Source: Panorpa germanica (taxonomy: Eukaryota > Arthropoda > Insecta > Mecoptera > Panorpidae). From it: DNA of 64,000 nucleotides. The translations under genes and the position numbers were made by a program. Where the stretch lies: positions 2,924,152 to 2,988,151 of the forward strand of contig OY783218.1 in the NCBI GenBank assembly GCA_963678705.1, written 5' to 3'. Below the pieces are notes generated by a model. The model saw nothing but the letters and a program-made list of their open reading frames with translations. It was not told the DNA's origin and did not search any database. Below are positions 1 through 64,000 of the stretch, piece after piece; the first letter of the stretch is position 1; every line of letters starts with the position of its first letter.

Positions 1-1053
1 AAACTGTGCGCAAAACCGAGTTAGGTTATAAAGGTTAATAACAAATTATTCACGATTAATTTATACATCAACTACATCAGTTGCAAATTATATTCATTTA
101 TCTATAAATCATAACTTGACACATGAATTAAACGGTTAATTATATTAGGGCCCGGACACTCTCTAACAAATTTTTTGTACAAAATTTGGCATCATTTTGA
201 CATGTGGCGGTCTCATAACGGAAAATTGGAACTAGCAGATTTTTGTGGGAGGAGCCCATATTTCGAATTTAATTATTATAAAATTTAAAAATAAAATTTT
301 TTTTTTTAAGTGCAATAACTTTTGAGAGTTATTACCACTTAAAAAAATATTAATTTACAACTTATTCAACCTTATTACCATTTTAGTAAAAGAGTTTAAT
401 TTTAGTTATAATATATTCTTTATTATTCATACACAATAACTATTATACGGGTAAGAATACAAATTCATTAAAAAAGTTGTATTACAATCCCAAAAATATG
501 TAAATACTTAAAACGTCGACGAAGAATTAAAGGTATATGTTTTATATACCATAAATTTCTGTACATAAACAGTAAATTTAACTTTACTTTTAAAGATTAT
601 ATAATGTTACATATCAAATTACGATAGTAGCAAAAGATATTTATTAAAGTCTTTTGCATTTATTTAATGATAATGTAGCAGAATTATGTTAAATTTCGGT
701 AAATAATAAAACGTTAACTAATTAATAAATCAGTTAACATTTTGAGTTTAAAGGAATAGAAAAAGAAATACTAAACAGAAAATAATAATGTAAACGTTAA
801 TGTTCTAAGTTATGCACGTATACCTTTAATTCTAGCTTTATAAAAATCTGTAGCCCCTCATTTGCTTTAATATAAATCAAAGCGTAGATCATTTCCTTTC
901 AGCAAGGTATTCATATTGCCACATGATTTATTTGACAGAGTTCTAATAGCTGCATAATATTATTTTTCACCAGCATAGTATAGTATTCTGCTTTGTTCTG
1001 CAAATAGTGCAGCATCGTTAGACTGGATCACTTCTTGTAGCAAACATTCGGTA
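1..1053. other. AT-rich stretch, no gene seen
   Basis: I see no convincing coding exon, RNA gene or repeat end here. It is AT-rich spacer downstream of the transposase relic at 1054-1885. Confidence 0.4.
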
Positions 1054-1885
1054 TCAAGTTCCTACAGCTATCCTCAAATATTCGTCTAAAATAAATATAA
1101 CATGAAGCACCTTAAAAAAGATTAGGTCTATTGAATTATATTAATCAAACGCTTACCAGATTTATAGTCTTCAATACATTTGTTACATGATGGTTTCAGT
1201 TCTTTCATAATTTTCAAAGTAAGAGCATCGTACATCGAGTGCTCCTGAGGGGCACAGTATACTGGGTCTATCGGATTTTCAATGGCAATACAGTTACCGG
1301 TGTCGTTCCATAATGAATTTGCTTGTGTTAGGAACACAACTTTAATCTTTAATGTTAGGAAGCATCAACTTTATCAAGACAATTGCCATAATCATATTCA
1401 CAATTTGTACCAAATACCTTAAGTACACTTTAATATGTTATTAAAAATAAATATAGGACAAGCAAAACTGATAAGTACTCGGCATTAACATTCCTACCAT
1501 TACGGGACCTTATCTGTTCAAAGAAATGTTCAAGTACGCGTCCTTGGTTTACATGTTTCAATAAAAGTTTATAAAAACGAAAAGTTCTTTGTAGCCTATT
1601 GCAAAAAACTTTGACATTATCAATGCCAAATTCTTAAGACACGTAATTTTATTGTTAACTTGACTAGTCTTTAAAAGTATTGCTTTCATATTTCTAATAG
1701 TTCGTAGATGTTTATTCCAAAACGCTTTGCGTGGTGAATTTTCTTCTAGTGAGCTTTAGGATGGTTTTCTCACTTTATCCTCCTGATTATGATTAAAACC
1801 ATTTAAACTATCGAACAGATGATCGCAAAGGAGAAGGAATTCTCCAGTACAGTTAGTATATTTTTCTAAGAGTTGTCTTGCAGAC
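1054..1885 (-). pseudogene. P-element/THAP9-like DNA transposase remnant
   Basis: Three minus-strand stretches read like the catalytic and C-terminal part of P-element/THAP9 transposases. Around 1795-1885 the peptide includes TGEFLLLCDHLFDSLNG. Around 1485-1555 it includes VLEHFFEQIRSRNGRN, like the family motif LSQDxLExFFxxIRSRxG. A third piece at 1157-1342 ends in a CNKC pair, has GT-AG borders, and joins a terminal exon-like piece with a stop at 1054-1056. Between the pieces the frame is broken by stops and shifts, so this is a dead copy of a plain DNA transposon or of a domesticated derivative. No THAP domain, terminal repeats or target duplication were found. Family assignment rests on the motifs and is moderately secure. 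Confidence 0.5.
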
Positions 1886-2984
1886 CTAAATTGAAAAAAA
1901 AGAGTCAACGATAAGGTTAAAGAAAACAGATTTGTTTGTAATATAAATAAATGTACTAGAAGACATTTGAAGTAAATGCATTCCTACTCATTGAGTTAAT
2001 ATTTGTACTGCATGTCTACTACATGTTTTCAATCTCGGAATTATGTTCTTCTTGACGTGTCACTAAGTTATGTGTCCCGGGAATGTTTTTCGGGTATGAA
2101 CCTCTCTTACGACTCTTCTATATACTGCACAATTAGGTTTCCATGTGTTAAAACATAAGTGTAAGTGCTATCCAAAAATGTCATTACTGATGTACTTCAT
2201 AATAGGAGAAACTTCATACAGAGGATTGAACCACTGTTATCGTTGAGTACTGCACCTGATAAAAATGATAAAAGATGTTATTACTAAAGTCTTATATTTT
2301 GTTTTTAATGTATTACTTTGAACACTAAGTGCAGAAATGGTTACTTCAAATATTTGAATTGTTTCGAGCTCTTTCTTCCATTAAATCCTCCTTGGCTTTG
2401 AGTTGAACGATGAATCCCTGAAAATAACGAGTGTTATACATTATTTATTCAAGATATAGAAATATAATCATGATCATGATCCAAATTAATTGTCATTGGT
2501 CAAACAAGGAAGATTCTATTTTTGTGATTTAATTATAGAAAAATGTAATATGGATTTTTTGTACTTACAATTATTTCTTGTACTTGGGCCCTCACACAAC
2601 ACTGGTAGATTAACCACATTATTCAGAAGTCTAGTCCTGCTTATTTTAAAATATTTATACACAAGTTTCGCACTTGCTGAATTTTGACATCATTTGACAT
2701 AAGCAGCATTTGCATATTTGAATTTTGACGGTTGTTCACGATTGTTGCCGATAATTGTCGATAATTATATTATTCAGTATTACCCAGTATTACCCATTCG
2801 ATATAGTTGTACCCGCGTTTAAAAAAAAACTGTTAAGTTGGTTTAAATTACATATATAACAGCAATTAATGTACTCCGGGAACATTTATTTTACGATTTC
2901 TGTTACGTTTATTATTTGTTGCATTAATTAAAATTTAATTTATCTAAAGTGTTACTTGTAATTAGCATACATTTGAAAAAAATG
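1886..2984. other. AT-rich spacer, possible further transposase debris
   Basis: No supported gene. A short minus-strand stretch near 2330-2400 reads as a charged, coiled-coil-like peptide after an AG, and could be more of the transposase relic. I could not link it. Confidence 0.3.
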
Positions 2985-3224
2985 GGTAATTATTAGATGC
3001 GACTATCCTCTTTTGTTTTCACTTTGTAAAAAAAACTACTGCATTTTTGTATGTTTTATTATGCTTATTGTATTCTCAAAACATGTCAAAATCACTACGT
3101 AATATTTATTTTACCACTTTTAATTAAGAAATAGGAGATATTGAGGGTTAAAATTGACTAAAAAATGTGACATTTGACATTATTTTACGAAAACAAAAGA
3201 GGATAGTCGCATCTAATAATTACC
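2985..3224. mobile_element. 240-bp MITE with 35-bp inverted ends and 8-bp target duplication
   Basis: The left end (2985-3019) and right end (3190-3224) are near-perfect inverted repeats beginning GGTAATTATTAGATGCGAC. The 8-mer AAAAAATG directly flanks both ends (2977-2984 and 3225-3232). An 8-bp duplication fits hAT, P or Merlin superfamilies; the GG start resembles Merlin more than hAT. The element is too short to code for anything. Confidence 0.8.
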
Positions 3225-3636
3225 AAAAAATGTATATGAAAATAGTGTTGCGTTAATTTCTGGTGTAAATTTTTATTATCATGTGCTAAATAATAAATTA
3301 CTATCATGTACTAAATGACCCCATCCATAGTTTGCATAGACCTAACATTACCTGTTCGTTACCTGTTACACAGTGCCGTGCATGTTTTTTTTTTTATGTT
3401 TTTCAGAGAATAAATATAATTAATATTTTGAATAAACAAGACCGTTTTGTAAGAGATTCTGATCTGTATTAAATTGTTTTTAGTAACCTTCTTTTGTTAT
3501 TTGCAAAATTACATGCAAGTAAAAACATTGCTTGCAATTGCAATCTTACTAAATCTCAATAGTTTTACGTCAATTTAAAATATGTTATGATTTGCATATG
3601 CTCGCGTGTTACATTCGGATTCAGTTATAAAATGTA

Positions 3637-4689
3637 ATGTGTGTGATAATGGGCTGGGCAAATCAGCATTTGTTGGCCGTCGGAACGGCACTCGCACTAT
3701 GTATTCTTTCTTTCGTTTACGTTTTCCTTTTTCCGCTATACGGCGTCGTCGGACCTCCCTACAATGTAAGACCGCTAATAGAGTACGAGCAATCCCTATG
3801 TACAGAAAATCTCAGTCGCTTGCTTGTACCGAAAGCGTGGAAACGCCACTGCCCTCTAAGGGGGATCGTCACCGTGGCACAGGCCGGGCGACTGGGTAAT
3901 CAGATCTGGGAATACGCTACAGTGTGGGCATTGGCTCGACGAACATGTTTGGAGCCCTACGTCCCTCGCTGTATCCGCACTACCCTCGACACCGTGTTTG
4001 TAGGCCTCAGCATCCCCCCTTTGGGATATATAGCCCATTGTCCAATGCCCGGTCAATGGGACCATTCCTGGAATGTGAGTCAATCTGACAGAGAGCCCCG
4101 CAGCATTGTTCTGCCTGGCTACATTACGTCGGCAGATCTCGTACTGGCTTGGGGAGACGATATTCGCCATGAGCTGAAGTTTCGACCAAAACTGATTGCC
4201 ACCAGTCAAGATATTTTGAGGGATGCTGAACGCAGACTGAAGAGATCGGGTGGTCTGACATGCACAGAGAACGTCACTGTTTTTGTTGGAATCCATGTTC
4301 GTCGCACTGATTACCGCGAATACTTGCAACGGACTCTCCAGCGACCCCTTGTCGGCACGGAATACTTTCAGATGGCCATGAATCACTTTGAGAATAAGTA
4401 CGGCGACTGTGTGGCCTTCATCATCGTCAGCGACGACATCAAGTGGTGCACGAACAACCTGTTCACCAACAGAAGCAACGTGGCACTAGCAACTTCAAAC
4501 GGGGAACCAAACTTTGCAGGACTGGATCTAGCTGTTATGGCATCATGCAATCACTCCATAATAGATTATGGAACCTTTGGAGTATGGGGCGCAATTCTTG
4601 CAGCTGGAGAAACTGTTCTTTATAATATTTCCGAACACTCGTCGGTTCGGGTAAGCGAACTCCTTCCCAACTGGCATATTATTAGTTAA
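3637..4689 (+). CDS. Galactoside alpha-1,2-fucosyltransferase (GT11), intronless
   Basis: A 350-residue protein that should transfer fucose from GDP-fucose to the 2-position of galactose on glycans in the Golgi. A short N-tail and one hydrophobic anchor (about residues 9-35) give type II topology. The GT11 blocks are all present: GRLGNQIWEYAT near residue 85, VGIHVRRTDY near 218 (the GDP-fucose-binding HxRRxD motif), and the C-terminal SCNHSIIDYGTFGVWGA near 304. Several N-glycosylation sequons are visible. The first ATG gives MCVIMGW; the second, at 3649, is also plausible. A TCAGTT initiator-like motif lies about 20 bp upstream. The reading frame is a single exon and is GC-richer than the surrounding AT-rich DNA, which suggests retroposition or transfer, although intronless GT11 genes also occur in other animals. 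It looks intact. Confidence 0.9.
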   Translation: MCVIMGWANQHLLAVGTALALCILSFVYVFLFPLYGVVGPPYNVRPLIEYEQSLCTENLSRLLVPKAWKRHCPLRGIVTVAQAGRLGNQIWEYATVWALARRTCLEPYVPRCIRTTLDTVFVGLSIPPLGYIAHCPMPGQWDHSWNVSQSDREPRSIVLPGYITSADLVLAWGDDIRHELKFRPKLIATSQDILRDAERRLKRSGGLTCTENVTVFVGIHVRRTDYREYLQRTLQRPLVGTEYFQMAMNHFENKYGDCVAFIIVSDDIKWCTNNLFTNRSNVALATSNGEPNFAGLDLAVMASCNHSIIDYGTFGVWGAILAAGETVLYNISEHSSVRVSELLPNWHIIS

Positions 4690-6332
4690 GTAAATGTATG
4701 TGCCATAATCTCTGAAACGATTTAGCAAACCAGGTAATTTCAAGTTTACAACATTTAGATTAAAGAGACTGTGGCCAAATCAAGTCATTCTATTATGTCT
4801 AAAGCGGAAGTATAAATATGTTTCGTCATAGTAAATATGTTTCAATCTACATATTTATAAATGCGAGGTCAAACACTTACGAATTTATCCGATTTGAGGT
4901 GTGGATTCGCTCATATGCATAATAATATAACATAATAGACCGTTAACAAAAAAATATAATAATTACTATTTTAATAAGTTTAATAAGTATAAACTAACAA
5001 TGACCAGGATTCATTCATTCTTTCTTAGAACAATTCGAGTTATATATTTGGTAAATTAGTCTAAAGAATAATAGCAATAGCTATAAGTAGAATACCGAAA
5101 GTGCAACTTTTTATACTTTTGTTTCCTCGAAAAAATTATTAATTATTCTGTAAATAAAATGTAATTAAGAATAACTTATACAAACAACGAATTTTTATAA
5201 CTTGTCACTAATAATAAAAAAATGAATAAACTAATGCTTTAGGACGGATTTAAAAAGGTTTGCTTGGGTGTATAAACAGTTTACCCTTTGTTTTATAATT
5301 TTTTTATCTCTTCGCCAAAACACAAATATATTATAGAACAACAGTCATTTTTCAATAGAACACAAAAATAACTTAATAACGAAATGTCCAGCAGAGAAAT
5401 TCTGGTATAGAAACTATTTTTTCTTGAATAGAATGTCTCGAAGAATAGAATCGAAGTATTTTCATAGAAACAACTGCAAGACTTCTACTTCATATAAAAA
5501 TCACAGACATGTTTACACACAAAATATATGAAGGTCAATGAGATAATAGTTGTAAGTTGTGTTCCAAACAAATATTAAAATTTTGTTTATCTAAATCTTT
5601 TTTTAAATGATTAGAATATCATGAATTTACAACAATTTTTAATGAATGTATTGAAAATTGTTCAAGAACAAACATCAAAAGAGTTTACACATTACAAATT
5701 TTGATAATAATTTAAACATAAAATTAATAAACATCTATTTGGCACGAAAGAAAAAGTATCTTTTAAAACGCAAAAAATATCTTTGTATACGAACCAGTTG
5801 CCTCAGTGTTTAAAAGTAATAAAAAAGCAATTATTACAAATTTACAGGTATTTACAGGTATCGAAGTATTTTCATAGAAACAACTGCAATAATATTTGGA
5901 ACTTAATTTTAAAAAAATCACAGATAAACTAGACTAAGCACTTTTTAACATTATAAAACAAAAGCAACTGGAAAATATAGTTTAAATCAATTATATTATC
6001 TTTGACGGTTTAGAAACCACAAATGACAAACCGCTCAGTAAAACATCAGGTAAAATAAACAGCATGACAATGTAATTGCGCGCCATATTTTTTCATTTAA
6101 ACAATAAAATAAAAACAAAAGATTATAATGAAAACATTTAATTAAAAGTAAAGAAGTCTGTAATTTTCTTTAATATAAAACACTTACATTAATAATAATT
6201 TTTTTAAATTTATTTCATTTAACGTCGGTCTAAATCTGATACCAGCCCTATCACTGACGACTATTATCTGTTTATACATGAGTATTAAAATTTTGAGCTA
6301 TTGTTCATTTACAGATTGATAGTATATGTCAA
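4690..6332. other. AT-rich spacer with a 29-bp direct repeat
   Basis: No gene seen. A 29-bp sequence starting TCGAAGTATTTTCATAGAAA occurs exactly at 5451-5479 and 5861-5889. The rest is low-complexity AT-rich DNA containing the fucosyltransferase 3' flank and several AATAAA motifs. Confidence 0.5.
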
Positions 6333-8614
6333 TCAGGAGTAATTACTTAAACCTTTATGAGTTCTCATGTGTACAGTAAGTGCTCCCTTTTGGGTAAATG
6401 CTTTTTGGCAAATAAAGCACTCATGCGGTTTCTCTCCTGTATGAGTCATACGGTGATTTCTTAATACTTTAGAATACGCAAAACTTCTTGGGCATATATC
6501 ACATACGAAGGGACGATCCGCTGTAAAAAGAAACAATATTAATTCTAATTTTTTTTAAATAATTGGATTGACGTTATAAATTTGTTTAATAAATATTTAT
6601 ATAAAGATTGCATTTATATTTGTAGTAAGAATGTGTAAAAACATAAATTATTGAACTCAATACCTGCTGAACAGTTACTTCTATTTAAGGTTTATCTAAT
6701 ATAACAAAAGATAGTTTTTACGTAAACTACAACGTTTCGTGACTTATTTAAAGCTATTTAAAAAATAAAGTCATATTTTTCGCACTAACATAATCATTAC
6801 ATTTCTAAAGGAGAACTTTTAAGGATTATAAGATCTTAAGCAGTTCTTTTTAAAGTTTTTTTTTTATTTTCCATGTTTTGTGTTTAACTTAGCAACCGAA
6901 CACGTAAAATATAGCGCTTAGAAAATATTTCGTTTCTTTCTATTATATTTACGAGAAATAAGGAATACAACATTTATAAAAAGAAATACGAACCCATGTG
7001 GGATTTCTTATGCTCGTTCAAGTGACTTCTTGTTTTGAAACATTTCTTACAGTGGGAACAAATAAATGGTTTTTCACCAGTATGACTGCGTACATGTGTC
7101 GTTAATTCACTTTTTGTTGCAAATAATTTTCCACAAAGAGAACAAACGAAATTTTTAAATGACGCATGTCTTAAGACATGATTTTTAAGAAAATTTTGTG
7201 ACTTGAAACGTTTTCCACATATCTCACACGGAAAAGGTGTATCTGATGAATGTGTAAGAAGATGACTCTAAAAATTAAAGAAAAAATTTATTATTACAAA
7301 GTATTTTGTTTCTGCTAAGCTGTTAACTTACTGTGAGGCCATTTCCTTGGACAAAAGATTTTCCACACACATCGCATATATATTGTCTGATATTAGCGTG
7401 GATTCGCATGTGTTGTGAAAGCGACGTGGAGTAAGTAAATTGTTTGTCACAGATGCTGCAGTGATATTTCTTAACGTCATTGTGCTACAAACACATTAAA
7501 TTCAAAGTATCAATTACCCTGCGCTAGAAGACATTCCCTTCAAGAATACGTTACCTTTAACATATGCCTTCTTAAACTCCTAATATTAGAAAAATCTTTT
7601 CCACACTGTTTGCAGACTTCTGGCTAAAACAATAATAATTGGGAAATAGCTTATAATTTTTTTTGATATAAATTATGTATTTATTATTACCTTCTTGCCT
7701 TCATGCATTCGAATATGTGCCTCCATACGATCCACACTTTTTAAGGCTTTTTGACAAATTGTGCACACAAGACATTTAATTCTTGTCTTATTTTTTCTCT
7801 TAGAAGGTTTTATATCTGTAGAATTTAATATTTTTTCTTTTAATGAAGAGTCATCTGTTATACTTTTTTCTGTGACTTCTTCGTCAACATCTTCTTCAAC
7901 GTTATTTCCATTATCATCACTACTGTAATTAAATGTGCTGTCTACATCTTTGCATATTATTGGCAAATCACTTTCATCGTGCGAAATATCAGAATGAGAC
8001 AGTCTCGATATATTGCCATTACTTACATTTTCACTGTTAGAAATTTTTTCAATATTTTGATCTAAAATCAATCAATAATCAATTGATAACAAACTCTCTT
8101 ACACAATAACAAAATAAAATGATTACAGACGCGTTGGTTTGCAGCATGTAAAATAATAGGTCTTTAATAATTAGGTGAAGTTAATTTAATGGAAACATAT
8201 TAGTTTAATAACTGTTAAGTTGCGTACCAAGGGCTTGATATTGAATGTTCAAAATACTTTCTTTTAATGTAGCATTAGAAGTAACGCATAATTGTTGAAA
8301 TTTAAAAGTGTTGTTTAAAGTTTGATAGCATTCTAAGCACAAATTCTCTGGTAATCCATCATCTTTCGAAACCTATTTAAATAAATAAATATAATTAATA
8401 CTATAAGTTTCATTGAAAAATAGAAAATACAAAAAGAAACTAAACGTGTGTTAATCAAACGTTTCTGTTTCTAATAATACCTAACCTCAATTGAAGTACA
8501 ACTTGTAAATATTGTTGCATTTTCATTACAAAATAAAGATTGTAAATGTTCAGCGTCTGTTTTTAAGCATGCACGACACATATCGTTTATTTGAATAAAT
8601 TCCATTGAACACAT
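6333..8614 (-). CDS. ZAD C2H2 zinc-finger transcription factor A
   Basis: Seven minus-strand exons: 8486-8614, 8228-8372, 7691-8061, 7555-7623, 7332-7484, 6994-7267 and 6333-6520. All borders are GT-AG and the total is 1329 nt (442 residues). The first two exons encode a ZAD dimerisation module, with CRAC near residue 13 and CLEC later supplying the four zinc-binding cysteines. An acidic linker follows, then nine C2H2 fingers, several joined by TGEKP-type linkers. The last finger is FICQKAFTQKGALTVHMRTH. Such proteins bind DNA in the nucleus and usually repress or organise transcription; the target is unknown. The start was taken at MCSMEF because family members begin close to the CRAC motif; an upstream frame extension exists but is hydrophobic and unlike the family. 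It is a paralogue of, and divergent from, the gene at 8768. Confidence 0.85.
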
Positions 8615-8767
8615 AATTAAATTTTCTAATGTTTTCACACAAGAAAATAAATTTTGACACTTAAGATTTAAACAGACATTTAAATGACAGTGACAGTTGA
8701 GTTCAAGCAAGTACAACAAAGTACAAGTTTGGCAAGTGTATTACTTCTTTTACTTTTTAATAATAAG
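8615..8767. promoter_or_regulatory. Shared divergent promoter of the two ZAD zinc-finger genes
   Basis: Only 153 bp separate the two opposing start codons, so this segment must hold both 5' leaders and promoters, or their core parts. I see no clear TATA box. Co-regulation of the pair is an inference from the spacing. Confidence 0.55.
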
Positions 8768-10741
8768 ATGACACATATTACTAACAAATCGTTTGAAATA
8801 AATAAAATATGTAGAGCTTGTTTGAATAATAAAGATTGCTTGGAACCTATTTGTAATTCATATTTAAAAGAACTTTTTATTGTGCTAACAAATTTAGAGG
8901 TTAGTTAATAAAATATTGATGGTAATATGACTTACTCATTAAAATAGATTTATTTTTAACTAAAATGCCTTTTTTTCAATTTAGATAAATGAAAATGATG
9001 GTCTACCTTCCAATTTGTGTTTAAATTGTGTGGAACGCCTAAACATTTGTTATTCTTTTCGGGAACAATGTATTAAAAATGATGTTATATTGAAAGAAAG
9101 TCAGGTATGATGGGCATGATGCAGTACATATTACAATTATAAATAATGTTTTTTTTTAATTATATTGTTTATCTCATTTCCAGAAAATAAAAACCGAAAA
9201 CTCGGATACTGCAGGTAGGGTTTATACCTTATATTTTGTAGTCAAATACGTTCTTTAAGAAAAGCTTTTCTTTTTAAGATATTTCATCCACTGGAAATGA
9301 AAATGAAGTTTCAATAAGTCATTTTTTGGAACTTTCATACATAGATAAATGCGACAATGTAAACTTAAGACCAGTAGTAACAAAGAGTATAAGTAAAACT
9401 TCTGCTATATTGGATATAAAAGAAGAAACAATAAATTGCGATTTGGTTAAAGACAACAATAGAAATGAACAGTTTCCTCATGAATCAAGTAAAATTAGTT
9501 CCAAAGAAAACGAAAATAATCAAACGAGTATTAGAAATCTTAGAAAATCAAAACGTACTTTAAAGTACTCCTGCAATTCTTGTGAAAAGAAATTTGATAT
9601 TTTAAATTCTTTAAAATCACATATTTTAGATGAACATACAACAGTTGAGAAATCACTGGATGATCCCAGGTTGGTGAAATGTTAGAATAAGACAAAAATA
9701 TGTAAAAGAAGAATTATTAATGAAAAATTTGAAATATGTATAGATCCCCGGAATCTCCAAAATCTAAACGAAAACACTCGGGAAAAAAGAAAAGCCTTGC
9801 ACAAAATTTCAATTTGAATCTCTCTTGTCCAAGTTGTTCACAAACGTTCAAAAAAGCTGACAGATTAGAAGCTCATTTTCGGGAGCATTTGGGCAAAAAG
9901 GTAGCAATTTTAAAATATTATGCAATATAGAACTCTTGTAGTAAAGAAAGTTAACATCAATCATTTATACTCATTGTTTTTTTTATTATTTTAGCCAGAA
10001 GTTTGTAAAGAGTGTAACGGGGAATTCGCAAATCGCAAAGCTTTAAAAAGGCATATGCTAAAGCACACTGGAGTCAGAAATCATGTTTGTTCGGAATGTG
10101 GAAAATGTTTTGCATATTTACAAGTTTTAAAAATGCATGAAAAAATCCATACGGGAATAAGAGCTTACATATGCGATGTCTGCGGAAACTCATTTCTTAC
10201 CAATAACAATTTAAAAGTAAGTCAACTAAAGTAACTAGCTTTAGTACAAAGTAATCCTGTATCTTTTAATAATAAATTCTTCTTATTTCTACAGCTACAT
10301 TACGCTAATAAACATAGTGACGAGCGACCTTTTTGCTGTGAGATATGCCCCCTAACTTTTAAGAATTCATCTGTATTAAAAATGCATATGTTTAGACACT
10401 CTGGTGTTAAAAATTTTATATGCACATTGTGTGGACATCGAACAGCAACTAAAGGAGAATTAACAGCGCATACTAAAACTCATAGTCAAGAAAAACCATT
10501 TGCTTGTACTACATGCTCTAAGAAATATAAGACTTCTAAAGAATTAGTAATTCACAACAGAATGCATACTGGGGAACGTCCATATTTATGTGATTTATGT
10601 CCCATGTCATTTACCATGCTTAAAATTTTGAAAAATCACAGAATGACTCACACTGGTGAAAAACCATTTGCCTGTAATGTGTGCCAAAGAGCATTTACAC
10701 AAAAAGTTACATTAAAAACTCATATGAAGACACATACTTAA
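8768..10741 (+). CDS. ZAD C2H2 zinc-finger transcription factor B
   Basis: Seven exons: 8768-8899, 8985-9104, 9184-9214, 9279-9669, 9744-9900, 9995-10216 and 10295-10741. All have GT-AG borders and total 1500 nt (499 residues). The N-terminal ZAD carries CRAC near residue 16 and CLNC in exon 2. A lysine- and serine-rich linker follows, then ten C2H2 fingers. The C-terminal fingers use canonical TGEKP/TGERP linkers and end FTQKVTLKTHMKTH. The finger-encoding exons start with the same PEVCK peptide as gene A, which indicates an inverted duplication. Role: nuclear sequence-specific DNA binding, target unknown. Poly(A)-signal-like AATAAAA lies about 30 bp after the stop. Confidence 0.87.
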
Positions 10742-11393
10742 GACATCACTGAAAGAAAATTAATTTGTAATAAAACATAAATATGTACTTATAATGTCTT
10801 TATTAGCTATATAATCGGCTCTAACGAAACAAGGATAACATTATTGATGTATTTTGTAAATAAGTGATAAGTAATTAAATAAACAAAATTTATTTAATAG
10901 AAAAACATATTCTATAATTTTGTAATATAATGTTTCATTTTGAATTTTACTTAAACATAAAAAGAGACATAAGATTGTATTTACAGATAATGAATAATTA
11001 TTGATATTATATAAAATTTGAAAGAATAACAAAGATAAAATATTAACATTTTGATAGACTATAAATATTCGTAATTGGAAGTTAAGCTACGCACTAAAGT
11101 TGTATCGATAGTGCAGTTCATTAGTGAGACATCTCCGATCATCAAAATTTGAGTCAAGTATGCAGTTAAATGTAAACTTATATCTTTTATTCGATTCAAA
11201 TGTCACATAACTATATTACTACATTATATAGCAGTAAAAAGCATTATCGAGTATCTCTGAAATATGCATACAAATCTAATATTGAATTCTACATTATCTC
11301 AAAACTTAATAGTCGGAGCTGTTTCACTGATGAACTGGACGATCGATATAACTTTAGTTCACTTATATATATTGTTTGCTATATAAATATATA
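10742..11393. other. AT-rich intergenic spacer
   Basis: Converging 3' flanks of the zinc-finger gene B and the repeat gene. I see no further coding exon or repeat. Confidence 0.4.
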
Positions 11394-14300
11394 TTATTTG
11401 GTCGTTACTGTTTTTTTGAATGAATTTATTCTGTTAATCGCTTCTTCTAGCGAAATATTTCCCTGTTTAATATCAAGAAGAGTCTTATCTAGATGAATAA
11501 TTCTCTTTGTAGTTTCTTCTAAATTGGCTTTCAGTCTTTGCTTCTTATAAAAGGAAGAAGGAGGTGGCCGAGATGTATTGTACAGATGCGTAAAGTCACA
11601 ACTTACATTACATATATTAAATGGAGATGATGATCTTGCTTCATATTGGTTAGTAAGGATTACACTTTCAAAAGACGTATTAATTAAGTCACAGCTTACG
11701 TCACATATATTAGTTGGAGATGATGATCTTGCTTCATATTGGTTTGTAAGCGTTACACTTTCAAAAGACGTATTAATTAAGTCACAGCTTACGTCACATA
11801 TATTAGCTGGAGATGATGATCTTGCTTCATATTGGTTTGTAAGCGTTACATCTTCAGAAGATGTATTAACTAAGTCACAGCTTACGTCACATATATTACC
11901 TGGAGATGATGATCTTGCTTCATATTGGTTTGTAAGCGTTACATCTTCAGAGGATGTATTAACCAAGTCACAGCTTACGTCACATATATTAGTTGGAGAT
12001 GATGATCTTGCTTCATATTGGTTAGTAAGGATTACACTTTCAAAAGACGTATTAATTAAGTCACAGCTTACGTCACATATATTAGCTGGAGATGATGATC
12101 TTGCTTCATATTGGTTTGTAAGCGTTACACTTTCAAAAGACGTATTAACTAAGTCACAGCTTACGTCACATATATTAGCTGGCGATGATGATCTTGCTTC
12201 ATATTGGTTTGTAAGCGTTACATCTTCAGAAGATGTATTAACTAAGTCACAGCTTACGTCACATATATTACCTGGAGATGATGATCGTGCTTCATATTGG
12301 TTTGCAAGCGTTACATCTTCAGAGGATGTATTAACCAAGTCACAGCTTACGTCACATATATTAGCTGGAGATGATGATCTTGCTTCATATTGGTTTGTAA
12401 GCGTTACACTTTCAAAAGACGTATTAACTAAGTCACAGCTTACGCCACATATATTAGCTGGAGATGATGATCTTGCTTCATATTGGTTTGTAAGCGTTAC
12501 ACTTTCAAAAGACGTATTAACTAAGTCACAGCTTACGTCACATATATTAGCTGGCGATGATGATCTTGCTTCATATTGGTTTGTAAGAGTTACACTTTCA
12601 AAAGACGTATTAACTAAGTCACAGCTTACGTCACATATATTAGCTGGTGATGATGATCTTGCTTCATATTGGTTTGTAAGAGTTACACTTTCAAAAGACG
12701 TATTGACTAAGTCACAGCTTACGTCACATATATTAGCTGGTGATGATGATCTTGCTTCATATTGGTTTGTAAGAGTTACACTTTCAAAAGACGTATTAAC
12801 TAAGTCACAGCTTACGTCACATATATTAGCTGGAGATGATGATCTTGCTTCATATTGGTTTGTAAGAGTTACACTTTCAAAAGACGTATTAACTAAGTCA
12901 CAGCTTACGTCACATATATTAGCTGGTGATGATGATCTTGCTTCATATTGGTTTGTAAGAGTTACACTTTCAAAAGACGTATTAACTAAGTCACAGCTTA
13001 CGTCACATATATTAGCTGGAGATGATGATCTTGCTTCATATTGGTTTGTAAGAGTTACACTTTCAAAAGACGAATTAACTAAGTCACAGCTTACGTCACA
13101 TATATTAGCTGGAGATGATGATCTTGCTTCATATTGTTTAGAAAGGGTTACAATTTCAAAAGACGTATTAACTAAGTCACAGCTTACGTCACATATATTA
13201 GTTGGAGATGATGATCGTGCTTCATATTGGTTTGTAAGAGTTACACTTTCAAAAGACGTATTAACTAAGTCACAGCTTACGCCACATATATTAGCTGGAG
13301 ATGATGATCTTGCTTCATATTGGTTTGTAAGCGTTACACTTTCAAAAGACGTATTAACTAAGTCACAGCTTACGTCACATATATTAGCTGGCGATGATGA
13401 TCTTGCTTCATATTGGTTTGTAAGAGTTACACTTTCAAAAGACGTATTAACTAAGTCACAGCTTACGTCACATATATTAGCTGGTGATGATGATCTTGCT
13501 TCATATTGGTTTGTAAGAGTTACACTTTCAAAAGACGTATTAACTAAGTCACAGCTTACGTCACATATATTAGCTGGTGATGATGATCTTGCTTCATATT
13601 GGTTTGTAAGAGTTACACTTTCAAAAGACGTATTAACTAAGTCACAGCTTACGTCACATATATTAGCTGGAGATGATGATCTTGCTTCATATTGGTTTGT
13701 AAGAGTTACACTTTCAAAAGACGTATTAACTAAGTCACAGCTTACGTCACATATATTAGCTGGTGATGATGATCTTGCTTCATATTGGTTTGTAAGAGTT
13801 ACACTTTCAAAAGACGTATTAACTAAGTCACAGCTTACGTCACATATATTAGCTGGAGATGATGATCTTGCTTCATATTGGTTTGTAAGCGTTACACTTT
13901 CAAAAGACGAATTAACTAAGTCACAGCTTACGTCACATATATTAGCTGGAGATGATGATCGTGCTTCATATTGGTTTGCAAGCGTTACATCTTCAGAGGA
14001 TGTATTAACCAAGTCACAGCTTACGTCACATATATTAGCTGGAGATGATGATCTTGCTTCATATTGGTTTGTAAGCGTTACACTTTCAAAAGACGTATTA
14101 ACTAAGTCACAGCTTACGTCACATATATTAGCTGGCGATGATGATCTTGCTTCATATTGGTTTGTAAGCGTTACACTTTCAAAAGACGTATTAACTAAGT
14201 CACAGCTTACGTCACATATATTAGCTGGAGATGATGATCTTGCTTCATATTGTTTAGAAAGGGTTACAATTTCAAAAGACGTATTAACTAAGTCACAGCT

Positions 14301-15181
14301 TACGTCACATATATTAGTTGGAGATGATGATCTTGCTTCATATTGGTTAGTAAGGGTTACACTTTCAAAAGACGTATTAACTAAGTCACAGCTTACGTCA
14401 CATATATTAGCTGGAGATGATGATCTTGCTTCATATTGGTTTGTAAGCGTTACATCTTCAGAAGACGTATTAACTAAGTCACAGCTTACGTCACATATAT
14501 TAGCTGGAGATGATGATCTTGCTTCATATTGGTTTGTAAGCGTTACATCTTCAGAAGATGTATTAACTAAGTCACAGCTTACGTCACTTATATTAACTGT
14601 AGATGATGATCTTGCTTCATATTGGTTAGTAAGGGTTACACTTTCAGAAGACGTATTAACTAAGTCACAGCTTACGTCACATATATTAGCTGGAGATGAT
14701 GATCTTGCTTCATATTGGTTAGTAAGCGTTACATCTTCAGAAGATAAGTAACAGCTTATATCACAAAGATTTATGAGCGATGATGATCTTGGATTGTTAA
14801 ATGCAGCGTAAGATAATTGCTCGTTAAAATCATTAAAAGAATCATTTATTAAATCTAAGCTTATATCGCTAATATTGTATGGTAATGGTATTGCATGTGG
14901 TTGAAGGCCTTCTTTGAAATCTTCATAGGACTCTTCTAACAGTTCTTCTGTATAACTAAAGTTAGTATATAGTATATCTATACTGTTTACAAAATTACAA
15001 TAAAACTTTGTATTGATTATATTAGCTTCGTTTTCATCTTGAATATTGTCCTAGAAGAAAAAGATAAAATAGAATTTTGAAGTCTGTGCATTAATAAAAT
15101 AATAACCAGAAGAGTTTTCACACTTACCGATAAAAAAGATTCAACTCCAGAATCGTCAAATGCTAAAACTTTGTTTTCCAT
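11394..15181 (-). CDS. Unrecognised protein made of 34 tandem 31-residue repeats
   Basis: Two coding exons (15128-15181 and 11394-15050) give 1236 residues; a noncoding first exon at 15286-15309 is likely. The start peptide is MENKVLAFDDSGVESFLS, with no signal peptide. An acidic N-region of about 100 residues follows, then 34 repeats of about 31 residues. The core of each repeat is NQYEARSSSPANICDVSCD, with two invariant-looking cysteines and a serine-rich stretch. The C-terminal 50 residues are lysine- and leucine-rich and look like a coiled coil. I do not recognise the family. The opposite strand is also open for 1057 codons, but that is a by-product of a 93-bp unit without stops. Differences between units (for example ACG/ACT, AGA/CGA, TCT/TCA/TCG, GTT/GTC) are largely silent in the minus frame and change residues in the plus frame, so minus is the coding strand. 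The long exon continues open back to its acceptor at 15051-15052. Confidence 0.75.
11594..14755. repeat. 93-bp coding minisatellite, 34 units
   Basis: Head-to-tail units of 93 bp (31 codons), each containing GATGATGATCTTGCTTCATA or a close variant. Units fall into subtypes. A block with the variant GCCACAT starts near 12443 and again near 13280, exactly 837 bp (nine units) later, and is followed by the same run of subtypes, so multi-unit blocks have duplicated. One further worn half-unit lies at 14755-14800 with a 9-bp in-frame deletion. Confidence 0.95.
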
Positions 15182-15302
15182 GTTAGAATTTGGTGCACTT
15201 TATTTTGTCTGACACAAGGTTTTATTAAAATATCAATTTAAGTAAAATTGAAACTTAAAATAAATTTATTTTGGTAAACACTTACTTGTAGAGGTGTTGT
15301 TG

Positions 15303-15342
15303 ATAAACTGAATTTGTGAATAAATTTTGTGGTTCTTTTATA
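15303..15342 (-). promoter_or_regulatory. TATA box and arthropod initiator of the repeat gene
   Basis: On the minus strand TATAAAAG starts at 15342 and the initiator TTCAGTT has its A at 15309, 33 bp downstream, the canonical spacing. A splice donor CAA/GTAAGTG at 15284-15288 follows, which predicts a 24-nt first exon spliced to an acceptor just upstream of the ATG. Confidence 0.65.
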
Positions 15343-15940
15343 CCTAAAAGTTAAGGGTGGGCACTGACCAAAGTACGAGTATTATTGACTCAGTAAAGTA
15401 AACAATGAGTCATGTAAAATTAAATTTTATTATTATAAGACAAATAAAGTAATTATGCACATTTCTTGAATGAGTAATAGAAATAACAGTAATTTAGAGC
15501 CCGAACATCGATAATTCGTCATTTAATTATTCCACACTCTTATCCATCACTGCGCTATATCGGAGTATTAGAATGGATTTATCGATAAAATTCAATAAAA
15601 TAAATATTCAATACGAGAATTACATTTTGTATCCATGGTTTTCCTAAAACTCCGCTAGAATGTCGAAATTCTTTTTCCGATATTTATTTTGTTGTAATGG
15701 AGCCGTGGTGTTGTTGTGGTTCGCTGAATTGGGTTAAGAATGCTATGCAAATACAACTCCTTTGTTCGAACAACATATTCATTATGTTTTGTCTTCGATT
15801 AAGCCTGAGTATAAAATACCAAAGGAAAAAGCAGAAATGAAAAGCCTCATATAAAATACACAGAAAAATTAAAAGATTTAACACTGCCGAATTAACGAGG
15901 TTATACTGTAATACAATGACTCAAGAGGCAGAATCAACTA
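15343..15940. other. Spacer upstream of the repeat gene
   Basis: No gene or clear repeat found between the promoter of the repeat gene and the transposon at 15941. Confidence 0.35.
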
Positions 15941-16980
15941 CCCAGTAAACATTTTGGAGTCAATTCTACTTAATTTCTATTACATATAATGAGTTTTTTG
16001 TCTGGAACGTGTTCGCTTTCTATTCAGTCGTTCATAGGAAAGGCCCTTTTTATGACCTACAGACATCGCAACGACGGTTCACTGCTGAATTAAAAGCGAC
16101 TCCAGTTTATGATTTATGACCGGAGTTATAAACTTGACACAGTTGAAGGCCTTTTGTCTTCGTCAGGGATGGCAGGGGTATAAAACTTAATGGAATTCTA
16201 CTTTTTAGAGTCTGCAAAATATAAATATTTAAATGAAGAAATAAATAGATGTAATCTTTAGTACGGATCGTGATTTCTTTAATGAATATTATTCATCTTC
16301 AACAATACTCGTTATATTAGTTTTTTACATTGTTTTGGTGATTCAAAAATCCACGATCGGCAGGTCTGCATTAGGTTTAAAACCTCTGTCTTAGCATCGC
16401 TGCTTAGAGTATTCCTTTAAACACATTATATTCGGGGATTGAGGGAGACAGCGTGTGCCTATTATTATTAAAGAAATATTTGTTGAAAAAGGATAGCATA
16501 TACTTTAAACATACTGTACTGAACGAATTACTATACAAGTATAACGGTGAAAAATATATTTTACTTGTCTAACCGCATCTCGTTTCTCTCTCACTTTGGA
16601 ATGAAAATGAACTAAATTGAACTGATTGGAAATGAAATATATCCAAGTGTGAAAGAAACAACTGCTACTTAATGAATGATGTTGAAAAAAGAAAGAATAT
16701 TATTATGAAAAAATTCTAACAACTAACACAAAATCTGTGACAGGTAGAGAATTAATTTGAACTAAAAGCGACTTTTGTGTACCAATGTTGAACTATTAAC
16801 GAACTTGCTAAGACTACATATATCAGATTTTATTTCACAAAATCTTGACAGGTAGCAAAAAAAATTTGAACTAAAATTGATTTCTGTGTTGTTGCTTCGA
16901 ACTTGTAAAGCGTTAGAATTGAATTGTACGAGTGACTCGAACGTCACTAAATAGGGCACTTCACCAAATTGCTTACTGGG
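15941..16980. mobile_element. CCCAGTAAACA-end non-autonomous DNA transposon, copy 1 (1040 bp)
   Basis: Starts CCCAGTAAACATTTTGG and ends CCAAATTGCTTACTGGG, inverted ends of about 17 bp. The dinucleotide TA flanks both sides. It is almost identical to the copy at 35238-36270 throughout. No transposase frame is seen, so it is a non-autonomous derivative of a cut-and-paste element. Confidence 0.85.
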
Positions 16981-17299
16981 TAGGTTTGGCAGGATGTTAT
17001 GCACATCGAACTAGTCCTGCGATTTGGGAAACATCTTTAAAAGGGAGCTCTAATAACATATAAAATATTTAGGTTTTATACTATATTGTAATTTTAACAC
17101 ATTTTATTAAACTTTGAAGTGATCTACCGGGGGGGGTTTTCCCCACCCACTGGTTTTACTTGTATGTATGTGATTTCTAACAGTCTCCCGCAGAAAATAT
17201 CAAGAAATGAACCGTTATAGCATGACGTCACTTACCAACAATTTGAGTACGTTTGCTACCTGTTATCTGGAAAAGCAACCACGACTCGAGGTAGCCAAT

Positions 17300-17932
17300 G
17301 GGCTTGTGTCCTATATCTTATTTTCTATAAAAGTGTACTATATATTGATAAAGTGGGTTACTAGAACCTCAAATGTCCAATTATTTTTTAATAACTCCTT
17401 ATATGTTAAGAGATATTAACAATTAAAAAAGTCATTTTATCTCTTTAATTATTAAAGGGATTCAACGTTGTACACATTTCAAGTGCATGTGACATCACAA
17501 TCCTTGTGTAAGGTTACTAACCTTACAGCTCATAAATCTCTGCTATATGTTTTTATATATCAAAATATCTTATATTATTTACAGCTATTTGAAGGAACAA
17601 TCAAATTTCAATATTGTGTCTGCCTTAGCAGGGTTAAATAAAATAAAAACTTATTATTCTTTAACTTGATTTGATTATTTGACTACCAACAGCTACAGAA
17701 CATTACCACAGCACTGACCTACTCAACAAATAACTGACGTTAAAATGCATTTCACGTCATACAAATATGACCGACCATTTTTAGCGCTAAATCTACAATT
17801 CAAACTTTTAATTGCTATATCTCCGTCAATATTTAGATATTTAATAAAATAGACACACCAATACACATTTATTAACATCAATTTCAATCAACAATTGAAA
17901 AATCGACCACTAAAAAATGAGGACACAAGCCC
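17300..17932 (+). mobile_element. GGGCTTGTGTCC-end MITE, copy a (633 bp)
   Basis: Begins GGGCTTGTGTCCTAT and ends GAGGACACAAGCCC as inverted ends; the internal sequence matches the copies at 37220, 47205 and 52343. No coding capacity. Flanking bases are AT on each side, but the family's target duplication is unclear. Confidence 0.8.
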
Positions 17933-18308
17933 ATTTCTTTTATTTGAGGTAGAGTCCTTGCGCTGAAAAGATCTAAGCCTTTATAATATGACGTAGGTGT
18001 GGTGGTCCTGGGATCTTAAGCTACAAGTATGGTTGAGCAAAGAACACGTAGTCGATTTACACTGGATGAAAGTCAGGTTTTGCATAAAGTTTGAAGCTAA
18101 TTTATACTTATACCACATAGAATTGGTTCTTGGGAAACATATTAATAACATTGGTTGCCTAGCCTGACTGTAACACTTCCTCCGGGCACTTTTCATAAAA
18201 TTAGTAAATGTCAACAGTCCTCAAGATTTATAAATTATAATTAAAAACATAATTTCTGTCAAACTTTTATTTCAGCTTTTTAAAACAACAGATCAATTAA
18301 AATATGGT

Positions 18309-21300
18309 TTAGTTGACTGATATATTAATTTGAATCCAGGATGCGTAAGCTGCAACCCGAACATAAACCGAAGGCAGTCCAGGGCGTCCGCAGGGTACGA
18401 ATCCCCAAGAAACAACTCCGACAATTTGGGCCTGAAAATATACAACAATGTAATCATCGCTGATAAGAAGTAAAAGTAAGTTTTAACAGGTTTATGGTAG
18501 AATTTGTTACTAAAGGTAACTTACTTCTCCTCCAACGTATGTGAACAAGGGGCCACCGGAGTCTCCAGAGCAAGCGCTGATTCCTCCAGTGATAGGTCCC
18601 GTGCATAGATTGTTAGAGTGGAATGGCGTTGTAGCCAAGATAGTTGAACAATCGCTTTGTGGAAGAATTGGCTTTTCAACGGTCTGAAATTTCATTTATT
18701 TGTCTAATTCATGTTCTTGGTTCCATTTAACTTGTGTATATGTGTAGAGTTGCGAGTATATCTACCTGTAGGATATTAGGTCTTGTAGGCACAGAGGTTT
18801 CCGAGGTGGAGCCCCATCCTGCGAGTCTGGCGGTGCCGGGGTCCGATGTTGAAGCAGCCGGTAGATTAATGGGTCTCACTGCTTCATTGAATTGCAAAGG
18901 TTGTGACAAACGGAACTAAATAACAATAAAAACAAATAAATCACTTGTTGTGTTATTTAATGCTTGCTAAGGGCGTAGTTGCATTAGCGTATTTTATCAA
19001 GAGAGGAAGTTTCTATTTTATTGTTTATCAATACACCTCTGTTATAAAATAATCCTCAGTTCATATATATCGTACACATTGGTGCGACTTAAACATGCGA
19101 CACTTATAAAACACTTACTTTTGCTATTATTAAAAATTCCAGGTAGTATTTTTATGAAACAAAAATGTTTCAATCCTTTAAATGGGCAAAAGAAATATAC
19201 CTGGACAATAGACCCTTGTCGAACTTAGTCTGACAAGGGTAAGCACGAATAATCATCAGTGACCTTGTTAAGTATCTGGGTTTTATTACTTTTTTTTTAG
19301 ACATATTTCTATTTGGCTAAGATTTATTACATTTTTTTTAGCCATATTTCTTTTTGGCTAAGGCTTATTTCTTTTTTTCTTTAGACATTTTATTTTTAAC
19401 TGAGTTTTATTACTTTATTTCTTTAAACATATATTTTTTTAAATGAGTTTTATTACTCTTTTTCTTTGGACATATTCTTTTCTAAAGCAGGCTGAAGGAA
19501 TTTGTTCGAAATATGAAAGCTTCCGACGTATTAAGTTGCATGTCGCACTGGAACAACTACTTCCAACAAATGTTGGATGTCGCATGTTTAAGTCGCACGT
19601 ATGTGTACGATACTTAATATGGTTCCTATATGTATAGATAAAAATACCGGTTTCCGTTTATATGGATGAATTTGTTGAGATAATACTGAACGTGCGCGGT
19701 CTTCCTTATGTTTGCAACGTCATAGACAGCAGATTGTCCGAAATTGGAAAACAATACAGGTACATAATATGCACTTTTATTAGTTTCAAATAGCGGTCCC
19801 AGTAATCATTTGGTGAAATAGAATGGCTAGGTGAAGTTCTAGTCACTCGTTCATTTCAATTCTAACGTTTTACAAGTTGGAGCAACATACAGAAAATCAA
19901 TTTTAGTTCAAATTGATTCCCTACCTGTCACAGGAGTCGCTTTTATTCAACAGTGAGCAGTCGTTGCGCCATCTGTAGCTCATAAAAAGACATTCTCTAT
20001 GAACGACTGAATAGAAAACAAACGCGTTCATGACAAAAAACTCATGAAAAGTAATAGTCCAAGATCTACTACAAGCTCTACTCATAAACACAACTACACT
20101 GTATACTATATACTGTATATAATACGGTGTGCGCAATAGTATATACGCATCCACAATAGACTGAAACAGATTGTGAGTTTAAGAAGGGGAACCGAGTCAC
20201 CATGGATGTCAGAGCTTTAAAGCGTCTGACAAAAGTTCTGGCCCATGGAAAGCGTCTGACACTTTTAATTTTACTTCAGAATAACATTCTACAAAATATA
20301 TTTAAAAATCAGTCATACAAATTTAAGTAAAGTAACTCTGATTTTTAGTTACCTTTCTCACCTGGTACCTGCCCAGGTGTTACCGAGCGAACTCCACAAA
20401 TACGCAGGTATTAAAAGTACATGTAGAGACTACTTAGAACCGAAAGTTCTATGCTTTTGAAAATAAGTTATGTCAGATCGCTCTGGGATCTTATTCTATA
20501 ATAGAAATGAAATAGAATTTACTCTAAAATGTTTACTGGGGTGTATTGCTAGACAATAAAGTGACAGATTCTACTCAGGATATAGTATGCTAAAGTGAAA
20601 CAACTAGAATAAACTCTATTGATAAAGTCGTGGGCTGCAAGTAGTCAGATACTCACTAATGCAATGTCATGGGGGGCCACACCGCCTACGTAATCAGGGT
20701 GTAGGATCCGCACGACAATGTCTCGTCGCTGTTCCGTGGCTTCGTTGAGGCTCAAATCGTGTTTTCCAGCAACAACCTGCAAAGGAGCATTCAAAAAATT
20801 AGTAAGCATTGTATCAATTTAATATAGAAATGGATTAAGCACCTAGAAAACCATGTTATTTCAATTAGAACACAAAGTTAGTTCAATGGCCTTGTGAACT
20901 CATTTTTAGGAGTCGTTTTTTAATTTTTCATACAAATATAGGTTAACATATGGATAATGACGTTTTTATTTTTTTAAATATTCAAAAGTTGACAGCGATA
21001 CAGCTTTTGAAAATTTGAATTTCAGTTTTGCCGCTTGAGGTAACTCTGCGTGTGACGTCACTGAAGAAATAAGTAAAATGATTACGAAATGAAAAAACGG
21101 CTAATTAAAAAGTAATTGAACATTTGAGGTCCTGATTGCCGACTTTATCAATATATAGAACCGTTTTATAAAAATTAAAACATGGTTCATAAAAATTGAT
21201 ATTTAACGAAGCTGAATTCGTAAAGAATTCTCTAAAGAGTACGATTTCATTATACAGTTTACTGCGTAATTACGTACGTCGATAATTCCAAACGCTGGCA

Positions 21301-21841
21301 TATCGGTCACGCAATGGGCAGCTGTTAGGACGTACAACTCGTTGACAATAGTTCCGCCGCATACGTGCTGAGGAATTGCCCCTGCAGTAGAACGCCACTG
21401 TACAGAGACGACAAATGGAAATTGGTTTTGTTGAGCATTTTGACCACCGACGATTCGTCCAGAAGAAAATCCAAGCTGAATTCCTGATAAAAGTAAAAAG
21501 TTGAAATATTAGGAAATGCTTTTTAAAAGTCTTGCCTTCTGTTGAACTCAATTGTATCTAGTCATAAGGTGCCATCCATAAATTACGTCAAACAAATTTC
21601 CTGCAATTTTAATCCCTCTGTCTTTGTCACATTTTGGAGGGTGCTTTTATTTAGAAACGTTAGATCTTGCAAAGTTCCAACAAAACAAAAAAAACGTAAT
21701 GCATATTTCCATATGTTATACAACTTAAATTAAATACAAAATTAAAACATTGAGTGGGAATGATACTTAAGTATAGTTCATACCTGGAGCAGCGGCAGCC
21801 GCTGTCAGAAAAGCGCCAAGTGTTAGAAGAAGCAATTTCAT
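18309..21841 (-). CDS. Chymotrypsin-like serine protease (S1A), secreted
   Basis: Six exons: 21784-21841, 21278-21483, 20657-20776, 18766-18915, 18525-18683 and 18309-18431. They total 816 nt (271 residues), a normal length for an insect gut chymotrypsin. A signal peptide (MKLLLLTLGAFLTAAAAAP) precedes a short propeptide cut before IVGG in GRIVGGQNA. The catalytic triad is present: His in LTAAHC, Asp in HDIAL (split from exon 4), Ser in SACSGDSGGPL. The residue six before the catalytic serine is Ser, with Gly at the two other pocket positions, which indicates chymotrypsin rather than trypsin specificity. Likely a digestive enzyme released into the gut lumen. Intron 3 (18916-20656) is enlarged by two transposons. 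All joins keep phase, and the gene looks intact. Confidence 0.9.
19068..19612. mobile_element. MITE in chymotrypsin intron 3 with about 33-bp inverted ends
   Basis: TATCGTACACATTGGTGCGA at the left end is mirrored at the right end, and the match continues through ACTTAAACATGCGACA. The interior is mostly a T-rich tandem array. I could not define a target duplication. Confidence 0.7.
19277..19490. repeat. Degenerate T-rich tandem repeat, about four units of 50-55 bp
   Basis: Each unit has a TTTTATTAC block, a T-run and TTAGACATATTTC or a variant. It forms the core of the element at 19068-19612. Confidence 0.6.
19798..20540. mobile_element. CCCAGTAAACA-family element, copy in chymotrypsin intron 3 (743 bp)
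   Basis: Ends CCCAGTAATCATTTGG and AAAATGTTTACTGGG are inverted. The dinucleotide GT flanks both sides (19796-19797 and 20541-20542). The ends match the other family members; the interior is partly different. Confidence 0.7.
20888..21190 (-). repeat. Worn relative of the GGGCTTGTGTCC MITE family
   Basis: Internal blocks (GTCGTTTTTTAA, CAGCGATACAGCTTTTG, ACATTTGAGGTCCTG) follow the same order as the better copies, with degraded ends. It lies in intron 2 of the chymotrypsin gene. Confidence 0.5.
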
Positions 21842-21875
21842 CGCAGTAAAAACAGAACGCAAATTAAAATCCGTG

Positions 21876-21883
21876 TTTTTATA
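21876..21883 (-). promoter_or_regulatory. TATA box of the chymotrypsin gene
   Basis: TATAAAAA on the minus strand starts 42 bp before the ATG. That implies a leader of roughly ten nucleotides, short but seen in insect gut protease genes. Confidence 0.5.
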
Positions 21884-22189
21884 ATAAATTTTAAATATTT
21901 TTTATCAAAGAGATAAGATAAATAATTGTTTTTTGTTGTAGACCATAATCCACTCGATAATTAATGAGATAGGATTGATTTTGATAATTGGTTTCATTTC
22001 TAATCTTCAATGTTTCAGTGATTTCAAAATAGATAAGATCATTAAATATTTACGTTTGATCCTTTGTATTATAGTAAATGTAAAAATTCTTATTTGTATA
22101 AAAACCCACAGATGTTTACTTTTTATATATTGTTTCTTCAGATACTACTATTATCCACTGAAAATCTAATGTATGTTCTTAAAAAAGAT

Positions 22190-22606
22190 CGAGTCTTTAA
22201 TCGATTCGAATCGAAGTCTAAAGAATCGATTCAGAAAGAAATCGAAGTCTAAAAGATCGATTTCTCAGAAATCGATTATTCGTTTCTTTTTGAGTTATTA
22301 TATAACAAAAACACACTAAGCAAAAAAAAAAAAAAGAAAACGATCTTTTATCGAATTAATTTGTAAAAAAATACAAGTGCCTTTCTTATAATTAAAGGAC
22401 AAGTGAAAAGTGATTTTTGATTAATTTAAGGTTATTACGGTTATTTATTATAGAATATTATAAAGTATTTATATTTCCTAATATTTCATGTCCTAGATTA
22501 TAATAAATAATGAAAATAATTGTATAGTTCGAATTGAAATCGAATTTCGATTTTCGAGTGTCTGAGATCGATTCACCGGATTGATCCATTGTTTAAAATC
22601 GATTAA
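22190..22606. repeat. ATCGATT-rich flank of the TTAA element
   Basis: Repeated ATCGATTC/GAATCGA motifs between 22190 and 22270 and again at 22550-22600 give local inverted-repeat potential. Similar motifs occur after 23340, on the far side of the element. No gene. Confidence 0.45.
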
Positions 22607-23327
22607 GGGAGGGGTTAGGGTTTTCACTTTCGAAAAATCCAATTTTTTTTTTGTCTTATCTTATTGTTTAACATTTCAAGAATACGTCCTTAAAATTTTA
22701 AGCCGATCTAAGCAATATTCTTGAAGTTATTGTCTTATTAATCCGGTATATTATATATATATTATATGTTAATCAGGTATACAGTTTATTCATTGCTATT
22801 GTCCTGACGCGTTTTTCTCAAAACTACTTTTTCAAAGTCCGTGTTCACTGCCATTTAAAAACTAATTGACTGATTCATTTCAAACTTCGTACACATTTTC
22901 TACATATAAAATACCTCCCCCAAACGTTTAGATAATTTTTTTTTTTTTACATTAAGGGTGTTTCCCACCCACAAAATGGCGGAATTTTTCGTAGAAAATA
23001 ACAGTTCACACTTTAGATGGCCGTCAAAAATTTTTAAATGAAAAAAAAAAATATCAGAGAACGTTTGGGGGAAGATTTGATTATAATTTAACTAAATTTT
23101 AATGGTTTCTCATTTTCAAATAATTTCCGGCCGAGTTATAGGGAACACCGCAAATTGTCTTTTTCCCAAGACCTTCTGGAGGAAGCTCTGTTACCGGCTT
23201 ATGCTTCAATATTGCTGCATGATAAAATTATACAACATAGTCAAAAGTATGCTCAATAATGTAAAAAAGGTTCGAATAAAATTGCAATTTTGCGAATTTT
23301 TTTTACGCTGAAACCCTAACCCCTCCC
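22607..23327. mobile_element. TTAA-flanked non-autonomous element (721 bp), piggyBac-like
   Basis: Inverted ends GGGAGGGGTTAGGGTTT (left) and its complement (right) lie inside TTAA on both sides (22603-22606 and 23328-23331). A TTAA target duplication is typical of piggyBac-type transposases. No transposase frame is present. Confidence 0.65.
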
Positions 23328-23329
23328 TT

Positions 23330-23875
23330 AAAAAAGTCAATTTTTTCGATTCAAAAAATCGATTCTTCGCCATCGCTATCTGATGTTATTTGGTCTTTAG
23401 CATAATACGGCATTCCAAGTTGACAAAGTATGTGGCTTATAATTTTCATAAAAAAGAAAAGAAATATCCAAATTTGTAATTCATTTATGGAATTCAGATA
23501 AGTGTTTTGGTTTACGAGATATCTGCATATTAAAGTCGAACCGTAACAGATATATAAAAACGGTTTTCAATGTTGTAATCAGGATTTAAAAATCAATAAT
23601 AAAATAAGAAGTACTTTTTCAATTTTATGAAATTAACAAGAGAAATTAAATTTACCGATTAACAAAGAATTTTAACCAAGAATACTTTTTTGGTATGAAA
23701 TATTTAGTATGTCAGTTTCATATTTAATGTTTGTATTCTGATGTAGATATCGAGATATATTAAATAGAATTTGAGATTAGGAGAGAAATCGCAAATTTAG
23801 ATCTACCAGATATGAGTACACATGATTGTAACATCAGCAGAGTCGGATTAACTTATTGGGACGGCACAGTGGGCA
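23330..23875. other. AT-rich spacer
   Basis: No gene seen; ATCGATT-rich at its left edge. Confidence 0.3.
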
Positions 23876-24440
23876 AAAGTATTGGTGCTTGACTCTGACT
23901 ACTGTGTCTCCGGGTTCGCAGACGATACGGCCATTGTTTCAAGATCCACATATACACAATGGACCAAGATGGTACCTCCAGGATGCTCTGGTCAAAGCAA
24001 TGAAGTTCTACACGCAGTAAAGGATAAAGAATAATCCCGACAAAAACCAATGCATCCTATTCACATTCACACGTAATTCTTTAGAACGCAAGGAAGTTAT
24101 TCTGCTTGGCCAGAAAATAATCTGAGCAAATAGTGTCACATATTTAGGAACTATTCTCAATCCGACTCTGAATTTCAGATGTGAGATTGAGAATAGGACC
24201 AACAAAGCAAAGAATTGCCATTCTTCGCCCACTCCTCAACCCCAGATCCAAACTAAATCTCCAGAATAAACTGACCATTTATAAATCTTACATTCGCTCA
24301 TCCTACTCTTTGACAGTCGCCCATAAGACCTGCTCAGAATGTCTAAAAGCATTTTGAGCAGCCTAGATTTCAACTCTGTCCTGGAACTGGCAAACGAGGT
24401 AGCCAATATACAAGAATCATTCCACGTGTTTCTCTGAAAA
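23876..24440 (+). mobile_element. LINE reverse-transcriptase fragment
   Basis: The plus strand reads DYCVSGFADDTAIVSRST, the FADD catalytic motif of non-LTR reverse transcriptases. It continues with NPDKNQCILF, VTYLGTILNPTLNF and the thumb-like LNLQNKLTIYKSYIR, as in Jockey-type elements. Frameshifts and stops interrupt it, so it is a dead 5'- and 3'-truncated fragment. Confidence 0.75.
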
Positions 24441-24964
24441 TATATATTGAATAATTGATAATGACTTGATTAATGAATAATGGTTCTCCAATCCCTTTTT
24501 ATCCCAAATCCTTAATCCGTTAATAACTTGTCATTCTATTTTATTTTTAGTTTATTTTTAATTTTATTGCTTAATCCTACTCAAATAAAGGTATATAGGA
24601 TAGTAAATGTATAAGAAGACACTATTTTACTACCTGCGGATTAGCATTGTAAAACCAACAGGTAGCGGCACACAACACACCCATTACCTTGTTTTATAAT
24701 ACTTTGCTGTACATTTTATTTTATATTCCATTTTATATACCTGCCCAAAATAATGATCCTTCACAAGCAAGGCCAAGGTCATAAAACTTAGCTATAAGAC
24801 ATGTATATGAGACGAAAGAAATTTAAGGAATTTGCAACTAACTAAACTAACAAAATCTGATTTAAAGACAAAATTATTTACTTTTATTTTATAGCACATA
24901 TGACATAAATAAGTAAAATACACTACTCAATGAATATATTATGACTAATACTAGTTAATAAGGT
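24441..24964. other. Spacer downstream of carboxypeptidase gene 1
   Basis: No coding signal. The last part is the 3' flank of the carboxypeptidase gene. Confidence 0.3.
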
Positions 24965-26754
24965 TTAATAGTTGTCTCTAACAAATTCGCCAAATGCTCT
25001 GATAGCATGGAAAGTTTCTTTAGCAATCCGTAAAATTTTTCTTGGTGCAGGAGTGAACGAATTTCCTGAGACTTCTATAGTGTACGCATATTTAACGCCA
25101 GCTACTCCTTTGGCATAGTCATCGCTTCCTCCTGCAGCTGGGTAAAATTCTGCAGAGGATTGAACAGTATATTTGGTCTCTGGAAAAGATACACAGTGAT
25201 TACCGGGACAAATTACTAGGTTTTCCACGAATCGAAACACACCACCTATATTTGTTTGTAAATTGTGTTTCTTACTTGTCGCATTGTAAATAGCTTGAGC
25301 AGCAGCTACACCAAGGTTGTGTAGATCTTCCCAATCTTCAGGAAATTCTTCAGCGTATCCCCAGGGGTACAAAATAAGATTCCCATAGCTATGTACACTG
25401 AGATAAAGTTGAATATTTTGTTGGCTGTGCAACAGTTTGGCGAGTAGTTGCGTTTCTGGTACTGACAGAGCTGCAGATCCCGCATAAATTTCATCACAAG
25501 GATAATCGCTGGCCCCGCTATGCATCCAGTAATAGTCGTAGTTTCTATTTCCATCGGTGCCAAGGCAGGAAGATCCGTTGTTCACATTACGTGTTTTTCT
25601 CCACCAAATATCCTGTAAAAAATTATGTGAGTTGACGCAATGTTCAATAACTTACAAAAATAAATCTACTCACATCGGTGTGCGCGAATTCGTAACCATC
25701 CGGGTTAATCAATGGAATAATGAGCCAATCAGCGTTGTCCAATAGGTCGCTGTTTTCAGGGTTGATTAGTTGTTCGATAGCGTACAGCGCCACATGTGGG
25801 GCCATCCATTCCCGAGCATGAATGGTAGCATCTAGTAAAATGGCTGGTTTACTTCCCCCGCCGCCACTGGAGATCTTGATTAGTTTAATAATTCGTCCCT
25901 CGGAGCTACGTCCAGTGTTGTCTACCGTCACGAGATCAGGATGTTCTGCTGCTATTGAATCTAAATGCTTGTTTATCTGTTGGCATAAAAAACCAGTACC
26001 AATAAAGTTAAACCGCAAATTAGAGTAGCACAATTACCAAAGGGGAATCTAGAAACATTTACCTCATCGTATCGGAGATACCTGTCATAGGAAAACCGAC
26101 CATTTGACCTTGTACGCGCAGCTTCATTCTCACGGCGTATTTGGTTGGTAGTTCTGGAAGTTAGAAAACATGTGAACCGGCGCACATCACTTTATTTAAG
26201 AAAGATCTTCGAGTTTGTAAATTAAAACGATAGTTACCTTTCGACATCTGAATCAATTATTGACAACGAAATCTCTTTGGCTTTAAGAAAGGCAACAAGA
26301 GCAATTTCTTGAAGTGGGTTGACTAGGATTTAAACTGGGTGACCTACAAATCGAGGTGACGTCAAAAAATCATAGCCACGCTGCAAGCTGCTTAATTGAA
26401 TTAGCCCTTGAAGCTGAGCGTTGTCTAAAGGAGTCGCTTCATAGATTTTATAACTGAAACAAGATAATATATATTGCATAAATTTCTGTCGAAGTGGTAG
26501 ATTTTTATTTTGTTGAATTGAATGAATATTTAACATCTCATTTAACAAAATTACCAATGAAAGGGCGTGTCTAAAGTCGAAAAATCAAACTGTTGGAGAA
26601 AACTAATGTGGTCACAGCCTTTCTATGATAAATGCAGAATTGTCTTTAGATCAGAGTGATCTTAGTCAATCAAGTATATATTATAAACTTACCCTTTATA
26701 GGACACTCCTTGCACAGCCGCGACCACGACAAGTACATTTAATAGAACATGCAT
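24965..26754 (-). pseudogene. M14 carboxypeptidase B-like gene 1, in-frame stop in propeptide
   Basis: Six exons: 26693-26754, 26238-26453, 26063-26153, 25674-25976, 25276-25612 and 24965-25179. They would give 407 codons with phases that all close. Exon 2 reads RFVGHPV then TAA then ILVNPLQEIAL, where both paralogues have CAA (Gln). This single nonsense codon in the activation peptide would stop translation before the enzyme. The catalytic part is otherwise well kept: HAREW supplies zinc His/Glu and Arg71, GNRNY supplies Arg145, LSVHSYGN the third zinc His, FYPAAGGSDDYAKG the Tyr248 region with Asp255, and TIEVSG the catalytic Glu. Asp at 255 is the carboxypeptidase B signature (removal of C-terminal Lys/Arg). 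The gene is a recent pseudogene, a null allele or a base error. Confidence 0.8.
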
Positions 26755-26760
26755 TTTATT

Positions 26761-26800
26761 GCAACTGTAATTGCCAATTAGCGCCGGTTCCAATTTTATA
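26761..26800 (-). promoter_or_regulatory. Core promoter of carboxypeptidase gene 1
   Basis: TATAAAA (minus strand, from 26800) and ACAGTTGCA near 26762-26770 match the same pair upstream of the two paralogues. Confidence 0.55.
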
Positions 26801-27339
26801 ACTTTGTGATTAATAGTGCTGATAGCGTTTGAAGTGCAACTAATTAAAGGACAGTTATCATATCACAAACTGCGTTTTATTTTAATTGCAAAAACGTGAT
26901 CATATAAAGAAGCGTCTATACTGATATAACTTTACCTTATAACACCAATATTATGTTTCAGTATTCAGCTGATGATGATGCAACGTCTACAAGAAGGACT
27001 GTCCCCAGTAAATAATATGCCAATACTCCATTGGAAATCATATTTTACTACCAAATCCACTAAACCTTTAAGAGTCTTTTTTTTTAATATATAGTTTGTC
27101 GGGCTTCCTAGGCATGTAGCCTTTTATCGCCCCTAATATTGTTCTGCTTCTTCTTATACTTTATATCCAGACAACAAGAATGATCTTTTCATGGCTACTG
27201 CTGTTATAAATTTCGGTTTCAATGCGGAGTCAATGCGGATAAAAGATCATGCGATCTACAGTTATTTTCTTATGCAACCAAACGGTTTCTGGGTCCTTCT
27301 CCCAAAGAAAGATGCTTGACAAACCTACCTACTCAAGAC
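26801..27339. other. Spacer with a minus-strand LINE 3' end
   Basis: About 27060-27175 is the reverse complement of the LINE tail near 34780-34920 (shared ATTAGGGGCGATAAAAGGCT and CCTAGGAAG, then an A-rich end). No host gene. Confidence 0.6.
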
Positions 27340-27714
27340 CCCAGTAAACAATTTGGTGAAGTGTCCTATTTGGTGAAGTTCGAGTCACTCGTACAATTCA
27401 ATTCTAACGCTTTACAAGTTCTCTACCTGTCACAGATTTTGTGTTAGTTTTTCATAATAATATTCTTTCTTTTTCCAACATCATTCATTAAGTATTTCTG
27501 TTTCTTTCCCACATGGGTATATTTTTATTATCCAGTCATAAATCATAAACCTACTCCGCTTTTAATTCAGCAGTGAACCGTCGTTGCAATGTCTGTAGCT
27601 CATAAAAAGGACCTTTCCTTTGAACGACTGAATAGAAAACGAACACGTTCCAGACAAAAAATTCATGATGTGTAATAAAAATTAAGTAGAATTTACTCCA
27701 AAATGTTTACTGGG
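27340..27714. mobile_element. CCCAGTAAACA-family element (375 bp)
   Basis: Ends CCCAGTAAACAATTTGG and CCAAAATGTTTACTGGG, flanked on both sides by the dinucleotide AC. It is in the opposite orientation to the 1-kb copies and carries only their outer parts, an internal-deletion derivative. Confidence 0.8.
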
Positions 27715-28005
27715 ACTAGGAGTATAAATACTATGAGACTGAGACTTGTAAAGAATTTTCTCATCCTCTCCTTCTTGTTTCAATTCCTGTTATTCTCAGA
27801 AAATAAAATAGACATTTAAATTCTATTCAGTAAGGATTACCTTTCTTATTGAAGCGTCTAGCTGACTACGGAGTAGAATTTTTATCCGAGATAAAATATA
27901 AACATTAATATAATAAAAGAAGGCTAATATGCATAAACATATATTATTTATAAACAAACATTTTTACAACTCAATAAAAAATACTCGTGCTATATTTATG
28001 ACGAC

Positions 28006-29822
28006 TTAGTAGTTGTCGCCAATAAATTTGCCGAATACTCTGATACCTTCGAAAGCTGCTTTTACGATTGGTAAAATTCTCCGTGGATTTGGTATATTCA
28101 ATGCTCCCAGTTCTATAGTGTACGCATATTTCACGCCTAGTACTCCCTTGGCATAGTCATCGCTTCCTCCAGATGCTGGGTAGAGCTGCGCCGAAGGTTT
28201 AACAGTGTACCTGATCTCTGTAACAGACACACACTGATTATTATCTGAATCTAACAGTGCTCATACCTTAATTTTGTTTGGGGCTTACTTGAAGCATTGT
28301 AAATTGCTTGTGCCGCATCTAAGCCAAGCTTGTGTAGATCTTCCCAATCTTCTGGTAATTCATTAGCGTATCCCCAGGGGTACAAAATGAGATTTCCATG
28401 AGTGTGCAAGGTGAGATAAAGATGAATGTTTTGGCGGCTCTTCAACAGTTTCGCGATGAGTTGCGTTTCAGGCACCGATAAAGGAGCAGAACCAGCATAA
28501 TGATCTGCGCAAGGATTAGCACTGGACCCACTATGCATCCAGAAATAGTCGTAATTTCTATTTCCGTCAGTGCCAAGGCAGGAAGATCCGTTATTGACAT
28601 TACGAGTTTTTCTCCATGCCGTATACTATAAACAAAATTATGTTAGTTAACGCAATGCGCAAATATTTACAAAGAAACCACAAAATCAATCTACTCACAT
28701 CAGTGTGCGAGAATTCGTAACCATCCGGGTTAGCCAAAGGAATAATGAGCCAATCAGCGTTGTCCAATAGGTCGCTGTTTTCGGGTTTAACTAGTTGATC
28801 AATAGTGTACAACGCTAAATGTACGGCCACCCATTCTCGGGCATGGATGGTAGCATCAATTACAATTGCTGGTTTAGTGCCCCCGCCGCCACTGGAGATC
28901 TTGATTAGTTTAATAATTCGTCCTTCTGAGCTACGTCCTTTGTTGTCTACCGTCACGAGATCTGGATGTTCTGTTGCTATTGAATCTAAATGTTCGTTTA
29001 TCTGTTGGCATAAAAATCAATAAAGTTCAACAGCAAATTGAAATAATAAAATAGATTTGCGGGCTCATTTTCTTGCAAATAATTTAAAATTTAAGACATG
29101 GTTCACAAGCTCATAAACAAGGGATATCTGGGAACATTTACCTCGTCGTATCGAAGATACCTGTCATAGGAAAACCGGCCATTTGATCTCGCACGTGCAG
29201 CTTCATTCTCACGGCGTATTTGGTTGGTAGTGCTGGAAATTACAAATATCTATGAAGACTAAAGCTCCTTGTGTAAAGTGTTCTTCATGAACCATTATTT
29301 GGTATATTGCAACTCAGTCATCTATGAAGCATCAATCATGCGAGAACACTGTTTCAATTCATCCTCTCTTGTACTCGTGAAACCGAACATTGACTGATAA
29401 AAATGAATATAATATTGAAGGGAAAGATGTAAAATGCAGTTACCTCCCGAAGTCCGAGTCGAATATTGACAATGAAATGTCTTTTGCCTGCAGATAGGAA
29501 ACGAGAGCACTTTCCTGGATTGGGCTGACCAGGATTTGTACTGGGCGGCCTACAAATCGAGGGGGCGCCAAGAAGTCGTATCCACCCAACGCGTTCAACT
29601 GATTTAGTTCCTGAAGCTGGGTGGTGTCCGCAGGAGTTACCTCATAAATTTTATACCTAGTGGAATGAGGAAAATAATTTAATTAGTCGTTTTAAACTTT
29701 TATAATAGGAGTTATAACATAACTAGGACAAGTCTACCACAAACACACCCTTTGTAATCGAAAGGAACACCTCGCACTACTACAACCGCGAGAGCCACTA
29801 CTAAAACACAGGATGTACGCAT
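28006..29822 (-). CDS. M14 carboxypeptidase B-like proenzyme, gene 2
   Basis: Six exons: 29749-29822, 29444-29656, 29142-29232, 28699-29001, 28289-28625 and 28006-28217. They total 1230 nt (409 residues), typical for an insect digestive procarboxypeptidase. The signal peptide MRTSCVLVVALAVVVVRG is followed by an activation peptide of about 95 residues and then the catalytic domain. Zinc ligands are in HAREW and LTLHTHGN. Substrate-binding arginines are in HAREW, WRKTRN and GNRNY. Tyr248 lies in LYPASGGSDDYAKG and the catalytic glutamate in TIELG. Asp at position 255 predicts cleavage of C-terminal Lys/Arg (B type). No stop or frameshift was found. It is the middle member of a tandem array in one orientation, probably acting with the neighbouring chymotrypsin in the gut lumen. 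Confidence 0.9.
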
Positions 29823-29830
29823 GTTAATGC

Positions 29831-29865
29831 AACTGTCGCCAATTACTGGCGTGCCTACATTTATA
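29831..29865 (-). promoter_or_regulatory. Core promoter of carboxypeptidase gene 2
   Basis: TATAAAT starts at 29865 on the minus strand and the ACAGTTGCA initiator-like motif follows about 31 bp later, close to the ATG. The arrangement is the same at gene 3. Confidence 0.6.
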
Positions 29866-30471
29866 ACATTTTGGTCGGACTGATTAATCGGCTCATCTAA
29901 TTATGATAATTTATGATATGCATTTTTGTAATGCAGTCGAATAAGGAGCTACACTGTTGCAATTATCTACTATAGCAAATTTAATTAAATGTAGATAATA
30001 ATTAAATAAAGTGAAATTTATAAAACAATTATACTGGATAGAATGGATAGAAAATGGTAGAAATTTATAGTGAGTAAATTGGAAGCTAAGATTTTAACTG
30101 TAGAACATTCATCATCTAACATAGGACTTATTTGGTTATATTGATATCATTACTAACTAATTTTAACATGAACATGTTGTTACATCCCCGTTGAAAATGT
30201 AAACTGTGATCAATTCTCTATTAAAAGTCCTTTATGACTGTATTTAGCCACATTAAGTAAAGAAATTTATCTTAATTCTAATAGTTAAAGTATATTAAAT
30301 TAACAACGTAAATCAGATATCTGTTATCACGAGACAGCTCGTTAAAGGAATATTTTTATTTCAACACTAACAGTTAAGAAATGATAAAATGTTCTACATT
30401 CAAGTAGTCCTCATACATTTTGATACATTGTAATACTTTGAAGGACTATTGTTTAGAACTATCGACCCATC
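29866..30471. repeat. 5' flank of gene 2, duplicated upstream of gene 3
   Basis: Near-identical to 33113-33771, including long exact runs. No coding sequence. It is part of the segmental duplication that created genes 2 and 3. Confidence 0.8.
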
Positions 30472-30669
30472 CAGGGCCGCATTTTGATGTGTGCTGGCCC
30501 TGGGGCAACGAAGGAGCAGAGGCCCCTAATTATTTTCAGAATAAAAGGAACAATTTTTTTCTGTCAAGTTTTTCAAAAATTAATTGCTTTTATCTCTACT
30601 GTGGGGGCCCCTCTCCTGTGGAGTCCCCGCGGCAGTAGCCCCTCCTACTCTGCCTCAAATGTGGGCCTG
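30472..30669. mobile_element. hAT-type MITE (198 bp) within the duplicated flank
   Basis: Starts CAGGGCCGCATTTTGATG and ends CTCAAATGTGGGCCTG. The flanking 8-mers GACCCATC and AACCTATC are a worn 8-bp target duplication. The same insertion is present at 33772-33940, so it predates the duplication of the carboxypeptidase block. Confidence 0.75.
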
Positions 30670-31314
30670 AACCTATCTACTCTTCGTGTTTCTCTTTAAT
30701 TTTTGCAGGTGAAATTCCTCACTAGGTGAAGTTTCAGTCAATGCCAAAGAAGGCGTTTAGATTACAAAAAGTGAAATGGTTTCGCCATGAACGACTGAAC
30801 TGCGAGTAAACTCTTTCATGAAACACTCTATTAATAAATAAGTCTTGCAATTGTAGTAATCCGAAAAAGGTATTTTGTGGGTTTAATAATCCAGAATAAG
30901 GGTTTCCATGATTCTCTTAAAATAATAAACAAAGTAACTCAAAAATTTAACATTTTCTATTATGTTAAATAAATATAAAATGTTTATAAAAAATGTTCAG
31001 TGAACAATAGATTGGCCTTAATTTCTATAAAATTGTGCTACATATTGATAAAGTTGGTTACCTGAACCTCAAATGTCTATTTTTTTTTATATAAGTCGCA
31101 ATAATATAGGAGATTTAGGAATTAAAGAAGTTATTTTTGTTACTGTAATCATTAATCACAGCCCTTTGCAACGGTAGTGTATTATTTGGTGACAAAATAC
31201 GAGTATAAACAAACAAGTTTGAGTAAAGAAAATATTTGTAATAAACATTTGAATAAATAAATAATATACAATATTAGGTATCAATAATTTTTACTATTGA
31301 CATTAGTTTTAGGA
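30670..31314. other. Spacer between carboxypeptidase genes 2 and 3
   Basis: The first part (to about 30830) continues the segmental duplication. The remainder contains a worn piece resembling the GGGCTTGTGTCC family near 31020-31150. No gene. Confidence 0.4.
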
Positions 31315-33069
31315 TTAGTAGTTATCGCCAATAAATTCACCGAAAACTCGGATAGCATGAAAAGTTTCTTGTACAATTGGTAAAATTCTTCTTACTGGTG
31401 GAAAAAAGTAAGGTCCTGGTAGTTCTATAGTGTATGCATATTTAACGCCAGCTACTCCTTTGGCATAGTCATCACTCCCTCCTGACGATGGGTAGAGTTC
31501 CGCAGAAGATTCAACAGTATAGGTGGTTTCTGTAATAAACGTAAAGTAATCAGTGCCGAAAGTCAAACTCATGTATTTGTAGATGTTGTTTCTTACTTGT
31601 CGCATTGTAAACTGCTTGTGCAGCAGCTACTCCAAGGTTGTGTAAATCTTCCCAATCTTCTGGTAATAAATGTTCGTATCCCCATGGATACAAAATAAGG
31701 TTCCCAAACGTATGCACGGAGAGATAAAGTTTAATGTTTTTACGGCTCTTCAACAGTTTCGCGATGAGTTGCGTTTCTGGTACCGATAAAGCGGCAAGAC
31801 CAGCGAAATGATTTTGGCAAGGATCATCACTGGACCCACTATGCATCCAGTAAAAGTCGTAGTTTCTATTTCCATCGGTGCCGAGGCAGGAAGATCCGTT
31901 ATTGATATTACGAGTTTTCCTCCACATCATTGTCTGTGAAAATTTAGATCTTAAAATGCAAAACCAAAAGGAAACAAGAGAAGGCTTATCATTAATGGAG
32001 CTATCTGTAAAAGTAATCTACTTACATCAGAGTGCGAGAATTCGTATCCATCCGGATTAAGCAGAGGAATAATGAGCCAATCAGCATTTTTCAGCAAATA
32101 TCTGTTCTCAGGTTTTACCAGCTGTTCGATAGCGTACAGCGCCACATGTGGGGCCATCCATTCTCGGGCATGAATCGTGGCATCAATTAAAATCTCTGGT
32201 TTAGTGCCCCCGCCGCCACTGGAGATCTTGATTAGTTTAATAATTCGTCCTTCGGAGCTACGTTCTTTGTTATCTACCTTCACGAGATCAGGATGTTCTG
32301 CTGCTATTGAATCTAAATGCTTGTTTATCTGTTGGCATAAAAATCCAATACCAATAAAGTTAAACAGCAAATTAGAGTAGCACAATTACCAAAGGGGAAT
32401 CTAACAATACTTACCTCGTCGTATCGGAGATACCTGTCATAGGAAACCCGGCCATTTGATCTCGCACGTGCAGCTTCATTCTCACGGCGTATCTCTGAGG
32501 TAGTCCTGTAAGTGAAAATGCCTATGAAGACTAAATTTCTTTAAGTAAAGTGTTCTTGATGGATCCCGCTAGTTATTTCAAACAAGTCATGCCATGAAGC
32601 ATCATTCTATCACACAGCGTGAACACTGTTTCTATTAGGAAGATGTAAAATGCAGTTACCTCCCGAAGTCCGAGTCGAATATTGACAACGAAATGTCTTT
32701 TGCCTTCAAATAGGCAACGAGAGCACTTTCCTGGATTGGGCTGACCAGGATTTGTACTAGGCGGCCTACAAATCGAGGGGGCGCCAAGAAGTCGTATCCA
32801 CCTAACGCGTTCAACTGATTTAGTTCCTGAAGCTGGGTCGTGTCCGCAGGAGTCGCCTCATAGATTTTATACCTGGTGGAATGAGGAAAATAATTTAATA
32901 AGACGTTTTAAACTTTATTAAAAGTTATGTACTTTGATTTATGGTTTTCTATAATTCTATATAACATAACTAGGACAAGTCTACCACAAACACACCCTTT
33001 GTAATCGAAAGGAACACCTCGCACTACTGCAACCGCGAGAGCGAATACTAAAACACAGGATGTACGCAT
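31315..33069 (-). CDS. M14 carboxypeptidase B-like proenzyme, gene 3
   Basis: Six exons: 32996-33069, 32660-32872, 32415-32505, 32026-32328, 31597-31933 and 31315-31529. They total 1233 nt (410 residues). The signal peptide starts MRTSCVLVFALAVAVVRG. The activation peptide is nearly the same as in gene 2. The catalytic domain has HAREW, GNRNY, LSVHTFGN, LYPSSGGSDDYAKG and TIELPG, so all zinc, substrate and catalytic residues are present and Asp255 marks the B type. Exons 1-2 and the upstream flank are closest to gene 2, whereas intron 3 and exon 4 are closest to gene 1, which points to gene conversion. The reading frame is intact. Confidence 0.9.
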
Positions 33070-33079
33070 GTTAATGCAA

Positions 33080-33112
33080 CTGTCGCCAATTACTGGCGTG
33101 CCTACATTTATA
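33080..33112 (-). promoter_or_regulatory. Core promoter of carboxypeptidase gene 3
   Basis: TATAAAT (minus, from 33112) and ACAGTTGCA about 31 bp downstream, identical to gene 2. Confidence 0.6.
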
Positions 33113-33771
33113 ACATTTTGGTCGGACTGATTAATCGGCTCGGATGATGTCTGAAGTGCGTCTAATTATGATAATTTATGATATGCACTTTTGTAATGCG
33201 GTCGAATAAGGAGCTACACTGTTGCAATTATCTACCTTAGCAAATTTAATTAAATGTAGATAATAATTAAATAAAGTGAAATTTGTAAAACAATTATACT
33301 GGATAGAATGGATAGAAAATGGTAGAAATTTATAGTGAGTAAATTGGAAGCTAAGATTTTAATTGTAGGATATTCATCACTTCACATAGGACTTATTTGG
33401 TTTTATTGACATCATATTTGAGAGGTGGAAATTGTAGCTCCACTACTGTTTCAAACAAATTTTATGCATTAACATGTTGTTACATCCCCGTTGAAAATGT
33501 AAACTGTGATCAATTCTCTATTAAAAGTCCTTTATGACTGTATTTAGCCACATTAAGTAAAGAAATTTATCTTAATTCTAATAGTTAAAGTATATTAAAT
33601 TAACAACGTAAATCAGATATCTGTTATCACGAGACAGCTCGTTAAAGGAATATTTTTATTTCAACATTAACAGTTAAGAAATGATAAAATGTTCTACATT
33701 CAAGTAGTCCTCATACATTTTGATACATTGTAATACTTTGAAGGACAAGTGTTTAGAACTATCGACCTATC
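33113..33771. repeat. 5' flank of gene 3, duplicate of 29866-30471
   Basis: Matches the flank of gene 2 over almost its full length, with a few small insertions (for example near 33140 and 33420). No coding sequence. Confidence 0.8.
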
Positions 33772-33940
33772 CAGGGCCGCATTTTGAGGTGTGGTGACAC
33801 TCGGGCAACGAAGGAGCAGAGGCCCCTAATTATTTTCAGAATAAAAGGAAAAACATTTTCTGTCAAGTCTTTCAAAAAGCCTCTCTCCTGTGGAGTCCCC
33901 GGGGCAGTAGCCCCTCCTACTCCCCTCAAATCCGGGCCTG
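33772..33940. mobile_element. hAT-type MITE, second duplicated copy (169 bp)
   Basis: Same element and site as 30472-30669, flanked by GACCTATC and AACCTATC. An internal deletion of about 30 bp separates the two copies. Confidence 0.75.
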
Positions 33941-34555
33941 AACCTATCTATTCTTCGTGTTTCTCTTTAATTTTTGCAGGTAAAATTCCTCACTAGGTGA
34001 AGTTTCAGTCAATGCCAAAGAGAGCGTTTAGATTACAAAATGTGAAATGGTTTCACTTCAGGAAATGGAAACAGCGAGTAAACTCCTTCATGGCAAAATT
34101 TCATAGGTTTTATTAAATATGTGGATATTTAAGTAGAATTTAGTTCTTTTTCGTTTAGTTTAGTTTCAGTTTTACGAGTTTACTGCAGTAGGTGAATCAA
34201 CTAACTCCAAATCATTGCAATTTCTTTAATAAAACATAACTTCACTGTATTTAATATATCTCTTTTTTAAATCTTTCATAATTTTCTACCCAAATTTCCA
34301 CTCTTTCCTGTTATCCAATTGACCTGAAGTGTCACAGATTATTTTATTCATGCAATGGCACCAAATGATAGGGTTGCGCAGAAAAAGTGTATACAGTTGC
34401 TTAATTTGAACTCTGTTTTCACAAGGGTCAACAATAAATTTAAACCATTTGTACCAGTGGTATAATTCTGATAAAGGTAGAGAATTTTATAAAATACAAC
34501 CAATACTGAAACGTAAGCCATGGTTTGCCCAACTAAAATAGCCAAGAAGATTAAT
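33941..34555. other. Spacer at the edge of the carboxypeptidase duplication
   Basis: The duplicated flank ends near 34090. The rest shows no gene. Confidence 0.35.
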
Positions 34556-34920
34556 AACAATGACTTCAAGACTAAGAATGAATCATACTGGAGCTCCGAA
34601 ACATCTAGCAAGAAACAAAATCATTTTAAACCCTAAATGCGAATGTGGTGAACAGGAGGCTGATCCTAACCACATTCTGTGGCAATGTAAAAATACAGCA
34701 ATGATAAGAAGTGGACTTCAAAAGGCTGCAGATTTCGCAGACGCTTCCTGTTTACACTGCCTTTTTGATTGAGAAACCGAAATTTATGTTGTCGGGATAT
34801 AAAGTTTAGTTAAACTAAAATTAAAGTTAAAGCAGAACATTATTAGGGGCGATAAAAGGCTACGTGCCTAGGAAGTCCGAAATATTATATATATAAAAAT
34901 AAAAGAATAAAAAACCTTTT
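34556..34920 (+). mobile_element. LINE 3' end: C-terminal zinc-knuckle region and tail
   Basis: The plus strand reads SRLRMNHTGAPKHLARNK, then CECGEQEADPNHILWQCKN, the C-terminal CxC...H...C module of Jockey-type ORF2 after its RNase H/endonuclease part. A stop and an AT-rich 3' UTR ending in A-rich sequence follow. The tail (ATTAGGGGCGATAAAAGGCT) recurs inverted near 27060-27175. It is 5'-truncated, as LINE insertions usually are. Confidence 0.75.
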
Positions 34921-34959
34921 GTACCTAGTACAAGAAAAAAGATAATTTAATAATATGTT

Positions 34960-35190
34960 TTGAAACCCTATTATAACCAAGCACATTACTTTCTGGTTTT
35001 CTACAATAGAAGTTATAACATGACTTAGACAAGTCTGTCAAAAACACACGCTTTGTAATCGAAAGGTACACCTTGCAACCGCGAAAGGATAATAACCAAA
35101 ACAAGATGTCCGCATGTTAATGCAACTGTCGCTAATTACTGGCGTGCTACATTTATAACATTTTGGTCGGATTGATTATTTCAATTCTAA
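34960..35190 (-). pseudogene. 5' relic of a fourth carboxypeptidase gene
   Basis: The promoter, leader and first exon of genes 2 and 3 can be aligned here, including TTATAAATGTAG, GACAGTTGCATTAACATG and CCTTTCGATTACAAAG. The coding frame is shifted by small deletions and the rest of the gene is missing. The LINE fragment at 34556-34920 lies where the downstream exons would begin, so it or a nearby deletion probably removed them. Confidence 0.75.
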
Positions 35191-35237
35191 AAACGACAGT
35201 TTCCTTACGGGCTGGAAAGATTTTTTTTCCTTAATTA

Positions 35238-36270
35238 CCCAGTAAACATTTTGGAGTAAATTCTACTTAATTTCTATTACATATAATGAGTTTTTTGTCT
35301 GGAACGTGTTCGCTTTCTATTCAGTCGTTCATAGGAAAGGCCCTTTTTATGAGCTACAGACATCGCAACGACGGTTCACTGCTGAATTAAAAGCGACTCC
35401 AGTTTATGATTTATGACCGGAGTTATAAACTTGACACAGTTGAAGGCCTTTTGTCTTTGTCAGGGATGGCAGGGGTATAAAACTTAATGGAATTCTACTT
35501 TTTAGAGTCTGCAAAACATAAATATTTAAATGAAGAAATAAATAGATGTAATCTTTAGTACGGATCGTGATTTCTTTAATGAATATTATTCATCTTCAAC
35601 AATACTCGTTATATTAGTTTTTTACATTGTTTTGGTGATTCAAAAATCCACGATCGGCAGGTCTGCGTTAGGTTTAAAACCTCTGTCTTAGCATCGCTGC
35701 TTAGAGTATTCGTTTAAACACATTATATTCGGGGATTGAGGGAGCAGCGTGTGCCTATTACCATTAAAGAAATATTTGTTGAAAAAGGATAGCATATACT
35801 TTAAACATACTGTACTGAACGAAATACTATATAAGTATACAAGTGTAACGGTGAAAAATATATTTTACTTGTCTAACCGCATCTCGTTTCTCTCTCACTT
35901 TGGAATGAAAATGAACTAAAAAAAAATACATCCAAGTGTGAAAGAAACAACTGCTACATAATGAGTGATGTTGGAAAAAGAAAGAATATTATTTTGAAAA
36001 AATTCTAACAATTAACACAAAATCTGTGACAGGTAGAGAATCAGTTTGAACTAAAAGCGACTTTTGTGTACCAATTTTGAACTATTAACGAACTTGCTAA
36101 GACTACATATATCAGATTTTATTTCACAAAATCTTGACAGGTAGGGAATAAATTTGAACTAAAATTGATTTCTGTGTTGTTGCTTCGAACTTGTAAAGCG
36201 TTTTAGAATTGAATTGTACGAGTGACTCGAACGTCACTACATAGGGCACTTCACCAAATTGTTTACTGGG
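35238..36270. mobile_element. CCCAGTAAACA-end transposon, copy 2 (1033 bp)
   Basis: Near-identical to 15941-16980, the same inverted ends, TA on both sides (35236-35237 and 36271-36272). The high identity suggests recent movement of the family. No transposase frame. Confidence 0.85.
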
Positions 36271-37219
36271 TACTGTCAACATTGGAGCCCACATACCACG
36301 TTTCAACTCTATTATAACATTGCCCCCCAAAATTCACGCCTCTACTGAACTTAAATTATTGGTAAATGTTCACAATTATGATTTAAATACACACGCCAAA
36401 TTTCAGTTTTCTACCTTTTCCAGTTCGTGAGATATTTATAAAAAAGTATTTTTTGAAAATTTCCAGTTTTTCCACATTTACTTCTTCCAGGGAAATTCAG
36501 AGTAAATTTCAGGGACGTAGAAAGTCTTAGAAATTCGTCCTCTACAAAAAGAAAAATAAAAAAGAAGAATAAAAAAATAGCTCAAAGCAAAAAACGACAG
36601 AAAGAATAGAAGTTGTGCACTGGGACGACCTAATTCCCAGTATACAATTGGTGGACCTGTGGAAATATGATTCATAATAATATAGAAAAGTGTTAATAGA
36701 AGAAAGAATCAGGGAATGCAAAGAAATGACCTTTCACTTTTTACCTTCCCAGGAAAAATTAATTGTATCCAGTCTTAGTTGACTGGCGGCGAGATCAATT
36801 GTGGCATCTCCGCCATAGTTAATATGACCTTGAACATCAGCGGTATTCTCTAATAGGTAAAACTTGTCTTCTAAAATTATTCTAATAAACACTAAAATTT
36901 TTGTACACAGAACGGTCTTGAGTAACAATTTATGCTTGAAAAAACTGAGTAAATGTAAGACAATTTATCACTGGAAATAAATTAACTTTTAATAGAATGT
37001 CCTAGTCATTACATGTATTATAATATAGCTGTATTTTTAAGAGATATGGTAAAACAATCAGTAGTTCAGTTGGTCTTAAAAAAACAATATACCTACTTCA
37101 CCATTTAGATAAATATAATACCTGTTTAAGTATAAATAGAGCAGAATTATCTTATCAGATAAAATAACAAGTTTTTTATTACAGTTAAAATGCATTTTAT
37201 GTTTTTATATGAACTTAAT
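36271..37219 (-). other. Spacer with a possible orphan exon
   Basis: Minus strand 36745-36855 reads NTADVQGHINYGGDATIDLA and onward to NFSWEG, between an acceptor-like CTATTAG and a donor AAG/GTAAAA. It looks coding but I cannot attach it to a gene. A segment at 36330-36690 resembles 58190-58690, so part of this is a dispersed repeat. Confidence 0.3.
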
Positions 37220-37836
37220 GGGCTTGTGTCCTCATTTTTTAGTGGTCGATTTATCAATTGTTTATTGAAACTGATGTTAATAAATGTGTATTGGCGTGTC
37301 TATTTTATTAAATATCTAAATGTTGACAGAGATATAGCAATTAAAAGTTTAAATTGTAGTTTTAGCGCTAGAGATGGTCGGCCATATTTGTATGACGTGA
37401 AATGCATTTTAACGTCAGTTATTTGTTGATTAGGTCAGTGCTGTGGTAATGTTTTGTATCTGTTTGTAGTCGAAATAATCAAATCAAGTCAAAGAATAAT
37501 AAGTTTTTATTTTCTTTATCCCTGCTAAGGTAGACATAATATTGGAATTTGATTGTTCCTTGAAATAGCTGTAAATATTATTTTATATTTTGATATATAA
37601 ATACATATAGCAGAGATTTATGAGCTGTAAGGTTAGCAACGGTTGGCATGCATTTGGAATGTGTACAACGTTGAATCCCTTTAATAATTAAAGAGACAAA
37701 ATGACGTTTTTAAATGTTAATATCTCCTAACATATAAGGAGTTATTAAAAAATAATTGAACATTTGAGGTTCTAGTAACCCACTTTATCAATATATAGTA
37801 CACTTTTATAAAAATTAAGACATAGGACACAAGCCC
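37220..37836 (-). mobile_element. GGGCTTGTGTCC-end MITE, copy b (617 bp)
   Basis: Same family as 17300-17932, inserted in the opposite orientation. Both ends are intact: GGGCTTGTGTCCTCATTTTT and AGGACACAAGCCC. Confidence 0.8.
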
Positions 37837-38168
37837 ATTATCTAAAAATCACTTGGCTTAGCCTTCAAGCGATAAAATGCAACAACAGTAACACCTTTTC
37901 ATGAGTTGCATTACTTTAGACATTTAATGATATTTGTTAATATATCATTAGAACTAATATCATTAAATCAATTTGTAGTAGGTTACTTTAAAAGAAGTAA
38001 CTCTTGTATAGAAACTATCGCGCTGCACTGATAAAGAAAAAAAAAGTTGTTTCCGGTAACACACATACAATATAACAGATATAAGTAGTATTTAAATAAC
38101 AGTATAACAATGTAAACATTTCATTATTCAAATATTTGTTGAACGATTTAAATTGTATCATTACGAGT

Positions 38169-39320
38169 ATGTGTAGAAAATTTATTTTGTTTGGACTAGC
38201 TATATTGCTTATTCTAATTCAAGGTAAGAATTAATTTAATCATTTAATATTTAAGTAATTCCTTGGTAAGTTTGGTCTATTTTCAATTCTAAGTCCTATT
38301 ACCGACGACCTTCTTTGTATGCTGTTGTGTGCCCATATATGTGGGCTACATCACTGCGTAACAAGTTTATGATTATGTATGTACATAATCAATTTAACTT
38401 AATAACAATCCATCTAAACAAATGTCACTCTGGTTTTGAGATCGAACCAGAAGATATACAGCAGTCAGTGCATCAACACTACCGCCCACTGTGTCGTCGC
38501 GTCAACCCATGATATATATAATATTTTACTTTTATTATTTTTTGATTATTCATGATTGATTAAATTTTATATTTCAATTCTCCGCGATACACATTGCACA
38601 AACCTGTGAACCAAACCGTATATTTTAGGCTACTCTTTACTAGATGTCGCTAGTACACACAAATATTTTTTAATGTAGTTATTATTCTTTAATTATATTA
38701 TTTTACTAATTTGCTGCAAGGTATTGATTTTAGCAACATTCAGAAGTATGTAATTTTGCCAGAATATGGACTCGATGTACATATCCAATTTCTTCTTATC
38801 TGGGATCTAATCCTTACTGAATTAATAAAGTCTTTGTAGTTAAAGCGCCAAAGTTTCTTTTCGGAGTTTCTAAGTTGGACACTTGTCAGTGATAGAAATC
38901 AGCATCGGTAATAAACCGACGTTAAATAAAATAAAATTTAAAAGAATAATAATAAATAAATAAAGAAACTTGGAAGGTTTTTTTAACTTTAGGTCATGTA
39001 ACATTTACATTTCATGTCTAGAGGGAATCGTATTTCAATAAATTTGTTTTCTACAGATATTCTCGTCTACAGTGGCGTGGTTCGCCGACAAGTACCTGAC
39101 ACTGCCACCTGGATTGCTATTGGAAAGCTTGCTATGAAATATGGTATAAAAGGTGATGTCATAACGACGTATTCTGAATTAAACGTCCACCTGCGATTTA
39201 AACATTAAATGCTCTAATGCTGAATATTCAATTTTTTTTCAAGGGACGCAAGAAATCCTTATCCCATTCGGCATGGATGTAATGAACATGACGCAAACCG
39301 AGTCACCTCCAAATCAGTAA
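38169..39320 (+). CDS. Predicted small secreted protein, 75 residues
   Basis: Three exons (38169-38223, 39057-39152, 39244-39320) give 228 nt with GT-AG borders and closed phases. The first exon encodes a typical signal peptide (MCRKFILFGLAILLILIQG). The mature part of about 56 residues starts DILVYSGVVRRQVP, continues WIAIGKLAMKYGIKGTQEIL and ends ESPPNQ. There are no cysteines in the mature part, and I recognise no family. The model rests on signal-peptide character, splice sites and phase only. Exon 2 may instead read through to a stop at 39206-39208, giving a shorter variant. The gene ends about 90 bp before the convergent CFAP157 stop. Confidence 0.45.
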
Positions 39321-39412
39321 AACGTCACGTATTTTGTTAAATTTATTTTTATTTACACAAATACCATGAAAAATAAAGGCAATTAAAAAGTTAGATATGT
39401 TTAGATGTTAAT

Positions 39413-42297
39413 TTAATCAGCCCCTTCGTCATTCTCCCCTTCGCCATCTTCACCGTCACCCATTTCCGTTTTTGAGTCATCGATCTCCACAAATATCTCT
39501 TCAATCGATTCCTCCTCCTCTTCGCCAATTTGTTCACCATCATCTGGTGGAATAACGGCCAAGAGCATTGCATTATCTTCAGCGACGACGCTTTGCCTTG
39601 TATCGAACGAATCTTCTTTCGTTGTATCTTCAGATAACATTGATTGGCTTACGGAATCAATCGGCGCGGCAAAATCGACGCTGCAAATTGTGGTGGATTC
39701 TCCTCGAGCTTCCAATGATTTTTCAGAGAATTTCGATGATGATTTGGAACTACTCTCACTGTAGCTCGTTGATACGTCTTTCTGCTTAACTTTCAACTTT
39801 GACTTCGATGGCACTTCTCCATCTCCTTTTATTTCCTCTCCCTCTTCCATTGGCTTTACTAACTCCATGGACGATTTCTCCAATATTATTGTTACTTTGC
39901 TACACTCTATCGATTTGGTAAGACTGCTTCTCTCCAGCGAGTGCAAAGTGTCCACAGAACTCGAAGGTTGTTCATCTACTCTCCTTGCGTACTCCAGCAA
40001 GCAGTAAATGTCCCGGAAATGTGTTTTGAACGCATCAACACCGAAATCTTGAGGAGATTTCTCTAGTAAGGCCAAAGTCGTCTTTACAGTGTGCTTGGCA
40101 TGTTTCATGATATCAATAATTCTTGACTTTTTGAATCGAAGCTCTTCCATTCGATGTGTCACGCTTAAATGCTCCGACATTGCGCATTCCAATTTCTGCA
40201 TCAGGAAATCTGATTTAACTTTGTACGAATTCAAATTAGTTGTAGTTTGCCTTAACGCTTCGCGCGTTATCGCAGCCTCTTTCTCTTTTAGTTTAAGATC
40301 TTTCAACTCATCCGTTAAGATAGTTTGTTTCTTCGCCAGTCTATCCAGTACACGATTCTGCATATTGTATTGCCTAAATAACTTGCACTTTTCTTCTTCA
40401 AGTAATTTAACGTGCAACTTTAGTTTCGGAACTTTTTCCTTCAGGTCGTTGTTGTCGTTGACCACTTTCATCATGGAAGACATCAAGGTGTTCAGCTCGT
40501 TGTTGACGGCGATGTTTTCGCGGACCACTCGACGCGTTGTGTCGGCAATGCACAACTCAGCGGAATCGTGGAAGTCGTTCGACAGCTGCATCAGATTCGC
40601 TTCCATTTCACGTCGCAGTTGATTCTTACCTATTGGCGAAATGTTGTTGATTACTTCGGAAATGAATTGGAAAACACGAATTAAATAATCCGTAAGAGTT
40701 GAAATCATACTTCATTTTTAAAGAATCTTTGAAAACATGCAATGAATGCAAGTTTCTTCCAAAATAGTTAGGCACAAAATCGAGGGTTAAAACTAAATGC
40801 GGCAAACAGACGGAAAAGGTACTAAACAAATGATTTTTACTAATTTGAGCACGCTAATTCCTAATATTTTGTTTACCCACCTAAGCTTTTATGATTGAGA
40901 TCTCCATGTTGAAAAAATGACGGCAAAAAACGGTTTCCTTGCAATATCTTCTTATCAGTGGGTCCAAACAATACTTATTATGAATTTGATGGAGACCTCA
41001 ATTTCGTACATTTTTTAAATATCTAAATGATATTGAGCTACACCGCTGCAATGTAGAACACCTCATTGAAAATTGATAATGACTCAAAACAGCGGATGAC
41101 TTTCAGCAGTGAGTGCATGCGCTTACAATTTTGTTCATATTTCTCTAACATATTATAGTATAGACATATCAACATATAATTTAAAAGTATATTCCTAGAT
41201 TAAAGTATTTACGCACCCCTCTCCTCCCCCTACCTACCCGCAATATATTTCCTCTCCATTTCATAAATTAATCGATTATGAGCCTTGAGTCTTGCTTCCA
41301 TCTGTTTTTCCTGCAACGAGAACTTCTTCATGAGTTCATCTCGCTGAATTCGGAACTCTTCCAGCGAGTGCAGTTTCCCTGTTAGCAAACTTGACTCAGC
41401 TAAAAGAGCTTCACGCATCATTTTGTACTCTTGAGTCATCTCCTCGATTTTCTTCTTATGTAAAGACGCAGTTTCTTCCTTTTCGTGCTCCAAATCCTTC
41501 AAAGTGGTTTTTAATTCTATAAATATATAAATTAAATCTATGTATTCAATTTTGGTTGACGAAGCTAGAATAACTTAATTAGCTAAAAACTTATATAAAT
41601 CTTTATCCCCTTTTTACCTTAAATGATTAGGTCTTACGGAATGGGTGTATGAATTAATCTTTTTAGGGGTCGATTTTTTAATTGTTGATTGATTTAGATG
41701 TTAATAAATGTTGACGGAGATATGGCAATTAACAGTTCGAATAGCAGTTTTAGCGCTACAGATGTCAGCCATATTTATGACGTAACATGTCTAAAAGTTC
41801 TGTGTTAAATATGCTATCTCTTTTACGCTCTGTTGGGGATGGCAACGAATCGAACATGACGTTACATGGCTTGGAATTTTCTATAACGTTGGTACCCTTT
41901 AATAATTAAAGAGAAAAATGACTATTTTAATTGTTAATATCTGCTAGAGTATAGCGAGTTGGAAAATAATAGGATATTTGAGGTTCTGGTAACCAACTTC
42001 ATAGAAATCAGGACATGGTTCAGAAGCTCATTGTTATTTACCATCAATTTGCTCAGTCTGCAAGTCGTTCATGCGCTTAATGTGCTCAATGACGTCATTG
42101 CGATCAGTTTCCACTGATTTCGCGAAACTTCTGTATTCGTTATTTTCACTTCTGACTTGATCGTTTTCGGACCTAAGCCTCGCTAGTTTCCTGTTTAGAT
42201 CCGTTATTTGAAGTTCATAAAATGCTACATCGATGGCTGGTAATTCTTCCTTTTTCGGTTTGTTATCTTTACCTTTCTTTGCCTTTTTTGGCGGCAT
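39413..42297 (-). CDS. CFAP157: CFAP157 homologue, coiled-coil cilia/flagella protein
   Basis: Three exons (42042-42297, 41238-41516, 39413-40629) total 1752 nt (583 residues), against about 520 in human CFAP157. The protein starts MPPKKAKKGKDNKPKK, a lysine-rich N-tail as in the family. FYELQITDLNRKLARLRSEN matches the conserved FYEIQIKDLEDRL block, and GKLHSLEEFRIQRDELM matches GKLAALEEFRLQKEELM. Nearly the whole protein up to about residue 440 is coiled coil. The C-terminus is acidic and serine-rich and poorly conserved. CFAP157 is needed for normal sperm axoneme assembly and localises to basal bodies. An ATG at 42297 is the first in frame. Intron 1 holds a worn MITE. The neighbour RSPH14-like gene is also flagellar. 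Confidence 0.85.
41640..42030 (-). repeat. Worn GGGCTTGTGTCC-family MITE in CFAP157 intron 1
   Basis: Shows the same internal order as better copies (GGGGTCGATTTTT, GTTGACGGAGATATGGCAAT, TAGCGCTA, TTTAATAATTAAAGAG, ACATGGTTCAGAAGCTCATT) with substitutions at the ends. Confidence 0.6.
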
Positions 42298-44787
42298 TTT
42301 CAAGTGTTTATATTTTTTAAATAAAGAATTCTAATTACCATATGTATATTTATATTATAATAATTAACTCTGTGTATATAATAGTTAATGATAAGATTTA
42401 GTTTACGATAAAAATGAGAAAAATGTATAAAATTAATTTAAAAAACAAAAGAACACTTAGATCTTGTTTTGTAAGATTAAGAAGCTATATTAAGGCTGGA
42501 GCAGGCTGGAGTCTACCTACAAAAAAATGTACTAAAACCTTAGAGCATATATATATATGGAGAGAGAATGCTGACCTGAAAATGTGTCCAAATGTGTCTC
42601 TATGCGCATGCGTCGAAAGTAACACTTGTCAAGTCAGAGCTGTCTAGATATAATACGTGACAGTTGTTAAATATGATATTATATTGATGTAGAATAATGT
42701 AGATATGTATAAATATAAATAAACTATGTATAAATATAAATATAACTAAAAACGTGAGTTCTGTCGACTGCAAATATCAACTGTGTTGGCTGTTATCCCT
42801 ACAGCAACATCTATGGCGTTCATGAGTATATGCTTTCATTGAAAGGTCACTGTTTCACCTGAAGATTTTAAGCCTATGATATTTTTGTTATGAAAGAGTT
42901 CATTTACAGTTCAGTTTCTCAAGGTCGTTCAATGAAATGTCTATTTTATCGACTACAAATGGCGAAACCATTTCACCTGTTGGAATACAAATGAATATAA
43001 AATTGATTCGTACTATAATTGACCTTAACAAAATTGTTTACTGGGAGTAGTTAAATCGAATGTAGACGACTTAAATGTTCTACAACAATGCTGCTGTACT
43101 ATGGAAAGAAACAAATTACGTTCAACGCGAATTAAATAAAATCACAATATTCAAAAGAGCTACAAAGTACGTCTCTTTTTAAAGACAAACAAACTTATAT
43201 CCCGAATATAACCCGAGGGTCATAATACCTGTTATTTTTATTTATTTATTAATACTATCTGTAAAATCTTAAAATAGATTTATATTTACCAGAATTTATT
43301 AGAAAAATATAGTGCTCTCAAGTTATGCTTATGAATATTTATATTTTAATGGATGCCGCTTTACATTCTTCTACATAATTCTTATTACAGTTCATGCATT
43401 CTAAATAAACTTAAAACTAATTGGTAAAGAACGCATACACAACCTATATTTTTATATAGATATTTCGCATTCTTTAATGTATTTCATTAGAATCTAATTT
43501 TGTATATTTTTAGTTCTGAAGTTCTGTAATAATTCTATTGTTTAATCAAATATTTTATCTTTCTTTGTTATTGAATCAACTAACAAAGTTATTGTCGTTG
43601 TTACTCTGGCATTGTGTATTCGAGCGTACCAGCCCGTACCAAGGCCACCAGCCGGTTTGGCAAATGCCTTTTTGTACCAATGTACTGTTCAATCATTATT
43701 AAAATATTCATTATTAACTCAAACTTCATACAGTAAACATCACTAAATATCTTTAACTTATTAACTAGCATCTAGAACAGTAAACATCTAAATTATCAAC
43801 TCCAACGTTCAACAGTTTAATAATTATAATAAAAGATTTTAATAGTGAATTGTATCACAGTAACATTGATACATATAGATATTCATTTAAGTTTCAATTA
43901 TTGTAATTCGTCAAGTGTATTTGTATAATAAATGTTTTATGTAAAATACTAGTGTTTCGCTGCTATTTGATTAAAAGCAAAAATAAAAAATTATTATTAA
44001 GCAATTAATAATAAAAAGGTCCTTCGAGAAGTTTTGGCGCAATCTATCGCTATCAAAGGAGTTGGATGCAATCGAGCAATCCGAGATTTGGAAACCGTCA
44101 ACATCGCAGATAAGCCAACCTCAAAGCTTATATAGATCCATAGGTCCAAACTCAATCAACCACTAATTATATCTCTTCCTTTTTCTTCTTGTGTCACTTT
44201 CTCTGTCTTTTACTTCACAATTTTAAACTCTATGTTACAACTTCTCTTTTTCCTCTCTCAGTTCTTCCTGTCACAGTTTTCCCTGACAAACTCCTTCCTT
44301 GTATCTTCTCAGCAGTTATTTCACTTACCTTCTTAGTTTCCTCTAATTCCCCCATTCTTCTCTGTACTTCCGTCATTCCCTCTTCCCTTCGTTGTTTCCT
44401 CTCATTAGTTCCTCCATCCTCTTTTCTCTCTTTATTTTGGTCTTGCATGTATCTCTAATGTGCTCCAATGTTTCTATTTCTTTCCTTTGCTATAAAACTT
44501 TAAAGAAATATTAATATTTTGCGTATCTATGACCGCACCCTAGATTAAAAACAAATTCAATTGAATTCAAATAGCTGTTTTGCTTTGCTTTGTTTTGTTT
44601 AGAACAGTTTACTACGAAAACAATTATTTTAAAATTCGAATCATATTTCTCTGATTTTGTAAATATTTCTTTAAAACAATACATGTAGACTTAGTATAGG
44701 GAGGAATTTTTTTTTTTAAATCTTTAATCATTCATATTTATGTATAAAAACTTTTCTTTTTAATTTAATAGAAATTTTCAGTCAAAA
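42298..44787. other. Spacer with repeat debris
   Basis: Contains an LTR fragment near 42540-42620 (same family as 50523-50916), a CCCAGTAAACA-type right end near 43030-43046 without a clear partner, and a pyrimidine-rich tract at 44160-44480. No host exon found before 44788. Confidence 0.45.
42540..42620 (+). mobile_element. LTR retrotransposon fossil, LTR fragment
   Basis: TAGAGCATATATATATGGAG and CTATGCGCATGCGTCGAAA match the outer part of the LTR-like unit at 50523-50916 in the opposite orientation. Only a short worn piece remains. Confidence 0.4.
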
Positions 44788-47700
44788 ATGTTTTCACCAA
44801 TGAAAAATGCTTATTTGCAACACATCATTAGCGTCCCACCGAGGGTGCTCAATCGCTCCATTAATGAGGGTAAGTGCCATTCATCGTTTTCGTAAGCTGA
44901 GCTGTTGAATTATAGCATTGATTCCTTCTACTGAAATGATGAGTCCATTTCGTGATAAGTTGGTTATGCCAAAGTGTGCAACGACGAGATGTGCTCTACA
45001 GGAAAATAGAATGCAGCAACTACTCTTATATGGGACACATTGAAGATGCGTATGATAAAGCTACTTCTCCTGTCGGAATACAAGTGAAGATAAAGTTGAT
45101 GCGAATTGCAATTGAAGCGCAATAATGATAGAAACGTCACAAAACAGGATGCCTCACCAAATTGTTTACCAGGTCTCTTCACCTACACCCCAATGTCTGC
45201 CTCTTTCTTCATTCCCTAGTCTAAATCTCGCCATCATTTATTTTCCTTACCTCCCTGTTTTTCTAGGTACTGCGGCAATCCTTTCGACCATAACTGACTA
45301 TCTGGTATTGTACTGTGTTTCATCCTATCCTTTATATCTCTTTATCAGATTCCGTACCTCTCCTCCTTCTTCTCTTAGTATTACTATGTCCGCCGACGCT
45401 GTACCACTTCCTTCGTAATACAGTCTCCTCTATTTATCCCATCTTGTATTTCACACATTTCTAATTGCGAGTAAATTCAATTTGTGTTTTTTCGTTGAGA
45501 CTGGCCCTGAATGCGGTGAAAAAGGTACATTCGGTCCTGAATTCGAGAAATCGAAACACCAAAACGTATTACTATATTATTATTGGAAATTGAAATGAAA
45601 TCTTTATTTATTCTAATATATTTTTAGCATTAGCCCAGCCAACAGATTGTGAAGACAACGAGCCACCATTCCTACCAATTCTATGTCCAAGACCATGCAT
45701 ATTTGCGCCAAATTGTGATCCAACACGGGCGCGGCATGCTTTCCTGCGATGGGCCATGCCAAAACTTGTGAGTTGAAACATTGAAATGCACTTGCCATAA
45801 ATCAGTGCATCAGCAAATATTTGAAAGATCAGCTTTCCTTTTAGATGAGAGAACTCCACAGCAAAGACATTGACACAACCAGAAGAGCACTAGCGTCTTT
45901 GTCAGACATCCTCCGTGATCCTGAAAGAGATTTTGAAGCCTACAAAATTGATATGGTACCCAGGTAACGGTAGAACTTTTGAAATATTTGTAGCTACTCA
46001 AGCATATAAGAAAATAACCTGAAAGATATTTTTCTTAGACTAGCTGACCTTTTACGTTCAGAAGATTCGTATACTCGAGAGAGAGCCTGTTTTGTATTAG
46101 GTAAATATTCATTTTGCTTCGTCCTACATAAGCCCTAATATACATGTCTAAACTTTTCAAATATTCAACCGGGTACTTTTAATTTATGTTATAAGATATA
46201 ACACATTTACTTTAATTAATATTTTTATAGACTACGTTTCTTATGTTTTGAAATAATTTAAGTAAGTGAACTAAAATCCATAAAATATTGTTAGTTTAAA
46301 AGATTTGTCACCGGGCTTTGTCGGCAGTATGACATATTATTGCAACATGCTTTCTGAATGCTTAAATGTACTTTTATTATGTGTTATCTCTACCTACTTA
46401 ATGGATTTTTCAGAATAGCGTTACTTGTTTAAAGGACCTAACTACCATTATATTTGTTAACACCCACATATCCTTTTCTCCACTCCTAGTTTTTACTTTA
46501 TAAAAACTGTATTACTACAATTCATAACATCATTCTTAGTTTAAGTTTCAAGCAAGGTACTTAGAGTAAAATTATTTGACATGGAATAAACCCCTTTAGG
46601 CGACCCCTGTTGGAATATTATATTTTCTTTCTCTGAAGAGAAGGAAGGATGAAGAGAGTGAAGTGTATACATTTTGAAGTGTACTCCCTTCATCTTGCTA
46701 AGGCAATAATGCTTCAACTATTAAGCTACTAGAGTTGTTGATAATTTTCTGTTATTTCTATATTTATCATGAGAAACAGACTTATACTAAAGACCTCTTC
46801 TGGCGGGATGTTCAAACGCACCAATTTGAAGACGAGAAACGTGCAGATATTCTTTTCTGGAAATTTTAAAATTATAACTTTTATAATATTTTATATATTT
46901 ATATTTTGAAAGGATCATTTTAAGTGTGTAGGCAGAAGAAGAAATAAAAGTGGCAGCAGGTACCATATATAACTTTAGTAATATGATATCAAATTTGAAG
47001 GTCGTCTTTCATGCCACGGACTTGGAGGAAGGAGGGTTATGACATCTCCGAAGCTACCAGAAAATCTGCAAATAGTAATTCAAGATCCTCATCCAATGGT
47101 CCAAACTCAAGCTATCAATACAGTGGAAATATTATCAAGGATACCATGGGGTAAATAACACGTTTCAGAAGTTCTAAAAGCTTGTAGTAATAACGGGCTT
47201 GTGTCTAATGTCTTAATTTCTACAAAAGTGTACTATATATTGATAAAGTGGGTTAGTAGAACCTCAAATGTTCAATTATTTTTTAATAACTCCTTATATG
47301 TTAAGAGATATTAACAATTAAAAAAGTCATTTTGTCTCTTTAATTATTAAAGGGATTCAACGTTGTACACATTCCAAGTGCATATGACATCACAATCCTT
47401 GTGTAAGGTTACCAACTTTACAACTCATAAATCCCTGCTATATGTATTTATATATCAAAATATCAAATAATATTTACAGCTATTTCATGGAACAATCAAA
47501 TTCCACTATTATGTCTGCCTTAGCAGGGTTAAATAAAATAAAAACTTATTATTCTTTGATTTGACTTGATTATTTGACTACCAACAGCTGCAAAACATTA
47601 CCACAGCTCTGATCTACTCAACAAATAACTGACGTTAAAATGCATTTCACGTCATACAAATATGGCCGACCATTTCTAGCGCTAAAACTACAATTCAAAC

Positions 47701-50700
47701 TTTTAATTGCTATATCTCCGTCAATATTTAGATATTTAATAAAATATACACGCTAATACACATTTATTACCATCAATTTTAATCAACAATTGAAAAATCG
47801 ACCACTAAAAAATGAGGACACAAGCCCATTATTAAAAGGTTCAGAAAAAACTATTGCAATCATTAATAACTTCTATATTCCATATCTAAATGTTGACGGA
47901 GTTATATCAATTAAACATTTGAATTATAATTTTCGCGCTACAGATGTCGGCGATACTTATGACGTAACATGTTGCACTTTAAAGAGATAGGTCCCGATAG
48001 GTCTCTTATTTGTTATATGTTCTTCTATGTTCTGCTGTATAACATGCATTGGAATTTTCTATAACGTTAGATACCTTAATAATGAAAGGGAAAAATTACT
48101 ATTTTAATTGTTAATATCTCCTAAAATATAGCGAGTTATTAAAAATAATAGAACATTTGAGGTCCTGGTAGCCAACTTTATCAATAGTCGGATAAAAATA
48201 GTATTATATAGCGTATATGACGAGTATATGTGTAAGAGTATAGGATTGTAGTCATCTGTTTTACTCTACGGTTCTAAGTAGATGTTCTCTTAATTTCCAG
48301 TTGCTGACCATATGATTCCTTTGGGATTCCTAGTTTCTGTGAGAGACACTATCAATTCAATTAAACTGGAGGCTTCTTGCGTAAGTTTAAATAAGCGTAA
48401 ACGCACACAGAAGACAAGATAAATCTACTTTAGACAAAAGAAAAGTGTTTCTTTGCTTATAAACAAGGAAACATTATAAAGCAATTTTAAGGCTTTATCA
48501 TTTTGTCTATAACCAGTGCTCCCATTGACACTTTTTAAATATTGCAATTTAGATTGCAACTTAAATAAACCCCAAAAATGGGAGCACACATAATAAACTA
48601 TTTTATGCAGAATCTAATGATTGATTTTAAATAGAAGAGATATCATGGAAACAGTGTACGCCCAACTTTATATTCAATATTATAACGTACAGGAAAACCT
48701 ATATATTACTATACCCCATTGTTTATGGAAATTAGGATACGCGTCGCAGACAACGCATTGGATTTTTTACTAAAACGTGAAAGAGAAGCGAAGCCGAAGG
48801 AAAACCGGTTGTTAAATGTGATGAGTATTAAGGGGTTATAAACAGTTAGAACTTTCAAAAAAATATATTTTTTGATTTCATTTACATAATGTGTATATAT
48901 TTAAGAATACACATATAAAATTTCAAGTCAATCCGGCGATTATTTTCAAAGTTGTGTAAGTTGAAAAAAAAAATATTTTACTTTAGATATGTATAGTACT
49001 TTTGAAACTTTAAATTCTGTCTCGCTTTTACGAGACGAGACGCGAGGCGAGACGAAAGTGTCGGCTCGTGTGAAGCCCTAATCGAGAAATATCGTGGTCA
49101 CCGCAAGAAGCCTTTTTTGAGAGGAGAATTATTTTTCCAAATATAAAAATGTTAAAATACAGTTAAAAGTTACCATAATATGTGTACACATTTTTACATT
49201 TATTCATTTTAAAAGTCTTCTCAGGAAAAATTTAAAAAAAATCGCTTTTTTGGGCTGATATCTGTATATAACCCCTTAACCAACCAACTCACGCTGAAAT
49301 GAAGCTACTGCCCGAAAGTTCCCTTCCACTCCACTTCAGTTCTCTTTCACGTTTCATTCATTAAATCCAATGCGGTAATGGTTTTCTATGCTCATCAGTC
49401 TATCACTTTCTAATGTTGACTAATATTTAGGTCGTGCTGCTGGAAGCAATGTTCAACCTCGCGGAAAGAAATCCAGATTATGCAGTCGATTTGAAACTAT
49501 TGGATCAAATGGTACTTTTTACGTTACTTTTAAAATTAGTAGTAGCAATTAATATAAAAGTAAATCAAATACAAAATGAGGATGCAGTGTGTTATGGGAG
49601 GACACTCGTCAGCTATCTCCCTCTCTTTGCCGTTATCGCAGTATTCAGCCTCTTGCGCACTCTATTCTTATACCTCTATGGTCTTACAGTAAAAGATATC
49701 ATTATTTAATTATTTTATTTGTGTTTCTAGATGCACCTCATTAAATCAGAAATAGATGACGAACGCATAGTGGGACAATGCTGTCGGGTAATTTCACAAC
49801 TTGTGATTGCAGAGAAAGGACAAAGAGAAGCAGATTTGAAAGATATTCATCCTAAAATTATAGCACTTGTTCATGATAAGGTAAATTGAATAGTTCAAGT
49901 AAATTAAGACAACGCAAACGTCTAAGCTTATTCTATAATCAAACTTGAAACCAAAATGACGACAAACAAAGACACCCGAAACTGGGTTGTGAACTAATAC
50001 TAAATTTATATAAGACTGCTCTTTATATTGATAAAGTTGGCTATTAACGATTGAAATAGTCATTTTTTTCCTTTAATAAATAAAGGGGTGAAAATTTAAA
50101 AAAAATGACCATCTACAGCCTTTACCATCACTATTAAACAAGGGAACTGCAAAGAGATGCAAGTTTAGACGTCAAAGCTAAAATCACTACTCATCAACTA
50201 CTAGAATAACAACCGGCGTAATATACGCGGTAAAACAAAATCTAAACTTTAAATAGATATTGTTACAATTTAGCGGCGTGTGTGCGTAGAAACTATCCTC
50301 TTCAGCTTCTAACTCCAAAGGATACAAACTTGTAAGTGCGTGAAAGGGGGATGAAGGCAGTCTGGGTTCTGGACCCTTCTATGACACCAAAGGTATAAAT
50401 TTATGGGTGCGAGCGAGGAATAAGGGAAGGAAGAGTGATTCCCGAACCTTCTATATATGTGCCGTATCACGTTTGCGACTTGGGTTCTTTTTGGAGCAAT
50501 TAGTTCCACTATTCTGTCGCGTTGTAACTTATAAAATAAAGAATAGCCACAATTAAAATAAAAAGAAGGATTAAAACGTTTACAGACTTTATTTATAACA
50601 CACAAAAACCATTTGTAATTATTTTACAACTATTTAAACTATTTTTACAACTATTTCACTGTTCACTTGTTGGTTTTGCTCTGGTTGATTGCTTGAAAGT

Positions 50701-53413
50701 GACTGACTGTCGCGGACTGGACTCTGGCTCCTTTTATACCATCGGGTGGCGTAACAGTCATTTTCGACGCATGCGCATAGAGAGCAAATAGGAACATATA
50801 CCTTTCTCTCACGCACACATTTTGGACACACTTTTAATCTATAGGAAATATAGGTGATTCACTCTCCATATATATATGCTCTAAGATCGTATTATATTCA
50901 ACGACTACGCGTAACAAAGTTATGACGTATCAAGTAAACAACCTTGTTTATCATATCCTGTTTTACGTAACCTTTTCTACTAATTCTGGATAATATTTCA
51001 CAATAGTAATTTTTGTATGCTCAGGCGCTCGTAAATTAGTAACAATATATATTTAATTTTTATCAATTTTTTTATATTTAATAAAATAAAAACGACAATA
51101 TACGTTAATTAACCAATATTTATATAAAGAATTATAGAAAAATCAACCCCTAAAAAATGAGTTAGCAACCCAATTATTTTGCATAAATCGTCTGATATGT
51201 CAAGCTGCGTTCTCTCGAGGCGAGTTGACTTGATTGATGTTGGATGGTAGCCGCTATTCGCGCTCACAATTTTTGTGTATACATTTAAGATAATTATTAT
51301 TATTAAAATAATAAAAATGATTTTAGCGAGCTAAGGTTCATACATACGCCACGATGGCGCTACAAGCAGGAACCTGTTCAAAACGGTCATTGTGGAGGTG
51401 CGAACAATTTCACAATCTGCCGTTCAGACTTGTTGAACTTGCGGGCTACAGGAAGAATCGAACTGTTCAACACTACGCATTTCAGGTAATGATGATATTG
51501 AGTTATCTCAAAATAACTGTCACATTCGTAAACATTATATTAATTTTGTAAAGCAGGCGGCAAAACTGAAATTCTAATTTCATATATCTATATCTCCGTA
51601 AACATTTGAATATTTAAAAAAATAAAAGCGTTAATATACATATACGAAGGCCCGCACTTGAGGAAGGGCAGGCGGGGCTACTGCCCCAGTTCTTCCACAA
51701 GAGAGAAGCCCCCAAAATACAGATAAAAGCAATAAATGTTTGAAAGATTTAACAGAAAAAAATTGTTTCTTTTAATCGGAAAATAATTTGGGGCTTTCGC
51801 TCCTTCATTATCTCAGGGCCACCACACCTCCATATGCGGCACTGCATATACGTATTAACATTTATTTCAATCAAGAATATAAAAAGTGGCCCTTAAAAAT
51901 GAGTTCACAAGCTTATTGTTCTAACATTCCTAATTTTTTATAGGCGCTGCAGAACTTGTGTGACCACCCATGTTTTCGTTCAACGATGATAGCTAAATTT
52001 CTGGATAAAATTGAAGCAATTCAGGTAAAAAATATGTTATAAAAACATCGTTTTAATTGATAAACGCACGTTGGAGACAAGACTGTCTTGAAAGACAGAA
52101 ATTGATACCGTTTGAACAAATAGAAACAACGCTAACAATTTTACCTTAAAATAGTTCGTTTAAACATTGTTCGTTAAAAATTGTGACTGGATACAATTGA
52201 TTTTGGCAAAAGGATAATACAATTACTTATAGCTTTTTTTGTGCCAGGCCTACAAAAACTTTATTAATATATCTCTTCATAGCAGATCATTTGAAATTTT
52301 GTAGTAAAGTTAAGGAAACTTATATTAATATCATATTTAAATGGGCTTGTGTCCTATGTCTTAATTTCTATAAAATGTACTATATATTGATAAAGTGTGT
52401 TACTAGAACCTCAAATGTCCAATTACTTTTTAATAACTCCTTATATGTTAAGAGATATTAACAATTAAAACAGTCATTTTGTCTCTTTAATTATTAAAGG
52501 GATTCAACGTTGTACAACATTCCAAGACATAAGATCTCACGATCTCTATGTTGCTATTTCTTTTATACAACAGAGCGTAAAAGAGATATAATCATGACAG
52601 AACTGTGATAAGTTTACAGGTTACCAACCTTACAGCTCATAAATCTCTGCTATATGTATTTATATATCAAAGTATCAAATATTATTTACAGCTATTAAAA
52701 AGAACAATAAAACTACAATATTATGTCTGCCGTAACAGGGTTAAATAAAATAAAAACTTATTATTCTTTGATTTGATTGAATTATTTCGACTACAAACAG
52801 CTACAAAACATTACCACAGCACCATCAATCAACAAATAACTGACCTATGCAATACATTTTCACGCCATACAAATATGGCCGACATCTCTAGCGCTAAAAC
52901 TACAATTCAAACTTTTAATTGCTATATCTCCGTCAACATTTAGATATTTAATAAAATAAACACGCCAATAGACATTTATTAACATCAATTTCAATCAATA
53001 ATTGAAAAATCGACCACTAAAAAATTGGTTTTACTAGTGAACTGCCTTAATGCAAATTTCTTAACGTAATTTTTTTTCAGACAAATGAGAACCCACTTTT
53101 AAAACGACAAAAGGAACGTTTATTGAAAAATATATTATGGCTTCCATATGACATAAGTTCCATATTTGATGGTCCAGATCCAAACGCAATATTCTCTGAT
53201 GAAGAAGAATACACAATGCCTTTCTCGAAGTCCGCCGCGTACAGATCAATGAGCGAAGCAGCGAAGTCCGACGATTTATATGGACTAGGGTTGCCAGATG
53301 ACACTGATTACACCGTCTTCAAAGATTATTGCCACCAAGAGAAACCAGAAACTGAAATAATAGATAATCAGGCCGATGAAGAAGAATATGAAGAAAATGA
53401 GAAAGATATGTAA
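44788..53413 (+). CDS. RSPH14: RSPH14-like radial spoke ARM-repeat protein
   Basis: Eleven exons: 44788-44869, 45628-45767, 45845-45963, 46039-46100, 47001-47150, 48301-48380, 49431-49511, 49731-49880, 51336-51485, 51944-52024 and 53081-53413. They total 1428 nt (475 residues) with closed phases. MRELHSKDIDTTRRALASLSDILRDPE-like sequence in exon 3 aligns with the human RSPH14 N-terminal helix pair. Exons 4-10 continue as armadillo-like helices, such as LADLLRSEDSYTRERACFVL and LPENLQIVIQDPHPMVQTQA. An extra N-terminus with CPRPCIFAP and an acidic C-tail (EEEYEENEKDM) make it longer than the human 348. Role: radial spoke head of motile axonemes, so probably sperm. Exon 9 might start at 51327 instead (three more residues), and exon 5 has a weak acceptor. 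Introns 5, 8, 9 and 10 are filled with transposons. Confidence 0.8.
47205..47827 (+). mobile_element. GGGCTTGTGTCC-end MITE, copy c (623 bp), RSPH14 intron 5
   Basis: Same family and orientation as copy a at 17300; both ends recognisable (GGGCTTGTGTCTAATG and GAGGACACAAGCCC). Confidence 0.8.
47828..48190 (-). repeat. Second, worn copy of the same MITE family abutting copy c
   Basis: ATGTTGACGGAGTTATATCA, a TTCGCGCTACAGATGTCGGC block and TTGAGGTCCTGGTAGCCAAC follow the family order. It looks older than copy c, which sits directly at its edge. Confidence 0.55.
49960..50100 (-). repeat. Short MITE-family relic in RSPH14 intron 8
   Basis: The stretch around ATTGATAAAGTTGGCTATTA and TTTAATAAATAAAGGGG resembles one arm of the GGGCTTGTGTCC family. 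Confidence 0.35.
50523..50916 (-). mobile_element. LTR retrotransposon fossil (LTR-like unit, about 394 bp)
   Basis: On the minus strand the unit begins TGTTACGCG and ends GTTACA. It carries a promoter-like TATAAAAGGAGCCAGAG followed by a TCAGTC initiator, and AATAAAG near its end, all typical of a gypsy-type LTR. A related fragment lies near 42540. Some internal sequence may follow on its 3' side (to about 50280), but no coding domain is recognisable. It is an old broken remnant in intron 8 of the RSPH14-like gene. Confidence 0.45.
51540..51925. repeat. Worn GGGCTTGTGTCC-family MITE split by a hAT MITE
   Basis: Left part to 51646 (TATATCTCCGTAAACATTTG) and right part from 51853 (TTAACATTTATTTCAATCAA, then ATGAGTTCACAAGC) form one worn copy interrupted by the insertion at 51647-51844. 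Confidence 0.65.
51647..51844 (-). mobile_element. hAT-type MITE (198 bp) nested in an older MITE
   Basis: Inverted ends AGGCCCGCACTTGAGG and CCTCCATATGCGGCACTG, flanked by the exact 8-mer CATATACG on both sides (51639-51646 and 51845-51852). Reverse orientation relative to the related copies at 30472 and 33772. Confidence 0.85.
52343..53025 (+). mobile_element. GGGCTTGTGTCC-end MITE, copy d, RSPH14 intron 10
   Basis: The left end GGGCTTGTGTCCTATGTCTT is intact. The right end stops at CGACCACTAAAAAATT without the terminal ACACAAGCCC, so the last 15 or so bases are lost. It holds extra internal sequence (AAAAGAGATATAATCATGAC) not seen in the other copies. Confidence 0.75.
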
Positions 53414-53682
53414 CTGATTTCAATGGTCTTGTATTTTTTTTAGGCACTTTATATAATAAGAAAAAAAAAACATGTTTTAAATTTGTGTAAATGTATGTTT
53501 AATATGTATGTAACATCAAATTAAGTTTGAAAATGTTGGTTAATAAATTGTGTCAATTATTAGTTATTATTACTATATTACTGCGCCTAGACCGTATGCA
53601 ACTTAAGATACACGACCATGATATTGATAACAGTACATTCTACCTATAACAGACTAGTCTGCGACTAATCTTTGACTAGATT

Positions 53683-54880
53683 CACTGGCGTAGCTAGGTA
53701 TGGGCCAGTCGCTACTGGGCACCGGGGCCCTCAAGCTCAGGGGGCCCTCCGACTCTGACCAGCGAACCTCGTATTGTATTAGCTATAAATTCTCCCACCT
53801 TTGGAATGTATAAAATAGATTACAACACGACTTTAAGGTAGTACTGTCGGACAGAGAGTTACCGTTTAATATTTTCTAAAATTTGGTATATTAGTAAACT
53901 ATAATAAGATTTTGATCTCGTTAAATTTTAGAAAAACTGCAGAGAACCAGTAAAAATATATTGAACTTTGAATTTTTTAATTTAACATTGAGGCTTATGA
54001 GAAATCACAGTTTTTATTTCATTTTATAAAAAGAACAGTTTAGTTTTAGATTTATCGAAGGTAGATCAGCTAAGCATTGTTCTAAGGCATTGCAGTAAAA
54101 AATATCCGGTGGCCGTATTCCTGAGTTTTGCGAACAATGATCGTGATCGAACAGATCTGATTTATATGAGTAAAACATTTTATGAATTACTTTTAATAGA
54201 GTATTCTTGTACATTTCCTGAATTTTATTATTAATTATTATTATAATTCACTTTTAAAAGTGATTCGAAATCTGTTCGAACACGACCATAGTTCGAAGGC
54301 TCAGGAATAGGGCCAGGAATAGTTGGTTTAGAAGTAAAAGAGGGGTTTCTAGGCTTTTATGCAACATTCAAACATGGTGCGACAGTTTTAGTCAACCAGA
54401 TGACTACACTTTTTATCTACAAAAATATTGATTTAAAATAATGTGTGGATGAAGGTTATGATGGAGCCAGTGTGATGAGCGGTGCGTATAATGGTGTACA
54501 AAAACAGATTAAGGATATCCAACCTAACGCGGAGTACATACATTGTGCCACTCATAATTTAAATTTTCTAGTAAATGATGCCGTTAGCAATTGTATCGAA
54601 TTACAGATTTTTTTTTGCAACGTTGTAAGATTTGTATTATTTTTTCAGAAGTTGCATCAAACGTCGGGATCTGCTGTCAAAATTCACTAGCGAATCGGAC
54701 ATCACTCTAAAAAAACTAAATCCGACTAGATTGTCCAATAGGGTCAATACAATATCTGCAATAAAACTTCGAAATATACTCGTATATATATATATTTTGA
54801 CTTGATAAAACCTAAACAGTTTAGTTAGGGCCCCAGTTTCTTTTTGCACCGGGGCCTTTGGTTACCTAGCTACACCACTG
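53683..54880 (+). mobile_element. hAT transposon with exact 8-bp target duplication, decayed
   Basis: Inverted ends CACTGGCGTAGCTAGGTA and TACCTAGCTACACCACTG are flanked by ACTAGATT on both sides (53675-53682 and 54881-54888). Inside, the plus strand at 54445-54600 reads DEGYDGASVMSGAYNGVQ and then YIHCATHNLNFLVNDAV. This is the conserved block of ZMYM1-like/hAT transposases, including a catalytic Asp and the CxxH motif. At 1198 bp it keeps only a small part of a transposase gene, with stops around it, so it is an internally deleted, inactive copy. Confidence 0.9.
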
Positions 54881-54888
54881 ACTAGATT

Positions 54889-55837
54889 AAGACTTTTCTA
54901 GTCTAAGACTAGACTACAACACATCCCTTACTTTTTCAATGATCTTGCGTGTTTCCGGCTCCGCGTCATTTATTATTATTCATAAAGTTATATATGTTTG
55001 TCAAAGGCAAATTGTTATATATGATACAACAACTTTGAATTGTGCTATGTGCTATGGAAACATTTTATTTTATTTAAATATTAAAAATTATAACGGTTAC
55101 TAATGCAATGATCCTTGGAGGGTAAGGTTGCATGCATTTGAAAGGCCGTTCGAACATTGCAACCCAGCAACCCAACCCTATTCAGGAAACAATTTAATAT
55201 CGCGCCTGCAGGTTAGGTCATCCGCACACGAATCGACTGATTGCAAACTAGCCGAGCAACGAAGTTTCCAGCGAAAACGAAAAGCGAGCCATGTCAAGCC
55301 GTGTTTCATGACTCTATAGAATTTTTAGCAATAGCATAATAGGGGATTTTATTGTGTCGTATTTGTATGTATGTATATATTTAAAAACTTTTGAATGGTA
55401 TTTGTGCACATCTCTGCTCATGATGTCACCATCAAAAGTATGCCCTGCGACATAGAAACACAGTCGCACAAAACGTGCTCAAAACCAGTTTGAAATCAGT
55501 TTTCTTTCATTCGTGCCGTGTGTTTTCTCTCACTCGTAACACATGCGTTCTCTCACTAACAACACAGTTGCATTCTCATTCGGTTCGGGCAGATTCGGGG
55601 CTCGAGTTTGCAACCAGTCGACCATGTGCGGACGTCCTTATGTTCCAGATCGAAAATCAATTGTTCAGTTGATGTAACCAACAGGTGTATGTTTATATTC
55701 TTATGTGTTTGGTGGTTCGAAAAGAGCAGCATGCATCTTTTTACAATTGAATATTTCGTAAAGAAAAAGATTCTAAGACTTTTAGTGTTCTCGAATTTAC
55801 TGGAAACCCATAATACAAGCATACACGTACATAACGT
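54889..55837. other. Spacer, no gene recognised
   Basis: Several short open stretches but no splice-consistent coding signal. The interval is somewhat GC-richer near 55120-55300 and 55440-55640 and may be old mobile DNA. Confidence 0.3.
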
Positions 55838-56370
55838 CCCTACAAACAATTTGTCGTATCTTAGTAATCTCGAATCAGATGACGGTTAGACAGTAGTTAG
55901 ACAGTGTTCGGGAGGGCATATTATCTCTTACCACTACATAGACCATGTATATGTATTATAATCCACACAAACAAATAATAAAAGTGGTGTGATTATTTAT
56001 ACGATTTCAAGAATATTAGTTTCGTGTTAGCCGAACATTTACGAAGATTCGGTATATTCAAGATGGCTGCTTGAAGTTATTTTGCATGTCCGCATATAAG
56101 TCGTTATTGCTCGTGTACGGTCGTTTGGAGGTGTGATTATGTTGAAATCTGAGTAGAAGTGGTAGTACCAAGACTTGCACCTCGGCAAACCTCGTTTGGA
56201 AAGTATTAGGAAGGCAATGAGAGGGGGTACGGAGCGTTCCGGCCGGTTCAGACATGCTGTCCAAAGCTTTATGTAATGTTACACTAATGTCTAATAGGAT
56301 TCCAATCACCATTCAGAGTGATTCATACGATTCGCATCTAATTGGATTCCGATCAAAATTGTTTGTAGGG
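55838..56370. mobile_element. CCCTACAAACA-end element related to the CCCAGTAAACA family (533 bp)
   Basis: Ends CCCTACAAACAATTTG and CAAAATTGTTTGTAGGG, flanked by GT on both sides (55836-55837 and 56371-56372). The end layout and duplication length match the other family members. Confidence 0.65.
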
Positions 56371-57117
56371 GTGTCCTCCGTATTTGAGAGCTAAAAGGTG
56401 AGAGGTAAAAACGATGCAGCACAGAGGTACAATTAAGTATTGATAAACATTAATGTAAAAGGATCATCTCATGATAAAGTGTACTAATGCGAATACACCC
56501 TACTCAAAAAGTCGGTTGCAGTGTAAAACCGGCTTAAGAAAACTGAATTGGAGTTGGGTTGGAAATTTATAAATAAAACCAAACTAATTTTATTTTTATT
56601 TTAACAAAGTTATACATTTATTTAAAAAACTACATAGATTTCGATGTTTAGAAGGTACAATACTATTGATTATATTTCTTAATATATTTAAAGAATCCAT
56701 TAATATTTTACCACATATAGAAAATCTATTATTAAAATTGACATGTTTTTTATGAAATAACAATTTCTTTTAAGAAAGATTCATACAATGAAATTTTTTT
56801 AAAAAAATATTTCACGTTTTTATCACCACCAATAAATTTAAAATTTTAGTTTGTTCGTAGTTTATAACTATAACAATAAAGTTTTATTTACATATAATAA
56901 TGATGATGTAAATAAAATTTCTTTAAATAAATACATCATTAGTCATGTCGTTAAAAGTTTTAAGATAAAAATAAATTAACAAACAATATAAAAAATGTGT
57001 AAAACCAATTGGCATGACACCGATTCATGAGACTTTATTAAAAAAAGAAATAATATATAAAATCGCTATATATTAAAAATAAAATAGATTATAAAACTAA
57101 AAAAAAATTGTTATCTA
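56371..57117. other. AT-rich spacer, 3' flank of the TUT1-like gene
   Basis: No coding signal seen. Confidence 0.35.
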
Positions 57118-60100
57118 TTATTTTTTCCGACTTCCAGGAATAACGCCGCAAACTTTGTAGCATACAGCACAATATCTTTTAAATTTTTCTATTTCTTTGT
57201 CACTTAAAGCTTTGGTCAAATTGTGTGAGAGGTCAAAAGGATCCTGAACACATAGTGGCGATTCATATCTAAACATATCTTTAGAAGGATGATCTACCAC
57301 ATATCTACTGATCCAAGACTTTGGATCATTTCGAAGCTCTTCTGGAATCTTATTAAAATGAATTTTGTATTGATTCATTTGTTCAGGTAGCTGTGCTGGT
57401 CTTGAAAATAATTCCTTATTTATAGAGTATCCCATTAAGGGGCACACAACTTTTCTTTTAAAATCAAATTCGTTAGCATAAAAGCTAAAGAAATCTTTCA
57501 GTAAATTTGATAAATTGACTGTCAGAGGTGTAACTGTAAGATTCCGCGGATTTGTTAATTGACATTCCCAACCTGAAAATTAAATGTAAAATTATTATGC
57601 GAATTTGATTTATTTCATAAGTTTATTATACGATACATACTTCCTATTATGGTCTTATTATGATTCTGCATTAGTTCCCAAACAGGAGGAAGATATCCTC
57701 TCACTTGAAGAAAGAATATAGCCATAAAACTAAGAGCATAACTGGACCATCTCGTTAGTTTTGCAGCTGAAGTCCAAAGTTTAAGTAGACAAATTAAATT
57801 TCTTGCCAAAGGCTGCATTTGTAACATTAGTCTAAAATTTAAATTAAATTAAATATTGGAATACATATAAAAAATACCATTTATAGTCCAAATCACGATA
57901 GTTCGGCGGCGACTTATACTTAAAAGAGCATTATAAGAGCGGTATAAATCTATAATACGATAATGACTTTTATCTTATTCGTTTCTATATACATTATAGA
58001 AAAACTAGAGCTTACCCCCGTCGCAATGCGACGTCTTTTTGGCGTGTATGATTTGAATCCAATAAAATAATTCGTAATTACATTTCATATTTAATTCTAT
58101 TTTTAAAAAATAATAAACTCACAATAAAATAATTTTTCAATTTATCAAAATAAAAAATATTTTCAATTTATGCGTTATTTGACCAACTTTTTTCAAAATT
58201 TGGGATTTTTTTTTCGATTCGTAAATAAGTTACCAAGATTACACTATATACAAAATTTTAACTTTCTAGCACAATTTTTACTCTCGGCAAATACTGCCCC
58301 TGTGCCCCCAAATAAAATTTTGAAATTTTGAATTTTTTTTATTAATAATATACTTAATTATTCTAGAATCCAGAATATTAACTTTCTCCAAAGTTCCCTA
58401 CCGGGCCCCCGAATTTCATCAACCCCTGCTTTTGAATTTCTAATTTTTGAGAAATGTCAGCATTTAATAACCTTAATACACATGCAAAATTTCAACTTTC
58501 TATCTTTTACGAATTAAAAGTAATACAGCAAAAAAGGGCTCACTTTTTTTCCAGTTTTTCCAAAATTACGGGTTTTCAGGAAATTCAGGGAAAAATCCGG
58601 AGATGCCAAAAGTCTTAGAATTTTTTTCTCTATGAAATAGGAAATTTTAAAAAACTTCCCTGGAGCCGTTTTCGAGATGCCATACAAAATTCGAACCAAA
58701 CATATAATCATATAAGAATATAAATAAACACTTGGAACATTATAATATAGAAAAATAAATAAGTCAGTGCTTTTTAGTTATATCGACAGTTTATACCCGA
58801 CAACTTGTTTTAAGTATGACTCGCCGCCAAACTCTCGTAATTTGAACTATATATACTTTATATTTGTAAAAACCTCAACAATTTTGTATTCTCAACACTT
58901 AATCCATGTCGAAAGGAAATGTCACAGTCGATTCTGTGCGTTATGTTTAATACTTTCACAATTGGTGTTCTGGCAGTAGTGACTGCCTCCAATTTACCCC
59001 AACTCCTATTTCCTTTAAGTGCGTTGTATGTAGTGGTAACACAATGGGCCTGCGATCCGTAATCCTGATCTTTATCACCATTATACATATTCCCTGTAAA
59101 GATATTGTTAAAATTGGATACACCTATTTACCATAGGTTTTCTTGTAATATTTAAATGAAGTATATTCTTAATTACCAGTATCAAGATAAACATCCAGAT
59201 CGCTACTTGGACTTCCCAAACCGGATACACGTGATCCAAATGGATATGCCTTACAACCAGGAAAGTCTTTAGCCAAACTTTCTTCTAAAAGTCGACAAAC
59301 CTGTAACAGATAATTTTAAATAAATACATTATAAGTTACTTGAATAACAGCCATTATAATTTATCTATAAACCCACTTCCAAGTCTTTACTATTATCCTT
59401 CATTACTTCAATAGCGACGTTTGCCAATCGCTCTGCCAAGGCACTAACATTTTCAGCATTGCAAAGTATCATTCTTGCGTGTTCAGGGATATTCTCTTCT
59501 GAAACATTAACGCATCACATCACATTTGTTTTATGATATAGATATAATTAATAATATTTCAAATTTATTTCAATTTACTTTTTTTCCTTTTTGGGGCAGG
59601 TAGTACAGGCTTCAAGTCAAAATGTCTATGATTTTTAAGAGTTGCGTTAGAACTATAAATCACTGTCTTGCATTGTTCACATTGATGTTCTGTCAAGGGC
59701 ATATCTTCTTTACAACTAACAAATAAAAACTGTAATAAGTTAACTAAATATAAAAAAAAATATATATAAAAAATTAACTAACTTGTTCAAATGGACCGCT
59801 TCTTGTATGTGGCAATTAAAATTGTCAAAACTTTCCGAAAAAAATTTGCATGCCTCACAGTAATATCTGAAACATGTCGTTTATTATTTAAGTGCCATAT
59901 ATTTTTAAATTATTTAATTAATATCCAAACCTTAAAGTTTGTTTGTGATATAACTTTAGTTGGTGATGTCTCCCCTTAATATGTTCCTTTAAGACAGACG
60001 TGTTTCGAGCAATCATTGTATCACATAGATTACACTGCATTCTGTTATTTTCCTTCGCCCTGAATATTTGAAAAAAAAATTAATTGAACAACTGCTTCAA

Positions 60101-61325
60101 TATTTTAAAATTTTAACGACCTAATAAGATACTACTTCTGACATTTAACTCCATAATTACCTAATATACGTCTGATTAATCATATCTATGTCATCCACGT
60201 TTCTCCAAACATCTAGGTTGATAACTGATTTGCTCAACACTGCAGCCCCATCCATCTTCACCTTATCTTCTACATCTGTTCTAATATTAGTATTACTTGT
60301 TGGCAGAACATAAGTTGGGTTTTCTGTGTTACCTTTTACACTTGTTTCTTTTGTTTTTTTATCTATCTCATTCAATGTAAATTGAGTAATTTCTTTACTC
60401 ATTTGGTCAATTTCGTTTTCAGAAAATAACAATTTTAATTTACAATTTGTCTCGTCTAAATCCTTATTATTTGATACAGTATTCCATAACAGTTGAAGTC
60501 TGTCTTTTATAAATTTTTCTGACAATTCAGTTGAAATAGAAGATGATGATGAACTCTGACTTACATCTCTTGAAGTATTATCCGATGTCTGATTTTGTAA
60601 CTTTAAAGGATTGCTGTAGCACTCTTTCATTAATTTAATTGTTTCACTGTCAGTACTTTGTTTCTTCTTCAAATTAATTGTATTTACTAACTCCTCCATG
60701 TTTTCTGGCAAATTATTATTGTTCCTTCGATTCTTTTTTTCAATGAATGCTGAAGAATTATATGTAAAAGGTGAACCTGATGATTCTACAGAAGTTGACG
60801 AATTAGTTCTCATTCTAGCACCCCTACCAGAAGGAATATCTGAAAGAATCTGTTGATCCTTCATAATTTTTATTTTAAGCATGATTTCATTATTATTTAT
60901 ATGTTTGGCGAGATGAATGTGACGCAGTAAATCATTTTTGTTTTCATAAAAAACTCTGATATTACACACTTCACAGAAAATATGATCGTTGCAATCTGGA
61001 TACATAAAGTATTTGTGAAATTGGTAATTCAATCCTATTTTATTCCAAATATTGTTATAAGTTAAAATTGTTTCATTTGCATTAGAATTCTCCAATCTGG
61101 CATTATGATTTTTTCCATTGATATGTTCAATAACATTATGATCACCGCTGATAGATTTGCGACAAAGTAAACATCGGTAATTTCCTAGAATGTATGGCTG
61201 TATCACTGCGCTATTCATTGTATGTGTTAATTTTATTGCTTCGCTTAATTCTCGTGGCATTAACGGCGTTGTTAACTTATAAGCAATCTTAGGCTTTTCT
61301 AGCTGTTGTACTATGTTTTTTTTCA
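57118..61325 (-). CDS. TUT1/Star-PAP-like terminal nucleotidyltransferase with zinc fingers (5' end unresolved)
   Basis: Nine joined exons: 60161-61325, 59931-60059, 59783-59866, 59579-59715, 59377-59498, 59177-59300, 58874-59093, 57641-57831 and 57118-57572. They give about 875 residues plus an unplaced N-terminus. Several matrin/U1-type zinc fingers come first (CLLCRKSISGDH, CEVCNIRV, CNLCDTMIA, CEACKFF, CEQCKTV). Then comes the polymerase-beta-like core: FGSRVSGLGSPSSDLDVYLD holds the first two catalytic aspartates, RIDCDISF the third. A PAP-associated part has RPLARNLICLLKLW-like sequence, SSYALSFMAIFFLQ and the terminal VQDPFDLSHNL. The order matches human TUT1, which uridylates U6 snRNA and polyadenylates some mRNAs. 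The first exon begins at an acceptor needing one upstream base. A candidate start exon with ATG lies near 61530. The long intron at 57832-58873 contains repeat sequence. Confidence 0.82.
57990..58700. repeat. Dispersed repeat in TUT1-like intron
   Basis: The stretch around TCCAGTTTTTCCAAAATTAC, GAAATTCAGGGAAAAATCC and AAAAGTCTTAGAATTTTTTTCTCTA matches 36400-36550 in layout and sequence. The left end, GCTTACCCCCGTCGCAATGCG, resembles the edge of a dispersed element. Class not determined. Confidence 0.45.
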
Positions 61326-61941
61326 CTGAAAATAAATGATTTTAAAAATATAACGTAAGTAATTTGAAACCGAACAAGAATTCCATGAAACATTAGTTTT
61401 TAAAGAAAATACAGAACTGCATTAAAATCTATAACGTTTACACTTTACATAGACACTGCGAAACATTGAACAATAGATCTTGTAAACAAAATCGTGATGG
61501 ACTTACACACAACTGTATTTAGTAACAAACATTTAATTGGCTCTTAAGAGCTTCAAATTAGGCTCTGAAATTTATTGTGTGTGTAGCAACGCACATCAAA
61601 CATTAAATTAATTTATTTTAACACCCCGGACATGCATTTCTACTTATTTTGCTATGAATATTATAGTCATAACATAAGTCACAATTGCTGGTAAATTATC
61701 AGATGCAAAAAGGTTGATAAGAGAAAATGTTGTTTCAAGTTATCAATAACACTTAACAGACTAATGCAGAATTGTTTATGTGTCAACTTCTCAAGCCATA
61801 TTTATATTCTGCATTAATGTAATTTAGAAGAGCATACAATAACAGAAAGGTGAAAGCAATTTATTGTATTATTAAGTTGACACAACATTGAGGTTGAGGT
61901 AGTTGAGGTGGTTGAGGGCGTCCAAATGTTACAACAAAAGA
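61326..61941. other. Gap between the TUT1-like gene and the upstream gene
   Basis: Likely holds the first exon(s) of the TUT1-like gene. A minus-strand ATG near 61530 opens a short frame (MFVTKYS) followed by GT donors at TGTGTGTAAGT; the fit in phase is only possible with the weaker GT. Otherwise AT-rich. Confidence 0.3.
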
Positions 61942-63585
61942 TCACTGAACATTGACAATTACAACATTTAAATGATTACAACATATAGTTTGAGCATAAT
62001 AATTACCATCATTACTTGAATTGATTAATACTCTGTTATTAATGTTAGAAGCAACAGCACCAGGAGACGTGGTGTACTGTACAGCACCATGAGTCATGGT
62101 GTACTGTACATAACCGTTACCAGGATGTCGTGATATTTCATTAGGTATAAAGCAAGGAATAAGAGGATTATATGTATAAGAATTGCAATTAGTATCTACT
62201 AGGAATGGAATTCGTCCATTGCTAATTACAGAATTCAGAATCATGTTATAATAATTATTAATATATGTCATACCTGCATTATTTTCAACTTTAGGTAAAC
62301 CACTGAAAATCATATTCGAAGATAAATTTACATTTTGAGACATTTGAGGCCAAGGATTTATTGGTACATAAAATGGATTTGTTGAATTATTCATAGTATT
62401 TACGTGTCCCATAAATCCAGAAGACAAAAGTGGATTACTGTTGCTGAAGGGTACCGAACTTAAGGAATTGGCCATTATTGGATTTATAGGTGGAGCGGAA
62501 TTTGGAAACATTGATATGTTACTTGAATTTATCATAGTAGATGATACGGGAATTTTAAAAATTTTCTGTGATAAAGATAATAAATTATCGACTACAATTT
62601 CTTTTTCTGTCTGTGTTGCCCTCTGATATGCACCGTTTATAAAATGCAGTAATCTTCTTTCAAATATTGAAATATGATGTTTAAATAAATCGACTTCTGA
62701 TTTGACAGCCTGAAATAATAAAACAAAATATAGAAACAAATAATTCATTTTTAAATTTTAAACATAATTAGACCCTCTTAATTTATTTGATACCGATATT
62801 TGATAAGTGGAGGACAAACCCGTGTAGGAACTACACCCGCTTCAGACTTTGTTACTTTATGCTCTGCAAGCACTGCAGCAAAGTTGCTTTGCTTTTCAGA
62901 ATATACGCGAAGTCACATTGTTCGAACTTATAAAATTGTAGATTTTAAATGAAAAGGGAAACTAAATATCGGAAGCGACAATTCACCAAACGGTGTAATC
63001 AGCAATGCCATTGCCTCATTGAAATTAATTAAAATTCAAGAACTCGAAAATTTGGAGAATCGCTAATCGTGGACTACAGAGCCATTTATTTACCCGCTGT
63101 AATGTAATAACTGGAACATATTCCATTAATTTGAAAGTTAGATAAGATTTATAAAATCTAAAAATTAGAGGATGTAATCAAAATATCTATACGATAAGAA
63201 CTGATTGTTGAAATAGAATATAGTATTATTTATATATCGTTAGGTAGAAACAAGGAAAATGACAAGACGCATTTCAAAAATAGAAGCAGGTTAAGTTAAG
63301 ATATTCTTGCTGCAAAAACTTCTCAAGTAGCATATAACGTATCTAATTACTAAGTATATTGCATTCTATATTCTAATGTCATACTTTATCGGTATATTTA
63401 GGCAGTCCTCCTGTGGAAGAATTTTCAATATTTTTTTTGGGTTTAGTCCTTTGCCTTTTTTTTATATTTTTTTTGGGGGATTGCTCGCTTTCATTTCCTG
63501 TCATCGTTTCATTGTTTACTATAGGCACTGATGCTCCTAAGTCACACCAATCATCAGAACTTTGGCTATCAGAATACCCCTCCAT
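61942..63585 (-). CDS. Unrecognised two-exon gene, Asn/Ser/Pro-rich protein
   Basis: Exons 63385-63585 and 61942-62709 total 969 nt (322 residues), phase 0 join with AAA/GTATGA and TTTCAG/GCT. The protein starts MEGYSDSQSSDDWCDLGASV, has a basic stretch KKNIKKRQRTKPKKN that could be a nuclear localisation signal, then a helical segment around FKHHISIFERRLLHFINGAY. The remaining 200 residues are rich in Asn, Ser, Pro and Met and look disordered, with a small internal duplication (QYTMTHGAV / QYTTSPGAV). No known domain is recognised. It is divergent from nothing nearby and lies upstream of the TUT1-like gene on the same strand. Confidence 0.6.
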
Positions 63586-64000
63586 TTTTATAAAAGATTA
63601 ACTACAAATATTCAAATATGAATTATTAAAAATAATAAATTCTTCTAATTGTCTATTAATATCTGTTAAGCTATTGTACATATTATGATTTGGTTAAAAT
63701 AGCAAGGTTAGTTTATAAGCTCCTATGTTAATATATTGTCTTTATAAATCTTTATCCCAAATATGAAATATTTGTGACCGTAGAAAACATATTTCAAAGT
63801 AGTTATGTTACGCATATTACCCATATTCTATAAATAAATGATCCATTTTGACATATTACAAAGATATTTCATGCGCCATTATTCTTTGTGTTCATATTTG
63901 TATGACATTAATTATAACAAATAATATATTTTTTAGGTTTACCTTGTATTTTATTAAAACTACCACATGATATTTAAAATTGTCAACGTGTTTTTACATT
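63586..64000. other. AT-rich flank, no gene seen
   Basis: Upstream region of the unrecognised gene; no clear TATA box or other feature. Confidence 0.3.

Follow-up and report, generated by a model that had tools for sequence, protein, structure and literature searches.

A putative minus-strand gene for a 31-residue tandem-repeat protein in Panorpa germanica

In a 64-kb stretch of DNA from Panorpa germanica (64,000 nucleotides in all, called the window below), a long 93-bp tandem array can be read on both strands. This raises the question of which strand codes for a protein, and of what such a protein might do. The openness of both strands, noticed in the original prediction, was found across the whole array: the minus frame is open from 15050 to 11397 (1218 codons, stop to stop), while the plus frame is open from 11551 to 14748 (3198 bp, 1066 codons, stop to stop) and hardly exceeds the array. 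The locus can be divided into the following parts.

15335..15342, minus strand: TATAAAAG box, read directly in the sequence, with a putative promoter function
15286..15309, minus strand: putative 24-nt non-coding first exon, with transcription starting at the initiator A, delimited by the initiator on one side and the donor GTAAGTG on the other
15209..15285, minus strand: putative intron 1 of 77 nt, GTAAGTG...TGTCAG, placed by consensus sites
15128..15181, minus strand: first coding exon of 18 codons, with its ATG at 15181
15051..15127, minus strand: putative intron 2 of 77 nt, phase 0, with donor and acceptor sequences GTAAGTG...CTTCTAG
11394..15050, minus strand: long last exon, an open frame of 1218 codons plus the stop TAA (11394-11396)
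14757..15050, minus strand: acidic N-terminal region of the long exon, an open frame with the diverged unit(s) inside
11595..14756, minus strand: 34 tandem units of 93 bp (31 residues), defined by TRF and by the spacing in the frame
11397..11594, minus strand: basic, non-repeat C-terminal 66 residues (pI 10.07), predicted from the sequence and from AlphaFold2 (AF2) to form a helix or coiled coil
11551..14748, plus strand: antisense open frame, judged from the ORF list and synonymous recoding to be a by-product rather than a gene

TRF reports the array at 11593-14744, with a period of 93 bp, 33.9 copies, 95% matches and 0% indels. A single minus-strand frame codes for 34 units, at a spacing of exactly 31 residues throughout. 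These in-frame units, together with flanks that score as coding in the minus frame only, bear out the gene for a 31-residue tandem-repeat protein that had been placed on this strand. Among the 34 units there are 23 distinct units in DNA and 14 in protein, and in unit 1 the 5' part is fused or different. The core motif of the unit is N-[IL]-x-D-[VI]-S, which continues as x-D-L-[VI]-N-x-S-F. The two cysteines and the serine-proline core that had been described for the repeat were also recovered: the typical unit carries the cysteine pair, and S-S-P is found once per unit in 33 of the 34 units (the exception is unit 2).

Coding on the minus strand is well supported, and the flanks and the splice-site layout are better evidence for it than the differences between the units. 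In the two unique flanks (294 bp and 198 bp) only minus frame 0 is free of stops, the other five frames containing 2-13 of them. The codon scores of the flanks are likewise positive in minus frame 0 only (7.7 and 7.4; the other five frames range from -8.9 to -68.6), the codon usage being derived from seven open frames of the window, which comprise 1790 codons of putative genes. When the bases were shuffled, the N-terminal flank (14757..15050) was kept open in 3 of 20000 shuffles and the C-terminal one in 112 of 20000.

For the comparison of the units themselves, 33 units were used, unit 1 being left out on account of its deviating first part. Distinct changes were counted instead of units, as duplication makes the units non-independent. 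Of the 30 distinct variants, 18 alter the protein in minus frame 0 and 12 are silent there, where a mean of 6.57 is expected under the null (P 0.009). The open plus frame has 8 silent changes out of 30 (null 6.36, P 0.27) and the four other frames have 6-9. Relative to the null, N/S amounts to 0.42 on the minus and 0.75 on the plus strand, with P 0.021 for the difference in silent counts. The silent excess on the minus strand is modest: once corrected for six frames, the P value of 0.009 becomes about 0.05, and selection on the minus-strand frame is weakly supported. The original prediction had gone further, regarding the gene as under selection and the unit differences as the pointer to the coding strand. 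The six-frame count that it had proposed does place the minus frame highest, so the unit differences point in the expected direction, but the excess over the null is small and weaker as evidence than the flanks and the splice layout. Its statement that most differences are silent on the minus strand does not hold, since most of them change an amino acid. Nor can its TTA/TTG example discriminate between the strands, as this change is silent in both open frames.

That the plus-strand ORF is the real product, or that both strands code, is exceedingly improbable. It is true that the plus frame stays open over its full 3198 bp and that the codon score of the consensus unit does not separate the frames, favouring neither (2.4 plus vs 2.1 minus). 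Furthermore, none of the 30 unit variants makes a stop in the plus frame (null mean 2.45, P 0.059), and none makes one in either open frame (joint P 0.025; minus alone P 0.20). These stop-free variants mildly favour some constraint on both frames and are the best point for dual coding. However, the plus frame terminates about 45 bp or less from the array edges, it meets 6 and 2 stops when extended into the two flanks, and it contains fewer silent variants. Double openness is also ordinary, because the same antisense register is open by chance in 34% of cases when the codons of one unit are replaced at random by synonyms. Once a single unit is open, nearly all units of a homogeneous array will be.

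The exon structure of the repeat gene is inferred from consensus splice sites. With two 77-nt introns, a minus-strand gene from about 15309 to 11394 can be modelled that codes for 1236 residues. The gene would thereby exceed the repeat ORF, with a short coding exon (15181-15128) upstream of the long exon, and the 24-nt non-coding leader may stand before this short exon. The TATA/initiator promoter motif that had been predicted is present as well: the minus strand carries the TATAAAAG box (15342-15335) and, downstream of it, TCAGTT (15311-15306), which resembles an initiator. From the first T of the box down to the putative initiator A (15309) the distance is 33 bases. TATAAAA and TCAKT at a fitting spacing occur three times in the 64-kb window when both strands are considered, and one of the three occurrences is the one at the repeat gene. 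This promoter motif is the sole ground for the tissue specificity put forward in the original prediction.

Several other gene-like frames are found in the window. An apparently divergent pair of C2H2 zinc-finger genes adjoins the repeat gene (6333-8740, minus strand, and 8684-10741, plus strand); the plus-strand piece 10235-10738 is confirmed by Pfam and the rest of the pair consists of ORFs only. A glycosyltransferase family 11 gene (Pfam PF01531) is located at 3631-4689 on the plus strand. On the minus strand, trypsin-like serine protease exons (18510-21508) were recognized as ORFs, two pieces of which are confirmed by Pfam, as were three tandem zinc-carboxypeptidase-like genes (24965-32385), where the piece 24968-25651 is Peptidase_M14 by Pfam.

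The predicted protein of 1236 residues has a pI of 4.05, and the 34 units make up most of its length. The first coding exon contains the sequence DSGVES, which we take to be a beta-TrCP-like motif; the DSGxxS pattern occurs once in the whole protein. No hydrophobic N-terminal segment was found by hydropathy in the first 40 residues, where the best ten-residue mean is 0.51. The absence of a signal peptide, as originally stated, agrees with this, being judged here by hydropathy only and not with a dedicated predictor. At the other end of the protein, hydrophobic residues occupy 61% of the a/d positions of the tail heptads (best of 7 registers), and AF2 places helices at residues 169-198 and 204-214 of the modelled segment (ten-residue blocks: 43, 54, 74, 83, 83 and 55). 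The heptad pattern and the AF2 helices together give a coiled-coil-like tail, as had been proposed for the C-terminus, although the coiled coil is short.

From the alignments it is firmly shown that one diverged, older unit precedes the array. The 40 residues from the first core motif (NISDIS) to the array align to the unit with a score of 76, which was reached by 0 of 5000 shuffles; in another shuffle test of the N-terminal diverged unit, 0 of 2000 reached the score. It is this match beyond the shuffles that identifies the stretch as a diverged unit. Its spacing is longer and it has a core at either end, one lacking cysteines (NISDISLDL) and one, at the array junction, with both (NLCDISCYL). 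Because the first core has no cysteine and the junction core has both, the core motif may predate the cysteine pair. The 40 residues upstream of the diverged unit were aligned in the same way, and their score was reached in 838 of 5000 shuffles against the standard unit and in 16 of 5000 against the diverged unit. On the strength of the latter match, a second, older unit before the diverged one is probable. Neither the first 60 residues nor the tail aligns to the unit better than shuffled sequences do (292/2000 and 1425/2000, respectively).

Within the array, with a letter for each distinct unit, units 10-16 read JKLKKMN and units 19-25 read PKLKQMN. Units 11-13 are identical to units 20-22, scattered units recur, and identical unit pairs are commonest at lag 9 (5/24). 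Judging from this order, the array is shaped by block duplication, the pattern expected of unequal exchange.

Orphan proteins built of tandem repeats are frequently encountered, and annotating them is difficult. The present protein may be called an orphan only in the sense that it is without an accepted relative in its own genome, Pfam, PDB, viral contigs and prokaryotic genomes; across these same collections, it also holds that no family is recognized, as reported from the sequence alone. The genome assembly of the insect comprises 464 Mb in 249 contigs. Its mitochondrial COX1 has in-frame TGA codons and its mitochondrial tRNAs are arranged as I-Q-M / W-C-Y / L2 / K-D, both as in insects; neither TTAGG nor TCAGG occurs in it as an exact six-fold repeat, a result that says little by itself. 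A two-unit query gave 42 matches in this genome: 33 in the array, one just upstream and eight elsewhere. The three best outside matches (E 0.045, 0.125 and 0.23) were considered as paralogues and rejected as chance, since all of them lie in one stretch of a retroelement frame, presumably BEL/Pao-like. The remaining five outside matches have E values of 0.32 and up. With the N-terminal region as query, 24 matches were obtained, namely the region itself, 22 places in the array and one site outside. The outside match (E 0.58) was not accepted as a paralogue either, as it contains one internal stop and no frame of at least 95 codons covers it. The tail matched only itself at E<=0.001. Among the matches examined, no paralogue beyond chance was found in the 464-Mb genome, and the repeat gene appears to be an insect protein-coding gene of the ordinary kind, single copy in its own genome at the sensitivity used. 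Fragments of mitochondrial COX1 are numerous in the nuclear part of the same genome: among the 20 matches listed, 19 are outside the mitochondrial contig C249, on contigs C1, C3, C5, C6, C10, C12, C15, C16, C21 and C115.

Outside this genome, the last four units plus the tail (190 residues) were matched by pattern 7 times among viral contigs and 63 times among prokaryotic genomes, and no match was confirmed. By sequence, PDB contains no match to the long exon (E<=1) and none to the N-terminal region (E<=10). Nine weak PDB matches of the tail, the best with E 0.26 and several of them coiled coils, were not accepted as homology. In Pfam, the tail has three matches, all under the cut-offs (best: SHOCT-like, E 0.0089, 16.1 bits vs 27). 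The whole long exon, on the other hand, scores above the curated cut-offs of PF06594 (60.9 vs 21.4), PF12175 (41.2 vs 24) and PF11681 (28.3 vs 25). Membership of these families was rejected: not one individual stretch passes, and the scores are sums of many tiny repeat matches. In the case of PF06594 (HCBP_related), the best single stretch is 19 residues long and a three-unit fragment scores 18.4, under the cut-off of 21.4. Summed repeat scores of this kind are a trap for automatic annotation. In a literature search no description of the repeat protein was found; one may still exist in print.

Two segments of the protein were modelled by AF2 from the single sequence, and in both models each unit forms two long strands, predicted with high confidence (mean pLDDT 70.8 and 79.4; ten-residue blocks within the array reach 95). 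Taken at face value, the array would be a stiff, beta-solenoid-like stack to which each 31-residue unit contributes two strands, and the whole protein would be a structural fibre, a reading that we consider unlikely. According to passages of PMC11795689, random sequences in perfect repetition are also modelled by AF2 as beta-solenoids with confidence (32 of 78 models), and the beta-strand array is probably this documented artefact. In strand alternation, the unit does not surpass shuffled sequences (P 0.53). When one of the two AF2 models, itself not trusted, was used in Foldseek, 130 matches were obtained at E<=10 and none at E<=0.001, and the best query-normalised TM-score is 0.28 among the 50 matches listed.

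The best reading, held tentatively and at somewhat less than an even chance, is that the protein is soluble and intracellular and acts as a multivalent scaffold, its short basic tail forming a coiled coil. As the N-terminus is not hydrophobic, the product would be cytosolic or nuclear. The array would display many copies of the short core motif, by which partners could be bound with high avidity, and the copy number of the units may tune the strength of binding. The tail would mediate self-association. The charge-hydropathy values do not fit easily here: both protein ends are on the disordered side (the N-terminal region barely, 0.464 vs 0.469), whereas the unit is on the folded side (0.478 vs 0.448), which lends no support to a disordered display array.

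With regard to the partner, the S-S-P carried by 33 units hints at a site for a proline-directed kinase and possibly at Polo docking; partners that bind in a phospho-dependent manner, for example Polo kinase, are candidates on this ground. The PBD binds phosphorylated S-pS/pT motifs, as described in passages of PMC8325959. With multi-site Polo-docking proteins such as Drosophila Ana1 (same passages), the repeat protein would share candidate S-S-type phospho-docking sites; the likeness is one of motif type only, and Polo docking in the repeat protein is a guess. Since the 33 copies descend from few units, they are close to a single observation, and confidence in any particular partner is low. 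The patterns RVxF, SILK, MELT, KEN, D-box, LC8, B56, 14-3-3, SxIP and LxxLL have no match in the protein, and neither do full CDK sites ([ST]P.[KR]). Only loose patterns were found: S-[ST]-P (33), T.T (29), DSGxxS (1) and F..P (1).

The kinetochore scaffold KNL1/Spc105 contains arrays of MELT repeats in one long exon, and their copy number changes fast. The repeat protein is alike in kind, a short motif being present many times over within a single long exon. It differs in its motifs, however: the strict MELT pattern (M-[ED]-[LIVM]-[ST]) is absent from its 1236 residues, as are the PP1-docking RVxF and SILK. The C-terminal tandem RWD of KNL1/Spc105 was not detected when the long exon and the tail were scanned with Pfam; the RWD model PF18210 finds nothing in the whole genome and may be blind in this insect. 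A more specific version of the scaffold, lineage-specific and intracellular, in which one undescribed docking motif, perhaps phospho-regulated, recurs about three dozen times, with selection on array length, and KNL1-like in mode and not by descent, is a doubtful proposal.

Lineage-restricted genes with a TATA promoter are often germline-specific. That the product is a fast-evolving, lineage-restricted protein specific to the testis or ovary, with a structural or chromatin role, is a possibility of some weight, if not a likely one: a TATA-type promoter motif stands upstream of the repeat gene, the gene was found once, without relatives found, and the array looks young. The acidity of the array speaks against such a gonad protein, and the promoter pattern alone, with three occurrences in 64 kb, is weak. 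The growth of the array through block duplication and the modest silent excess could also be expected of a non-functional, satellite-like array that is open by chance, or of a pseudogene. This is quite improbable, as 93 bp are kept in every unit, the unique flanks are open with coding-like codons and the consensus splice sites are in phase. Finally, Ser/Thr-rich repeats are common in silk-, glue- and mucin-like proteins, and the repeat protein has this trait of secreted repetitive proteins. A secreted product is very unlikely nonetheless, the N-terminus being without the hydrophobic segment (hydropathy only, first 40 residues).

The repeat protein is a warning case, in that it scores above unrelated Pfam cut-offs and is given a confident but doubtful AlphaFold2 fold. 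Should the array of the proposed scaffold be a motif display, the presence of a diverged unit next to the homogenised copies would make it a clean system in which to study how multivalent binding is tuned by the number of copies.
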